Source of the DNA: Aphelidium insulamus
Taxonomy: Eukaryota; Aphelidiomycota; Aphelidea; Aphelidiaceae
Direction of reading: 5' to 3'
DNA: 64,000 nt
Assembly (NCBI GenBank): GCA_036784855.1
Contig: JAZDSV010000013.1
Coordinates: 278,338 to 342,337 of the forward strand
Shown: positions 1 to 64,000 of the stretch, one piece after another
How positions within the stretch are numbered: position 1 is the first letter of the stretch
Layout of the letters: each line of letters begins with the position of its first letter
Translations under genes and position numbers: made by a program
Notes under the pieces: generated by a model
What the model saw: only the letters and a program-made list of their open reading frames with translations
What the model was told of the DNA's origin: nothing
Database searches by the model: none

Positions 1-80
1 ACACCTTTAATGATTTGTAGGCCAATGAAGCCTCGATTAGTCAAAGCGGTGTAATATTTAGTGTGGACAACATAGTTAAC

Positions 81-102
81 GGGATAATTGCTTTTTGCGC
101 CC
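81..102. repeat. 22-bp repeat copy A
   Basis: This 22-bp string (starts GGGATAATTG, ends TTTGCGCCC) recurs exactly and in the same orientation at 19599-19620, near the MULE-type transposase. The surrounding 80 bp are AT-rich and carry no gene. It is probably a remnant of a mobile element end; no second inverted copy was seen to prove a terminal repeat. Confidence 0.5.
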
Positions 103-148
103 AAACTAATAATCTTTCAAGAGCTATTATCGCACAGCAAACATCACA

Positions 149-360
149 ATGATCACCACACGAGCCGCGCCACTTCGCTTCACCATGCTTACCTGCACGC
201 TTAGCCGCACGCGACCATTCAGTAACCTGGCCGTGCCACAGATATTTGACCGTCGCGTCAAGAGAATGCAGCGGGATCGCGCCGCCCTGGCCGCCACAGA
301 GAGCCGCCACGCCGACTATCTACGTGATGAGGTTGCCGCGCGTCTCGTGGACAGGTTAAT

Positions 361-399
<39 letters not shown>

Positions 400-1528
400 A
401 TACTATGGTCATGGCCTGCAGTTAACATGTTGAATGAAGGATATCAAGAGGCGGTACGGGACCGTGGTGGACATTAATGCGGGCTCTGGCCATCTCGCCA
501 AGTGTATGGACAGTTCGCTGGTGCAACGCGTGCACTGCTATGACTTGTCTGGCAGGACTGCAGTATGCTATATATGATATACTAACGTACCACAGAAAAG
601 CTTTTGAACCGCGACGCCCAGATGGAGTCATCTGACGGTGAGCATACTAGCTAATAATCAGTCCATATGATGTAATCAGCATCGTAGACATCCACGTTGA
701 GCGACAACAGCTGGACGAAGAGGCAGCGTTCCCGTTTGAAGATGACAGCGTGGAGGCAATGATGAGCTGTCTCGGTCTGCACTGGGTCAATGATCTGCCA
801 GGCAATTAAGAATCATTATTATTATTGCCTTGTGCCTTGTCGTTAATACCAGTCTAGGTGTGTTTGCAAAGATTCATCGCGCATTGAAGCCGGATGCGCC
901 GTTTATTGGCGCAATGCTGGGCGGCGACACGTTGATGGAGTTGCGCTGTTCACTGCAGCTGGCCGAGCAAGAACGTCTCGGCGGTTTATCCGCGCACATT
1001 TCACCATTTGCCAGCAAGTTGAATTGGAAGTGTGTGTGTGTGTGTAAAATATAAACATGTCGCATAGCCGCGCCTGATCTGTCGGGGTTGTTGTTGCGTG
1101 CTGGTTTCTCCCTTACCACTGGTAAGTATTTTTTGTTAGAAATCTCCCGTACTAATCCCATAGTCGATGTGGACGACATTGTCGTCAATTATCCATCGGC
1201 GTGGGAGTTGATGCAGGATTTGCAGCTGATGGCCGAGAACAGCGCGCTCATCAACCGGTAAATATGTAATTATCTATACCCCTGTATTATGAGAACTATT
1301 CAATAATGTAGAAAATCCGTGCTATCACGCGACACAATGATCGCTGCCAGCGCCATCTACAAGGAGATGTACGGCAACAATGAAGATGGCTCTGTGCCCG
1401 CCACATTCCAGGTGCTGTACATGATTGGATGGAAGCCTGACGGGTCCCAGCCGCAGCCGATTGCGCGCGGCTCCGCCCAAATCTCTCTCAAGGATCTCGA
1501 TGCTGCCAAGGCGCCACCGGTGAAATAG
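149..1528 (+). CDS. NDUFAF5: NDUFAF5-like complex I assembly methyltransferase
   Basis: Probable mitochondrial class I SAM-dependent methyltransferase/hydroxylase that assists assembly of respiratory complex I. The first exon gives a basic N-terminus compatible with a presequence, then [14 protein letters not shown] and ARLVDRL as in NDUFAF5. Later exons encode [55 protein letters not shown] and [18 protein letters not shown], all in family order. Likely introns: 362-439 (holding the GT microsatellite), one near 563-600, 638-687, 802-857 (GC donor, phase 1), about 1032-1070, about 1122-1163 and about 1260-1313. The SAM-binding loop reads INAGSG rather than the usual LGCGxG, so catalytic competence is not assured. 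It is convergent with the transporter at 1588, 59 bp away. Exact boundaries of the third intron are ambiguous. Confidence 0.85.
362..396. repeat. (GT)n microsatellite in intron 1 of NDUFAF5
   Basis: An uninterrupted GT run starts exactly at the inferred splice donor after the codons for DRLM. Every GT in the run is a possible donor register, so length change could alter splice choice. A shorter GT run (about 1030-1044) sits at the donor of a later intron of the same gene. Confidence 0.9.
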
Positions 1529-1587
1529 ACAAGTTCTTAAATATGTAATTGTATATTGGGGTGTGTATGTGTAATGATGCATGTGTG

Positions 1588-4500
1588 TTACAGGCTGGTG
1601 GTTAGGACAGTGCCCTTGCCGTGCACCATCAACACTGGCGGCAAGTCCTGGTCCATCAGCAGGGCCGTCTCGGATTCGTGGGCGGACCCGGCTCCGTAAC
1701 TCAAGGAGTTCATAAAGTGCCAGTACTCGACGCACGCCGCCTGGTTGCGCTGATTGCCGTGCGTGCCATCATCGTCATCAATTTTATCCTTGTCAACGCC
1801 ATCAACAACACCATTAACAACACCATGAACACTAGCATCATCTGTCACAGCGGCGGGCGGCGACGGCAGGCTGGTGAATATGACGGCCGTGTGTTTCGGC
1901 GACGAGAACTGGTGCATAATCTTGTTGATTATGCGCGCCTGTTCCAGCGGTGGCAGAGCGTGAAATGTGGCGGCGGCGCTGCTCTGTCCGTCAACTGGCA
2001 CCGATGTTGCTGTAACAGTCGTCGGTGCTGGCCGATCATCTCCGCCACCACCACGATGATGCTGATGTGATTGGCGACTGGTGCCCAGCTGGATGCCGGG
2101 CGTGGCGGCCGAGTCGTCGTCAAACATGCAGTCCAATGAGGCGCGGCGCGCAATCACCACCCCGGCTCGCTCCAGACTGATGCAGACGACGGTGGCGCGG
2201 ATACGCAGATCCTCCAACAGCTGTTTCATGCGTGCCGACTCGCCTGCAATGTCCGACTGGGCGCCCACGATGCACATCACCCTTAGTGCCATGCGCTGCT
2301 CACTGCTCCACTCGGGCACCATGTGCAGCACACAGCCCAACTGCAGTACCATGGCAAATGTGTCGTAGTCGTTGGAGAGCAGCAGCGGGTACAGGTCGAT
2401 GAAGCGTGGCCGCCGCGGCGATGCCTGATTGTGTGACGCAGTGGTGCGTCGATGCCTCGAGAGCAAGTTGTTCCACCAGTTGCCGACTGTCACAGACGCC
2501 GCCGAATTGGCAGCCACGGGCATCTGCAAGTGTTCCATGCCGCGCGCAATTGCCACCGACTTGTTCAGCAAAAGAGCGTCCGACACCAAGCCCACATAGT
2601 CCGCCAAACTAATATCCTCTTCACTTGCAGTATGCACAGCTCCTCCGCCAAATCCTCTGCCACCACGATTTATCAGCGAGCCGCCACTGTCGTCGACGCC
2701 ACACCGGTTCTTCCAGCCAAGCAGCAATATATTCGGCTTCATACCGCCCAGACCGCTGTTGGCCAGCGCGATCCGGCCGCCCACACGGACACTGGGCGCC
2801 GCCACAACCTCCGTGAACGCCTTGATGTCCAGCCTGTCCACGTGGTCCATGAGCGCTACCCGTTCCTGCCTATAGCGCTCGTGCACCGCGGCCGAGAAGT
2901 GATCGGTGGGCAGCACGTGCGCCACAATGTACAGCGAGCCCTTCTTGAGTGCGTTGGCAAACTGTGTGAGCCGCGAGTGCCGCCCCCTGTCCGCCACCAG
3001 CAGCAGTATCTGCGGTCTGTCCCAGTCAGGTAAATATTATTATAGATCCAATAAACCAAAGTACACACCGCCAGAACTTGACGTGGGTGCTGCGAGCGTC
3101 CAATCGCAGCAGATACTTGCGCACCTGGTGGTAGATGAGCGCCTGCTGAATGTCACCCCAGGCTTTCGGCGTGGAGTTGAAGTGTATGAGCATCCACGCC
3201 GATATGAGGAACAGCGTGGCCAGCGCCGCGTTCGCCACCGACACCACAAACATGGCGGCGAAACAGCTGACGAACCCCAGCAGCGCCGTCATCCAGTGAA
3301 AGTAGACAAAGTTGGGGCGGAAATTCGGCGCGCTGGCCACCTTGAGCAGAAAGGAGGCCAGATTGATTATGCCGTAGCCGAGCAGTGTCAGAATGGTTAT
3401 GATGGGCACAATGGAGTTGATCTCGCCAATGAACAGACATAGTTGTATCAGCAGCCAGGTGAGCGCTATGGCCGCCACCGGCTCGTCGTCACCGCGCCGC
3501 CCCCTGCCAAACACATTCAGTATGGGGATGATCTTGTCGCGCGCCAACGCCTGCAGAATCTTGCTGGTGGTCATGATGCCGCCAATAACGGCAAACAGCG
3601 ACGCCGCGTACATGCCCACCATCACGAACCCGGGCACAAAGTTGATCTGATATAAGCTATTATACGTGTACACAATATACACGACATACATTGCTGAGAA
3701 AGGTAAAGTTGTTGAGTAGAGTGGAGCGCGTGGTGGTGGCGGCAATCAGAACAATGAATATGACGTACGAGACAAAGGTGACCAGCACGGCGTACAGTGT
3801 GCCGGTGGGAATGGATTTGGACGGCCGCCTCAGATCGCCAGACATTGACGCGCCGGCCAGCACACCGGTGCACGCCGGATAAATCACGCCAAACACAGCC
3901 GAGAAGGTGTTGCCATCAGTGTAGGCGGGGCCAAGGTTCTGGCGCAGAGTGGCGACACTCAGTCCCGTGTAGCTGACCACTCCGGCAATCTCCAGCGGCC
4001 CACGAAACAGAAAACTCAACAGAATCATCAGCGTGGAGAAGGCGAGCACGCCAAACAGAACTTTCGAAGTGCGGGCAAACCCGCGCGAACCCGGCAAGCA
4101 CAGCGCCATGCACACGAACAACAGTGCAGAACCATACAGGAACTGCCACCACTCTCCTTGGGGCAGCCAGCGCGCCACGGTGCCGCTCTTGTCGCCGAAG
4201 TGGTTCATCAGCGGCTCGACGGCACCAAAAACATTCAGCGCCCCGCTCATCACCTGGCTGGAGAAGAGAATTATGCCCAGACAGCCGCCAAACTCCATTC
4301 CAATAGACCTTGATATCATATAATACGGTCCGCCTCCCTATTTGCATTGCATTAGACTATATTGGTATAAGATATGAGATATTAAACTGCAGGTATAGAT
4401 ATAGCAGAACATATACAATATAATATCCAGCAAAACACCACACACCTTGACCACCCCATTGGTGCTCACGGCAGCAATGGAGAGAGTAGTGAGCAATGCG

Positions 4501-5168
4501 ACCACATAGCCAACGATAAACATTGCAAGCGTGTGCCACAGCCCGGCCTGGCCCACGCAGTAGCCAAGCCGCAGGAACAATAGAATGCCCCAGATAGAGA
4601 GCCAGGTGGGCAGGAATACGCCTTCAACAGTGCCCAACTTGCCGCCACTGCCACCACCACCACCACCACCACCACCAGCAGCAGCAGCAGCAGTAGATGC
4701 ACCAACACCAAGACGCCCGTGCTGCATTGAATCGGCCGACGGTGACGGCAGACTACTGCCAGGCTCCGGGAACGACGTCATCAGGCCGTCGTCATCGTAG
4801 TCGCCAACATCACCACCAGCACCAGCAGCGGTACTCACGGCCGTGTAGTGTCTACGCCCGTACAGCCGCAGCCGTAACGGATCCACGACCAAGCGGCGGA
4901 TAAAGTCCCCCGGAGCAGCCAGCCATGTCGATGACGCTGCGGTGCCGCTGTCGCCGCCGCCAGCAGAATGTGGTCGAGACTGTGCTGGTACAGCAGCGCC
5001 GTGGACAGGCCCGGCGAAACCAGCAAAGATGGACCGCTCCGACTGACCGACCAAGTTATCACTGCTGGGCGTGTGCCACGGCCGGAATGATGTGACGGCG
5101 GGAGGGGAAATGGCGGGCGCGCCACCACTATGCCTGGCGGAACCTGTTGTCTGGCCTGTATCAGACAT
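1588..5168 (-). CDS. VHC1: Vhc1-like cation-chloride cotransporter (SLC12 family)
   Basis: Electroneutral K-Cl type cotransporter of the SLC12/APC superfamily; the yeast relative Vhc1 acts at the vacuole. The four-exon model is 5168-4446, 4337-3690, 3646-3069 and 3016-1588 (introns 43-108 bp, phases consistent), giving 1125 aa, close to yeast Vhc1. An approx. 190-residue disordered N-terminus contains a Gly run encoded by a CCACCA-type tract (4649-4680). It is followed by LGTVEGVFLPTWLSIWGI (first transmembrane segment), GGGPYYMISRSIGMEFGG, about ten further hydrophobic segments and a cytosolic C-terminal domain (PQILLLVADRG onward). The C-terminal domain has low-complexity Asp/Gly-rich insertions. 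The start is the first ATG of the open frame. The SLC12 signature GGGxYYxISRSxGxEFGG spans the first splice junction, supporting that intron. Confidence 0.9.
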
Positions 5169-5737
5169 GCCTGTGTGTGCCTGTGTGTTCTTTTCACTGC
5201 ACCGTGCATATGCAGTACATTGTATGATATTGGTGTCTAAATGTTATCCTTTCTTGCATATACTGTAATCGTCTCTGCGTCAAGTGGACAGAAAAACCTC
5301 CGCGCAGAATGCCACGCCGTGAGTAGTGACGATGTACATTGTGAAATTGCCCCTTCACCATTTTCATATATTATGTAGCACACTGAACGGTCTTCGTTGT
5401 CTGTCGGCTTCCAAAAAGCTTTTATGAGCATTCAGCGAGCGTGATAGTTCACGGCCGTTGCGTTTCAACATGAGAAATCAAATAGCCGGGCAGCATTACG
5501 TCGCAGCTGGAAGTACGGCTGGAAATATTTATGGCACATATGTAGGTGTTAACGTTATGCGCCCTGTGAATAGAGCGACACATAATATTGCAGATGTTTC
5601 AAGTCAGCGTTACATTCTGCGCACGGCAACCAATCGTGCGGTTTTATATCTCTGTTTCACTCGTTTCACATCTGTAGAGCACAAATTCGGTAGATTTCAA
5701 TATTCCTCTCCGCCAATTAATACTCACTTTGCATCAA
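5169..5737. other. Intergenic, transporter 5' side to secreted protein
   Basis: This holds the 5' flanks of two divergent genes. Short open frames exist but show no recognisable domain and overlap each other; no RNA gene or repeat was recognised. Confidence 0.5.
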
Positions 5738-6391
5738 ATGAAGTACAGCCTACTAATTGCAGTGTCTGTATTGGCAATAGCTCCATTTGCTTTGGCCGAC
5801 AACACGTCGCTTACGGGATGGACAGATTACACTCTCCAACCTGCAGATGAATTGAGAGACGTACATGGCGGTTACTGTGCACCAGGTGATTATGTCCACA
5901 AAGTTTTAGCAATCCAACAAGCAAACGTGGAGGGATACTTTTCATTTGGATTCGTGTGCCACGATCATCCGAAAATTGCGTTTTGGACGTTGCCGGGAAC
6001 ACCCAGCTCCACAATAAACGCTAAAACGGGCCGGTTTGATCTCCCGACTGGCTACGCATCTCCCGAATATGTCGTGGAAGAGATACCGGGAACTGGAAGC
6101 ATTCCAAAATGGAGTGCAATGTACTATGTGAAGGAGGACGTAACTGATGGCTCTGCCAACATCATCAAAGGCATAATAGTATCGTACCTCCACACACTGA
6201 ATGAGCCACAAATGACCACAGGGTTTTGGGACTTTGCAATTCCATACGAGTACGACTTTTACCGCAATTACGCTCCTACCTACTTGATCAAAATGATCGG
6301 AATACAGTGCGTCACGGTCGGCGAGGATCCAACCTGTCGCGGAATCCGCTTCAAGCGCGACACCTTCAACACGCCGAGTGCATGGAATTAA
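5738..6391 (+). CDS. Small secreted protein, unknown family
   Basis: Intronless 217-aa protein starting at MKYSLL. The open frame extends 9 bp upstream only through a TTG codon. A classic signal peptide (MKYSLLIAVSVLAIAPFALA, cleavage before DNTS) is followed by a roughly 197-residue mature domain. This has four cysteines (in GGYCAPG, FVCHDHP, IQCVTV, DPTCRG), compatible with two disulfides, and many aromatic residues. No known domain was recognised. It is extracellular by inference. Its 5' part has a near-identical partial copy 1.1 kb downstream (6867-7046), so the locus has undergone recent local duplication. It is a candidate effector or lineage-specific secreted protein; function unknown. 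Confidence 0.75.
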   Translation: MKYSLLIAVSVLAIAPFALADNTSLTGWTDYTLQPADELRDVHGGYCAPGDYVHKVLAIQQANVEGYFSFGFVCHDHPKIAFWTLPGTPSSTINAKTGRFDLPTGYASPEYVVEEIPGTGSIPKWSAMYYVKEDVTDGSANIIKGIIVSYLHTLNEPQMTTGFWDFAIPYEYDFYRNYAPTYLIKMIGIQCVTVGEDPTCRGIRFKRDTFNTPSAWN

Positions 6392-6866
6392 AACAGCAGG
6401 AACAAAACTTAACAGAGTCGCACTTCGCTAATCGCTAAGTACCACATTAACACAATACAGGGAGGCTATATTTAACTGCAGAACTATTCCCAACCTCCAG
6501 CACCATTTCCGTCTAATGCGGTTTTTAAACTTCACTTCTTTATACAAACGAAATTTGCAGCGAAACAAAGTAGTTTACGAATAACTTGGAGGTTACAGGT
6601 TACTGTGTAACGATATATACACCCAGCTACAGATTATTATTAGACGATGGTTTGCTCCTCTCCACCAATCGGGTTTCGTTTTGTGATAATATGTTGCAGG
6701 TTGATCGATCTGAACCTGTGTAACCATTTTACGTGTTTCAGAACGATATATTTGAAACTGTGTAACCGTTTTACGTGTTTCAGAATGGATATTTTGACGC
6801 GTTTCATCTGACGCATAAATACAGCAGGTTTGGCCGCTCCTCCAACAAATTACTTGTGGCACCGAA
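6392..6866. other. Intergenic with 42-bp direct repeat
   Basis: No gene seen. Two tandem units of about 42 bp (6716-6757 and 6758-6799) share CTGTGTAACC(A/G)TTTTACGTGTTTCAGAA. They lie just upstream of the truncated duplicate and may be promoter or duplication-breakpoint repeats. Confidence 0.55.
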
Positions 6867-7046
6867 ATGATGTACATTGCATTGAGCTCCGCGTTTGTCG
6901 TGGCAATAGCATCATTTGCTTTGGCCGACAACACGTCGCTTACGGGATGGACAGATTCCAGACACTTCCAACTGAATACAGCTTCATTATTACTATCCTA
7001 TGCACACGGCACGATACATACAGCATTATTATTATTATTTATATAG
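6867..7046 (+). pseudogene. Truncated duplicate of the 5738-6391 secreted protein
   Basis: The open frame of 59 codons encodes a signal peptide ending ASFALA followed by DNTSLTGWTD, then leaves homology and stops after a hydrophobic tail encoded by ATT repeats. From the end of the signal peptide to GWTD the DNA matches the upstream gene almost base for base (6905-6957 against 5776-5828), whereas the first half of the signal peptide differs. The mature domain is missing. It could still be a secreted or membrane-anchored micro-protein, but decay of a duplicate is the simpler reading. Confidence 0.75.
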
Positions 7047-7216
7047 CATTGACAAGCAACAGCGCCGACCAATGGGCACGCGCCGCGCAATCGATGCTGC
7101 AATCGATGGGCTGATTGCTTGCGGCGCTGTTTATCGCGCCTTTGTCCCACGGTCTGCTTTGTCTCTTTCTTCTCGTTCCCTTTCTCTCCCCGCTTAACAT
7201 ACCATCCATTTATCCA

Positions 7217-7242
7217 ACACACACACACACACACACACACAC
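7217..7242. repeat. (AC)n microsatellite
   Basis: An uninterrupted AC dinucleotide tract about 20 bp upstream of the ATG at 7262, inside the presumptive 5' UTR or promoter of the next ORF. Confidence 0.9.
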
Positions 7243-7261
7243 GTAAATAAATATATACATA

Positions 7262-7759
7262 ATGACATCGGCCGCATTCGACACCGCCATCGTGGACCGC
7301 AGCACTGCCACGTCGATGGACGAGATATCACTGCGCATCCCCTCCCTGCGACACTTGGCCTCGCCGACATTGGCCGACGAGGAGGCACTGCGAGATGGCT
7401 ACTTTTTCCCCATGTCCGCCCACCTATCATCAACAAGCGCCTCAAGATCCACGCGCCAACGCTTTGATTTCGGCAGCGATGTCAGCGAGGACGAGGCGCC
7501 GTCGTCGGCATACGAGTGGCTGTCGAGTGTCGGCGGGTCCGTGGGTCTGTCTACCGCATCGGGCCACTTGTCCGACAGCGACTTTGGTGATCGTGTGCCT
7601 GTCTCGCCGGGATCGGCCACGAATCATTACTCTCCCGACCATGCCGCAGTGAAACCGGCAGTTGCCGACCCGATGGATCCACGGCCGCCCTTCCTCGAAC
7701 TGTCTCTGTTCGACATTGTCGTAGCTGCCATACTTCCGCACGCATGGATGCTGCTCTAG
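7262..7759 (+). CDS. Hypothetical protein, Ser-rich with hydrophobic C-terminus
   Basis: Single-exon open frame of 165 aa with no recognised domain. It is rich in Ser, Asp and Ala with acidic patches (SDVSEDEAPS, SDSDFGD), suggesting a disordered, possibly phosphorylated protein. The last 22 residues (FLELSLFDIVVAAILPHAWM region) are hydrophobic and could be a tail anchor. It lies between the secreted-protein locus and KNL2, with 143 bp to the KNL2 stop (convergent). GC content and third-position bias resemble neighbouring real genes, but conservation is unknown. Confidence 0.5.
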   Translation: MTSAAFDTAIVDRSTATSMDEISLRIPSLRHLASPTLADEEALRDGYFFPMSAHLSSTSASRSTRQRFDFGSDVSEDEAPSSAYEWLSSVGGSVGLSTASGHLSDSDFGDRVPVSPGSATNHYSPDHAAVKPAVADPMDPRPPFLELSLFDIVVAAILPHAWMLL

Positions 7760-7902
7760 CTGCTTTTCTTTGAACAATATACATATTTGAGTTAAATACA
7801 CGTGCTTGCCCCGGACAATGACTACGCTTGTGACTGTTTGCACCGTGTTACAATGACTCAGCCCGACTAAAACAGCATCATCATGAAAGCAATCACTACG
7901 TT

Positions 7903-10900
7903 CTACTCTGCAACAACAGCATCCATGTCATCGTCGGTTTGACCGCCGTCGTCGCCATAAATATCAAGCGACCCGGCGCCGCCCACTTTCTCTTCGTCGT
8001 CATCGTCGTCATCGTCATGGGTGGCGCGGCCCGTCCGCTCCGACAACTGAATTCTACGCTTATATACATCTTTGGCCAGACGGTCGACGGCCCCAGTGTT
8101 CTTGCTGGCAGTTACGGCAGGTTTGCCGCCCGCAGTCTTCAGTAGAGACGGCAGTCGTACGCCCGACATTAGGGTTTTGCCGGTCTTGGTGCCGCGCTTC
8201 CACTTTTGCTTGTCGCGGCGCTGCAAGTGCTGAATGTAGCCGTCAGTGGAGTCGGCGTTGAACGGTTTCAGTATCTCTGGCGATTCTGGCGGTGATACAG
8301 CTTCACCTTCCAGTGTGTTTTCCTGACGTAAATGAGATAAGATTCGGTTAAAGCATCAACATACATCCGCATCGCTGTTGTCCACTGACACGTCCTTGTC
8401 GCGCGATATATCGGCCATCTCCTCGGCGTTGGCGCCTATTGTCGACTCAAATATGTCATCCGACGCGCTGGACTTGCTTTGCTGCTACATACGCGCATCT
8501 TAGTAAATTTAAACAAGTGCACTACAAACTAACCTGCTTAATCATTTGACGGAGCTGTCGGCGTCGAGTTGCTGTTCCTTTGCCCGCCAGTTTGGTAGTG
8601 TCTACGGCGGCGCGCTGCTTGGCAGAGGCGGCTTCATCAACCTTTTTCAGTCGACTGCTCACATCTTTGCGTCCAAAGTTGGACATGTAACGCTGCTGGC
8701 ACTCCTTGTCGGTCCGCCCGGGCAGTTTTCGAGCCACTTGATGCTTGTTAGCTAGAACAAGTTAAGCCCATAAATAATCATACCCTGCTTCCAAAAGTCT
8801 GCGCTCTGCGGGTCGAATGCATAAATGGACTGCTCCAAGACACTGTTTTCAAGCTCACTCCACTTTGTGATCGGTTCTGGCGATGATACTTCTTTGACAG
8901 TTTGAGCCGCGGCACCTTCCCCGACCTCCACAAGATCATTAATCCTCGGTTCAGGATCTCTTCGTCGTCTGGCTGTCTTGATTTCAACCTTGCGCTCTAG
9001 TTTGACGCTTTTCCTTCTCCTGCTGTCCTCCCTGTCCCCATTGTCCACAGCATCAGCGTCCTTTTGCATCTCGCTGTCCGTCGCGTCAATAGGAGCTTGA
9101 AGTTCATCGTTATCAGCCGCTTCCTCTTGCTCGTCGTCTGACGCGTCAGTCCGGTGTCCAACTTCTTCACTGTCATCATCACTATCGTGTTCTTCCGCAG
9201 GCAACACTTTAACTGGCTGAATGACAGATTCACCGCGACTCTTGCGACGCACGCCCACATCGAGAAACCGCACTTTGCCCGTGCCCCACTCAAACTTGAC
9301 CACGGCGCTCCCCGATGACAGCCGTCGGCTCTCGCGGCGCTTAGGTGGCTGCTCTTCGATATGCTCGGCTTGACCGTTGTTATCATCATGTGCTTTTAAT
9401 TTGCGTCGTGACGGAGCTGGGACAGGTTTCTCGCGTGTTCGCTTCTCTGTCGGCTCGAAGCCAGTCTCGGTATCCTTGGATGTCTTCGTGCGTTTCTGCT
9501 CCTTGTTGACACGTTTAACATCAACATCGTCGTCCTTAATATCTTCCTTCACTATTTGGACAGTCGATTTCCTTGCCAGATTTATTTCAGCATGGTCGAC
9601 AGTTGGCTCGTTTCGATCCTCGGCAAGGCTCTCCTTTACTGGCTCCTCAACAGGTGGCTGGCTTTCAGCTTCTTTGGTCGCGGTCTTCTGTCGCTTCTCT
9701 GACGACTGCTTGACTGATTTCGTAAGCGGCGCTGGTTCAGCAGGTTCCGCTTCGGCGCCTTTTGCGGAGTCCTTTTTACGTCGATTATCCGCCAGCTGCT
9801 TGGCTGGCTTCATGGTAGGTGCAGGTGGGACAGACTCATACTCCTTGCTACTGGCGGATATTGGCACGTCAGGTTCATCGTCGATAGTGGCTGCACCATC
9901 GTTGTCCACAACCATCAGATCGTCGCCCTGCAGAGGCGGCGCAGTGGTTTCCTTTGCCGTTCTACGGTCCGACACCTCTTTCGCTTTCGGGAGATTCTTG
10001 GCGGCGGGAACTTTACCAGTCGAGGAATTCGCAATAGATGGAGAAGCGGCTTTCACTCGCTTTCGACGAGTTGCTTTGGCCGCTGCTGGTGGTGCCTCCG
10101 TTTCAGACGGGGCTCTTTGCCTCTCTGTCTTGATCGTTGCCGCCGGTTTTGCGGTGCTTTGTCGGCTCTTTGTCGTGGCACTTGGTGTACTGCGCACAGG
10201 CTTAAGCAACTCTTTCCAATTTAGCGGCATTCCACTGCGCAATATTTCGATCACTTTTTCGTCGAATCCTGCAAATTATTAGCTTGAAGTACAAGTTCAA
10301 AGGCAATATTGAAGTACCATTGTTGCGCATGGACGTCTCATTGAGCGTTCCGTGCAGATAGTAAGTGTTTCCCGTGGCGCTCTTTAGCTTGCGTGAACTG
10401 ATTCTCTCCGTGATGGGCGAGCTGTGCCACTGCAATATTGTTAATACAACATATATAAAATTAAAGACAACTTGCATTTGGCCGTTCGCTGGAATTTGGT
10501 GACATCTTGACACCTTCCACCACGAATAATACAGTGGGCGTGGTAGAATTTGGCTATAAACGATTAGTGAAAACAGTTAGAGCTATGATACTAACCAGCA
10601 TGACGGTGACGGGACGAAGGCACCATGAGTCAAAGTGTACTCCTGGAAGTGTCAAGTCGATCGCCTTGGCTGCACCGCTGTCGGTGTCATCCCCGCCATC
10701 GAAATCGGCTTCCAGTGGGTCATCTTGCATCACAATCTTGTCCTTGGTCTTGTCTACTTTGACTGCCTTTGGTTTGGCAGGCTTCGCGGTTGCGGGGGCT
10801 TTCTTGATGACCTTGGAACCTTCCTTGTTTGCGTTGCCAGTAGTCTCATTAACAACAGCCGGTATCGCAGTGGAAATGTCCTTTTCAGCGGTTCTAGTAG

Positions 10901-11834
10901 CAGCGGCCACAGTCTCGGTAGTAGTTGAAGCAGGAACATCGGCCTTGTTGTCTGGGACTGATTCCGTCGGAGGCTGCACTTTCCGCGGCCGACCACGCTT
11001 GCGCTTGACTGCCACAACAGGAGGGGCAGCAACGTCGGCCACAGCCTTCACATCGGCATCATCAGTGTCGGCATCTTTGTTCTGCAGCATGTCTGATGCA
11101 CCACGCTTCCTCTGCTGTTGTCCCATGCTGAGCACGCTGAGCACATCGTCGACTGGCGATGGCGATAAGGAGGATGTGCCGCCACCATTTGACTTTTCGC
11201 CGGCGCCAAGTGTGCGAGACAGAGATCCCGTCAGTCGGTATATGGAGGTATCCACTGAGCTGGAGCCGTCATTCACGGCATCCTTGTTCGGAGATTCTTC
11301 ACCCTGTGCGTCCACGTCCATCTCAACGGGCGGTTGCATATGGTCTGGTGACCGGGGCCTCCTCGGCGGCTTCTGCTGCTTCTGTATCGGCTCCTTTTGC
11401 ATTTGCATCTGTGCCTGCTGCTGGATGGACGCCGGTGCGAGCGGCATCTTGAATTCGGCGGCCGAGTTTGCCGCCGTGCGTGGTGACGAGCGCGGCACAA
11501 TGCCGGTCTTCATTATCCGGTCCAGGGCAGGAGAGTTGCGCACAGACGCTGCCGCCGACGAGGAGGCAGACGAAGTGGCGGTTGAAGATGATATTGCTGT
11601 AGCCACCACCGCCACAGATGTAGGTCGGCTGTTGCTGGCGACAGGGGCCAGAGGGGCGTAAACGGGAGTGGGCCGGGCCAGCGCTGTTGTCGTAGCCGAC
11701 CCCTGCTGCGGCTGTTGCTGCTGTTGTCGCAGCAGTTGCAGATGGTACGGGACCGGCGACTGCAGTGCGGCCGGGTTGAAGGCGCCCCGACGGAATATGG
11801 CGCCGCTCTGCACCGGGTCAACGTCGCGCACCAT
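7903..11834 (-). CDS. KNL2: KNL2/MIS18BP1-like centromere protein (SANTA + SANT)
   Basis: Likely part of the machinery that licenses CENP-A (CenH3) deposition at centromeres. The seven-exon model is 11834-10596, 10553-10476, 10429-10318, 10268-8784, 8751-8534, 8484-8365 and 8322-7903 (all phases consistent; 1223 aa). A SANTA domain spans exons 1-4 at about residues 392-495: FDSWCLRP, LFVVEGV, WHSSPITERI, LKSATGNTYYLHG. A SANT/Myb domain (about residues 955-1005) has KWSELENSVLEQSI and GRTDKECQQRYMSNFG across an intron of only 32 bp. An AT-hook core (KRGRPRK) lies in exon 1 near residue 300. The remainder is low-complexity, Lys/Glu-rich and probably disordered. The intron at 10475-10430 needs a GC donor (GCAAGT). 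The start used is the ATG at 11834. Confidence 0.85.
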
Positions 11835-11999
11835 TCGTCGCTTTTGTTGTTGATTGCTGTTTTCCTTCTTTTTTCTCCTTTTTCTTTCCTGCACTCACTG
11901 TTCCGTGTTCACTGTCACTGTTCACAATTCGGTCACTGTTCACAAAACACTGTCACATTAAATGGTGCACGGCTGTTGATGTATTCCAGTGCAAGATCA

Positions 12000-14047
12000 T
12001 TACGGAGTGCAGCGGCCGACAAAGCGCGGATAGAGACACGTCTCGCGCACAGTGTATCGGTTGAGAATCCATGCGAGGAATCGCTCCAGTCCCAGTCCGT
12101 ACCCGCCATGCTCGCAGCTGCCGTACTTGCGCTGATCCGTGAACCAGTAGTAGGGCGCCGGGTCAATGCCTTCACGTTTATACCCCGCCAACAGCTCTTC
12201 CATGTCCCATATCCTCATGGAGCCGCCCACGATCTCACCGACGCCCGGCATCAGCACATCGACGGACTCGGTGAGCCGCAGGTCCTCCGGGCACTTTTTC
12301 ATATAGAAGCTCTTGATCTCGGCCGGGAAGCGGCACAGAAATATCGGCTCATTGATGGCGTCCGTCATCTTCCTCTCGGGGGCTGCATCGTTAGAGTCCA
12401 GGCAATTTATGCCACCATACATAATAATACAGTACCCTCTGGAATGTCTTCGCCAAACTGGTACTCACTGCCGTCCTCCTTCTTGATTCCATGCTCGCGC
12501 AGCCAGACAATAGCGTCGGCATAGTTCATGCGCTTGAATGGACGCTTGGGCGGGCTGAACGACGGATTCAGCTCGGCCAACAGCTTTTTAGCCGCCGGAA
12601 TGGCCAGCACGCGATCAATAGTGTCGCAAATCAGACTCTCAATGCGGTTCAGCAGATCGTCAAATGAGATGAACGGGCACTCGGCCTCAATGTGCGTGTA
12701 CTCGCTGAGGTGGCGCCGTGTGTGCGATCGCTCCGCCCGGAACGACTCGGCAATGCAGTACACATCACCCAGCGACGGGATGGCCGTCTCCAGATACAGC
12801 TGGGACGACTGGGTCATATAGGCCGGCTCGCCATAGTATTGCAGCGAGAACAGTGTCGAGCCGCCCTCCACTTGGGTCTGGACCATCAGCGGTGGCGTAA
12901 CCTCGGTGTACTCGCTGTCAAAAAAGTGGTCCCGGAAACTTTTGAGAACGTAGGCGCGCATTTTGAGCACGGCCGAAAGAGTTTCGCCACGAATTGCCAA
13001 GTGGCGCTGGTTGTAAATAACTTCGGGATTGGACAGCTATTATAAGTGTTAGCTGCATACATTAAACCATTGCAAGTACCTCGTTGAGCTTGTTGGTGAA
13101 CGCTTCATCGCCACCTGGAGCATTGTGAATCAACTCCCAGTAGTCGGCGTGCAATTCCAAGTCGCCCGGTGCCTAATTATACGTTTCGTATCACGTGCAT
13201 AGCACAAGGTCAATACATCCAACAGCTGACACACATATTGTACATACATTGTTCCCGGCTGGCACGGGGAGAATGCGCCCATAAATCTTGACAGTGGACT
13301 CAATGTTGAGCATAAGTGCGTCGTACGAGTGACACAGACGACCAGAGAGCAGGCATTGCAGGTAGCCGGTACCGTCACGCAACACAATAAACATCATATC
13401 CTTGCCCTGGACACGCAGCCGGTGCACCCAGCCAGACACATGCACGCGCACACCCGCATCTTTGTCCGCCACCAAGTGCCGTGGACATTCTGATATGCGT
13501 GCCTGTACTTGTGGTAAGCTGGCCAGTAACTATGATCAAGTATATCATTGAATACCATTTGAGCGCGAGGCCACGACGGGTCTTCAGTTAGTTTGACCTG
13601 GCGTGCGGCGTCCAGACGTGCGCGCTCCTCCGCTGCCTTAATTGCCAGCTGTTCGGCATCTTTGGCACGCCGCTCTGCCTCCTTTGCCTCCTTGCGGCGC
13701 TCCACGTCCAGTCCCTTGCGGGCGCGTTTTAGAGCCTGGAGACGCAAGTTAATCAAAATGAATCGAGGATGGACTTGACACGTGCCGCTCCGGAAATAGG
13801 TGCATATTCACCGAGACCAGTACTGGGTGCCGGAGCCTCCCCAGCCGGCGCGGCCGCACGAACATATATGTCGGGAGTCTCGTACTGGCGAAGCGCCCGC
13901 AATGCCGACGTGAACGGGCGGTCCGCGTGCAGACCGTCGTTCTGCTCGCTGTCATCACCGAACTTTCGCACACGTACACGCGTGGCCCCTCATTCACGTA
14001 TAGCTGGCTACGCCGTCCGCCGCCGCCGTCGGAGTCTTTGCAGCCAT
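12000..14047 (-). CDS. NARS1: Cytosolic asparaginyl-tRNA synthetase
   Basis: Class IIb aminoacyl-tRNA synthetase charging tRNA-Asn. Visible are the eukaryote-type N-terminal extension ([20 protein letters not shown], then basic helix ALKRARKG), the OB-fold anticodon domain ([24 protein letters not shown]) and the catalytic core. In the core, motif 2 reads [23 protein letters not shown] and motif 3 reads [18 protein letters not shown], with the terminal YPRF.GRCTP. Exons: up to 13780, then 13735-13556, 13502-13248, 13172-13080, 13036-12436 and 12382-12000 (phases check). The N-terminus is unresolved. An ATG at 14047 could join to GDDSEQ through a weak 49-bp intron, but a typical LYVNE-like start lies in another frame; a sequence indel or unrecognised exon is possible. 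Confidence 0.92.
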
Positions 14048-14350
14048 TTTGTATTACTTGTATTAAAGTACAATCGGTTAAGGTTAAGATATACAATTGG
14101 GCGTTGTTATGTACTGTTCTCTGTGTTCGCAGCTTGGTTGAGCACACAGTTATACTTGTACTAGTTGCCTACAACGTTGCTATACTATACTACATACATC
14201 TTCATGCATTTCATGCGGCATATTCAATGGGTGCTTCATATGTGGTTTGGTGTCGGCAGTTTGTTGTAAAAAATAAGTGGCTTGGACAAAGCTAAGCCAC
14301 TTCCCCTACCGAAACCTAACCAGCTTTTCACGGCAACTTTAGACTTCACG
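14048..14350. other. Divergent promoter region, AsnRS / membrane protein
   Basis: 303 bp between divergent start codons. AT-rich with no repeats or RNA genes recognised. Confidence 0.5.
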
Positions 14351-15066
14351 ATGCCGCTGGACATGCCACCGTTCGTGCACCTGCTCGAGATCGCCCCGAT
14401 CGTGGCAATGGTGGGCTATATTCAGGCAGCCGCACTGCTCTTCCAGGTGATTGAAAGCTGGCGTGTCGGCAGCGCTGTGGGCGCAGACGATGCACTGATT
14501 GTGTTCTCGGCGGCAATTGGCGCGGTGAATATCATCACGTTTGGGTGGCATATGGACGCGGTGGCGAATGCTGCCCCCATTGTAGTCGCGGCAATTTTGC
14601 TTGCACAGCGTAAGTTCTATTACATTGATTATTACACTCACGTGCAGGCTTGTACTATGTCGGGCAAAACGAGACGGCTAGGCCCGCCTATAAATACTAC
14701 TTATACCATCTGGCCCTGTACGCTGTTCTCTTTGCGGTGGCCAGATATAATCCGAAAATAATGCTTGGAGACGATACCGTCTCGGTAGTTATTGTCCCAG
14801 CGATCAGCGGGACTCTTGCTTGGTTCCAGGTCGAGTACAACCGCCGACGCGAGTCCGTTGTTGGTACTTCGCGCTACATGGCAGTTACTTTGGCACTAAT
14901 TCCAACCCTATTTTATCTACCGATGGCTATTGCGGATGTGTTGAGTCTATTTATTTGGATTCCAATGGGGTATCCATGGTATTTCATAGTTGCTAGCATG
15001 ATCTTGACGTGCAGCCACGTTCCAGCTGCTGCCTTCCCCATCGCGGTTTGTGCTATTAAATGGTAG
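14351..15066 (+). CDS. Polytopic membrane protein, unknown family
   Basis: Two exons (14351-14609 and 14648-15066; 38-bp GT-AG intron, phase 1) encode 225 aa from MPLDMPPFVHLL. An upstream in-frame extension has no ATG. About seven hydrophobic segments are visible, including IAPIVAMVGYIQAAALLF, ALIVFSAAIGAVNIITFGW, VSVVIVPAISGTLAWFQ and YFIVASMILTC, with short polar loops and a terminal AIKW. No family was recognised; topology suggests a small transporter- or receptor-like integral membrane protein. A decayed copy lies 11.7 kb away at 26036-26424, so the gene belongs to a locally duplicated set. Confidence 0.7.
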
Positions 15067-15952
15067 ACATATAATGTACTTATTAGTGATATATAGCTTG
15101 TGCTCCAAGTTTGGGGCTTTGACGTCAAAGGCCTCGTGCGCAGTACACCGAAACCAATCATTGCTGACTCCAAGGTTTGAGAGCCTTGCCGCGACCGCCA
15201 GAAATCAATGCATACACCGTCAATGAAATGCCCCACAACAATATTACAATATACATCAATGAGACAAAGCTCATGTTTTTAAATTAACATGGTTGCCTGC
15301 TGGTTTTCGTTACGCAGGCACGTCCAATCAAAAAATATTTAATACCAATGCCAACCAACCGCCCTTAAGTCCGATCACTATAACGTCATGACCGACCTGT
15401 TAGATACGTTTAATGAATAAATCAATCAATACATGCAAATATTCATGGTTATTGTGATCTGACACACAATCGGCACACAGGTATGATGGACCCCATACGG
15501 AGTAAACCACCGAACAGTCGGAGCGTGATCAATTGTTGGCGAGCAGTGTTGTGATTGCTCTTGGCGAGTCGATACAGTCAATGGGATTATTATTATTATT
15601 GTTGTTTTGTAATGGAGCTGGACGGGGCGGACCTTTACCGCGACGCCTCTGACGCTGACACTTGAGAGAACCGAAACCGAAGTACCGAATTTCTGAAGGA
15701 ACTCGAAACGGAAACCGCAAGTTGCGGTTTAGGATTATTCAACACTGTTGAATAACCCGAGTGTTGAATATCCGCAACCGAAGAGCCGAAAAATCTGGTC
15801 ACAACACAAACCGGGATTTTAAGTGCAGGGATAAGTGCAGCCAACGGGACGACTGGCACCGTATGCATGCTTAGCCTCTCCGAAAACCGGTCGCTTCGGT
15901 GGACGACAGGACACATTTGTTTGAACAGATTTCACCTCGGACATGTGTCTGA
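15067..15952. other. Intergenic with nested palindromes
   Basis: No convincing gene. It contains a CRE-like TGACGTCA near 15120 and an ATT/TTG simple tract near 15585-15610. Two perfect palindromes lie close together: AACCGCAA-G-TTGCGGTT (about 15712-15728) and TTATTCAACA-C-TGTTGAATAA (15735-15755). Repeated CCGAAACCGAA-like stretches around 15660-15710 suggest a small degraded inverted-repeat element. Confidence 0.5.
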
Positions 15953-18900
15953 CTATTTATTTAGTAAGGGGATTTTTACTTTTCTTGCGCGAAGGAATTC
16001 GGCTTCTCGTAGAGATTCCACGGTGACATCCACTCCAGCCGCCGCATCATTCGGATCTTCACAGAGCGGAAAACAGCGCCAACGGCACAGGTCGTTGTAC
16101 ACCTGCCGCGGGTCATCTTTCTCACTGGTACAAAATCTTTTCAACGTGTCGGGAACAGGATCGGGCAGTGATTGCAGGAATGGATATACGCTGACATCGA
16201 GACCATTGAGTCTGTACGCCGCTTGATACGGAAAATCCGGGCAATCATCTGGCAGTGGATCGCTAGGCGGCTCCTCCACGGCCCCAACCTGCGCCGTCGG
16301 CGGACCGTCAACTGGGGATTCCGTAACTTTCTCCGTCGGCGGGTCATCAATTGAGGATACCGCAACTTGCACCGTTGGCGGATCATCAACTGGGGACTCT
16401 GCACCTGGTTTCTGGCCATGCGTTCCGGTACCGGTGGCCGCTTTCTTTGCTTCTCCTTTGATTTTTTTGACTTTTTTTCTGGTTGGTAGACGTGAAACGA
16501 AGAAATTCGACTTCTCGCCCAGTTGTTGATACAAAGTCATATATGGAACGTTGACAGTATCAACAAGACCACATTCGGATGCTGATGCAGAATATCGACC
16601 ATTGTGCCAATCGGAATCCTTCGACCTGTTTTTTGTCTGGATAATAATAGCCGACATTCGTTTATCTGCCATGAGCACCGGTATGATAAAATCGATGCCC
16701 TTGTGGTTCTCTTTGCACATTATTGCTGCACCGCGGCGGAAGAACAAGGGTAAGGAGGAAAGCTTCACCGACCAATTCGCACGAATGATATGGGTAAAGA
16801 ACACATGACCGTTCATGAAAAGGTTTCGAAGTTCTATCTGGTCCGCCAAGCCGTGACACCAACTGTCGTATTCATCAGAAAACCGCCGTTGGCCCAAATC
16901 GAACCCAATGAATGTCTGAAGAAAGAATGACACGCTATGCGACATGTATATAAGATTACAAAGTATCCAATATTACTGAGCAAACCTACCGCACAGGAGT
17001 GCCAAATGGCAAATATGGCACGTCCATCCTAACCAGTGTACGTTTGCCTTTTGGTTTCCCACTTTCGCTTTTTTCCGTCAAAAAGCACTGATCCCATGCA
17101 AGTGTTAATAAAATTTTCGCCACTAACTCTCCACGATTTCCAGTAGTAACCAATCCTGCAAAATAATATAGGATTACTAATCCTGATTATTGAACCAACA
17201 ATGAACAAACCCGAAGAATACGCTTCCAGCAGGCCTGAAAACATTGCGATCATGCAGGGAATACCAGTATCTGAATGTTTCCCATGCCATAATACCGCTG
17301 TAGCCATAGCAAGAATAGGCTCTGAAGGATATTTACACTGCACCATCATGCGATCCTCCGATATTTTTTCACAAATCGCCATATGGTTCGATACTAACTC
17401 TGATGCCACATGAGATCGTACATTGATATGGATTCCAAGACGGCAGTCCAAAAGAGCCAACTTAGTTTCCACCGGCCAATTAAAACTATCGAGCTTTCTC
17501 GGACTTTCTCCCAATATCTTACGACAGGCAACACGGATCAAATGCTTCATGTCATCAGCGCAAAGAGTACCGCTTACAACGGCTAAGAAAGCGGCCCAGA
17601 ACGGTCGGCCAAGCTTACATAAATCAACCGCAATGCCGAGCGGAGAGTAATCCGTGTCAATTGACTCATCGCGATCACAATAACGACCGAGCTTCTGCAG
17701 ATCGTCGAGCGTAGGACGATCTGGATCGGCCAATATATCAATCGTTGGAAGTTCGCAGTAAGGCGGGTAGAGAATCAATTTTGGTAACGAATTTCGCAGA
17801 CTCGGGTCATTATGTTCCACAGGAGAAGGAGAAAAGTTTGCTACCTTAGAGATAGTGTCCACGAATACTGAAAATATGGCGACTTTGCTTTTTTCTGCTT
17901 CAAAGTTCGGAAGTTTCTGCAAAGCGTGACGCAGAGTTCTAAAACCTGAAATGTTGTCGGACTGGTCTTTCAGCAGAGCTCGTGCTTCATCCATCACGAA
18001 CACAACCAGCGGTGTACCGTGTAGATGATCAAGTTCATCGCACGCTTTAATCGACTCGGAGAGCTTGTCAACGGCATTTCGGAGAAATGGCTTCGAGTCA
18101 AATTTATAAACCGAGATAGATTCATTCTTCAAATGAGTCACAGCGTCGTTGACAACTCGTGTGTCGAATACTTCTGCCCAGCGCTCGAAGATAGTTGGTT
18201 TATCACCAACATTTTGGCGGGAATCTTGGTTTATAAATCTCGCAAGTGTATCCAAGATGTACACCAAGTAGCGGACCCATCTGACCTCGGCCTCAGCAGA
18301 AGAAACTCCGTCGGACGGCAGAAGATATTTCAGCACTTGACTGCTAGATGCCAGAGGATATCCGGTGGATTCCGCCTCGCGGAACACCAAACGCATTAAA
18401 AAGCACTTGGATACCAACTGTTGCAATAGACGGGATTTGCCCATCATGCTGGACTGGATCATCGACAAGTACGGCGAGTGGTACTTTGCGTTATTCCAGC
18501 TCTCAGCGTAAAATTGAAGACACGATTGAAAGGTTTCCACCATGCAATCCCGATTAACATAATCCACCACGAAAGCCTTGTCAGCCTTCTCCAACTTGAG
18601 CGGTGGTTCTGGTTTTAGACGCATTTTTAGATCATTGAGCTCAAACTTTTCTCGATTCAATATTTCAATAATTTCGGGGCCATCGTGGTCAACGAGATCC
18701 TCTATCATGTCAACTGCATCACCTCGGCGTGCATCGATGCACGGCGAAGAAATGCACAAAGTCTGCAACAACGAGCTAAAAATGATTATGCGCCAGTGGT
18801 AGCCAACCAGCTGTGACGCGATTAATTTAGTCAATCGCTAATATAACGATAAAAATTAATATACGATAATATTTACCTGTGGAAATATTTCCCGCGTCAT

Positions 18901-19344
18901 TTCTGCAATTTTTTGGTCCGCTTCTGCAGAATGAAAAAATTTTGACCTGACAGTGGTGACTTGACCAGCCAGTCTCGCATCCATCGAAGGAGCGAACATA
19001 ACAAACGGCTTCAAGTAATCCCACTCGATACAGCCAAATCTCGCATCTTCGAAATCAGGTATCGCGCGCTTCAGGCACTCATTGAACAGGGCGCAGTTTA
19101 CAACGTTCGGAACAAGAAAATGGCGGCCGAGTACCGTTGGTTGGTAAAAGTATTCATCTTTCTTATTGACGTCAACTTTATCTAGCTCATCCCAGATCGC
19201 TTGCGCGAGCGATGCTGATCCGCATCTTAAGGACTGATACCATAATAGATCTAAATGCATACGTACAAGGATCAAACGCTTGCAGGATGTGCGTGGGTGT
19301 GCCAGGAGGCGGCGGCCCCTCAATTGCCGCATCAGTAGAGCCAC
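15953..19344 (-). CDS. Crinkler-type effector-like protein (P-loop ATPase + REase fold)
   Basis: Large protein resembling Crinkler-RHS-type proteins. In these a P-loop NTPase is followed by a restriction-endonuclease-fold domain; oomycete and chytrid members are secreted or nuclear effectors, others may act within the cell. Supported exons are up to 18877, then 18837-17196, 17155-16990 and 16934-15953 (39-55 bp introns, phases consistent). Walker A-like SMMGKSRLLQQL and Walker B-like LVVFVMDEARALL lie in the long exon. GNRGELVAKILLTLAWD leads into the REase-like region, with GIDFIIPVL and SAIIIQTKN as the D...QxK core. A Pro/Asp-rich repeat of about 16 aa follows at 16235-16410. The N-terminal exon is uncertain: a Pro-rich frame at 19187-19441 with basic PKRPRAD may belong upstream, and no header domain or signal peptide was confirmed. 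Confidence 0.75.
16235..16410 (-). repeat. Intragenic repeat, SPVDDPPT-like units
   Basis: Three to four imperfect in-frame units of about 48 bp encode variants of SPVDDPPTVQVAV within the C-terminal part of the Crinkler-like gene. They encode a Pro/Asp/Val-rich linker between the REase-like domain and the conserved C-terminal tail. Confidence 0.75.
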
Positions 19345-20162
19345 TCGACGAATCTGCCCGTGGACGCTTGGGGCCAGACGGATCTATACCGCACAGAATG
19401 TTAAAGACTGCAATGTGGCGCGGTGAGCAGATTTCGCTCACGCTGCGTAATCTGGCCTGGGCTGGGCGGGCGCTTCGTGTCGGACATATACGCGAGTTGC
19501 AGGAGTGCGATTGCGATGACGTCAGTGCAATTTTTTGGGGTGAATCGACTTCACCGAATTGTGGTCAATTGTCGAGCCGTGAAGTCCCATTAAATAATGG
19601 GATAATTGCTTTTTGCGCCCGTAATCATGCTTTTTGCACCGAACTGTGGGGAAGCACTCTGGCCAAGCGTCTGCCGCTCCGCCTTCCGCAGCCGCAGCCA
19701 TGCCCACACACATGCACATACATCACAAGAGTAGTGCATGGCGTACCTTTCAGTGGCCGTTACAGGTGCTTGTACAACAGCTCCCTTAACCACACCTTAA
19801 CCCATACTCCGTGCAGACTAGTCTACTCCATACTCTGCGCACCTCGCTGTCACATGCACGCGGACGCTGACAGGTCTGTCTATTGCCTGCCTGTCATGTG
19901 TGTGTGTGTGTGTCGCCTACTCATACTGCAGTGCTGCTCCGACTTGGCGGCGTCGTCCTACCTGGCTGCGAGTTCCTCGGCGCTGAAGTGGGGATGCCGC
20001 GACGCTGGCAGCACCTGCCGGAGGAGCACGTGTGACACAAGGCGCCTCCTGTGCCGCAACAGTGTTGACTTGAGGTGCGTTGAGGGTGGCATGGTTGTTG
20101 CATGGTGCTGGCAGCTCATTTTCGCGGTAGTCATCCTCCAGGGCATCGGCTCGGTTCTGCAT
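19345..20162. other. Region between Crinkler-like gene and MULE transposase
   Basis: Holds the 22-bp repeat copy at 19599-19620, a possible 5' exon of the Crinkler-like gene (19187-19441, minus strand) and a short TGTG tract near 19899-19912. Open frames here are shadows without domains. It may include the downstream end of the MULE element. Confidence 0.4.
19599..19620. repeat. 22-bp repeat copy B
   Basis: Exact, same-orientation match to 81-102. It lies 0.5 kb beyond the transposase stop. Possible element end or dispersed short repeat. Confidence 0.5.
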
Positions 20163-21783
20163 CTACCGCGTCCTCTGCCGCCACACGGTCTTCTGCCGCC
20201 TCTCCGCCGCAACTGCTTGCGCCAGAGCTGCCTGTGCCTCCGCAACAGTCACCGCTTCAGCTGGTTCCATGATGGCCACGGCCTCCGGGCTCTGCAGTAG
20301 GTATGATGAGTTCATACATTGAGAGCGGCATTGACATACCTTTGCAGCATTGTTCACACGACGTCGCTTCGTCGCACACCGCCTCCAAGCAGTCCTGCTG
20401 GACGTCCGGGTTGAGCAACACGTTGAAATTCGGCCTGTGTGGAATATGCGCATCCCTAGCACCAAATCGTCGCATCACCACCAGCGTGTGTTCACAGTGA
20501 GCATACTTGAGGTACGCAGCACATGTGCATTTGACCGAATGCTGGTCGCGGTCCGCCGTGACAGTGTACTCTTCTTCCTCATGACGTTTCTTGAACTTGT
20601 AGACTGTGCCTGGCTGTACCATGGTCACATTGTGGGTTTCTGCATTGCGCACCGCCAGCCACACTTCCGCCGCCAAAGCTTGACCTTGTACAGCTCCAGT
20701 GAACTTGGCGGCATATTCACGTTGTGCGACGCTGCCCTTGTCTGCCACCAAGTCGCGGCATGCCAGCACAAGGCCTTTGGTGTCGAGGCGTAGGCGACGT
20801 GTGTACACTTGCTTAAAGGTACGGTTGGTGCTTTCTATGGCCGCCTGTGTGCCGGCAATGCCAGGCTCACTGTCACAGATGCGCGCGGCTACGGCAGGGC
20901 GCGTCAATATAGGTGTGCGTTGAAACTTTTCTGCCTGTGAAGTGTTAGTGTCCCACACACGAGAGAGAGAGAGAGAGAGAGACAGGAGAACATACATAGC
21001 CTGGCTTCAGCTGCTGCCAGGCCGCCCTTTGCACGGCCCACTCCGCATTGAATTCCGCTCGCTGCGGCACATGTGCAACTTGCGTAGACCAGCCGCTGCC
21101 GATACGTCCCTTCACGCTGTCCCAGACTGTTCATCAGATTGTGCGCGACGCGAAAGTAGTACATCAACACGCGCTCCGGGAGAACAGTGGGAAATGCCGC
21201 GCTGACCGCATTGCGCTCCAACAAATCGCCGTCCAGCAAAAAGTACCGCGGCTCCAGCGCCACATCCAGCTGCACGCAGAACGCCTTCAGCGCCTCCAGC
21301 ACGTACTTGTAGTCGTCCTCGGTGTGCTTGCTGGTGATGGCCGCTGCCAGTAGGTGCATTGTGCCGCCCATGTCCACAATGCCCACCAGTGTCACCGTGT
21401 AGTTGCAGCTGGACACCTTCATGGTCGAGTCCATGCACAGCACCACCGGCATGCCGCTCTCGTTGGCCGCCCGGAGCTTCTGCACTAGCGCCTTGGATGA
21501 CCAGATGATGCGCAGTGGGTCGTCATCGCTGCCACTGCCCACTTGCAGCGCATTCCCGCGGCCCAGCTCTCCAATGACCGTTGGGCAACTTCTGCGACAT
21601 TGTCCACCTCAACATACTGCTGGAGCAGTGCTCTACGCCCCACGTTGTTGGAGCGTAGCTTGCGACGTTCACTGCATAGGAGGTCATGTGACATAGATGC
21701 ATTGCTCTGTACTAACCGTGCCAGGAAGTTGGTCACCTGCTTGTACGTGGGCTTCTGCTTCTGCAGCCGGCATGTTCTCAATG
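20163..21783 (-). mobile_element. MULE-type DNA transposon transposase (probably degraded)
   Basis: Mutator-like transposase. It carries CMDSTMKVSSCNYTVTLVGI (first catalytic Asp), the middle segment LLDGD with following helix, and IESTNRTFKQ (candidate catalytic Glu). A SWIM zinc finger near the C-terminus (CTCAAYLKYAHCEH, CxC...CxH) follows, as in this superfamily. A 60-bp intron-like segment with a (GA)n run (20960-20985) and a second one near 20300-20345 separate the exons. The N-terminal part (KPTYKQVTNFLARL ... ALLQQYVEVDNV) joins the catalytic core only across a frame change near 21550, suggesting a frameshift. No terminal inverted repeats were identified. Confidence 0.75.
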
Positions 21784-22116
21784 ACCAGCCCGACTGTGGG
21801 TGTGTGTGTGAGGCATTTGTGCAAACATATCACCAAATGGGCAATAAGCGGCGCTATGCATATAAAAACAATATACAGTGCATTATAGCAGTTATATGAA
21901 CATATATTGTGCATGTGAGATGGCATGGCTGATGCGGCGGTGGATAAAGAGCTGAGGCTGCGCTGCGAAACACTTCCGGGCGGAGGAAAATACAGACCTG
22001 CGCAAACAAAGTGATGCGCAGATCTTCGCATCTGGAGCTGCGTTGGAGGAGTAATTACATGCGGCAGAAAAATACCAGCCTTAAATAATCGGTGGTGGCG
22101 GACCCATAGCAGTAGC
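21784..22116. other. Intergenic 5' of MULE transposase
   Basis: No gene recognised. It may include the upstream end of the MULE element; no terminal repeat pair found. Confidence 0.4.
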
Positions 22117-23335
22117 ATAGGGATCAGAGCCCTGTTTTGTAAACCACAACCACGGAAAACCACGGTCTCGGCCACGGGCCACAGTTATGGCCCAACTGTG
22201 GCCGAGATATATCAGCGCTCTGTGGTTGTGGTGTGGCCGAGAGGATTTAACGCGGGCCACATAGGATATATATGTGGCGTGCCATATACTATTATCATTA
22301 CTGTGTAATAATGTAGAAGTTCAGATTACACAGATACATACTTCAACTAGAGGCGTAACGTTAAGAATTGTTCACGAGCCACACAGCAATCTGAGCAAGT
22401 TTGCCAGTATCTCACTGAAGTGATCTGCCGAGAACAACAAAATTACTCTACACAACGATTCTAATCACATTCAAACCGTCAAGCACCAATCTTGACTTAA
22501 AAATCCACGCAATTTATGCAGTTGCTGCCCATTTGGAGCCATACATGAACAGTCATCTGAACATCTACTTGGAGATAGATGCAGCCATGCAGCCATGCAA
22601 TGAGGCTGGAAAGGTCCCGACCGATGAAATTTTACATGGTTCGGATCAGTGACGGTAGAGTACGACTTGAAGTGGCAGTGAGCCAGCTCAACCAATTATC
22701 AAGAATGTGCAAATGAGTGCTTTTGCAATTTCCAATGCGTAGGATGACAACAATTCTTTCAACTTTCAACTTTGAAACCCCCTAATGACGAGTAGCTGAT
22801 GCTGGTGATTTCAAACTGGGATATTACTCAAATTGAAACGGAAAGAAGAACATCTTTAACTTCAACATCAGAGAAGGCGGCTTGCACAATAGAAGATCAA
22901 ATTCACGGATATTGCAATTTCTGCATCTTAGACTGGTGGATTGCAGAGCGATTCCCAGTGTTGTTTGTGTTGCCCTCTTGATTCTTTGTATACCAGTTTC
23001 CAGTTCAATGTCAGTATGCAACCTTTCGAGACTGGAAATATTCTCACACAAACGTAATTCCATGCATGGTAATGATCTGTTGTTTGTGCAATTGAAAAGC
23101 CAATTGGTTCAAAGGTAAATCAAGGTAAAAAATCTGTGTAGTGCTCAATTCTGCACAATATTAATAAAAGCCCATATCTCCGACTTTACATATAACATAT
23201 ATGTGGCCGTAACTGTGGCCCAGCTTTTTGGCACCCTTGCTGTGGCCGGGCTGTGGCCGGGCAACATCAAGGTAGGGTGTGGCGCTGTGGTTGTGGCCTG
23301 GAAAATTGTGAGTTCTGCAGGGCTCTGATAGGGAT
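22117..23335. mobile_element. Non-autonomous hAT-like element with 8-bp TSD
   Basis: Terminal inverted repeats CAGAGCCCTG (22125-22134) and CAGGGCTCTG (23318-23327) bound a 1203-bp element. It is flanked by an exact 8-bp direct duplication ATAGGGAT (22117-22124 and 23328-23335). The 8-bp duplication and CAG-starting termini are typical of hAT transposons. Subterminal regions are crowded with GGCCACA/TGTGGCC motifs in both orientations (CCACAACCAC near each end), as expected of transposase-binding arrays. No transposase frame lies inside, so it must be mobilised in trans. A related end fragment is at 40936-41055. Confidence 0.85.
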
Positions 23336-25333
23336 GACAATCATCCAACAATGCACTGCTACTATCCTTGTTTATGCAATGCTCCAAATATCAAGTTGTG
23401 CGGAGTGGTGCCGTAGGGTTTCCTTGCGGCATATAAGGAGTTTGCAAAGTGGGCATCAACCCAAACGGAACGTGAAATCAAAACGCATTGCAATGACGGT
23501 GGCGGTGAATACATGTCATCAGAGTTTCGAGACTATCTTATCGATGCGGGCACCCAACTACAACAGTTGGGCACAAATGAACCACAGCAAAACGGAAAAG
23601 CTGAGCGAATGAATTGCACCATTGTGGAAATGGTTTGAGTTGGGCCAGGAGGCCTGATTTTAAGGCACCTGCACAATGGATTGACTAATAGACAAGTATC
23701 CAGTAATTATATTGGTATTTGGCCTCACTGGGCCCAGCTGCCGTGGCTGGGCCTGCAAGGTCTGTCCTGTCCCCCGGGTCAGCCCTAACTGTTCGTACAC
23801 TTCTCAACAATGCCGGTTTCCCAAAGGCGATGTGGGTGGAAGCAGTGCAAACTACTGAATACATACTTAACCGGCTGCCATCCCCACGAAACAAGATAAA
23901 GACGCCATACAAACTCATGTACCGAAAGAAACCATCGTTCAAAGCTCTCAAGGTGTATGGATGCGCGGCGTTTTTATACATACTTGAAAAAAATCGTACA
24001 AAACTCGACCAAAAGGCGGAAAGACAATGGCTTGCAGGATACGACGCACACAAAAAGGGATGGTGTTGCTACTCGCCTGAGAAACACACTATTGTGGTGA
24101 GCAGCAATGTACGATTTCATGAGTCAATTCAGTACAAGGATCGACTGGCAATTGCAACTACAAGTCAGATCAATGCCACAAGTAATGCCACGGCGCCTCC
24201 TGAACCTATTTCTGATACCACGCCCATGGATTCTAGGCCACACATCGCGGAGGACAATATGGATGAATTAGTATTGCCATTACGTTTGGAATATGTACCA
24301 GAAGCAACTGATCTACCTGAACCAGCTCAAGTACTTCGTCGTAGTGCCCGACTAAACCCAGCGGCGCCATTTGTAATTAACAACATGGCACTTTCCATGT
24401 ATAGCGTGGATCTCGAAAATGATGGCCTCAATCATATTCTATATGTCTTGCTAGGCGAAAGTGAACCATCATCATACTGCGAAGCAAGGTGTAGCCCAAA
24501 TTGGCTACTATGGAAAGCTGCCATGGAAGAAGAATACAACTCTCTGATTCAAAACGGCACTTGGGACCTTTCTGCACTGCCAAAGGGGCGAAAAGCCATC
24601 GGATGCAAATGGGTCTTCAAGATAAAGCGTGGAGCCGATGGTCGGCAAAAGACTGGGAAATTGAACAAGTGGACTTTGATACGGCCTTTCTGAACAGTGA
24701 ACTCATGGAAGAGAAAAATCAACTTGTGGCTGGTGCGTGCTGAACGGAGCAGCCATCAGCTGGGCATCCCGCAAGCAAGCCAACGTAGCGACATCAACTG
24801 CACATGCCAAATATGTTGGCCTAGGAAATGCAACCATGGAAGCAATATGGATCCGACAGCTACTCATCGAGATTGGCATGCCGGCCCCGGGCTCCACAAT
24901 ACTGTTTGGTGACAACCAAGCATCACTACAGCTCACAAAGAATCCGAAATATCACCAAAGGACGAAACATATTCTCACACAACGCCACTTCATACGTGAG
25001 CAAGTGGAAGAAAATCAACTACAAGTGATTCATGTTCCCACGGAGGAAATGATTGCAGATATATTGACGAAAAACCTAGACAAGGTGACTCACCAGAAGT
25101 TCGTGACAGCATTAGGCCTCATGGCAGAGAATGACTATGAGGCGATGACTGCTCACAAACAGGGGGAGTGTTGAAAGGAAACCGGTGGAACCGGACAAAA
25201 GTGACTAAGGTCACAGTCAATAAATCACTCTTGATACAATTATAACATGACAATCATCCAACAATGCGCTGCTACTATCCTCGTTTATGCAATGTTCCAA
25301 ATATCAAGTTGTGCGGAGTGGTGCCGTGAGGGT
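23336..25333 (+). mobile_element. Internally deleted Ty1/copia retrotransposon
   Basis: A partial 5' LTR (23336-about 23420) and the 3' LTR (starting TGTTGAAAGG at 25169 after a purine tract) share about 85 bp, at 23336-23420 and 25249-25333. Between them is integrase core from near 23425 (NDGGGEYMSSEF, QQNGKAER) and an integrase/linker frame from 23719 (ALKVYGCAAF, VSSNVRFHE). Next come the start of RT (WKAAMEEEYNSLIQNGTW, GCKWVFKIKR) and RNase H (ATSTAHAKYVGL, LFGDNQASL, DILTKNL). Gag, protease and most of RT including the catalytic YVDD are deleted, and stops interrupt integrase near 23637. The 5' LTR begins directly at the hAT target duplication. Confidence 0.85.
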
Positions 25334-26035
25334 TCTGCATGACATGGCTATCTCCTCGTTAGTTGATTGGAGCAAGAAAGCCAACGTGTTTTTATTTGAT
25401 TGCAAAGTCCCCCTGACATATGCCAGAATCCTACTGTTCCATAATATCTCAAAAATACGTAGACAGTACATCAAACAGCGGGCTGACTTTTGAAGCACAT
25501 TCATGGCCGGGACTGGCAATTATGGCAACAACCAAACCCAGGATCTGCTTTAGCGGAGATTAGCTGACTGGCCGTTGTATGGCAAGCTATTAACAGATGG
25601 CACCGGCGCTACGAATAGAATAGATCTGTTGATCCCAGAGGTTAATTCCGAACTATGATAACTAACTTTTTTGAGGAAAATACTTTTTGAAATTTGCGCT
25701 GCGCCATCGGCGGACAACTTGCCTTGACTCAGCATTTCACACTAGAGCTGCGTCTGATACTTCTTCATAAACAACCGGCAGCAGTCCTTGCAGTGCTGAT
25801 AGCAGAGTACTCATAGCACTGCAGCATTCTGACAATCAGTGCTTAACCGACTCATTCATCAGCCAATCAGAGCTTGCACAAGCGGAGGTCCGTTCTCATT
25901 TTCCATCTGTTATTGTTCATTGTGGTGCGGCAAATTCAAATACGCTTGAGGCTACAGACATTCATCTGGTTGCAACTGCATCATATGCCACAAATTTGTC
26001 ACGGCATGGTTGTCACATGGTATCACATCACATGG
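25334..26035. other. Intergenic, no gene seen
   Basis: Sequence after the copia 3' LTR. Short frames on both strands lack domains. Possibly more transposon debris. Confidence 0.4.
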
Positions 26036-26424
26036 CACTGATTGTGTACTTGGCGGCAATCGGTGCAGTGAATATCATCACATTCGGGTAAAATTGGGAT
26101 GCGGTCACAAAAGTTGCCCCCCCCCCCCATTGTAGTTGCGGCAATTTTGCTCCTACAGCATAAGTTCGATTCCATTTGATTCTGATCTCACTTCAGGCTT
26201 GTACTATGTTGGGCAAACCAGACGGCTAGGCCCGCCATTAAATACCACTTGGCCAGATATAATCCGAATATAATGCTTGGAGTCGTTACCGTCTCGATAG
26301 TTATTGTCCCAGCAATCAGCGGCACTCTTGCTTGGTTCCAGGTCGAGTAAAACCGCAGACGCGAGTCCGTTGTTGGTACTTTGCGCTACATGGCAGTTGC
26401 ACTGGCACTGATTCCAACCCTATA
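26036..26424 (+). pseudogene. Decayed duplicate of the 14351-15066 membrane protein gene
   Basis: Colinear with about 14495-14914. It matches the region for AAIGAVNIITFG, AILL, LYYVGQ, PAISGTLAWFQVE and LALIPTL. It carries in-frame stops (TAA after TFG; TAA after FQVE), a 14-base C homopolymer near 26120 and a deletion of about 54 bp in the YLYHLALYAVLF region. The intron position is retained with GTAAG changed to ATAAG at the donor. This shows a DNA-level duplication, not a retrocopy. Homology ends abruptly at both sides. Confidence 0.85.
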
Positions 26425-26577
26425 CGGTGCGTATTTCGACCTGGGCTGTGTAATTTGTGAACATTGGGCAGTCAGGTAGCAGTTACAGGACATCCCTCAG
26501 CATGCACTGGTAGCATGCACTCTATTGTCGGTGCTGCATTAACAGTTTGTCACCGCCAGATGTATAGTAGTAGCGCA

Positions 26578-29500
26578 CTATGCACGCTGCACCTGCTGCT
26601 GCCATTCTCGATGGAACTTTTCACGGAACTGATGAAAGGCAGCAAGCGAGCCCTGCTGCTGCGTGCACACCAACTCAATTGCACTGCCGCCACTGTGAGC
26701 GGTAGTGGTGTTATTTGTGGTGCCAGTAGTAGTTGCTGGGTCTGCTGTGCCTCCCAGCTGCGGTGTGGCAGAGTGATGCAGCGTAGATGTTGGCGTGGAT
26801 TTACCCTCCGAGCCGCCCACATCACTGCTGGCACTGTTGTGCGCCTCGGCATCGCCCGACTGATTCATGGTGATCTTGAACTTTACCGACGCGTTGCTTG
26901 TATCAACTAATGGTTGCTGCTGCTGTGGCGGTGCTGCGGCTGTGGCGATGGGCGCGGTGCCCAAGCTGCTGCTGTTGGATGCACCAGATGCACTTACCGT
27001 TCCCTCCGCCACGTACTTGCACTTCAAGCTGATACCATCGCGTGACGGCTGCGACTGCACATTGACCGCTTGCAGCGTGGCCTCCAGCATCTCACGCGCC
27101 CGGCCCAGGGACATATCGGGCGGCGCGGACACGGTGAACGCCTGCGGTCGAAAGTGGAACAAGTTGGCGAACCAGCTGCGTTTCGGCGCCGTGCTGATCG
27201 CGGGGCTTGTGGCGCCTGTGTGAGCGGTGTTAACAGTGGTATATGGCAGTGTGTCCACAGACTGACACACATACCGTGAACGTTGCCAATGCTCGACACA
27301 ACCGACGGCGACGACACTGAAATGCTGGAGCGGCCAGAAATGTCCGTGCTGCCATTGGACGCGCCGCCGCTTTTACGGTTGTTGCCGTTCTTGGGTGCTG
27401 GAGCGTTCGTGGCCACCGGTGATGGCGGCTCCGATGATGCCGTGCCAGCTGCTGTTTGCGGACTGGCGGCTTTCTTGTCGGCGGCACTGCCCACCGTGCT
27501 GCTTGATGAGGGCGGCGACGTCGCAATGTTGGGCAGTGTGGGCATGGACTTGGCCGCCACGGAATCGTACGAAGCGTCGCCGCCACCGGTGTGGAATGAC
27601 AACTTTTTGCGCACATCGCTCAGTATGGAAGAGCGCTTTGGCTGCGGCTGGTGAATGGTGGCCACGGTTGTGGGAGCGGTGCCCTGCGTTGGCGATACTG
27701 GCGGCTGTTGTTGCTGGGGCTGTTGCGACTGTCGCTGACCGGTCAACGCCAGCAGTGCAGCTTCTTTGGCCTTTTGTGCCAGTTCGGCCGTGAACTGTCC
27801 ATCAGGCAGGACAGCGGCGCTACTGGCCGGTCGAGCTGCGCCGGTGCCAGAACCAGCAACTGGCGTGGGCGCAATGACAATCGTGGACAGCGGTGACTTG
27901 TTGTAGGAGCGGCGCTTCTGTGCGTCTGCGGCCAGCCGTTTACGCTCCGCGGTGGGCGAGAGTGGTGCGAGTTGTTGTTGTGCCTGCACCGCAGCGGAAG
28001 ACGATGAAGACGGCTGATCCAGATGGCCGGCAGAGGTGGCCGCGGTAATCGAAGCCCCGGTGGCCAGATCCTGCTGACTGCTCCCATTCAGCGAACCAAA
28101 TATGCTGGCTGCGCGTTCGGCGTACATACTGCCGCGGCTGCCATGGCTGCTTACACGGCGACGGGCCTTTGTCGCATCCGTGGTCTCTGTACAGTTATGT
28201 GAGTCTACATTACAATACTGACAATGCTTGCCTTCTGGCTCGGTTTCCAGCGCCTCTGATTTCCGCTGGCACAGAATCCAATAGAACACTTTTTCGTAGT
28301 TGGCCTCCGGTGTCATCAGGGCGCGCAGCACCGTGTCCTCATCGCCGTAGCCCAGCAGTCCCAGCGTGGCCACAATATCAGACTCGATGTTGCCGGCTTT
28401 AATATCCTCCAACGTCAGCGGGCGCAGACTCTCTGGCGTGGGCGGGTCACGCAGCGGTCCACCCGAAGTGTTGGCCCAGGTGTACGGCCGTTTGCGGAAC
28501 CACGGATGCTGCTCAATCTCGGCGATGGTTATGCGTTTGAGCGGGTCCACCACCAGACAGCGGCGGATGAGGTCGGCGGCGTCGGCAGGCACACTGTCCG
28601 GCACATTAAATATGCCCGTCTTTACCTTTTGCAGTAGGCGGCGAATGTTCTCGTCGTCGAACGGGAGATTGCCGCAGAGCAGCGCGTACAAGATCACTCC
28701 GCACGACCACACATCTGCCGCCTGTCCATTGTACTTGAGGCCCTACAAGGAACGTATTAAGCGGTATCCCATCAAAAAGATGTGAGCTGACCCGAATAAT
28801 CTCTGGACTGGCGTAGTGTGGACTGCCACAACTGGTCTCCAGTAGCTTTCCCGTGGGCTGCAACGACGCCATGCCAAAGTCGGCAATCTTGATGTTCTTG
28901 CTGCTGTCCAACAGCAAGTTTTCTGGCTTCAAGTCGCGGTGACTGCAAATTACATTTATTATTGGTGAAAGAACATAGTTTAATATATTCACACATACCA
29001 GATCAAGTGCTTGTGACAGTAGTCCACGCCGGCAATTATTTGCTGAAAGAAGTTGAGCGCCTCGGGCTCCTTCAGGCGGCCACGCTGCACCAGATAGTCG
29101 AACAGCTCTCCGCCCTCCACCAGCTCCATGATCAAGAATAGTTCATCCTGCGACTCGTAGACGTCATACAGCGACAAGATACTCGGGTGCTGAATGAGTT
29201 TCATGATGCTGATTTCGCGTTCCAGTTTGCGGTGTAGTGTGTTGTTGCCTGATGAGGCTGCATCGGTGGCGGCGGGATGTGGCGGAGCTGTTGCCGGAGA
29301 TGTTGAAGATGTGTTTGAAGTCGGCGAAGCTGCGTTCGTTGTGGCCGTTGCTGCCGCTGCTGCTGCTGCTTTGGCCGCCTTTTCCTCTTTCTCCTTCTTC
29401 AACGCCACCTTTGATATGATCTTGATGGCCACACGCTGCCCCGTCTCCTGGTGTGTGCCCAGCTTGACGCGTCCTGTCAATGATACTCGTTAGATATGTC

Positions 29501-29790
29501 GATGATTATCGCCACCACTGACCAGTTGAGCCGACGCCGAGGGTTTTCCCCACGATGTACGGACCGATGCGCGTGGACTGTTTTGCCGCGTCTGTTGTAG
29601 CCTTGCCCGGACTACAATCGTCATTAAAATCGATACAAGTATAAGAAAAAAACACAAAAGTGCACACGCACGCCGCGGTGGTGGCTGTGCCGGCGGTCGA
29701 GTTGCGTGGGCTTCCGCTGGCGGACGCAGAGCCGGTGCGAGATGCGACAGGTGCAGAATTTCGCTTCTGCGAGTCGGCCGTGGCGCTCAT
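26578..29790 (-). CDS. BRSK/SAD-like AMPK-related serine/threonine kinase
   Basis: CAMK-group kinase related to metazoan BRSK1/2 (SAD) and fungal Gin4/Hsl1-type kinases, linked to polarity and cell-cycle control. Six exons (29790-29672, 29611-29523, 29473-28999, 28942-28792, 28742-27275, 27215-26578; phases check) encode 979 aa. The kinase domain has [34 protein letters not shown] and [11 protein letters not shown] (activation-loop Thr replaced by Ser-Cys-Gly context as in BRSK). An approx. 55-residue Ala/Thr/Pro insertion sits between the VAIK lysine strand and helix C. A UBA-like segment follows ([19 protein letters not shown]). The C-terminal region SWFANLFHF...SLGRAREML matches the BRSK C-terminal KA1-like domain and includes a Ser/Thr/Gly-rich insertion. 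The middle is long, Ser/Gln-rich and disordered. Confidence 0.88.
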
Positions 29791-29997
29791 TCAGCGATTT
29801 ATGTATCAAGAACAAGTGTTGTGGACAGAGTGAGTGAGTGGCGTATCGTCTCTGTGTGTGTGTCTGTCTTGGCTGGCAGATTAGCTCCGGTAACAGCGAC
29901 GCGTTAAATATTAAATGTATGTTTATAGCAACTGTGTCAATGTCTTGCATGTTGAGTTTATTTTTAGCACACCATGACAACGAGACGGCCGACAAGC

Positions 29998-31606
29998 CTA
30001 TTCAATGCTCTCATCGCGTATATCTTCTCCGACGTCTCCCTTGGTTAGCGCGTCCATAACCATATTAATGATCTGCACGACAATCAATACAACTTGTGAT
30101 ACAAATAAAATAACACGATACTAACCAGACCAGACCAGAATATGTGCAGACACTGCAGCAGGCACAGGCCCATGGCAGGCGCATACCAAAAGGGAATTTC
30201 GGCCGCCTTTCGCTGCCCCTCCTCCGATATCAGGAACCGTCTGAATTGCATTATAAGCCATCAACATATTATACTACATATTATTACACGCACATGGTGG
30301 GCCAGGCAAGTGCCATGGGAAAGACAACACATCGGCTGACAATAAACACCAGGGCAAAGGCGGCAAACCAAATGTTGGCCAGAGTCTGCCGGCCAGAGTA
30401 GAGCATCAGTTTCGCGGTCTCCATGAACGGATCGGACAGATCGTGCAGTATGAGCACGTAGGTGCCGGAGCGGAACAGCTTAGAGTACCAGGAGAAAAAC
30501 ACCAGCAGGATCGTGACAATGTGATGGGTGAGCATTTGCACCTTGTCCTTCTGCTTCGGGCCCTCCACGTTGGTGAACAGCATCAGGGTGGAGTAGAAGT
30601 AGTGGCCGAGTGCAAAGTAGTAGTGCCACAGTATGGGCGACGCGGAGATCAGTCCAAACAGCGCGCCCTTGACACCGCCGCCACCTGGTTTACCACCACC
30701 AGCAGACAGCGATTCCACACCGTCACCACCACTACCCAGCACACTCTGCCACAGCGAGTGCGCAGTGTGTACGGCGTACGAGTAGACACCCGACACCGCG
30801 TCCGACAACCGGTCGCCAGCATCCGCCAAAAAGTCTGGCTGCGACATCTGCATGTACTCGCGCACCACCTCCTCATTCGTGTCCACAAACGTGATGTTGC
30901 GCAGACGCAGGTCTGGCCAGTCCTGGTAGTTGGCGATGAAGCCGCGCTCGATCCAGCCACGACCGCCGCCATGCTGCAGCCGGTAGATGGCATTGTCGGC
31001 CAGCAGCGCGTAGCAGCCCATCACAAACAGTGCCGAGTATATAAGCAGCTTCCAGCAGGTGGTGGCAAACTTTTGCCGCGTCAAGTCGAGCGCGGCCGAG
31101 GTGTCATCCGTGCCGGCATCGATGGTGCCCTTTGCGGCGGTGCTGGAGGCAGCCGTGTGCCGCTGACGCGCCGTGGAAGTACTCTTTTTTGACGTGGTAG
31201 TGGCCGTGGCTGTGGCTGTGCTGCTGCTCGAAGACAGTGGCGCGCCATCGGTGTCCTTGTCGCCGGCGGGAGGCAGCACGCAAAAGTACACCGCGAGCTT
31301 CTACGTCAAGACGTCAGCACCAGCGCAGAACACATGCATACATGCCACACGTACCGTAAAGACAAAGTGGTGGAGCACGGCGTGAATGGCCGCCAGCACC
31401 AGCAGCACCACCACAATCATCACCATGTCCTCGGGCACGTGGATGTCCTCGCCCAGGGATGCAGAGGCCGACGCACCGGCCGGCACCACCGGACCACCGG
31501 CGCCGACAAACGGCCACCGACTATACTGGATGGTGAGCGTGTGCCGCAGCAGCCACTCGGCGCCCCTGTCCAGCCAGTCAAACAGGCACTCGCTGGCGGC
31601 GGACAT
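29998..31606 (-). CDS. Ceramide synthase (TLC domain, Lag1-like)
   Basis: Sphingosine N-acyltransferase of the ER membrane. Four exons (31606-31355, 31300-30294, 30240-30126, 30072-29998; phases check) give 482 aa. The TLC/Lag1p signature is present: HYYFALGHYFYS, then LTHHIVTILLVFFSW with the catalytic His pair, and LILHDLSDPFMETAKLMLY. The polypeptide ends with an acidic tail (DVGEDIRDESIE). A low-complexity Ser/Thr linker follows the first membrane segment, and an insertion of about 45 aa rich in Gly/Ser lies before the TLC core. No homeobox-like domain was seen, in line with fungal Lag1. The start ATG at 31606 follows a GT microsatellite. Confidence 0.9.
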
Positions 31607-31614
31607 TTGCAGCG

Positions 31615-31639
31615 GTGTGTGTGTGTGTGTGTGTGTGTA
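31615..31639. repeat. (GT)n microsatellite
   Basis: GT/AC dinucleotide run just upstream of the ceramide synthase start codon, in its presumptive 5' UTR. A similar placement occurs at 7217-7242. Confidence 0.9.
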
Positions 31640-31810
31640 TGTAGTGATTGTGCGGGTGTGATTGTCTCTACGTGCGCGGTGCTTCAATGCTTCACACAAT
31701 GTGCATTATACATACTTGTGCTGATATATTGCACATTAGAAGTATGCACTTTTGTGGTATGCAACTGACTAATGCATATTAATATATTCCCCTGTACGAT
31801 CTCAAATACC

Positions 31811-32762
31811 CTATGGTCGGCTATACAGCAGCTTGTCGGGAGAATGGTGTCTCAATTTATGAATCTTATTTCTGGAAGCCATGTTGAGCAGCTTTGACTC
31901 AAGCTCTTGCGCAGAATAATTTCCTTCCGAGGCAAGTATTGCAAGGATTCCAGCTACATGCGGTGATGCCATCGATGTACCCGACATTGCCTTGGATGCA
32001 TGTTTTGAGTCTGCGCCTGCGGCTATTATATCCACTCCCGGAGCGAACAAGTCCACACAACTGCCGTAATTGCTGAACTTTGCCATATTGTCGTCACTAT
32101 CCATGGCACCAACTGTTATGACGGGACCGGCACTAGATGGCGAATCGTGGCACGCTTTACTGTCCTCTTTCCGGCAGCAACTGCCATTACAATACCGGCG
32201 TTAACACCAGCAGATACCGCATCATTCAGTGCTTTTGATTCGCGCCGCCAATTGACATGTTGGCAATGCTTTTCACCCGCTTGGCTAGGCCAGTATGATG
32301 ATGCTTGATCATCCAGTCAAGGCCCTTTATTACCACTGCAAGGCTCCCAGCATAACGCTTATTGACTGCACTTGTTTCAGCTGTTCCTCATCTAATTTGG
32401 CTGCATAGACCCAGCTGTACTGGTGAGTAACGTTGTCACTGTCCAACAAACGTGCACGCTTTAGATGACCTGTACAGTTCAGCATTTGTTATATACATCT
32501 ATGCATATAATACCATCGGAAATGCAATGCGCTGCTCATCGTTGCTAAGCATGCTCCGGACGGAAGTGTTAAACGTTGGTGGCTCTCGAAGCTGCACAAT
32601 GTACTCGCTTTCAATGATGTTGGCCACATTATCCACGGCCATCAATGGCGCGACACGTGTAGAAATTGCGGTAACGCCATAAAGCGCCACAGTCAAAGCG
32701 GTGGCAAGAAAAAGCATATGAGTGGTAAGAAACTCTGCATACTGTTTTTCTGACTGAAGCAA
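31811..32762 (-). pseudogene. Decayed proteinase-K-like subtilase
   Basis: A paralogue of the intact subtilase next door. The N-terminal frame (from ATG at about 32717) retains a signal peptide and the I9 propeptide start (IIESEYIVQLREPP). The C-terminal frame (31811-32104) retains the catalytic Ser block GTSMASPHVAGILA. Between them, sequence matching AKLDQ (about 32400) passes directly into sequence matching GVEWM and ANMS (about 32300). This implies loss of about 370 bp that in the intact gene encode the catalytic Asp (YIIDSG) and His (GHGTH) blocks. Additional frame breaks exist around 32110-32280. No active protease can be made. Confidence 0.88.
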
Positions 32763-32882
32763 TCCCGTGATTGATAGACCTCTGGTATCAATTAAATTAG
32801 ATTTACATGATGGTCAGTGAAATGACAGCAGTACTTTCACAAACAGTTTTCTTCAAGGCTTAATACAGCTCACAATATTTGA

Positions 32883-34163
32883 CTACGTCTGGCTGAACAG
32901 CAGCAGGTTGGGAGAATGATCACCAGCATCTTGGACCATCTGAGTGGACGCCATTTGCAGCAGGGTTGATTTTAATGCTGCCGGAGTATAGTTTCCTCTA
33001 GCCGCAATCAGTGCAAGAACGCCAGCCACGTGAGGCGATGCCATTGATGTACCAGACAAGGTCCGCGATGAATTGGTACGCCCGATGCCAGCTCCTGTTA
33101 CGGCCACTCCAGGAGCAAAGATGTCTACACATCGCCCATAGTTGCTAAAGTAGGGACGCGTGTCTTTCCTGTCAGTGGCACCGACTGTTATGACGGACGC
33201 TGCACTGGATGGCGAATCGTTGCATGCATCTCCGCCATCATTTCCCGCTGCAACTGCAACCACGATACCGGCTTTAACAGCCTTTGCTACAGCGGTGTTT
33301 AGGGCCACGGATTTTGATACTCCCACAGACATGTTGGCCACGCTTTTAGTCCCGGCCTTCCGCTTGCTGTGGTCCGCCGTCATCCATTCAACGCCCTTCA
33401 GCACGCCAGCTAGGGTGCCATCACAATTGCCACCCAGAACCTTGACGGCAATGATGTTGGCCTTCTTGGCCACGCCGTACGTGATCCCAGCCACAGTGGA
33501 CGCGACGTGTGTCCCGTGGCCACATCCATCAGTGTCACGCGAACCCTTGACAGCATTAAATCCCGATTTAGCACGGCCGCCAAACTCCACGTGCTCCGCG
33601 TAAACGCCACTGTCAATGATATAGACGTTGACACCGGCGCCAGCTGTGGAATTGTAGCGGTAATCATTGCCGAGTGGTAATTTGGCAGTGCTGATACGGC
33701 GCAGTCCCCAGTTGATTGGCGCGGTCTGGGTTATTACAGTTGCTTTGGCGTTTACAGAGACCTTCTGGTTCGGTTCAATGTAGTCAACATCGGGCATCAT
33801 CTGCACTTGTCTCAGCTGGTGCTGGTCGAGTTTGGCAGCATAACCCCAACCATACTGGTGAATGATGCGATTGTTCAGTACTGTTTTGGCGCGTGTAATG
33901 TGGTCTACACAGTAATTCAGTAAAGGTCCCACAAGTGCAGACATACCTGCTACAATATTACTCGTTCGCAACACGTAGCCGCTCGAGTTCACGGCACCGA
34001 GATTTGATGCGAATGATGGCGGCTCACGAAGTTGAACAATAAACTCATTTGGAATAATGTTGGTCGGGTTTCCTGCCGACATCAGCGGCGCCATTCTAAC
34101 TGTAAAGGCATCTACGCTGCATACAACAAGGACGCTGATATATGCGAACAGTAATATCTGCAT
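32883..34163 (-). CDS. Secreted proteinase K-like subtilase (S8A)
   Basis: Secreted serine protease. The start is placed at the ATG at 34163 because it yields a signal peptide (MQILLFAYISVLVVCSVDA); the open frame runs further upstream with no sense. The I9 propeptide is IIPNEFIVQLREPP...VDYIEPNQ. The catalytic triad is present: Asp in VYIIDSGV, His in GCGHGTHVAS, Ser in SGTSMASPHVAG; the oxyanion Asn is in AAGNDG. A 42-bp segment (about 33914-33955) inside the propeptide has GTATGT...GTGTAG ends, length divisible by three and no stop. It is probably an intron (giving NIVADHITRAK), but retention keeps the frame. Divergent from the CD2BP2-like gene, 126 bp apart. Confidence 0.9.
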   Translation of the reverse strand: MQILLFAYISVLVVCSVDAFTVRMAPLMSAGNPTNIIPNEFIVQLREPPSFASNLGAVNSSGYVLRTSNIVAGMSALVGPLLNYCVDHITRAKTVLNNRIIHQYGWGYAAKLDQHQLRQVQMMPDVDYIEPNQKVSVNAKATVITQTAPINWGLRRISTAKLPLGNDYRYNSTAGAGVNVYIIDSGVYAEHVEFGGRAKSGFNAVKGSRDTDGCGHGTHVASTVAGITYGVAKKANIIAVKVLGGNCDGTLAGVLKGVEWMTADHSKRKAGTKSVANMSVGVSKSVALNTAVAKAVKAGIVVAVAAGNDGGDACNDSPSSAASVITVGATDRKDTRPYFSNYGRCVDIFAPGVAVTGAGIGRTNSSRTLSGTSMASPHVAGVLALIAARGNYTPAALKSTLLQMASTQMVQDAGDHSPNLLLFSQT

Positions 34164-34289
34164 GCTGTAGTACCACAATGATATCATCAATAGTAGCAAC
34201 GCAAACTGCAGTTGACAATAGGCTGTAATTTGCGCGCTCGTCCAATCCCCGCTGAGCGTAATTAAAGAGTGGTTGCCACGGGAAGGAAT

Positions 34290-35427
34290 ATGCAGAAACG
34301 ATCGCAGCACGGGAATCAAGGGGACGACGAGAGCGCCACGAGCGATGACGGACGCAAGAGAGTGCGCTTCGACACGAAGCCGTCCCAGCGACACGATTAT
34401 CCCGTCAATTCAGCTTTAGTAGCCTCCACTGATAATGGCAACGGTGTATTGGACGATGGTCTCGAGGACCTGGAGCCAGGTACCCTGACGTTGTGCACGG
34501 CTCTATGCGTCTCTCATATCTGCCGATAGCCAGGCGCAAGCATGGACGCGGTGTCGACACTGACGGCTATGAGGGAGAGTCCGAGTCGGATAGCGACGAT
34601 GGAGCCGACAAGGGCGAAGTCGATGACATGTTTGCTGCCAGTGGTGATGCAGATGAGGCGGCCAGCCTGGAGGCGGATGATGGCGATGATCTTGCGGATG
34701 AGACGCGTGCATCGGCGCATACGGCTGATGTGGATGGTCTGGGCAAGGACGCTGTACCTATTGAACCCTTCAACATGGAGCAGGAGAACGAGGAAGGGTG
34801 CGTGGGACATTAACATTTTTGCTGGTGTTGACTCTTCAGCGAGTTCGATGAGGAAGGGACGTACGTGCGCAAAAAGGACGAGATGGCTCACCACGACAAC
34901 TGGCTGCATGGCATTACTGGCGATCAAATTGCCCAGGTGGGCATTTATGTCGTGTAAACTCTATTTAACATTATCTCTACAGGCAGCCGAGGCTCACCGG
35001 CGCCAGGAAGAGCAGAGAACCAAGGCTGAGAGAAATCTGGCCACCACGCGACACGAGTTGCGACAGTTGCTGGCAGATTTGGTAGCCATGCTTAAGCCCG
35101 GCGAAACTGTCACACAGGTAAGAGGGACCCATTCAAGTATTGTTTATCACCTGTCAGGGCTTGCAACGAGTGGGCGCATCACAGCCGCCACGAGTGAGAA
35201 AAAAGTTTCAAAAGAACAAGAGGAAAGCGGCTGTAGACGCAGAGAACGCTGAACACGCAGCGCAAGAAGCAGGCGAGATAGCCGCGCGCGGAAAAGCAGC
35301 ATCTGATGTTATGCGCATGACTGGCATCATTGACCAGCTGATGGACGCCGGTCGACACAACATCTACGACCAGACTTATTTCCAACTGCAGTCCGAGCTG
35401 TCTACTTTGGGCGGCCCTGCAATATAG
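34290..35427 (+). CDS. CD2BP2: CD2BP2/Lin1-like U5 snRNP protein lacking the GYF domain
   Basis: Relative of CD2BP2 (U5-52K)/Lin1, which binds the U5 snRNP. Five exons (34290-34479, 34530-34797, 34840-34936, 34983-35117, 35158-35427; phases check) encode 319 aa. Hallmarks: KRVRFD near the N-terminus, an acidic middle, IEPFNMEQENEEGEFDEEGTYV (family EGxFDxxGxY), DNWLHGI, LLADLVAMLKPGETVTQGLQRVGA, and a final helix pair (IIDQLMDAGRHNIYDQTYFQLQSEL). The family normally ends in a GYF domain of about 60 residues. Here the stop falls right after the conserved helices, and no GYF-like coding sequence was found in the 138 bp before the next gene. Start is the first ATG; the 18S/U5-binding role is by family. 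Confidence 0.85.
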
Positions 35428-35565
35428 GCATTTGACTTTTCTTTTTTCGCCATGAAGGGAATTTGAAACATTGACAGAACAGTGACAGAACAGTGAAACA
35501 GTGCAGAACAACGATCCAAATGACCCCTGCGAACAATCACGGGACACACATACTCTAAGCAACAA

Positions 35566-38500
35566 ATGCCGCGCGCGAAAAAGTCCCACGCTTTGGTGGC
35601 AGTTGCCGCGGCCTTTGTGGCCGTGCTGCTGCTGTGGTCCTCATCTTTGAATGCACCGGCAAGCACACACGCGAACTATGTGCAGTCTAGGCCGTCGTCC
35701 ATCTTGGAGTTCGGCGTGGGCGACAAGTTTGTCCTGCACATCGCCGAGCCCAGCCCGGATGAACAGCTAGCGGTGGATGCTGCAACGGCGCCGCCATCTG
35801 CCTCAGACGGCTGTCAAGTGCGCGTAGTACACCGCGATGCCTCATCCACGGAGCAGCCCGTATTTCAGGGTATGTGCTTGTTCGCTATTATCCATCACAT
35901 TGCTAATGTACATATGTAGTGGCGCAGGGAGCCGCGTTTCTAAGCACGGCCGCCGGGCGCGACTCTCTCACGCCAGGCAATGGCGAGTACCGTATCGTGC
36001 AGCACGCGCGCCAAGAAACCACACACCAATCCATCGAGTCCGTGGTGCGCCTGGCATCCGCTGACGGCTTCCCCGCTGGCAGCGATGCGGTCCAACTGCG
36101 TGGCAAACTGTCACTATCGCCACCTAAACAATCATCGTCGCGTTGGTGGTGGCCGTGGCCCTCTCCTCAGCCGCCATCTGCTCCGGTCGCCGTAGCCGCA
36201 TATAATATGACATTTATCAGTGCTGCTGGAGACTTGAGCGCCGGCCAGTCGCGGCTGCACTTCCGTATCAGTGTCCAGGCGCTGGATCCCGCGGGCCATA
36301 AGTGGGACCGTGCCATACTGACGCACGCCATGGACGCATCGGAGCAAGTGTTTGGCCTGGGCGAGCAGTTTAGTCTGTGGAATCTGCGCGGTCATCGCAT
36401 TCCCGTCATAACAAGGTATTTGGAGACTTTTATCCTGTTGACTAATATGACCTTAATGCACCGGTGCAGAGAACAGGGAATCGGGCGGGGACTGCAGCCC
36501 GTCACCACCGTGCTGAACTCTGTGCCGCCCCGTGAGCCCGCGTACTCTGGCGCCGACGCCTATTCCACGTACACGGCCACCGCGCACTACATGACATCAA
36601 TGTCACGCTCCATGGCCCTATTCACACCGGCGCTAGCAATCTTTGACTTTACACTGCCTCGCCATGCGGCCGTCGAGGTGGTGGACACGGATTTCGTCGG
36701 CATGTTCATCTACGGCTCGCGGCCGCTGCAGCTGGTGAAGGCGTTCACTGCGCGGCAAAGCGATGACTTCACTCCACCACCGCCGCCAGAGATGGACTAT
36801 GACGGCAGTGGGCGGATGCAGCCGCTCCCGTCTTGGGTGTCTGGGCAGGACGGTGCCGTCATCGGCGTGCAAGGTGGAGAAGATAAGGTTTTGCAAGTTT
36901 TGCACACGCTTCAGGTTCGAAATGTCTCCGTGGCGGCCGTTTGGTATGTTATTATTTGTGTAAAATACTGCCAATAATAATTTAGATTATATACATCCAT
37001 CAACATACATTATGTGCACTCTAACGTATACATATAATAGGCTTCAAGACTGGGTGGGAACGAGACAGCAAGTGATTGGCGGCAAGGTGCAGGTGCCAAT
37101 GTTTGTACCCGGCATGCCTCTGGGCCAGGGGCTGTCGGTTCATGCGGGACTCTCAAGCACACAGAAGCGTCTCTGGTGGAACTGGGAGTACTGCCGGGAG
37201 CTGTACCCGAACTGGCCGCAGTTTGTGCAGCGCGTGAAGCGTGATTTCGGCGTTCGTGTCATGACCTACATCAACCCGTTCCTGTCGAATGTGGACAGTG
37301 GCGGCAAGCCAAACTCCACCTGGACACACAACTACTACCAAGAGGCCAGTCGTCTGGGCTATCTGGTCAAGCGCTGGCAGACAGACTCAACTGGCGCTCC
37401 CGTCCTGATCGACTACCAGGTGTCTAGTGGGCCGGGCGTGGATGCCGGCATGATTGACCTGTCGAATCCCGCGGCGTTCCAGTGGTACAAACAGCTGATC
37501 AAGGAAAATATGCTGGCCTATGGCGTGGATGGCTGGATGGCCGATTTCGGCGAGTATCTGCCATTCGACGCCAGTGTGCATGCCGCACGCATTGCCGGCA
37601 ATAACAATAGCAGCTCGTGGACAGCCAATACTCACCTATTCCACAACTTGTACCCGCGTGAATGGGCACGGCTGAATGCTGAAGCTGTGTCCGAATTCAC
37701 GGCGACTCCAATTGGCCAGTCCGACGTGGTGTTCTTTTCTCGCTCGGCCGCCCGCGACAGTCCTCGCTTCAGCCGTGCATTCTGGAACGGTGATCAGCTT
37801 CCCACCTGGGACCACCTGGACGGTCTTGAGAGCACGGTACGTCTTGATGTGTTTCATCAAAGGAACAACAAACTTTAATAATCGCAGATATTCGCGACAA
37901 TTACCATGGGACTGTCCGGGATGGCGTACACCCACTCGGATGTGGGCGGATACACTGACGTCAACGTGGATCCCAACATCCGTGTAAGCGTGGCACCACA
38001 TGATCGCACTGTGGCCGACTTCCACGTCGGGCTCATTGACCAGTATGCGCGGCTGGTGCGCCAAGACCGCCAGCTCTTCTACCGCTGGATGGAGTCGGCA
38101 GTCTTTGCATCCACCGCCATGTTCCGCGTGCACGAGGGCTCGGCGCCCAGTGAGAACATCCAGGTGTGGGATGATGAAGAGGTAGCGGAGACATTCGGCT
38201 ACTACACTGCAATGTGGCAATCGTTGTCGCGGTATCGTGCCATTCTGTCTCGGGAACATAGTGCACATGGCTATGCACCTGTGCGGCCGGCCTACCTGCA
38301 CTTTCCCACCGTGCCACACGCCGTAAACATGGAGCGCCTGCAGTTCATGCTCGGTCCCATATTGATGGTTGTCCCAGTGACCACGCCCGGGCTGGAGAAT
38401 CTGTCTGAACAACTACCTGGTGCTGCCGGTCATCACCACTCACAAAACCCAATATTCGCCGCGTCTGGCAAAGTGTTGTCCACTATCGTGGACATGGTGA

Positions 38501-38907
38501 CAAAGTCAGATGCTGTTAATGGCGACAGACTTGTGGCACCTCCACGGAACCCACTGTCTCGACACGGCACGGCATATCTGCCACCGGGCCGTTGGTTGCA
38601 CGCGTGGACTGGGACGCAAATACTAGCGCCAACTGAAGGATTGTTTCTGAACTCCACGTCGGCGCCAGTGATAGAGTGTCCAGTTGGTATTCCACCCTTA
38701 TTTGTACGGCAGTTCAGCCGCGACGAGATGGCGGCGGTGCTTGCTGGCAATGGCGCCGATGACGGTGCATACTGGGCCGAAGGTGACAACGATAGTAGCT
38801 TAAATATGCACACATCCCCTCTGGACCACGCGTGGGCAAAGTACGAGCAAATGTTGCAAGCACTCCAGCCATTCATGGATCTTTCGAGCACACGGATTCC
38901 GGTGTGA
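35566..38907 (+). CDS. GH31 glycosidase, sulfoquinovosidase-like (YihQ-type)
   Basis: Retaining alpha-glycosidase of family GH31. Five exons (35566-35869, 35920-36415, 36470-36943, 37041-37836, 37888-38907; phases check) encode 1029 aa. The N-terminus has a single hydrophobic segment after KK, a signal peptide or type II anchor. The order EQGIGRGLQP, LQDWVGTRQ, QKRLWWNW (467-473), YGVDGWMADFGEYLP, FWNGDQLPTWD and SDVGGYT mirrors bacterial YihQ rather than classical GAA-type enzymes. The predicted nucleophile is Asp593 in WMADFGEY and the acid/base Asp676 in WNGDQ. Arg468 and Trp471 align by motif with the sulfonate-binding Arg/Trp of YihQ. The suggested substrate is therefore sulfoquinovosyl glycerol or a related alpha-glycoside; this is inference. 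Confidence 0.82.
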
Positions 38908-39161
38908 CCGCCAAGATAATCAGCATACAGAATACAATCTATCTATTATAATCGTCAACTACAGTAAAAACTAGTGTAATAACTGGATAAATTAAAATTG
39001 AAGAGCCACAGCTCTCTCTTCATAAGAAACATTCATTCAGTATGATAACAGCTATTTTATTGCAGCAGCAAAGTTGTGGCTTATGAAAGGCTGTTTATCA
39101 GTTGACAGCGAATGTATTAAGCCTGCTCTGTAAAGCTTCAACAACAATAACAAACGCGTCA

Positions 39162-40783
39162 ATGAAGCTGCAAGCACCGCCGTATACGCGCCTGACGCGC
39201 CACAACGTGCACGATATGCGGCTGGTGCTGCGGCAAGCGATTGCATCGGCCGAGTTTGTGGCGCTGGATTGCGAGTTCAGCGGTCTGGGCGGCGACTGGC
39301 TGCCGAATGCGTCCTTGCTGCGCGCGTCGTACGTGATACTCTCCCAACATACCTAGTCACCAACTAACTATCTCACTCTGGCAGTAACGTGGGGGAGCGG
39401 TATGGCGCGCTGCGCAAAGTGGTGGACTCGCACGCTCTGGCATGTGCTGCACTGTACATCCTGTGCATTATTAAGCTTACCTGGCCACACTATACATAGC
39501 TATCACTCGGCTTGGTGACGGTTCAGCTAGACGACGCGGGGAAGCGCACTTGCCGCAACTTTGAATTCATTCTCTTTCCCGAGGTATCACTTGGTATACC
39601 TGCATTGTGACAAATTGACTCATCCCCCTTAGGACGCATTCGTATGCAGTCCCGAGAGTCTGCGCTTCTTGGCGGTGAATGGCTTCGACTTTAACGACCA
39701 GATCAAGAATGGTATCCGGTACTCTGCCCCGGGGCGTCAGACTAAGAAGGTGGCTCTTACATTGTTATACATTCTGTCGGACTTACCATGCAGTCGACCA
39801 AACGCAACAATGAAGCTGATGCGGATTCTGCGCGTGACAATGAACTGCTGCGTTCGCTGCTGCAAGATGTGACGGAAGCGTCAAAGGCACGTCAGATACC
39901 CGTGGTGGTGCACAATGGTCTGCTGGACCTGATGTTTGTGTATGCCTCTCTGTACTGCGTGCTGCCCGACGCGATGGAAACATTTACCGCGGACCTGGCA
40001 GCCATGTTCCCCGGCGGTCTGGTCGACACGAAATACATTTCGGACTTTGTGACGCGGGAGCCCGTATCATTCCTCGCCTATCTGTACCGCAAGTACCAGC
40101 TGCAGCAGGCCGAGCAAGGCGTCTCCTACTTGACTGCCTTGCCCGAGTTCGCGCCACTGGACCGCAAATCTGCGCTAGATAAGCCAGCGGCAGTTCCAGA
40201 CAGCCAGCGGGAATTGTGTCAAAACTATGCAATGCATGGCTATTGTGCCGTCGGCCAGGATCGCTGCCCACTGAGCCACGACATTGATCGCATCATCGAG
40301 CAGCACGATCAAATGAATAATCGCGCTCACAAGAAGCCACGCAAAGCTGACCCGGCCAAGGTCTTGGAAAGTGTCTTGGAAACGGTGGCTAAACCGGAAA
40401 TTACACCAGTTGCAAATACTAGTTCAAATTCTAGCAGCCCGCACACGGCTTACTTTGATGCGGTTGGTAGATGTTTTCTCAGAATCAATGTCAAGTAACA
40501 CATTCCGTAGTTCATGACGGCGTTCATATACTGTCACCAGTTGCACCTTCCCGCCAGCAAGGAGCTCGACGACGACGAGTTCGACATCAACACTGCTACT
40601 CCGCCCGTTGACGGCAATACCGCAGACAATGAGGAGGTGGCAAGAGGTGCATTACACCAGCAGTGGGTGAACCGAATCTATTTGATCGGCAAGGCATTCC
40701 CGCTCTCGGTGGAAAAGAGCCCGTTTGTCGCCACATCTGTCGCGCATCGACGCCAGCAATCGAAATTGCTGTCGCAGCATTAA
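39162..40783 (+). CDS. TOE1: TOE1-like CAF1-family 3' exonuclease with C3H finger
   Basis: DEDD-type deadenylase which in animals trims snRNA 3' tails in the nucleus. Six exons (39162-39328, 39385-39439, 39500-39583, 39633-39749, 39794-40462, 40511-40783; phases check) encode 454 aa. First DEDD motif is VALDCEFSGLG; second is PVVVHNGLLDLMFVY; MFPGGLVDTKYI is family-specific. A C-x8-C-x6-C-x3-H zinc finger (CQNYAMHGYC...CPLSHDID) is followed by a basic stretch HKKPRK. The conserved C-terminal FDAFMTA and VYLSGK-like RIYLIGKAFPLSVEKSPF are present. The intron at 39440-39499 requires a GC donor (CTG|GCATGT) to keep frame. Confidence 0.9.
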
Positions 40784-40935
40784 TAGATGATATACAACTT
40801 GGGTATACACATAGGCGAATCAGGCAGCGGTGGACTGAAGACTATTTATACCTTAATACTTATGGCTGTGTATTTTTAACAAATCTTTAACAAATGTATT
40901 GGACTGTGTATGTATGTAATGCTTAATAACTGAAC

Positions 40936-41055
40936 AAAAGCCCATATCTGCGATTTTATATGTACATATATGTGGCCTGGCTGTGGCCGGGCCACGGCAG
41001 GCAGGGTATGGTGCTGTGGTTGTGGCCTGGAAATTTTGAGATCTGCAGGGCTCTG
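40936..41055. repeat. hAT-like element end fragment
   Basis: Matches the right end of the element at 22125-23327: AAAAGCCCATATCT, tandem CTGTGGCCGGG, GTGCTGTGGTTGTGGCCTGG and the terminal CAGGGCTCTG (41046-41055). About 40 bp of the reference end are missing. No partner CAGAGCCCTG end was seen upstream, so it is a truncated or solo end. Confidence 0.75.
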
Positions 41056-41582
41056 GTGTGGAGTGACGGAGCCAGTTTAATGAAGCGTTACGGTCATTAA
41101 AGCGGGAACAAAGTAATTATTGACGATCATTGAGCAAGCGAAAGAACCGCCTGCACAAGCTAAATCTCACATCACTCGCTCAATAAACATCCAACTTTTA
41201 TCTCATAGAGCCTCGTCAATCGTAGTGTTACGCAGCTGTCGGCATTAAAAATCAGAGAGTCTACCAGTCAGCTTCTTTTGAGAAAATGCATCGGGCACAA
41301 CAAATGGTTGGTGATATGTGTCTGAGCCATATTCGGGACAATTCATAAGCCCGAGATACGCGCAGAGAGCTCAGTAACACGCGACAAGATGTATACGCCA
41401 ATAACAAAGTATTTAAGCTTGATATGAGCATATGTCGAGCCATAGTCGGGCCAGCCATACTCGGACTATTTGAATTATTCAAACGGCAAAACGATCGAAA
41501 ACGAAAATCACGCACAATCAAGATCGCAATCGCAATCTGATTAGCGCGCGCACGTTTCCTTCTCCTGCTTCTTCTTGCCAAA
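41056..41582. other. Upstream region of eEF3
   Basis: 527 bp with no gene recognised. A short inverted-sense frame at 41261-41647 overlaps the eEF3 start and is a shadow. Presumed promoter. Confidence 0.5.
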
Positions 41583-44500
41583 ATGTCCATCAAATTCGTC
41601 GCCAACGCGAAGCCAAAAGCGGCCGCTGCAACAGGCACCGCTGCCAATGGCAGCGCTCGTGCCGGCCAGAGGGGCAGTACCGACTCTCAAAGTAGTGCTG
41701 CCGCCGTGGCTGACGCGTCTATGGATCTGTTGCGCAAGACATGGCCCGTGACGTCGGTGGCGGCTGAATTCGACCCCGCGGACCCCAATGCCGCCGTGGC
41801 CGCTCTGGATCGCCGGCTGTTGGCGCTGTGGAGCGTGGATGAGAGCAATGCCGAGGAGCTACTGCGACAATGTCACTCCATCAGGGACGTGCTGCGCGAG
41901 TGCCATGCCGCCACGCAGCACCCCGCCCTGCTTGCCGCCGCACTCACTGCTGTGGCGCTGGCCGTGGAGGGCGCTGGCAGTGGCCTGTCGCTGAACAAGT
42001 CGGCGGCAGCATCGACGCGTCGTCGTCCAGCCGCCCTGTTTCTCGCCGCGACTTTGCTGGCGGCGTTTGGCGCGCGCGTAGAGCCACTGTGCGTGCCGTG
42101 GCTCCGCGTGGCGCTTGTCGATTGTCCCGCCGACAAGCTGGCCTCGATGCGGCTGGCGGCGTGGCATTTTACGCAGCTGCTGTTCACGGCGCACGTGCAC
42201 CCGCATCAGGTGGCCCCGTATCTGCCGGCTCTCTACCAGTCGCTGGACAAGACGCGCAAGTGGCAGGTGCGAGTGGCCGGCCTGGAGGCGCTCTGCTGGC
42301 TGGTGCAGCGGGCATCGCGTGTCGTAGTGGCCGCGCACATGGAAGACATTTTGCCGCACGTGGCCGAGTGCATGGCCGACTTTAAACCGCAAGTCAAGGA
42401 CCAGGCTTTCAGCACCATGGCACGTAAATGTTATACTTTAGTTGTTACAGTATGTAATACAACGATTCTAATGTGTGTGTGCAGATGACGGTGGTGTCGG
42501 TGATCACGAACCCGGACATTAAAGAGTTGCTGCCGCAGCTGGTGCAGTGCGTGGCCGACTCTGAAAAAGTTGCCGTGACCATCAAGGCGCTGTCTGGCAC
42601 GACGTTTGTGCGCGAAATCGACTGTGCCACTCTGTCGCTGCTGGTGCCGCTGCTAGTGCGCGCACTCGCTGTCCGCTCCAACACACCCATGCTCCGCCAG
42701 TCCTCCATCATCATTGCCAACATCTGCAAACTTGTGCCGGACGCGCAGGACGTGGCCCGCTTCTTGCCGCGCCTGTTGCCTGGCCTGGAGCACATTGTCG
42801 AACTGGGCGCGGACCCCGAGCTGCGTCAAGTGACTGGCGGCACCGTGGAGATTGTCAAGCGCACCATCCAACTGGCCGCCAGCCAGGACCAGTTCAAGCA
42901 GCTGCACGTCGTGTCGGAAGCCGAGTTGGGCGAGATCTTTGGCCAAGTTTTGGCTGCCGATCAGGCTGAATCAGCTGAATCTTCTTCTTTGACCTCTTCT
43001 TCTGGTCAAACGGTGCCAAAGAGCGTGTTCCGCGCCGTACAGCAGTACTGCTGCTGGCTCACACAGACGCTGTTGACGTGCCGCGCCATCGACATTTACC
43101 ACTGGCGCAAGATTGCCGACTACATTGCAACTGTGTTACCGGGGAGCGCTAGTAGCAGCAGCAGCAGCGATGGTGACGGCGGAAAAGAGCAGCTGCAACA
43201 CCGACTTGACGCCGCCATGAAAAAGTATCGCCAGCGGGCGCTGGAGATGGCCAACATTGTTGCGGCCGACGACGAGGACGACGACAAGGATGTTTCCTGT
43301 GATTGCACCTTCAGTCTCGCATACGGCGGCATGATTCTGCTCAAGGACGCCCATTTGCATCTGCGTCGTGGCAAGTGCTACGGACTGGTTGGTCGCAATG
43401 GCTGCGGCAAGGCAAGTGATGATAATGGAAGTGTATAATACCTGCTAACATATATATACTATGGCAGACAACACTTCTTCGCGCCATTGCCAACAACCAG
43501 TTGGAGGGATTCCCGCCGCCAGAGAAGCTTAAGACCGTGTACGTGGGACACAGCAGTCAGGGCGATTTTGATGAGATGATTGTTTTGGATTTTGCGCGCC
43601 AGAAACTGCCCGCGCTATCAGTGGCGGAGCTGCAAGAGCAGTTGTTACCGTTCGGTTTTGATGATAGCCGCTGCCGAGTGTCGGTGGGCAGTCTTTCCGG
43701 CGGCTGGAAGATGAAGCTCAACCTGGCCATGGCGGTGCTGGAACGCGCCGACATTCTCTTGCTTGACGAGCCTACAAATCATCTCGACGTGACCAACATT
43801 GCCTGGCTGGAGAAGTATCTCGGTGACCAGACGTCCATCACGTCGCTGATAGTCTCGCACGACTCCAAATTCATGGACAACGTGTGCACTCACATCATTC
43901 ACTATGCCAAGCTTCAGCTAAACACCTACAAGTGCGGATTTAGCGAGTTTGTCGAGGCAAGTCAAATTATAATTTTATATGTTATTCTGTGTATTGACAA
44001 CGCCGTAGCTCATCCCTGAAGCCAAATCCTATGTCAATCATGAAAGCACCGCGAACGACTTCAAATTTCCCGATCCTGGCAATCTCGAGGGCGTGCGCAG
44101 TCGAGACAGAAAGATCTTGCGCATGCGTGACGTGGGCTTCCAGTACCCGACGGCATCAAAGCCCACCTTACGCAACATCAACTTGGCATTGTCGCTGTCC
44201 AGCCGCGTGGCAATTGTCGGTTAGTTGTATTACATTGTACTGTTTTAAAATCTTATAATTTATGATTTATAGGTCCTAACGGAGCCGGCAAGAGCACGCT
44301 GATCAAGATCCTTGTTGGAGAGTCGGAGCCGACTGCGGGGTCGATGACTCGTCATCCGTGGCTCCGCATGGCGTACATTGCCCAGCACGCCTTCCACCAT
44401 CTGGAACAGCATCTCGAGTCCACACCGAATGCCTACATTCGCTGGCGTTTTGAAAAGGGGCAAGACAAGGAAATTGCTGCAATGATCACGCGGCAGCTGA

Positions 44501-45387
44501 CGCCCGAAGAGCGTCAAGTCATGCTGCAGCACCAGATCGAGTATATCTGCGGCCGGCAAAAGGTCAAACGCACCTTCAAGTACGAAGTCAAGTTCATTGG
44601 CCGCGGCCTGAATGAGACTGTCTGGCGGATGAAGGAGGACTTGGAGGCAATGGGCCTGCAGCGTCTGTGCAAGCTATACGACGACGGCGAGGCCGCTCGT
44701 GGCGGCAACTACGACCGCGAACTCACGGTGGCCAGTGTGCAGACGCACCTGGAGGAGTTTGGACTGCCGGCCGAATTCGGCACGCACAACTCGGTCAAGG
44801 GTCTGTCGGGCGGCCAAAAGGTCAAGGTGGTGCTGGCGGCGGCAATGTGGCTCAAGCCGCAGATCTTGGTGTTGGACGAGCCGACCAATTATCTGGACAT
44901 TCAATCGCTGAATGCACTGGCGGAAGCGATTCGCCGGTTCAAAGGGGGAGTAGTGATGGTGACGCACAACACGGCATTCTACGAAAGCGTCTGCACCGAG
45001 ATATGGGAAATGTCGGATGGGACCTTGTCCTGTCTGCGCGGCAAAGCTGCCGGTGACGGAGCAGCAGATAGTGCGGCGGCAGACCCGGATGCAGTAGATG
45101 CCGGCGATGACGAGGAAGACTTACCGCCTGTGCCGTCAATGGCGTCATTGTCTGTCGGTCAGTCTGATTCCGCGGCAAATGGCACCTCTCCGTTGCCGCA
45201 AGAAGCATTCAAGCCTGCAGCGGCGCCTGCCATCGAAAAAAAGTTTGAACGGCGAAAGGAGACTCGCCGAGAGCGTCTCGCCAAAGAAAAGGTAAAACTT
45301 AAAAAGCTGCAAAAATATGGGCCCAAGGCAGATGGCACACCGTACAGTAGCGACGAGGAGGAACCCGAGCGGCACGTCCATATTTAA
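41583..45387 (+). CDS. TEF3: Translation elongation factor 3 (ABC-F type)
   Basis: Ribosome-associated ATPase needed for tRNA release from the E site during elongation in fungi and some other eukaryotes. Five exons (41583-42419, 42485-43411, 43468-43956, 44009-44219, 44273-45387; phases check) encode 1192 aa, longer than the approx. 1045 aa of yeast eEF3. HEAT repeats occupy about residues 70-400. The first ABC domain has Walker A VGRNGCGKTTLLRAIANNQL and signature LSGGWKMK with LLLDEPTNHLD. The second has VGPNGAGKSTLIKIL, the chromodomain-like insertion (about HPWLRMAYIAQHAFHHLE to KRTFKYEVKFIGRG), LSGGQKVK and LVLDEPTNYLD. The C-terminus is Lys-rich and acidic. Three of four introns need GC donors (42420, 43412, 43957). 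Confidence 0.95.
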
Positions 45388-45440
45388 AGACCACAATACG
45401 CAGACACAGAGTAATAAAATATCGAGGTGATGAAGGCGTT

Positions 45441-48375
45441 TCACTTTTCATTGATGGACGCCACAGACTGTCCAATTGGGTTTACGGTGCGCGTTACCAC
45501 AGGTTTTAAAATCTCGCCCAGCGCCGCCCGTTGATCGCTGCGTGACTGTCCCGCCAGCGATCCAACAAAATTGCGCAGTTTGTACACTGTCACGGCTCCG
45601 CTGTCATCGGTGGTCAACAGACATGAACCACTCTCCGCAAACAATACACGCGTCAACTTGCGGTCCAGCACGTTGTGCACGATAACCGGCGCGAACCTAA
45701 CAAAGATTTTAGCAACAATATTGCAAATGTATAGAATAATAACTCACGTCGATCTGGCCAGATCCCAAACTTCGATACGGCCATCCTCGTGACATGATGC
45801 AAACACCGACGCACATTCACTGGACCAGGCAATGTCGGAGACGGGCGCGCGACCAGTCTGCAGCCGCAGCACACTCGACTCGCTATCCTCACGCCAAAAC
45901 AGTACAGTCCAGTCGGCGCCGCATGAGGCAAATATTGCTGCGTGAAATGGCGACCATAGTACTCGGTGGACTGGACCGGCATGGCCCTCGTACGAGTCCA
46001 TGTAGACGCCCTCGTAACTCCTGGAGCAGCGATGAATCATGCCGTCCTCGGTGCCGACGATGTAGCTGCACGACGCTGAGAGACTTTGACACAGATGTCA
46101 CTAGTGCGTACCTCTTTTCATTCTTGAAATGAAGAGACAGGCCGCCCGACAAGTGAGATATAGAAGATGATACGGCGGCGTCGGCTGATTTACTGTGCGA
46201 ATCGCTGGTTTTGCTGGGCGACGCAGCTTTGGCCAATCTCTTCAGCGCCATTATGGCTGCAATGTGAGACAGCGGTGTGTAGAAAAGAGAGTCATACTTT
46301 TTGCATCCGATGCCTTTTTCAGTGACCAGTCTCGCACGTAGCCATCCGTTGATATGGACACTACTGATTCCAGCTTGGCATCGGCGCTTCCGAGTTCTGC
46401 AGCCGCCTGCCCGACCCAGCACAGCTCCCACACGGGCTCGTGGTGCTGTCCAACACGGCCGCTGTACAATTTAGCCATTAATTGATCCCGATCATATTTA
46501 CTTGCCGGGTGTCAAATAGAAGCGGGCACTCACGCTGCGACACATCAAACACCATCACACTGCCGATACTGGTGCCCACTGCGAGCAGGTTTGACGCATG
46601 TGCCGAAAAGGCCACAGACATTGCACGGAACGGCAGGCGAATCATGCGGTCGGGAAATTCAATATTCTTCAGCGACCAGCACAACACAAGCCCACTGTCC
46701 ACGGCAGCTGATCCCTCATACGCAACCGCCAATATATTCTGTGCCGTAAGATAATTCATTTCATGCATATTGACAACTGTGATCACTTGCCGTGTCCAGC
46801 CGGTTCCATGCCATGCTCGATGCTCTCATGTTTTTGGTTAGTTCACACTTGAACGACCAGAGGAGTTGCAGCGACGGCAAATTGCTTCCCTGGCGCTTGA
46901 CACCGAGTAACATGCTGCCGGATTCTGGGCAGAGTTAGCCGTGATGAAAGCACCAAAATACACCCAACCATCCAGAGGTTCTGCCGCGGATATTTCGCGA
47001 TATGTGGACAGCTTGCGCATATAATTGTTGTGGGTGATGGCAGCTTCGATTTGAGACACTTTTCCGGGGAGATTTTCCGTGTTAACCTGTCGGTATAAAA
47101 AGGTGATCAATTGAATAAAACAGTGTGAACCATCCATACAGGCAAGATCTTGGCCTCGTTGCGCTGCAAGGCTGCTGTGGTGTCTGTCAACTGCGAGCTG
47201 TTCGTGGAAGTTCCGCCGGCAACAGGGCCGGACTGGCTGACAGCAGATGCCGAAGTGAAGTTGGACTGTGCATCTGCCGAAGTGGCGGAACTCTGACTGG
47301 TGCTGGCAGGGTTTGCCTGTTCGGCAGTTAGCAACGATTCGGAAGAGCCATCTGGCCCGGCGATTGATGCGCTATAAATGTCGAGCCTTTGCTGGTTACC
47401 GCGGACAAGTAAAATGACACACGCAACTCACAGTGACGGCGGAGATCTGACATCACCAGCGTGCTGTTGCGCTACAGTCGAATCGTATATATCCCACGAA
47501 GAAGCCGTGACGCCGATGCTCGCCAGCTTGTATGTGCTCGCCTGGACATCCTTGCTTTTGTGCAAGTTCAGCTGTAGTGTCTGGGTAGCACGATCGCTGT
47601 GATTATCGCCACTGACTCGGGCATCCTTTGCCTACATTCACGCAGTGTTAAAGCAAATAAGAAACTGAACAAAGATATTGAATGTGTACCGCGAGATACC
47701 GCGCATTGGCTGCCAAAACCGCAGATTCAGCGTCGACCGTGTTGACAGTGGACCTGATGTCGAGCAGCAATTCCGTATCGGATTCTTCCAGCACTCTGCC
47801 GCCGTGCATGTACTTACCGCCATCAGCGCCCTCATCCTCCCCGGCAACGCCTGGTGTGGAAACAACATTACCAGCTCGCTGTTGTATGCCGCTGAAGCGG
47901 TCGCGCAAGTTGTGTCCCCGCCGGTCGCTGTTCGATGTCGAGTTTGACGCAATTGAGTACGACACTTCACCCTCATTTTGCATGGCGCCACCTGCGCCGG
48001 TCGACTGTTGCCTGCTCAGCATCTTCAGCGATCCAAACCCAAACAGCGACTGTATGGATTCCAGTTGAAACACCTCGGCAATCGACTCCTGGCGGGTGCG
48101 ACCGTGAGCCCAGTCCACGCAAGTGCACAGAGCCACGGTACCTGCGGGGTCTTGAGCGTGCTGCGAAACATCAAGTTGGCGGCAGAGTAGGTGGTGCTCT
48201 TGACGCCCTGTGCCGACGCCAAGCTGACGCCCGAACGAAAGCTGGCCTTTCCACCGCCGTCACCAGTAGCGTACTTGCTGCCAGCAGTGCCACCACGAAT
48301 ACGGCCAACATCGTGCAGAGGCCGCGGTGTAACGTCATTGCCATTTTCGTCATAGAGCGGCGCCGGCACCGCCAT
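45441..48375 (-). CDS. DNAI4: Axonemal dynein intermediate chain, DNAI4/WDR78-like
   Basis: WD-repeat intermediate chain of axonemal dynein. The N-terminal exon from ATG 48375 contains the family element YDENGNDVTPRPL; later exons show TENLPGKVSQIE, ITHNNYMRKLSTYR, LLWSFKCELTKN and NILAVAYEG. Subsequent blades include LVLCWSLKN, NLLAVGT, VSISTDGYVRDW, YEGHAGPVHRVLWSPF, FASCGADWTVLFW and FASCHEDGRIEVWDLA, and the final strand reads VTVYKL. About nine short introns; two (46790-46739 and 46505-46462) need GC donors (GCAAGT). A Ser/Thr-rich low-complexity insertion occupies about 47120-47380. A splice-acceptor-like TTGCAG immediately 5' of the first ATG leaves a further upstream exon possible. 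Presence implies a motile flagellum. Confidence 0.85.
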
Positions 48376-50217
48376 TTTCTGCAATGAAAAATAACAGTCA
48401 AGGAAATACTATTATCTATTGTGCCTTGCAAATAAAATGAACGGCGATTTGCCACACAAATCGCCAATCGGCCTGACACAAGTTGCTCAATCTTATTTCC
48501 AATTCGTCGTTGGTTATCAATGCTGCACCGCCGCGGTACCATATCACATGCATGAGTATTTCTTCGCTTAGTGGCTAAGGGCGGTGCTCCGCTGGGCTGT
48601 CCAAGCACCGCTGTTGGTGACGCCATGGATATCTATGTTGTTACCTCTGGAGGTAAGCAATGCCATATGTCCCATTGATACAATTAGCTTTCATTGGTTC
48701 ACTGTAGTGGTGCAAGATGCCGTAGGACACTGTTGCCTGACATTTCGCGGATGCATGAGGCTGGGAGTTTCTATGGAGGCGTGGTGCACATGCTGTCCAT
48801 TGTCAATACATGGCATTGCCACCACAATGAACTAGATTATGAACACACGATTGCTGCATATGTAGCTGCCACGTCTAGCAAGGCATGGCATTGATGCCGC
48901 ACACTTGAACTTACGTATGCTTTCACGAAGCTGGTTGCTCTAGACTGGCTACACTCAGGAAGTTCCAAATCCAGACATGTTGCGTAAATTGTTAATCAGT
49001 AGGGTATGATCACGATATGCAGCATATACACCACCATCAGTCGTGATCAATGCGGGAAAGTACGTGAAGGTGGTCATGGATATCAACCTAGTCGTATGGT
49101 TGGAGTTGAATTGCTACGGGAGCAAAGGTACAGGCGGGATTACTAAAGATCTTGGGTAGCACATCCGGAGCTACCAGCACTTGCTCCACGCGCACGCGGC
49201 AACGCCTAATAGATCATGCATTCAGCTCAAGCTCTGTGCTGATTCTATGCGCGGATATAATGGAGAAGGACGCGTGAACACAGCGGCGCCACAGCGACTA
49301 TGACTGATCTGATTAAGGCAGCAAATTGCCATTGGCAAAGGCAATTTACGCGCAAATTGCTCAGACTGCTCACGCGCCATGAGCAGAACGGGCAAATTGC
49401 CCATAAAGGTCCACAAATCGCCGAATCGTATGGGCAACTATTCAATTTCATAGTGGATAAATCGGCGGTAAATCGTCGAGGGGGTCGCGGCAAGTTGCCA
49501 CCAATCACGGACTAAATCGTGCGATTAAGGTGACGAATAACCATTTTATGTGAAACGCACAATACATATGTCTAAGGAAGTTGGTCATGTCAGATAATCC
49601 AAGAAGATTTGAAATCTCTGTTATGCGCCATCTACAGAAACATCATCTGGCATTAATATGGCAAACATTATCGTTGCCAGCAGCTGCTTGATGAAAAAGA
49701 GTAAATATGTAAGAGTTGGTTTGCCGATTCTAGTGTAGCGCAACTTTGCGTAGAGAATATTGCTCATGCTGCAACCCGATGCTGCATGTACTTGTGCTGC
49801 ATGCACTTGAGCCGTATATGTATGCACATACGGCAAAGCACATTGATGATGTGGCGGTGTCAAGTCACACTTATGACGTGGCAGTAACATGTGCAATGTT
49901 GACGTGGAAAATGTAAAGGTGCAACTGTACAGCTCTACCAATGATCACTGTTCAGCGCAAAACAATGACAGAACAATTAAATAAGTAAATACCTTTGGCG
50001 AACAATGGATTAGGGTCAAGGTTGGAAAATATTTTACGCGCCGCAAACCAAACGTGCCGGGCATCGTCTTAAATAAATTCCTCTGAGCACGTTCACGCGC
50101 CGCAACTCTTCACTCCAGGTGCGGTGTGGCTCTGCTGCATTCACGAGTATATGCACCACTCTGTACTCACCGTTCAATTTTCTGTGCAGAATACTACTTG
50201 CGACATAAAGTGACAAA
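48376..50217. other. Intergenic, no gene seen
   Basis: 1.8 kb without a supportable gene. Frames here are short and domain-free. A perfect hairpin GGCGATTTG-CCACA-CAAATCGCC lies at about 48443-48465. Several GCAAATTGC palindromes cluster at 49318-49420, possibly a decayed repeat. The last few hundred bases are the RPLP0 promoter. Confidence 0.5.
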
Positions 50218-51239
50218 ATGCCAGCTGGTGACGTTCAAGCTTCCAAGGCGCGCTACTTTGAAAAGTTGACCAAACTGCTCGCGGAGAACCGCAGCGTGTT
50301 CATTTGCCCGTGCGACAATGTCGGCTCCAACCAGATGCACCAGATCCGCAAGACCCTGCGCGGCAAGGCCACGGCGCTGATGGGCAAGAACACCATGGTG
50401 CGCAAGGTGATCCGCTCGCTGGCCGCCGAGCACCCCGAGTACGAACGCATGCTGCCGCTGGTGCGCGGCAACGTCGGTTTCGTGTTCACCAACGAGGACC
50501 TGCGTGATGTGCGCGACTTGATTGTGTCGAACCGTGTGCGCGCCCCCGCCAAGGCCGGTGCCGTGGCGCCGAACGACGTTATCGTGCCGGCCGGCAACAC
50601 TGGAATGGAGCCGGGAAAGACCAGCTTCTTCCAGGCGCTCGGTGTGCCCACCAAGATTGCCCGTGGTACCATTGAGATTGTGAGCGATGTGCACCTGGTG
50701 ACTGCTGGCGCGCGGGTCGGCCCGTCCGAGGCCACCCTGCTCAACATGCTCAACATCTCTCCGTTCACCTTTGGTCTGACGGTGACGTCCGTGTACGACA
50801 ACGGCACCGTGTTTGACCCGTCTATCCTGGACGTTACGGAGGAGATGATCATGAAGCGTGTGACGGACGGTATCAGCGAGATTGCCTGCTTGTCGTTGGC
50901 GCTGCACATGCCCACCGTCGCCTCGGTGCCGCACCTGCTGGTGAACAACTACAAGAATCTGGTCAACATTTCTCTGGCCACGGACTACTGCATCGAGCAG
51001 GTCAAGGAGGTGCGTGCAGCTGCTACTTGATTGTACTAAAAGTGCTAATCGACGTGTCGCCTCTGTAGTTGAAGGAACTGCTGACCAACCCGGAGGCTCT
51101 GGCAGCTGCCCAGGCCGCCGCTGCCTCGGCCGCTGCGCCCGCCGAGAGCTCGTCTGGCAAGGCCGAGAAGAAGGAGGAGAAGAAGGAGGAGGCGGCCGAG
51201 GAGTCTGACGACGACATGGGCTTTGGTCTGTTTGACTAG
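50218..51239 (+). CDS. RPLP0: 60S acidic ribosomal protein P0 (uL10)
   Basis: Stalk base of the large ribosomal subunit, anchoring P1/P2 and the GTPase centre. Two exons (50218-51009 and 51069-51239, phase 0, 59-bp intron) give 320 aa. Conserved blocks are YFEKLTKLL, MGKNTMVRKVIR, RGNVGFVFT, PAGNTGMEPGKTSFFQALG and ISPFTFGL. The terminal Ala-rich hinge leads to the acidic EESDDDMGFGLFD tail that interacts with translation GTPases. Codon use is strongly biased to G/C third positions compared with the flanks, as expected for a highly expressed gene. Confidence 0.97.
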
Positions 51240-51489
51240 ACATCCGTGTGTTGATGCCAAGAGGCGTTATCAGCCGCACCCACGATATCCATTAAATAAA
51301 GCACCATTGGTCGCTCAGTTATTCATGTATTCTGTGGCTGATGCATGTATTGCCTTTGACCACGCTACATGTAAGGCACTCGCTGCAATATCTGTTATCA
51401 TACTGGTAGGCATAATATAGTATAGTATAGTGCCATGGTAAGAGATTCAATAAAGAATCAATGTATAGTCTCTAATAATCAGGAACGAG

Positions 51490-51923
51490 TCAGGGATTGT
51501 TCTTGGAGGCAGAGGCCGAGTGTTTGGCAAGCTGCTGACTAACTTTGTCCATGTCCAGCAGACCGTTGGCCACCAAGGCTTGCAGGTATGCCGGTGGATT
51601 TGACAGTGAGAACGTCAGCGGCTGTCCCATGGCTGCCAGCTGCGCCGCGGTGAACATTGCCCCGCCGCTGCCCATGGAAAACGGCATCGCCGAAGCTGGG
51701 ACAGGTTTGCCGGCACTAGTCACGCTGCTGCTTGGCACTACTTTCTGCAGTGGTTTTGCGGCAGACGTGGCGGGCTGTGCGGCACGATGCAGTGCTATCT
51801 GGTGGCCGTGCTGCAGCTGAGCTGTCAGTTGTGCCGCCCTCAATGCCGCATCGCCGCCGTTGACAAGTTGTTGGAGGGCAAGCGCGTTTGCAAACTGCAT
51901 CTGTTGCACGGTTTGATGGTGTG

Positions 51924-51959
<36 letters not shown>

Positions 51960-52579
51960 GCGGCTGCTGCTGTAGTGGTCTCCGGCCTTGTGACTGAGCG
52001 GTCGCGTGAATATTATTCATATTTGATCGTGCTGCATCAGTGGATAATGATTTGCCACGTGGCGCAAGAGGCATCCGGACCAGGGGTCCCATCACAGGCA
52101 GCGGCAGTGGTGCCAGTCCTTATATAGTGAGTTATATACGATACAATATGTGCGTGCACCAACCAGTCGTGGGAGTAATGAAGTCCGCCTTGCCATCCAT
52201 CGCGGAATTGCCGGCAGCAGCAGCAGCACTGTGGACACCGCCGCCAGTCTGCGGCAGTGTAGTAAACTGTGATGTTTGCACGCCCGTCGCGGCCGCCGCA
52301 ACCTTTTTGCGGCCCTTTTCTTGACGCTCCTTCATGGCAGCAAACAGTACGCTGTTTGGCACGCTGCGTGCGTGGATGCCATAGTCTGCATTGGTTCTGC
52401 GTACAATATTGGCAGCCAGCTGATTAGAGTCGACCTTGTTCAAGCCATGCGCCTTCTCCATATGGTACTTGACGCCGTTCAGATTCTTGTAGCGCTTGTA
52501 GCACGACGGATAGTTGCACACATACGGCTTCATAAAGCGCAAAGCTGCGCGCAAAAGAATATTATTGTCAACAATTATG

Positions 52580-52617
<38 letters not shown>

Positions 52618-53780
52618 AGAGAATCGGGTTACTCACCCATGTCGACTTGATCGTCGCCGACCTCGCAGTGGCCGTGCTGTGTGTGATATTTGAGGCCGTT
52701 TGGGTTCTTGTACGCCTTGTCGCAGCCGTAGTGCGTGCATCGGTACGGCTTCTCAATCTTGTTGCCGTTCTCGTCCAGGAACACTGGAAGGCGCTTGCGG
52801 CGATCGTTGCTTATGCGCAGCGGCGGTTCAAAACATCCGCTCCCGTCTGCGTACAAATCATCGCTGCCCGCGGCTACAGTTCCCGCGGCCGTATTGCCAT
52901 TGTCCACAAACAGCACATCATCACCGAGTGTCTCGCTGCATTCGGTTCCGCTCTCGCCGCCGCCATCGTCGCGGTCCAGCGCGCACTCCACCGTGACAAT
53001 ATCCACCAAATCGTTGGACTCTTCGGTGATATGGTCCCCGCCACCGTTCTGGGCATTCATGCAAGTGAGCTTCCGCTTCCTGGTCGCCGGTTGCGCAGCG
53101 CGGCGACCAGCAGTGGCAACTCCTGGCTGTGCCGACAGGGTTGTGGACGATGCTGCGTCATCGACACCAAGAACATTCACCACGGGCAACCCGACCACGT
53201 CCGACATTAGTTTTAGGCGCTTGCCATCGCGCTCCATCTCCTCATTCAGCATCTCCAGCATGCGCACGCCCAAATCATCTTCCACGTCACCGATGCGTCG
53301 TACGGCCAGCGGACTTGTCGCCGCCACATCCAACATGTTGGCGGCGACGGCTCGCGTGCCAGAAGCGCCGTCACGTGCAATGAACGAGTCCTCGAATGCC
53401 GCGATCACCGGTTCATTCTCAAAGTCGTCGACGGCGCGGTGGAAATCCGACGCCGCTTCATCGTCGATATCCGCGTCATCCGCGTCCACGTCGGCAGCCT
53501 CGGTGGTGGACGAACGTTGCGGCTCACCCTCCACATGCACGTGACAGTCTTCATAGTGGAGCAGCAGGTCGTGCAGGTCGCGCAGTGTGAGACCGCAGCA
53601 GCTGAAATTTTTGCAGAACGCGGACTCGACATTTTGCGCCGCGTCCTCCCACAGATCGGCCGGGGCAAACGGACTGCGCGTCGTCACCGAGTCGTAGTCG
53701 CGCGCAGTCACAAACGACTCCAGCACGTCCAGGTCGTGGTCCAGGTCCGTGGACTCTTTGCGGCGCCGCGCCTCCATCAT
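51490..53780 (-). CDS. SFP1: Sfp1/JAZF1-like two-zinc-finger transcription regulator
   Basis: Nuclear zinc-finger protein resembling yeast Sfp1 (ribosome biogenesis/TORC1-responsive regulator) and JAZF1. Three exons (53780-52637, 52544-52164, 52118-51490; phases check) encode 717 aa. An N-terminal split finger-like element (FCKNFSCCGLTLRDLHDLLLHYEDCH) is followed by a long acidic region. Paired C2H2 fingers follow: YRCTHYGCDKAYKNPNGLKYHTQHGH, and after the intron YVCNYPSCYKRYKNLNGVKYHMEKAH. The KNxNGxKYH signature is diagnostic of the Sfp1 group. The C-terminus is Gln/Ala-rich with a poly-Gln tract encoded by CAA repeats. It lies 250 bp from RPLP0 (convergent), a gene class that Sfp1 controls in yeast. 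Confidence 0.85.
51926..51961. repeat. (TTG)n tract encoding poly-Gln
   Basis: About twelve TTG triplets, read on the minus strand as CAA Gln codons in the last exon of the Sfp1-like gene. A separate (AAC)n tract at 52577-52615 lies in the second intron-like gap of the same gene. Confidence 0.9.
52577..52615. repeat. (AAC)n microsatellite in intron 1 of Sfp1-like gene
   Basis: Thirteen AAC triplets inside the 92-bp intron 52636-52545. The same triplet class appears as coding CAA repeats in the last exon. Confidence 0.9.
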
Positions 53781-54299
53781 AATATCGCAGTGTCTATCCG
53801 CATATAAATTTATATATCAGCGCGCTGCAATTCTCTATGCACCGCTCACACCAAACCTACGTCCGGGCAGTGGCAGAGACGCCTGTTGCCAGTGGTGACC
53901 GCGGCATTGAATACGAAATGCAGAAGCAGCGGCAGTAGCAGCAGCAAATACTCTCTGCGCGAAAAGTGCGCGTGAGAATCGCCGATTGCATAACCCTGCC
54001 CGATGTACACTTTATGTATTGCTGCACTGTAAAGCCTTTGCATTTGTATTATGCCGCTGTGACTGACACCAACAGCGTCAGCATTATTATTGTGCAGACA
54101 CCTACATGTTACCGAGTGGTTGCGTGCAAAGGGACCCCGCCAAAAGTGCACCTATTGGGCCTAAAGATATCATATTTATATATATATATATATTTGCCCA
54201 TGTTTTAATATGCTGTGCTATGAATGCTGTGCTAAGAATGCTATGCTTGTTTTTGGTTGATCAATAGTGACACTTGTACATTGGCCGAGTAGGCCAACC
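53781..54299. other. Intergenic, no gene seen
   Basis: Upstream side of the Sfp1-like gene plus a (TA)n run near 54174-54192. No RNA gene or ORF with recognisable content. Confidence 0.45.
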
Positions 54300-55030
54300 G
54301 TGAAACCGCTAAATATCTATGGCCCCCTTGTCTGGCAAAGCCGGCGTTTTTTCAAAGAAATCACCAATGAAATCAGTTGCGGGCGATTTGTAGTAACGCT
54401 GGACAGCCATATTATCCATTGCGGCCGTGTGATCCTGGCAATCCGTGTAGTACGTATATGCAATCTGGTTGCGGAGTGACTTCAGAGAATCCAGTAAGCC
54501 GTCCAGAGATTTGTGACGCAAAAATGGATACGAGTCTTCGGACAGCTCGTTGACTAGAACTGCCCGCTGATAGATCTGGTCACCACTTAAGCCACTTCGT
54601 GTCTTACGGCTGTTGACTGTTAGAACACTTAGCCTGAATTATGACACTTGATGGCATCGTCACCAAGCTGTTGGTAGATACTGAGGTACGGGCGGTCAAC
54701 TTTGCCGTTCTCCATGAAGGCGCATTGCACTGCCGACATCTTTGCCGGATCAAGATTTTTGGCAGCGTCCAAATTTTTGTTTCATGTCTGAATGAGGATT
54801 GCGGACATTTCCCCATCTTTCAGTCGGACAGGAAGAATGAAGTCAATGCCGACCTGGCAATTTTTGCACATGATTCCAACGCCGCGGCAAAAAAACTGCT
54901 CCAACTGATGGACGGAGAGCGATTTGGGACAGCGCATGAACTGCAAGCAAAACACGTGCCCTTACATGAAACGCTTGCCTTTGTCTTCCGTCACAGTGTT
55001 AGTCGCGTCTTCCGTCACTGTGTCAGTGGC
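54300..55030 (-). pseudogene. Decayed Crinkler-type REase-domain copy
   Basis: Minus-strand translation aligns with the C-terminal REase part of the 15953-19344 gene. Matching blocks are GHVFCLQFMRCP, FFCRGVGIMCKN, GIDFILPVRLKDGEMSAILIQT followed by an in-frame stop at the QxK position, and LSIYQQLG. The tail frame at 54309-54521 (SYPFLRHKSLDGLLDSLKSL) matches the VYPFLQSLPDPVPDTLKRF region. Stops replace the Asn before GHVF and the Lys after IQT, and further frame breaks occur near 54600. The P-loop region is absent. A second member of this family existed here and has been lost. Confidence 0.8.
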
Positions 55031-56685
55031 TTTTTCCGTAGTCTTGTCTCTCTTCTTCGTTTCTTCCGTCTCGAGATCTTTCTACAACCCAGGCGCATCG
55101 GGAATCAAGCCAATAAACACTGGGTATATAAGTCTGTAAAAGGCAGCTGCCTTCATATGGAAAAATCCCCCTAACGCTGATTTTTACCGCTTGATTCCAG
55201 AATCGAGCGGTCAATTATAAAAACTATTCATGCTTCCACATTCAACACCATTATCACTTAATAAATATTGTAGAGCTTTAAATTTACCTCTAGGTCCCAT
55301 TTGACACCAACTTGAGTGCTCTTCTCCTCATGTAGTTATTGTCCGTCAAAGTTTACAGGGTCAGCTTCTTAAAATCAAGCGTCAGACTCGGGCTTCATAC
55401 TGACCACGGCTCCACTATGCTGTGTCTCAAACGCGGTTGGCATGGCGCTTAGATTCGTGGAGTTTTTATATGAGCGTGTGACGCGACGCACTTGTGCGCA
55501 TGATCTGTGTGTCCTGTCCGCCCTTGCTTTATTCCACTGATTCATGCCGTTCCTAGTGCTGCACATCCGTTCTCTGGCTGGCTCCATGTATGTATGTCTT
55601 GTCTGTGCACATTCATGCTCATATTCTATGCAGTGGTGTGGTTGCTGCATTACTGGTTGCATGGCAATAATGCAACTGCCGGTATGGACTGCAAGTGCTC
55701 TCTCTTCTCGCTGCACTGCGCAGCTAGTGGGCACCGCACTTGATGCCATGCAAGGTGCTTGTGGCCATACTGTGAGGTCCTTGTTCTCTCCCGCAATTTG
55801 TGCTCATTCTTTACAGCTGCCGTGCCATTTGCCACCTATGCATCCATGCATGTCTCTACTACTCTGGGTCCAGCAGTCACATGGTATGCCTGTTTACATG
55901 CATTCATATGCTACTCCACTTATGCTCTTGCTGTTGTGCTAGCAGCCCTGTAGCATGGATCCTCTGGTATGTTAATGCAGCTGCTATATCCACCTTGCTC
56001 ACTCTTGCATGCAGTGTTGCATGTGCTGCTCTGATGTGTGTGCTGCTGGCCACATGTGGTGCGTTGCTTGTATCCATGTGCTTACCTGCCACAGATGCGC
56101 CTTTTTTTGGTGACATCAGCTGTAGCACCAGGTGGCCTCTACACAGCTTCTGAAGGTGTGTGCAGTGTGCATAATTACCTTTTGATGTGCTCATGTGAGA
56201 CAGATGCCACAGGCACGCTGAGAATGCTGATGTACGCAAACTCTCTATATGGCTCAAATGGTATGATATGGATATGTGGTGATGTTGTATCATTAGGTAA
56301 TCATGTGTATGGTGTGATGTATTCTCTTGTTACATACATCCTGCAGCTGTATTCCTTGTACATCCATGCCAGCGTACGTGCTGGATTGCATAACCAATGA
56401 TTGCTTAGCTGTACGTACTTGCTTTATTCATGTCACGTGTTGTATGCGGCAGGCATACAACACTAATGGATACATTTGTATCATCTGCAATACATATGCT
56501 CGTTAAAGTAAGGCATGTGCAATGCTACAATAAATAAAAAAAATGTTGCCTCTACATTTCATAAAACCCACTGCATATTATTAATTCCTTGATTATTGGA
56601 CGTTGGCGTGCTCCGCCCCTGGGGTTTGGACTGGGGGCCCCAGCACCAGAGAATGCAGCGGCTGGAGGCGGGGGTGGTTTTGGGG
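55031..56685. other. Intergenic, T/G-rich, no gene seen
   Basis: 1.65 kb of low-information, CTGCAT/GCATGT-rich sequence with overlapping short frames but no domain. Might be debris of the neighbouring retrotransposon or older copies of it. Confidence 0.45.
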
Positions 56686-57107
56686 TTTAGAGAGCTAGGC
56701 TGTAGGGCCTAAAATTTTTTTTTGAAACAGACACACAATCAATTAATAAATGGTAATTTGACGCAGTACAGTTCATCATGCAACAGTATGCTGGCACATT
56801 TGCTCCCTCTGTACCGCCATGGGACTGTCTGTGCGCATGTGCCTCTATGTGCTGCACTCACTCTTAGGTTATTTGGTGCTGGTGCTCGCTCTCTGTCTCT
56901 GTGTGGTATGCTATGTGCAATATGGCTGCATATGTAGCTCTCACTCTTAGGTAGTTGGCACTCCTTGGACTCTCTCCAGGTGTGGTTATCTGTGCATATG
57001 AGCTGTGTACTGCACTCACTCTTAGATTAGTCAGTGCTAGTGGGTCTCTCCCTCTGTGGGTACGTATTGTGCATAAATGGCTTGTTGTGCCGCACTCACG
57101 CTTAGGT
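56686..57107. repeat. Long direct repeat, copy 1
   Basis: Block of about 420 bp beginning TTTAGAGAGCTAGGCT and including GAAACAGACACACAATCAATTAATAAATGG, repeated with few mismatches 612 bp downstream. Internally built from degenerate units of about 80-90 bp around GCACTCACTCTTAGGTTAGT. It lies on the 3' side of the minus-strand LINE and may be its 3' UTR or a tandem partner. Confidence 0.8.
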
Positions 57108-57297
57108 TAGTCGGCGCTGGTGGCTCTCTCTCTCCATGTGTAGTACGTTTTATGCAGATACTGCTGGTTTTGCTATACTCCCTCTTAGATTAGTGGTTGT
57201 AGCTTTGCTGTCTCTCGGTGGTGATGCGGGTTGTATATATATTTCTGGTGCGCCGCACTCACTCTAGGTTTGTCGGCGCTGGTTTGGCTCGCTCTCC

Positions 57298-57712
57298 TTT
57301 AGAGAGCTAGGCTCTAGGGCCTAAAAATTTTTTTTGAAACAGACACACAATCAATTAATAAATGGTAATTTGACGCAGTACAGTTCATCATGCAACGGAA
57401 TGCTGGCACATCTGCTCCCTCTGTACCACCATGGGACTGTCTGTGCGCATGTGCCTTATGTGCTGCACTCACCCTTAGGTTAGTTGGTGCTGGTACTCGC
57501 TCTCTGTCTCTCTGTGGTATGCTCTGTGCACATATGACTGCATATGTAGCTCTCACTCTTAGGTAGTTGGCACTCCTTACACTCTCTCCAGGTGTGGTTA
57601 TCTGTGCATATGTGCTGTGTACTGCACTCACTCTTAGGTTAGTTAGTGCTAGTGGGTCTCTCCCTGTGTGGGTACGTATTGTGCATAAATGACTTGTTGT
57701 GCTGCACTCACG
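57298..57712. repeat. Long direct repeat, copy 2
   Basis: Second copy of the block at 56686-57107, in the same orientation. It ends about 70 bp from the LINE ORF2 stop. The spacer 57108-57297 contains more of the same GCACTCACTCTTAGGTTAG-type units. Confidence 0.8.
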
Positions 57713-57781
57713 CTTCGGGGTTAGGCTTTACGGTAGGCTTTATTTAGCTAGCTGGTGTGGTCGGAGGCCGCCGGGGAGGCC

Positions 57782-60700
57782 TCAGGCGCGAGAGATTTCA
57801 AGAAAGGCGCGTTGAAACACTTGGAAGTCGCCGTGATTGAGCAGTGAATCAAAGATCGTCAAGTTCTCCCCGTCAAATTCACGCTGATCGGCGTCGTAGC
57901 GGTTCCAGTACTGTTCAGGCACCACGGGTGGCGCCAGCTGGTTGTGATGGCAGTGCGCGCGGTTGAAGCGGGTGGCGCACCGGCGGCAGTGTGCAAAGTG
58001 GGCATTGCGTCGCCATGCGATGGCGGTGCGGCGCGTGGTGCGGTCGGCAATGTTGAGCACGCGGTCCATTCCGGCGGGCGTGCGGCTTGCGCGAGAGATG
58101 TACGTCGTCAGCTTGCCATAGGCGCCATTGACAAATGAGTCGTAGCGGCGACGGCGCACAAACGTCTTCAGCGTGGGCGGCGGCTCATTGTTGGCGTCGG
58201 CGGCGTGCGCACCGGCAGTGTAGGCGTGCACAACCGGGTGACGGAGGAGCGGCAGCATGAGCGACTTGGCGTAGCGCACCCGGTTCCGAAGCACCGAGGT
58301 ACGTTGCAGGCTTGTTGGAGTGTATGGCGGCGACTCGTCGATGTGTGTGTAGACCATCGCGGCGAGATCGGAGAGCCGGTCGTCCGGCGCGGCAATGGCG
58401 GCCATCGAGGCGACGCACGAGCGGAGGTTGGCGACGTGGCGCAGTTGCGAGCCAAAGACCCAGCGTAGCGCGCGCATGTGCAGTGCTTCGAACCGGCCCT
58501 TGATGGCCAGCACGGTTTTGTGTTTCGCGCCGCGCGTCTCGCAGAACGACCAGACGAGCGGCGCAATGTACTCGACGATGGGTCGGACAAAGGCGCGGTA
58601 GACCGCCAGTCGGACCGACGGTCGCCACGCTTCCGAAGTGTCGGACACCGCGGTCAGCAGAGAGTTGGCGCGCGCAAAGGTACGTGCCGTGAATGCATCA
58701 AAGTCGATGCCGTGGGCCGTGTTCTCCACGCCCAGATACTTGTAACTGTCAATAAACTCGAGCGTTGCGCCGCCGAGTTGATACTGAATAGATTGCTTGT
58801 CTTGCTGAGAATCCAGTAAACCAGGGGCCGAAGCCCCCGTCAGACTCGAGGGTGCGGTACTGCCACCCGGAACTCTTGTAACCGCCTTGGCGGCGCCCCG
58901 TACCGAACTGTTTTTGGTCACGCACTCCGTCTGACTGGAGTTTGCGACGTTGCTTTTTGGGGCGATCTCAATCTCTTTTCTCATATCTTTGCCAGCAGGT
59001 ACTCCGTTGTCCCCGTGGACAGGCCGGCGTACTGCAGTCGCATCAGTTACATCGTCGCCAAGTGTGTCTGCGACGGAAAGGTTAGTGGGAGCAGCATGGT
59101 GCATGTCACTCCGTGGCGTTTCACTGTGAAGTGTCGCCGCTGTTGTTGTGTCAGTCGACGCCGGTTTTCCAGTTGCCAAAGTCGGCGTCTCCAATAAACT
59201 AGGGGCCGGAGCCCCCGTCAGACCAATGGGTGCGGTACAGCCACCCGGAACTCTTGTAACCGCCTTGGCGGCGCCCCGTACCGTTTTTGATCTTTTCACG
59301 CACTCCGTCTGACTGGAGCTTGTGGCGTTGCTTTCTGGGGCGATCTCAAACTCTTTTCTCTTTTTTGTGCCAGCCGATACTCCGTTGTCCCCGTGGACAG
59401 GCCGGCGTACCGCGGCTGCATCAGTTACGTCGTCGCCATGTGTGTCTGCGACGGAAAGGTTAGTTGGAGCAGCATGGTGCATGTCACTCCGTGGCGTTTC
59501 ACTGTGAAGTGTCGCCGCTGTTGTTGTGTCAGTCGACGCCGGTTTTCCAGCTGCCAAAGTCGGCGTCTCCAATAAACTAGGGGCCGGAGACCCCGTCAGA
59601 CCAATGGGTGCGGTACAGCCACCCGGAACTCTTGTAACCGCCTTGGCGGCGCCCCGTACCGTTTTTGATCTTTTCACGCACTCCGTCTGACTGGAGCTTG
59701 TGGCGTTGCTTTCTGGGGCGATCTCAAACTCTTTTCTCTTTTTTGTGCCAGCAGATACTCCGTTGTCCCCGTGGACAGGCCGGCGTACCGCGGCTGCATC
59801 AGTTACGTCGTCGCCATGTGTGTCTGCGACGGAAAGGTTAGTGGGAGCAGCATGGTGCATGTCACTCCGTGGCGTTTCACTGTGAAGTGTCGCCGCTGTT
59901 GTTGTGTCACTTGACGCCGGTTTTCCAGTTGCCAAAGTCGGCGTCTCCAATAAACTAGGGGCCGAAGCCCCCGTCAGACTCGAGGGTGCGGTACAGCCAC
60001 CCGGAACTCTTGTAACCGCCTTGGCGGCGCCCCGTACCGAACTGTTTTTGGTCACGCACTCCGTCTGACTGGAGTTTGTGACGTTGCTATTGGGGGCGAT
60101 CTCAAGCTTTTCTGTTTGCTTTTTTCCTACTGCTCCGATGATGCCGCTTTTGGCGGCGCTGACAATCATGTTGTTGGCGGCCGTCCAGGCGGTGATGGTG
60201 TCCAGGTCGCGCTGGATCTCGGCGGCGGTTGCTGTGTGGTGATATTGCAGTTTGATGTCGTCTGCAAAGAGGCGTGCGCGTGGGTGTTCCTGCGGCGACG
60301 TGCCATTCAGCGCATCGGCGAGGTCATCCACATAGATGTTCCAGAGGAATGGTGATAGGATCGAGCCCTGGAAGAGCCCCGTCCGCAGTTGGATGTCCCG
60401 CGATACAAGTTGGTTGACGACGAGACTCGTCGAACACTGTGTGAACAGCGCTTGTACCAGAGCGATAAATTTCCGTGGGGCATGCCGACCCCGGAACTTG
60501 TCCAGCAGGCGCGCAATGTCCACTCTGTCATACGCTTGTTTCAGGTCGATGAATATTTGCGCTCCGCGGTCCTGCTGCTGCTGGTCGGCGGAGGACATGA
60601 TGAGCTGGAGACAGGACTGGCGTGCCTGGAAGCCACCTTGCGCAAAATTCAACTCGACGGAGCTCCCATACACATCGGGAGACTTTGTCATGGATCGGAG

Positions 60701-62209
60701 CAGTAGTGCCTCAAACGCACGCCTAAACATGACGGTGAGTGCAATCGGTCTGAATTCAGATACTACGGTGGCATCCGGTTTTTTCGGTATTGGGTAGGTC
60801 ACCGACCGGTTCCACCTGCGAGGAGTGAGTCCAAATGCGATGCATAGCTGAAAGAGTGCTTCCAGGTGCTCGGCGAGGTCGCTGTCGCTAAGCGCCCGCA
60901 TGATACGTGTGTGTAGGCCGTCGCCACCGCAGGACTTGCCCGTGGCGTACGTGCGGAAGAACGTTGCAATCCGTTCTCGAGTGAACGAAGGGCCCACCGT
61001 CCGAGTGTACAGGTCCAGTTCAATGGTTGTCCACGCCGGGGTAAGCGGCGGTGTCACCTCCGAGCTGTATATCTGTTCGAAGAAGAGTGCCGCATCCTCG
61101 ACCGGGGATCGGTCTTCGGAGCGGCTCAGCATGCGTACGGCACCAGACGCCCGTTGGCTGCGCTTGAAAAGGCGCACGGCGTTCTGCGGCGTGATAGTGT
61201 CGGCCTGCTCCGTCAGAAAGTCCACCGAGTGGTCCGCGCGGAGTTTCGCCTCGCTAACGTTGTACTGGCCAATTACCGCTGCCGTGGTGTCAGCGATGGT
61301 GTCGCATATAGCCTGGTCGAGGCGGTCGAGGGCCCCTTGCAGTGTCTGAGTCAGGACCGCGTCGCCGATACCGCCCTCCATCGCTTCGATGAAGTACGTA
61401 TCTGCTTCCGCCTTTGCCCGTTGTACTGCTGCTGCGTTGGCGTTGTACCGAGCCCGCATACACGCCACGAGAACCGGGTCGTCCAGGTGCTTGAGGTAGT
61501 AGCGGTTCGTTGTAGTGGCCTGCACGCTGTTGTTAGTGTTACCTGTCACCCTGCCTGCCAAGCATCCAATGCGGAGCATCATCAGCTGGTGGTGGGGTGT
61601 GTCCAACTGCGGAACCGGCAGATACTGCCAGTCCACAACTGTCCCGTCCCGGCCGAAGACGTGGTCGACATTGGTATGGCCAATACTGGGGCGCAGATGC
61701 GCCATTTGCCAGCGTTGCGTCCATCTTCCAATAGCCAGCCTCCGTTCCGGTACGGTTGCCGTGTTGTTCCATTCCACTCCATAACGTGCGTTGATGTCGC
61801 CCACGATCACATCTGGCAGCTCCTGCCGCCAGTGGTCCAGGTCATTGTTGATTTCTTCGGCTGTTAGTGCCGGCGGCCAGTACACTGCCAACACCCGGAC
61901 TCCATCGACCACGGCCAACATGCTGTGGACCGTAGACTTGGGTTTTCCGGTGATGCGTGCCTGTACCTCCGGTTTAGCCAGTAGCGCCAGTCCGCCCTTG
62001 CCTCGGCTGCCGCTGCCGCCAGGGTTCGGGCTTGTGGCTACAAAGTACGGATGCTGAACCAGTGCTTGATTGTCGTCGATGAACCAGTGTTCCGCAACAA
62101 ACACAAAGTCTGCCTTGGTAAACAAGTCCATCTCGGTCATTCGGTTGTACTTGAACCGGGCCATCCCGGTTACGTTGACGTATGCCACTACAGAGGTCTC
62201 GGCGTTCAT
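57782..62209 (-). CDS. LINE ORF2: APE endonuclease and reverse transcriptase
   Basis: Intact frame of 1475 codons from ATG 62209 (open 18 bp further upstream from a GTG). The endonuclease has VAEHWF (Glu), GKGGLALLAK, VIVGDINARYG (Asp-x-Asn), NVDHVFG and the terminal PHHQLM in place of SDH. The reverse transcriptase has FRPIALT, AQGGFQARQSCLQLI, FIDLKQAYDRVD, TGLFQGSILSPFLWNIYVDD and the catalytic FADDIKL. An array of repeats of about 440 aa interrupts the frame between the NMIVSAAKSG segment and LEFIDSYKYLG of the thumb. A C-terminal HCRRCATRFNRAHCHH knuckle follows. No RNase H domain was recognised. Whether the protein is active with the insertion is unknown. Confidence 0.9.
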   Translation of the reverse strand: MNAETSVVAYVNVTGMARFKYNRMTEMDLFTKADFVFVAEHWFIDDNQALVQHPYFVATSPNPGGSGSRGKGGLALLAKPEVQARITGKPKSTVHSMLAVVDGVRVLAVYWPPALTAEEINNDLDHWRQELPDVIVGDINARYGVEWNNTATVPERRLAIGRWTQRWQMAHLRPSIGHTNVDHVFGRDGTVVDWQYLPVPQLDTPHHQLMMLRIGCLAGRVTGNTNNSVQATTTNRYYLKHLDDPVLVACMRARYNANAAAVQRAKAEADTYFIEAMEGGIGDAVLTQTLQGALDRLDQAICDTIADTTAAVIGQYNVSEAKLRADHSVDFLTEQADTITPQNAVRLFKRSQRASGAVRMLSRSEDRSPVEDAALFFEQIYSSEVTPPLTPAWTTIELDLYTRTVGPSFTRERIATFFRTYATGKSCGGDGLHTRIMRALSDSDLAEHLEALFQLCIAFGLTPRRWNRSVTYPIPKKPDATVVSEFRPIALTVMFRRAFEALLLRSMTKSPDVYGSSVELNFAQGGFQARQSCLQLIMSSADQQQQDRGAQIFIDLKQAYDRVDIARLLDKFRGRHAPRKFIALVQALFTQCSTSLVVNQLVSRDIQLRTGLFQGSILSPFLWNIYVDDLADALNGTSPQEHPRARLFADDIKLQYHHTATAAEIQRDLDTITAWTAANNMIVSAAKSGIIGAVGKKQTEKLEIAPNSNVTNSSQTECVTKNSSVRGAAKAVTRVPGGCTAPSSLTGASAPSLLETPTLATGKPASSDTTTAATLHSETPRSDMHHAAPTNLSVADTHGDDVTDAAAVRRPVHGDNGVSAGTKKRKEFEIAPESNATSSSQTECVKRSKTVRGAAKAVTRVPGGCTAPIGLTGSPAPSLLETPTLAAGKPASTDTTTAATLHSETPRSDMHHAAPTNLSVADTHGDDVTDAAAVRRPVHGDNGVSAGTKKRKEFEIAPESNATSSSQTECVKRSKTVRGAAKAVTRVPGGCTAPIGLTGAPAPSLLETPTLATGKPASTDTTTAATLHSETPRSDMHHAAPTNLSVADTLGDDVTDATAVRRPVHGDNGVPAGKDMRKEIEIAPKSNVANSSQTECVTKNSSVRGAAKAVTRVPGGSTAPSSLTGASAPGLLDSQQDKQSIQYQLGGATLEFIDSYKYLGVENTAHGIDFDAFTARTFARANSLLTAVSDTSEAWRPSVRLAVYRAFVRPIVEYIAPLVWSFCETRGAKHKTVLAIKGRFEALHMRALRWVFGSQLRHVANLRSCVASMAAIAAPDDRLSDLAAMVYTHIDESPPYTPTSLQRTSVLRNRVRYAKSLMLPLLRHPVVHAYTAGAHAADANNEPPPTLKTFVRRRRYDSFVNGAYGKLTTYISRASRTPAGMDRVLNIADRTTRRTAIAWRRNAHFAHCRRCATRFNRAHCHHNQLAPPVVPEQYWNRYDADQREFDGENLTIFDSLLNHGDFQVFQRAFLEISRA
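58813..60115 (-). repeat. 378-bp in-frame tandem repeat array inside LINE ORF2
   Basis: Three complete 378-bp units start at 58813, 59191 and 59569, plus a partial unit from 59947 to about 60115. The period was measured from the recurring CCAATAAACTAGGGGCC. 378 is divisible by three, so each unit encodes 126 residues in frame (Thr/Ala/Ser-rich, with KKRKEFEIAPESN, RGAAKAVTRVPGG and DTTTAATLHSETPRSDMHH). Inner junctions are nearly identical, whereas the two outer edges share variants with each other. Confidence 0.95.
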
Positions 62210-62278
62210 GGCGCCGATATTGTCCACTTGCTTCTTCAGTCCGTGTGTTCGCCCTTCGGCGACTCTGTAGCTCTTCTT

Positions 62279-63918
62279 TTAAGGTGCGGCCACCGAGCTT
62301 CCGGCGCTCGCGACACCTTTGTCTTCTGCTGCTTCTTCCTTGTTTGTCGGCGGCGCCGATTGCTTGTTCATTAGCTGCGCCGCTTGTTCATTTTCGGTCC
62401 GTTTGTCTGTTCCCTGCTGCGTCGGCGCCTGCGTTGTGTCTGTCCACTCTTCCAGACTGGACAGCAGTGCGTCGATACCATCCATTTGAGTCGGCGGTGA
62501 AGGGGTGACCTCCATTGCGTCTTCTTTGGTGTCAGTTTTGTCAGTGGCAGGGGCGGCGGTTGCGGTGCCAGCGTCAGCCACCGGAGTGGCCTCTACAGTC
62601 ACCTGGGTGCGTTCCGCCACCCTTGGGGTGCCTACCGTTCGGTTTGAGGGCCCTGGTGGCTCGGGCCATTGCCAACCGTCTGGGCTTCCCGTTGGTAGCT
62701 TCATGGGGGCAAAATATTCCCCTGGCATGTCCCTTTCCTCATTTACCATTCTCAGCTGTTCGAGCGCTGCTTGGGCGTTTACGTGATACTCGCCCAAGTC
62801 GCCGTCATCGGCGAAGACGACCTCGCGGATCCATCGAGCGTAGAACTCTGCTGCATTGTTACTTAGTGCTATTGCGGGATTGTGAGACCCGCGAGCGATG
62901 GCGCCAATGGCGCGCGTGGCAAAGGCCTTACGCTTTTCTCTCCACAGGCGATGGGTGATTCCGTTGGGAGCATCGCTTGGACGGCTACAAGCAATGCCGA
63001 CGCCGGGTCCGTCCCTTTGATGGTCTGGACGCCTTGTTCAGCCATGGCCGTGATCTTTTCTTGAACTCTCTCAGTGTACTGCGCCGCTAGCAAGAGCTCC
63101 GCCGTTGTTTGAGAGATCCACTCCACATTTGCAATTGCCATTGGCGGGACGTTGGTTCCGTCAGCGAGAAGTCGCCTGACCTTACCTGGCTGCGTGCGTG
63201 TGAAACCTGTGACGTACAGTCGGCGTAAGCCGAGGTCGTCCTCAATTTTCTTTGTTGTGCTAAAGTCCGGCGGAGGGGAGCAACCACATCAGGTAGTTCC
63301 GGCAGGGCGGCCCTACGAGTTGGCGCGACTGGGCGTCGCGGGGCTCCAACGCGCGGGCGACCTTGCTTTAGTGCGTCCACGGACTGGGTGATGAGCGTCT
63401 CAACTGTTTGTCCTCGCCCTTCGGCGTGGACAGCAAGCTCACTGGCTTGAGTCTGGAAAGCGTTGTCGCTAGTGTTGGGTCGGCGACCATTCCATCGCTT
63501 GCAGAATCGGAATAGGTCGTCCACCTCAAGTGGGCAGCAGGCGCTGCTGTCTGTTTCGAGTAATTGCAGGAGCCATTTGGCAAAAAAGCCACAGTGCACC
63601 TGGTGTACGCTCGTTGGTGATGATCTTCTCAGCCCGCTCAATAAAGCGTTTGCGGGCCGCAGCCTTGACTTCATCGCTGCCGGGTGCTGTGGTTACGTCG
63701 AGTGCTTGGATGCGGATCTTACGACCCAGTCGCGTGGCTACAGACCCGGACAAGACGGCGAGTGCTTCTTCACGAAGTAAGAGCTCTGCTGTTGACTTCC
63801 CTATGAAGGAGACGTTAAGGATTGCAGTGGGCGCTAGTCCCAAGCAGCGCAGGTGTTCCTTCAGCTCGCGAATTGGCATCCGCCCTATGCCTGTGAGGTA
63901 GACCAGGCGGCATTGCAT
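62279..63918 (-). pseudogene. LINE ORF1, frameshifted
   Basis: The Gag-like ORF1 is split over four frames. The frame beginning near 63918 (LVYLTGIGRMPIRELKEHLR, ILNVSFIGKSTAELLL) continues in another frame after a T6 run near 63583 (FFAKWLLQLLETD). It shifts again near 63265 (LRRLYVTGFTRTQPGKVRRLL, IANVEWISQTTAELLL) and near 62960 (WREKRKAFATRAIGAIA), ending in a Thr/Pro-rich frame at 62279. The motif LYxTGxxRxxxxKxxxxL...xNVxxIxxxTAELLL occurs twice, a duplicated domain typical of fungal LINE ORF1. At least three indels suggest a dead ORF1; sequencing errors are an alternative. Confidence 0.75.
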
Positions 63919-64000
63919 TTCGATTTCAATGTCTGCGGTAACAGAGCGTCTGAGCGGAGGCTCGGCGCGGTAGAGGAGCTCACGGAGTGCGCTCGCCTTT

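Follow-up and report, generated by a model that had tools for sequence, protein, structure and literature searches.

A length-polymorphic tandem array within the reverse transcriptase core of a LINE from Aphelidium insulamus

A LINE ORF2 with an array between RT motifs D and E

The window, that is, the whole stretch of 64,000 nucleotides analysed, is the end of contig C32 (G000:C32:278338-342337) in an assembly of 17.95 Mb and 169 contigs. It contains a LINE and its downstream flank, with these features:

56690..57718, minus strand: satellite-like downstream flank with CTAACCTAAG motifs, repeated on other contigs (sequence and genome comparison)
57719..57781, minus strand: 3' UTR, common to copies, ending AATAAAGCCTACCGTAAAGCCTAAC (copy comparison)
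57782..62209, minus strand: LINE ORF2, 1475 aa from the ATG, with an EN-like N-terminus, RT, and a thumb/C-terminal region with a CxxC...H-rich end
58730..58738, minus strand: motif E 'YLG', where the RT fold resumes (ORF2 protein alignment)
60137..60790, minus strand: reverse transcriptase domain, Pfam RVT_1 (residues 480-697, E=4.6e-19)
62279..64000, minus strand: ORF1 region, upstream in the element, split over frames in the window copy (ORF list, copies)

ORF2 is free of stops over the 1475 codons of the original prediction and also from an upstream GTG (57782-62227, minus strand, 1481 aa). The RVT_1 domain, together with the best solved relatives by sequence and fold, R2 (R2Tg, 9dou) and human L1 ORF2p (8sxt), identifies the element as a non-LTR retrotransposon (LINE). 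Its ends are LINE-like: the end of the 3' UTR is common to six copies, and the proximal copy on contig C113 is 5'-truncated inside the array described below. A possible AP-type endonuclease in ORF2 scored below the cut-off of its own model (PF14529, E=0.013), and PF03372 is carried by two ORF2 relatives, P0002 and P0012. An Rfam scan of the window gave no match. The ORF1 region of the window copy shows a frame shift near a T run and other shifts elsewhere (62279-64000); on C33 and C108 the same region has longer single-frame stretches. The repeat-rich flank bearing CTAACCTAAG is also found on C26, C99, C112, C113, C119, C139 and C167, in tandem on some of them. Elsewhere in the window, we noted by eye an eEF3-like ORF set (approximately 41583-45387) and a Copia-like polyprotein fragment (23719-24693). 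The eEF3-like ORFs and the presence of an Umbelopsis protein among the ORF2 relatives suggest that the host is an early-diverging fungus. A 39-bp repeat present 2.9 times (16285-16396) lies in frame in an ORF at 15953-16945 (minus strand) and encodes a PPT-containing protein repeat.

Within ORF2, TRF detected a 378-bp repeat present 3.4 times at 58812-60105 (93% matches, score 2202), which agrees with the three units and one partial unit reported earlier. A unit consists of a 160-bp core and a 218-bp spacer, and the array has the form core-(spacer-core)n:

59726..60103, minus strand: unit 1, 378 bp, first-type core, KKRK at its end (TRF and alignment)
59348..59725, minus strand: unit 2, 378 bp, internal-type core with VKRSK, KKRK at its end (TRF and alignment)
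58970..59347, minus strand: unit 3, 378 bp, internal-type core with VKRSK (TRF and alignment)
58811..58969, minus strand: partial unit, last-type core of about 160 bp, adjoining motif E (alignment)
58799..60112, minus strand: predicted disordered insert, residues 706-1143 (pLDDT mostly below 35, no secondary structure in the model)

The array sits in frame exactly between two RT motifs, as had been proposed. It separates the motif D lysine, K693, from the motif E YLG at 1164-1166 (GTG numbering) by 470 residues. The 'SYKYLG' sequence that had been assigned to the thumb does resume the RT after the array, but we take it to be motif E, the primer grip, which lies at the palm-thumb border rather than in the thumb itself. 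Similarly, the KKRK and VKRSK patches are present as described (KKRK ends units 1 and 2, and VKRSK lies in cores 2 and 3), but not in every unit. In the frame of ORF2 none of the 431 codons of the array is a stop, as against 7-22 stops in each of the five other frames, and base-shuffled versions of unit 2 had an open frame in 38 of 5000 cases. Serine, threonine, alanine, glycine and proline make up 53% of the insert. AlphaFold2 returned a confident LINE-type RT core on either side and no structure for the insert itself. Thus, the insert is predicted to be disordered beside an RT core that is intact on both sides, and the array as a whole is probably disordered. Relative to ORF2 proteins of the R2 and L1 type (9dou, 8sxt), the element would carry a disordered addition of about 440 residues from motif D to motif E.

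Two other possible natures of the repeat were considered and rejected. RNA structure as the purpose of the array found no support in the folding of unit 2 (378 nt; z = -1.02, with 14 of 100 shuffles folding as well); the whole array was also folded as RNA, outside the shuffle comparison. Nor does the unit behave like a satellite dispersed over the genome: a search of the assembly with a single unit yielded 35 matches among the best candidates scored, all on contigs with copies of the element.

Array length among genomic copies and the insert of a distant relative

We compared 18 genomic stretches of the element:

C32 (window copy): 3 full units, both junctions
C113 distal: 3 full units, both junctions
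C127: 2 full units, one internally deleted, first core a first/internal hybrid, both junctions
C136a: 1 full unit, core with small insertions, both junctions
C157b: 1 full unit, both junctions
C141: 1 full unit, both junctions
C108: 0 full units, both junctions
C114: 0 full units, both junctions
C113 proximal: 5'-truncated inside the array, one full unit and 244 bp of another
C136b, C33: RT deletion in common, thumb missing
C157a, C106, C134, C94, C150: deletion in common, from core to C-terminal region
C117: diverged, decayed copy
C98: RT fragment

The array is not private to the window copy, and its length differs between copies, from zero to three full units. Both junctions of the array are kept in 8 of the 18 stretches (3, 3, 2, 1, 1, 1, 0 and 0 full units), and all eight retain at least part of the 160-bp core, none being insert-free. 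An uninterrupted ORF2 is found in the window copy only. Over 4443 aligned nt the distal C113 copy matches it at 99.35% identity, and it has three frame-breaking indels and one in-frame stop. By eye, C157a, C134, C106 and C150, but not C94, have the same downstream block (L018, L019, L021, L026) besides their common internal deletion, suggesting segmental duplication.

These data also bear on whether the window array could be an assembly artefact or an accident confined to one dead copy. The contig, and with it the window, stops inside the element, and the end of C108 falls at nearly the same element position as that of C32, as repeat-driven assembly breaks would. However, three units are also present in a C113 copy whose 3' flank differs, one or two units occur in further copies, and the insert-bearing relative P0001 (see below) comes from another data set. 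We regard this explanation as most improbable.

Units in the same position of C32 and the distal C113 copy are 99.2, 98.9 and 97.9% identical, as compared with 91.3-95.8% among the units within C32 and 92.3-95.2% within C113 distal. Units thus vary more within an element than between the two at the same position, which speaks against a very recent expansion of one copy, one of the two accounts first offered for the open frame. The last cores of the two copies are just 93.7% identical, because that of C113 is a mosaic. By eye, in the alignment, most copies have bases that are diagnostic of the first, internal or last position of a core, and several cores are mosaics; in the zero-unit copies C108 and C114 the switch from first-type to last-type core falls at different points, and a zero-unit ancestor is possible for one of the two. 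The pattern of unit identity is compatible with unequal exchange or template jumping that acted repeatedly on an array predating the C32 and distal C113 copies. Each of the six copies with a kept 3' end has a downstream flank of its own, and their unit numbers differ; therefore array-bearing templates were probably inserted more than once, the alternative being gene conversion.

The stretch between motifs D and E otherwise varies little in the relatives compared. Over 24 of the 57 ORF2 proteins found (those in the alignment), the motif D lysine and YLG are 24-40 residues apart (median 27) in 22 relatives, and a large insert occurs only in the window ORF2 and in P0001. The description of the architecture as unusual is thus borne out among these proteins. 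The ORF2 of a LINE from Umbelopsis ramanniana (P0012) and the metagenomic proteins P0002-P0017 have the same layout as the window ORF2 but, unlike it, only 24-31 residues from K to YLG and no insert. By eye, ordinary linkers were also seen in P0046, which has no insert, and in two further LINE families that the genome contains (L043 and L044, on C45 and C1). In P0044, about 70 extra residues lie between RT motifs B and C, another RT-core insert (by eye). The relative searches set a minimum length of 0.55 of the query, here about 650-815 residues, so inserts with a stop would be missed and open inserts favoured. A search with the thumb/C-terminal region returned only P0001 and P0057, the latter without an insert by eye, and a scan of viral contigs for insert-bearing relatives found none. 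None of the literature titles and abstract openings surveyed describes a LINE whose RT harbours an array of repeats or an insert.

P0001, a single metagenomic LINE ORF2 protein from a different data set (source jgi, on a contig of 4756 bp), is the nearest outside relative found (60% identical in RT). It has 291 residues between the motif D lysine and YLG, with an insert of 264 residues at the same point as the array. Like the array, this insert bears repeats, and it is predicted to be disordered between the flanks of a confident RT core (AlphaFold2); it is shorter and its repeat is another one, of 61 residues, recurring at a spacing of about 98 residues (score 235, as compared with at most 73 in shuffles). 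Serine, threonine, alanine, glycine and proline account for 44% of it and ILMFVWY for 16%. No significant sequence similarity links the two inserts: comparison of one unit plus one core with the P0001 insert gave a score of 50, reached by 359 of 1000 shuffles. Either an ancestral insert has diverged past recognition or the two inserts have separate origins.

Selection, codon usage and the intron alternative

The original prediction took the open frame of the array as an argument for selection. We called changes in the copies against the majority row, as shared when present in at least two copies and otherwise as private. Stretches that matched at fewer than 22 of 30 bases were masked; the EN, RT and thumb counts exclude C117 and C98, and the 29 array rows took in cores of decayed copies and one of C117. 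Shared changes in EN/RT/thumb comprised 36 missense, 42 synonymous and 2 nonsense, as compared with 60, 17 and 0 in the array, where they include old differences between core types and are not all independent events. Relative to the expectation from all possible changes, the enzyme parts have a ratio of about 0.33 and the array one of 1.4 (Fisher p = 6e-5); RT taken alone also differs from the array (p = 0.003). The shared changes of the array do not differ from the neutral expectation (p = 0.26), and for private changes no difference was found between enzyme parts and array (p = 0.33). Pairwise comparisons of full units gave ratios of 1.17, 1.14 and 0.59, in agreement with the result for shared changes. 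About 1.3 nonsense changes are expected among the 77 shared array changes and the probability of finding none is 0.27, so that their absence is uninformative. Since the enzyme parts are constrained and no amino-acid constraint is detectable on the array, we conclude that selection on it cannot be read from the open frame. Of the adverse case envisaged at the outset, an array free of constraint and carried by this copy only, the first half holds and the second does not, as other copies have the array.

The codon usage of the array is also unlike that of the host and of the RT. The RSCU correlation is 0.17 for the array in frame, 0.58 for the array in frame +2 and 0.77 for the RT, which is itself within the reference. 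The codon score per codon is -0.11 for the array against +0.15 for the RT; over the whole array frame 0 tops all six frames, and in the 218-bp spacer alone frame +1 outscores frame 0. GC by codon position is 0.58/0.62/0.53 in the array and 0.60/0.45/0.68 in the RT, the high second-position value of the array being due to its Ser/Thr/Ala/Pro content.

Codon usage and the lack of amino-acid constraint would both suit an array removed from the mRNA as a spliceosomal intron filled with repeats (or as an in-frame 'exitron'), which would leave the RT with a normal linker:

58805..60130, minus strand: candidate intron, GTAGGA...TTCTCAG, both borders phase 0 (by eye)

Its borders read GCA|GTAGGA at 60130 and TTCTCAG|CAAG at 58805, and a branch-like CTGAC lies some 35 nt upstream of the 3' border, a pattern seen by eye that chance can meet. 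Splicing would leave 28 residues, like the relatives, but so would the removal of any in-frame insertion, and the point does not discriminate. Host genes seem to be intron-bearing; the one intron seen by eye in the window, at about 42424-42484, is however only some 61 nt long. A spliced template would lose the array, and yet the insert is missing from none of the eight two-junction copies. Moreover, the array frame is the sole stop-free one of six, and P0001 has a separate open, hydrophilic insert of 264 residues that is predicted to be disordered. No intron in a LINE is described in the literature titles and abstract openings surveyed. Taken together, an intron is the main alternative but appears unlikely to us.

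A third possibility is that the insert was selected for a function, as a flexible tether, a nuclear-localisation array or a telomere-targeting arm. Inserts at the same point in two lineages that are 60% identical in RT, alike in composition and predicted disorder, would be consistent with this, as would KKRK and VKRSK in some units. Against it, the residues of the array show no purifying selection, and zero-unit copies exist: the exact words coding for KKRK and VKRSK are missing from C108, C114 and several other copies. The insert of P0001 has no significant sequence similarity to the array. The earlier idea of a nuclear-localisation array, a weak one, thus loses ground, and selection for function in general seems to us quite unlikely.

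Contig ends, preferred interpretation and significance

All six kept 3' ends read ...AAAGCCTAAC. Past them lie mostly short CCTAA/CCCTAA-like runs, e.g. CCTAACCCTAACCTAAGG on C113; degenerate forms follow the 3' end in the window (CCCCGAAG) and on C127 (CCCCTATG), and the window copy adjoins the flank with CTAACCTAAG motifs. A copy lies within 20 kb of a contig end on 14 of 15 contigs. The 5' end faces the nearer contig end in 15 of 18 stretches, or outward on 12 of 15 contigs (one-sided p = 0.018), counts that do not take in small fragments such as the one on C107, and with the reservation that contig ends may be assembly breaks; some must be, as C32 and C108 break at nearly the same element position. 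(TTAGGG)4 had no match in the assembly, nor did CCTAACCCTAACCCTA with up to one mismatch, for which the backwards control gave three. From the CCTAA-like tracts at the 3' ends and the prevailing orientation of the 5' ends, the element may well be telomere-associated. Separately, a degenerate TTAGG/TTAGGG tract was seen about 100 bp before the contig end on C26 (19000-20200, L045); besides this tract, the pattern search matched only a LINE 3' end (C113) and a run of CCTAATG (C1).

LINEs targeted to telomeres include the MoTeR/FoTeR and SART/TRAS kinds. FoTeR of Fusarium and MoTeR of Magnaporthe are telomeric retrotransposons, fungal telomere-associated LINEs (PMC12857005, PMC7367193). FoTeR 3' ends sit on telomeric repeats, which would be the same kind of junction as in the present family. 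The FoTeR repeats are found mostly upstream of the RT ORF, and the FoTeR endonuclease is a restriction-like, C-terminal one (PMC12857005), whereas our array interrupts the RT core and ORF2 has an EN-like N-terminus.

We favour, as moderately likely, a reading in which the array would be translated and would form an intrinsically disordered insertion of variable length in the D-E loop of a recently active LINE that is often near contig ends. The 160-bp cores flanking each 218-bp spacer would permit the array to grow or shrink by unequal exchange or template jumping, and steps of 378 bp (3 x 126) would preserve the reading frame. The amino-acid sequence would not itself be selected, and a benefit, if any (spacer, tether, basic patches), would be secondary. 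The length variation among copies and the different insert of a distant relative suggest that the D-E site is free to grow, and the loop would be a tolerant site. Counting against a protein reading are the codon usage unlike that of host and RT, the borders readable as GT...AG, and the single uninterrupted ORF2 among 18 stretches. A bolder version, which we hold to be distinctly improbable, is that the D-E loop is hypervariable throughout a clade of chromosome-end LINEs. Unrelated disordered arrays would be regained and kept there, a long arm by the primer grip would alter the engagement of chromosome-end primers, and array length would tune the copies.

We conclude that this is a real and unusual LINE architecture, a probably disordered tandem array that varies in length and lies within the RT core, and that a second lineage has a counterpart of it. 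Should the intron reading be true instead, it would also be unusual for a LINE to retain, through retrotransposition, an intron of 1.3 kb full of repeats. The natural series of zero to three units, together with the insert of the second lineage, offers a test of how much disorder an RT tolerates by its primer grip, and of how tandem repeats enter and evolve in the proteins of mobile elements.
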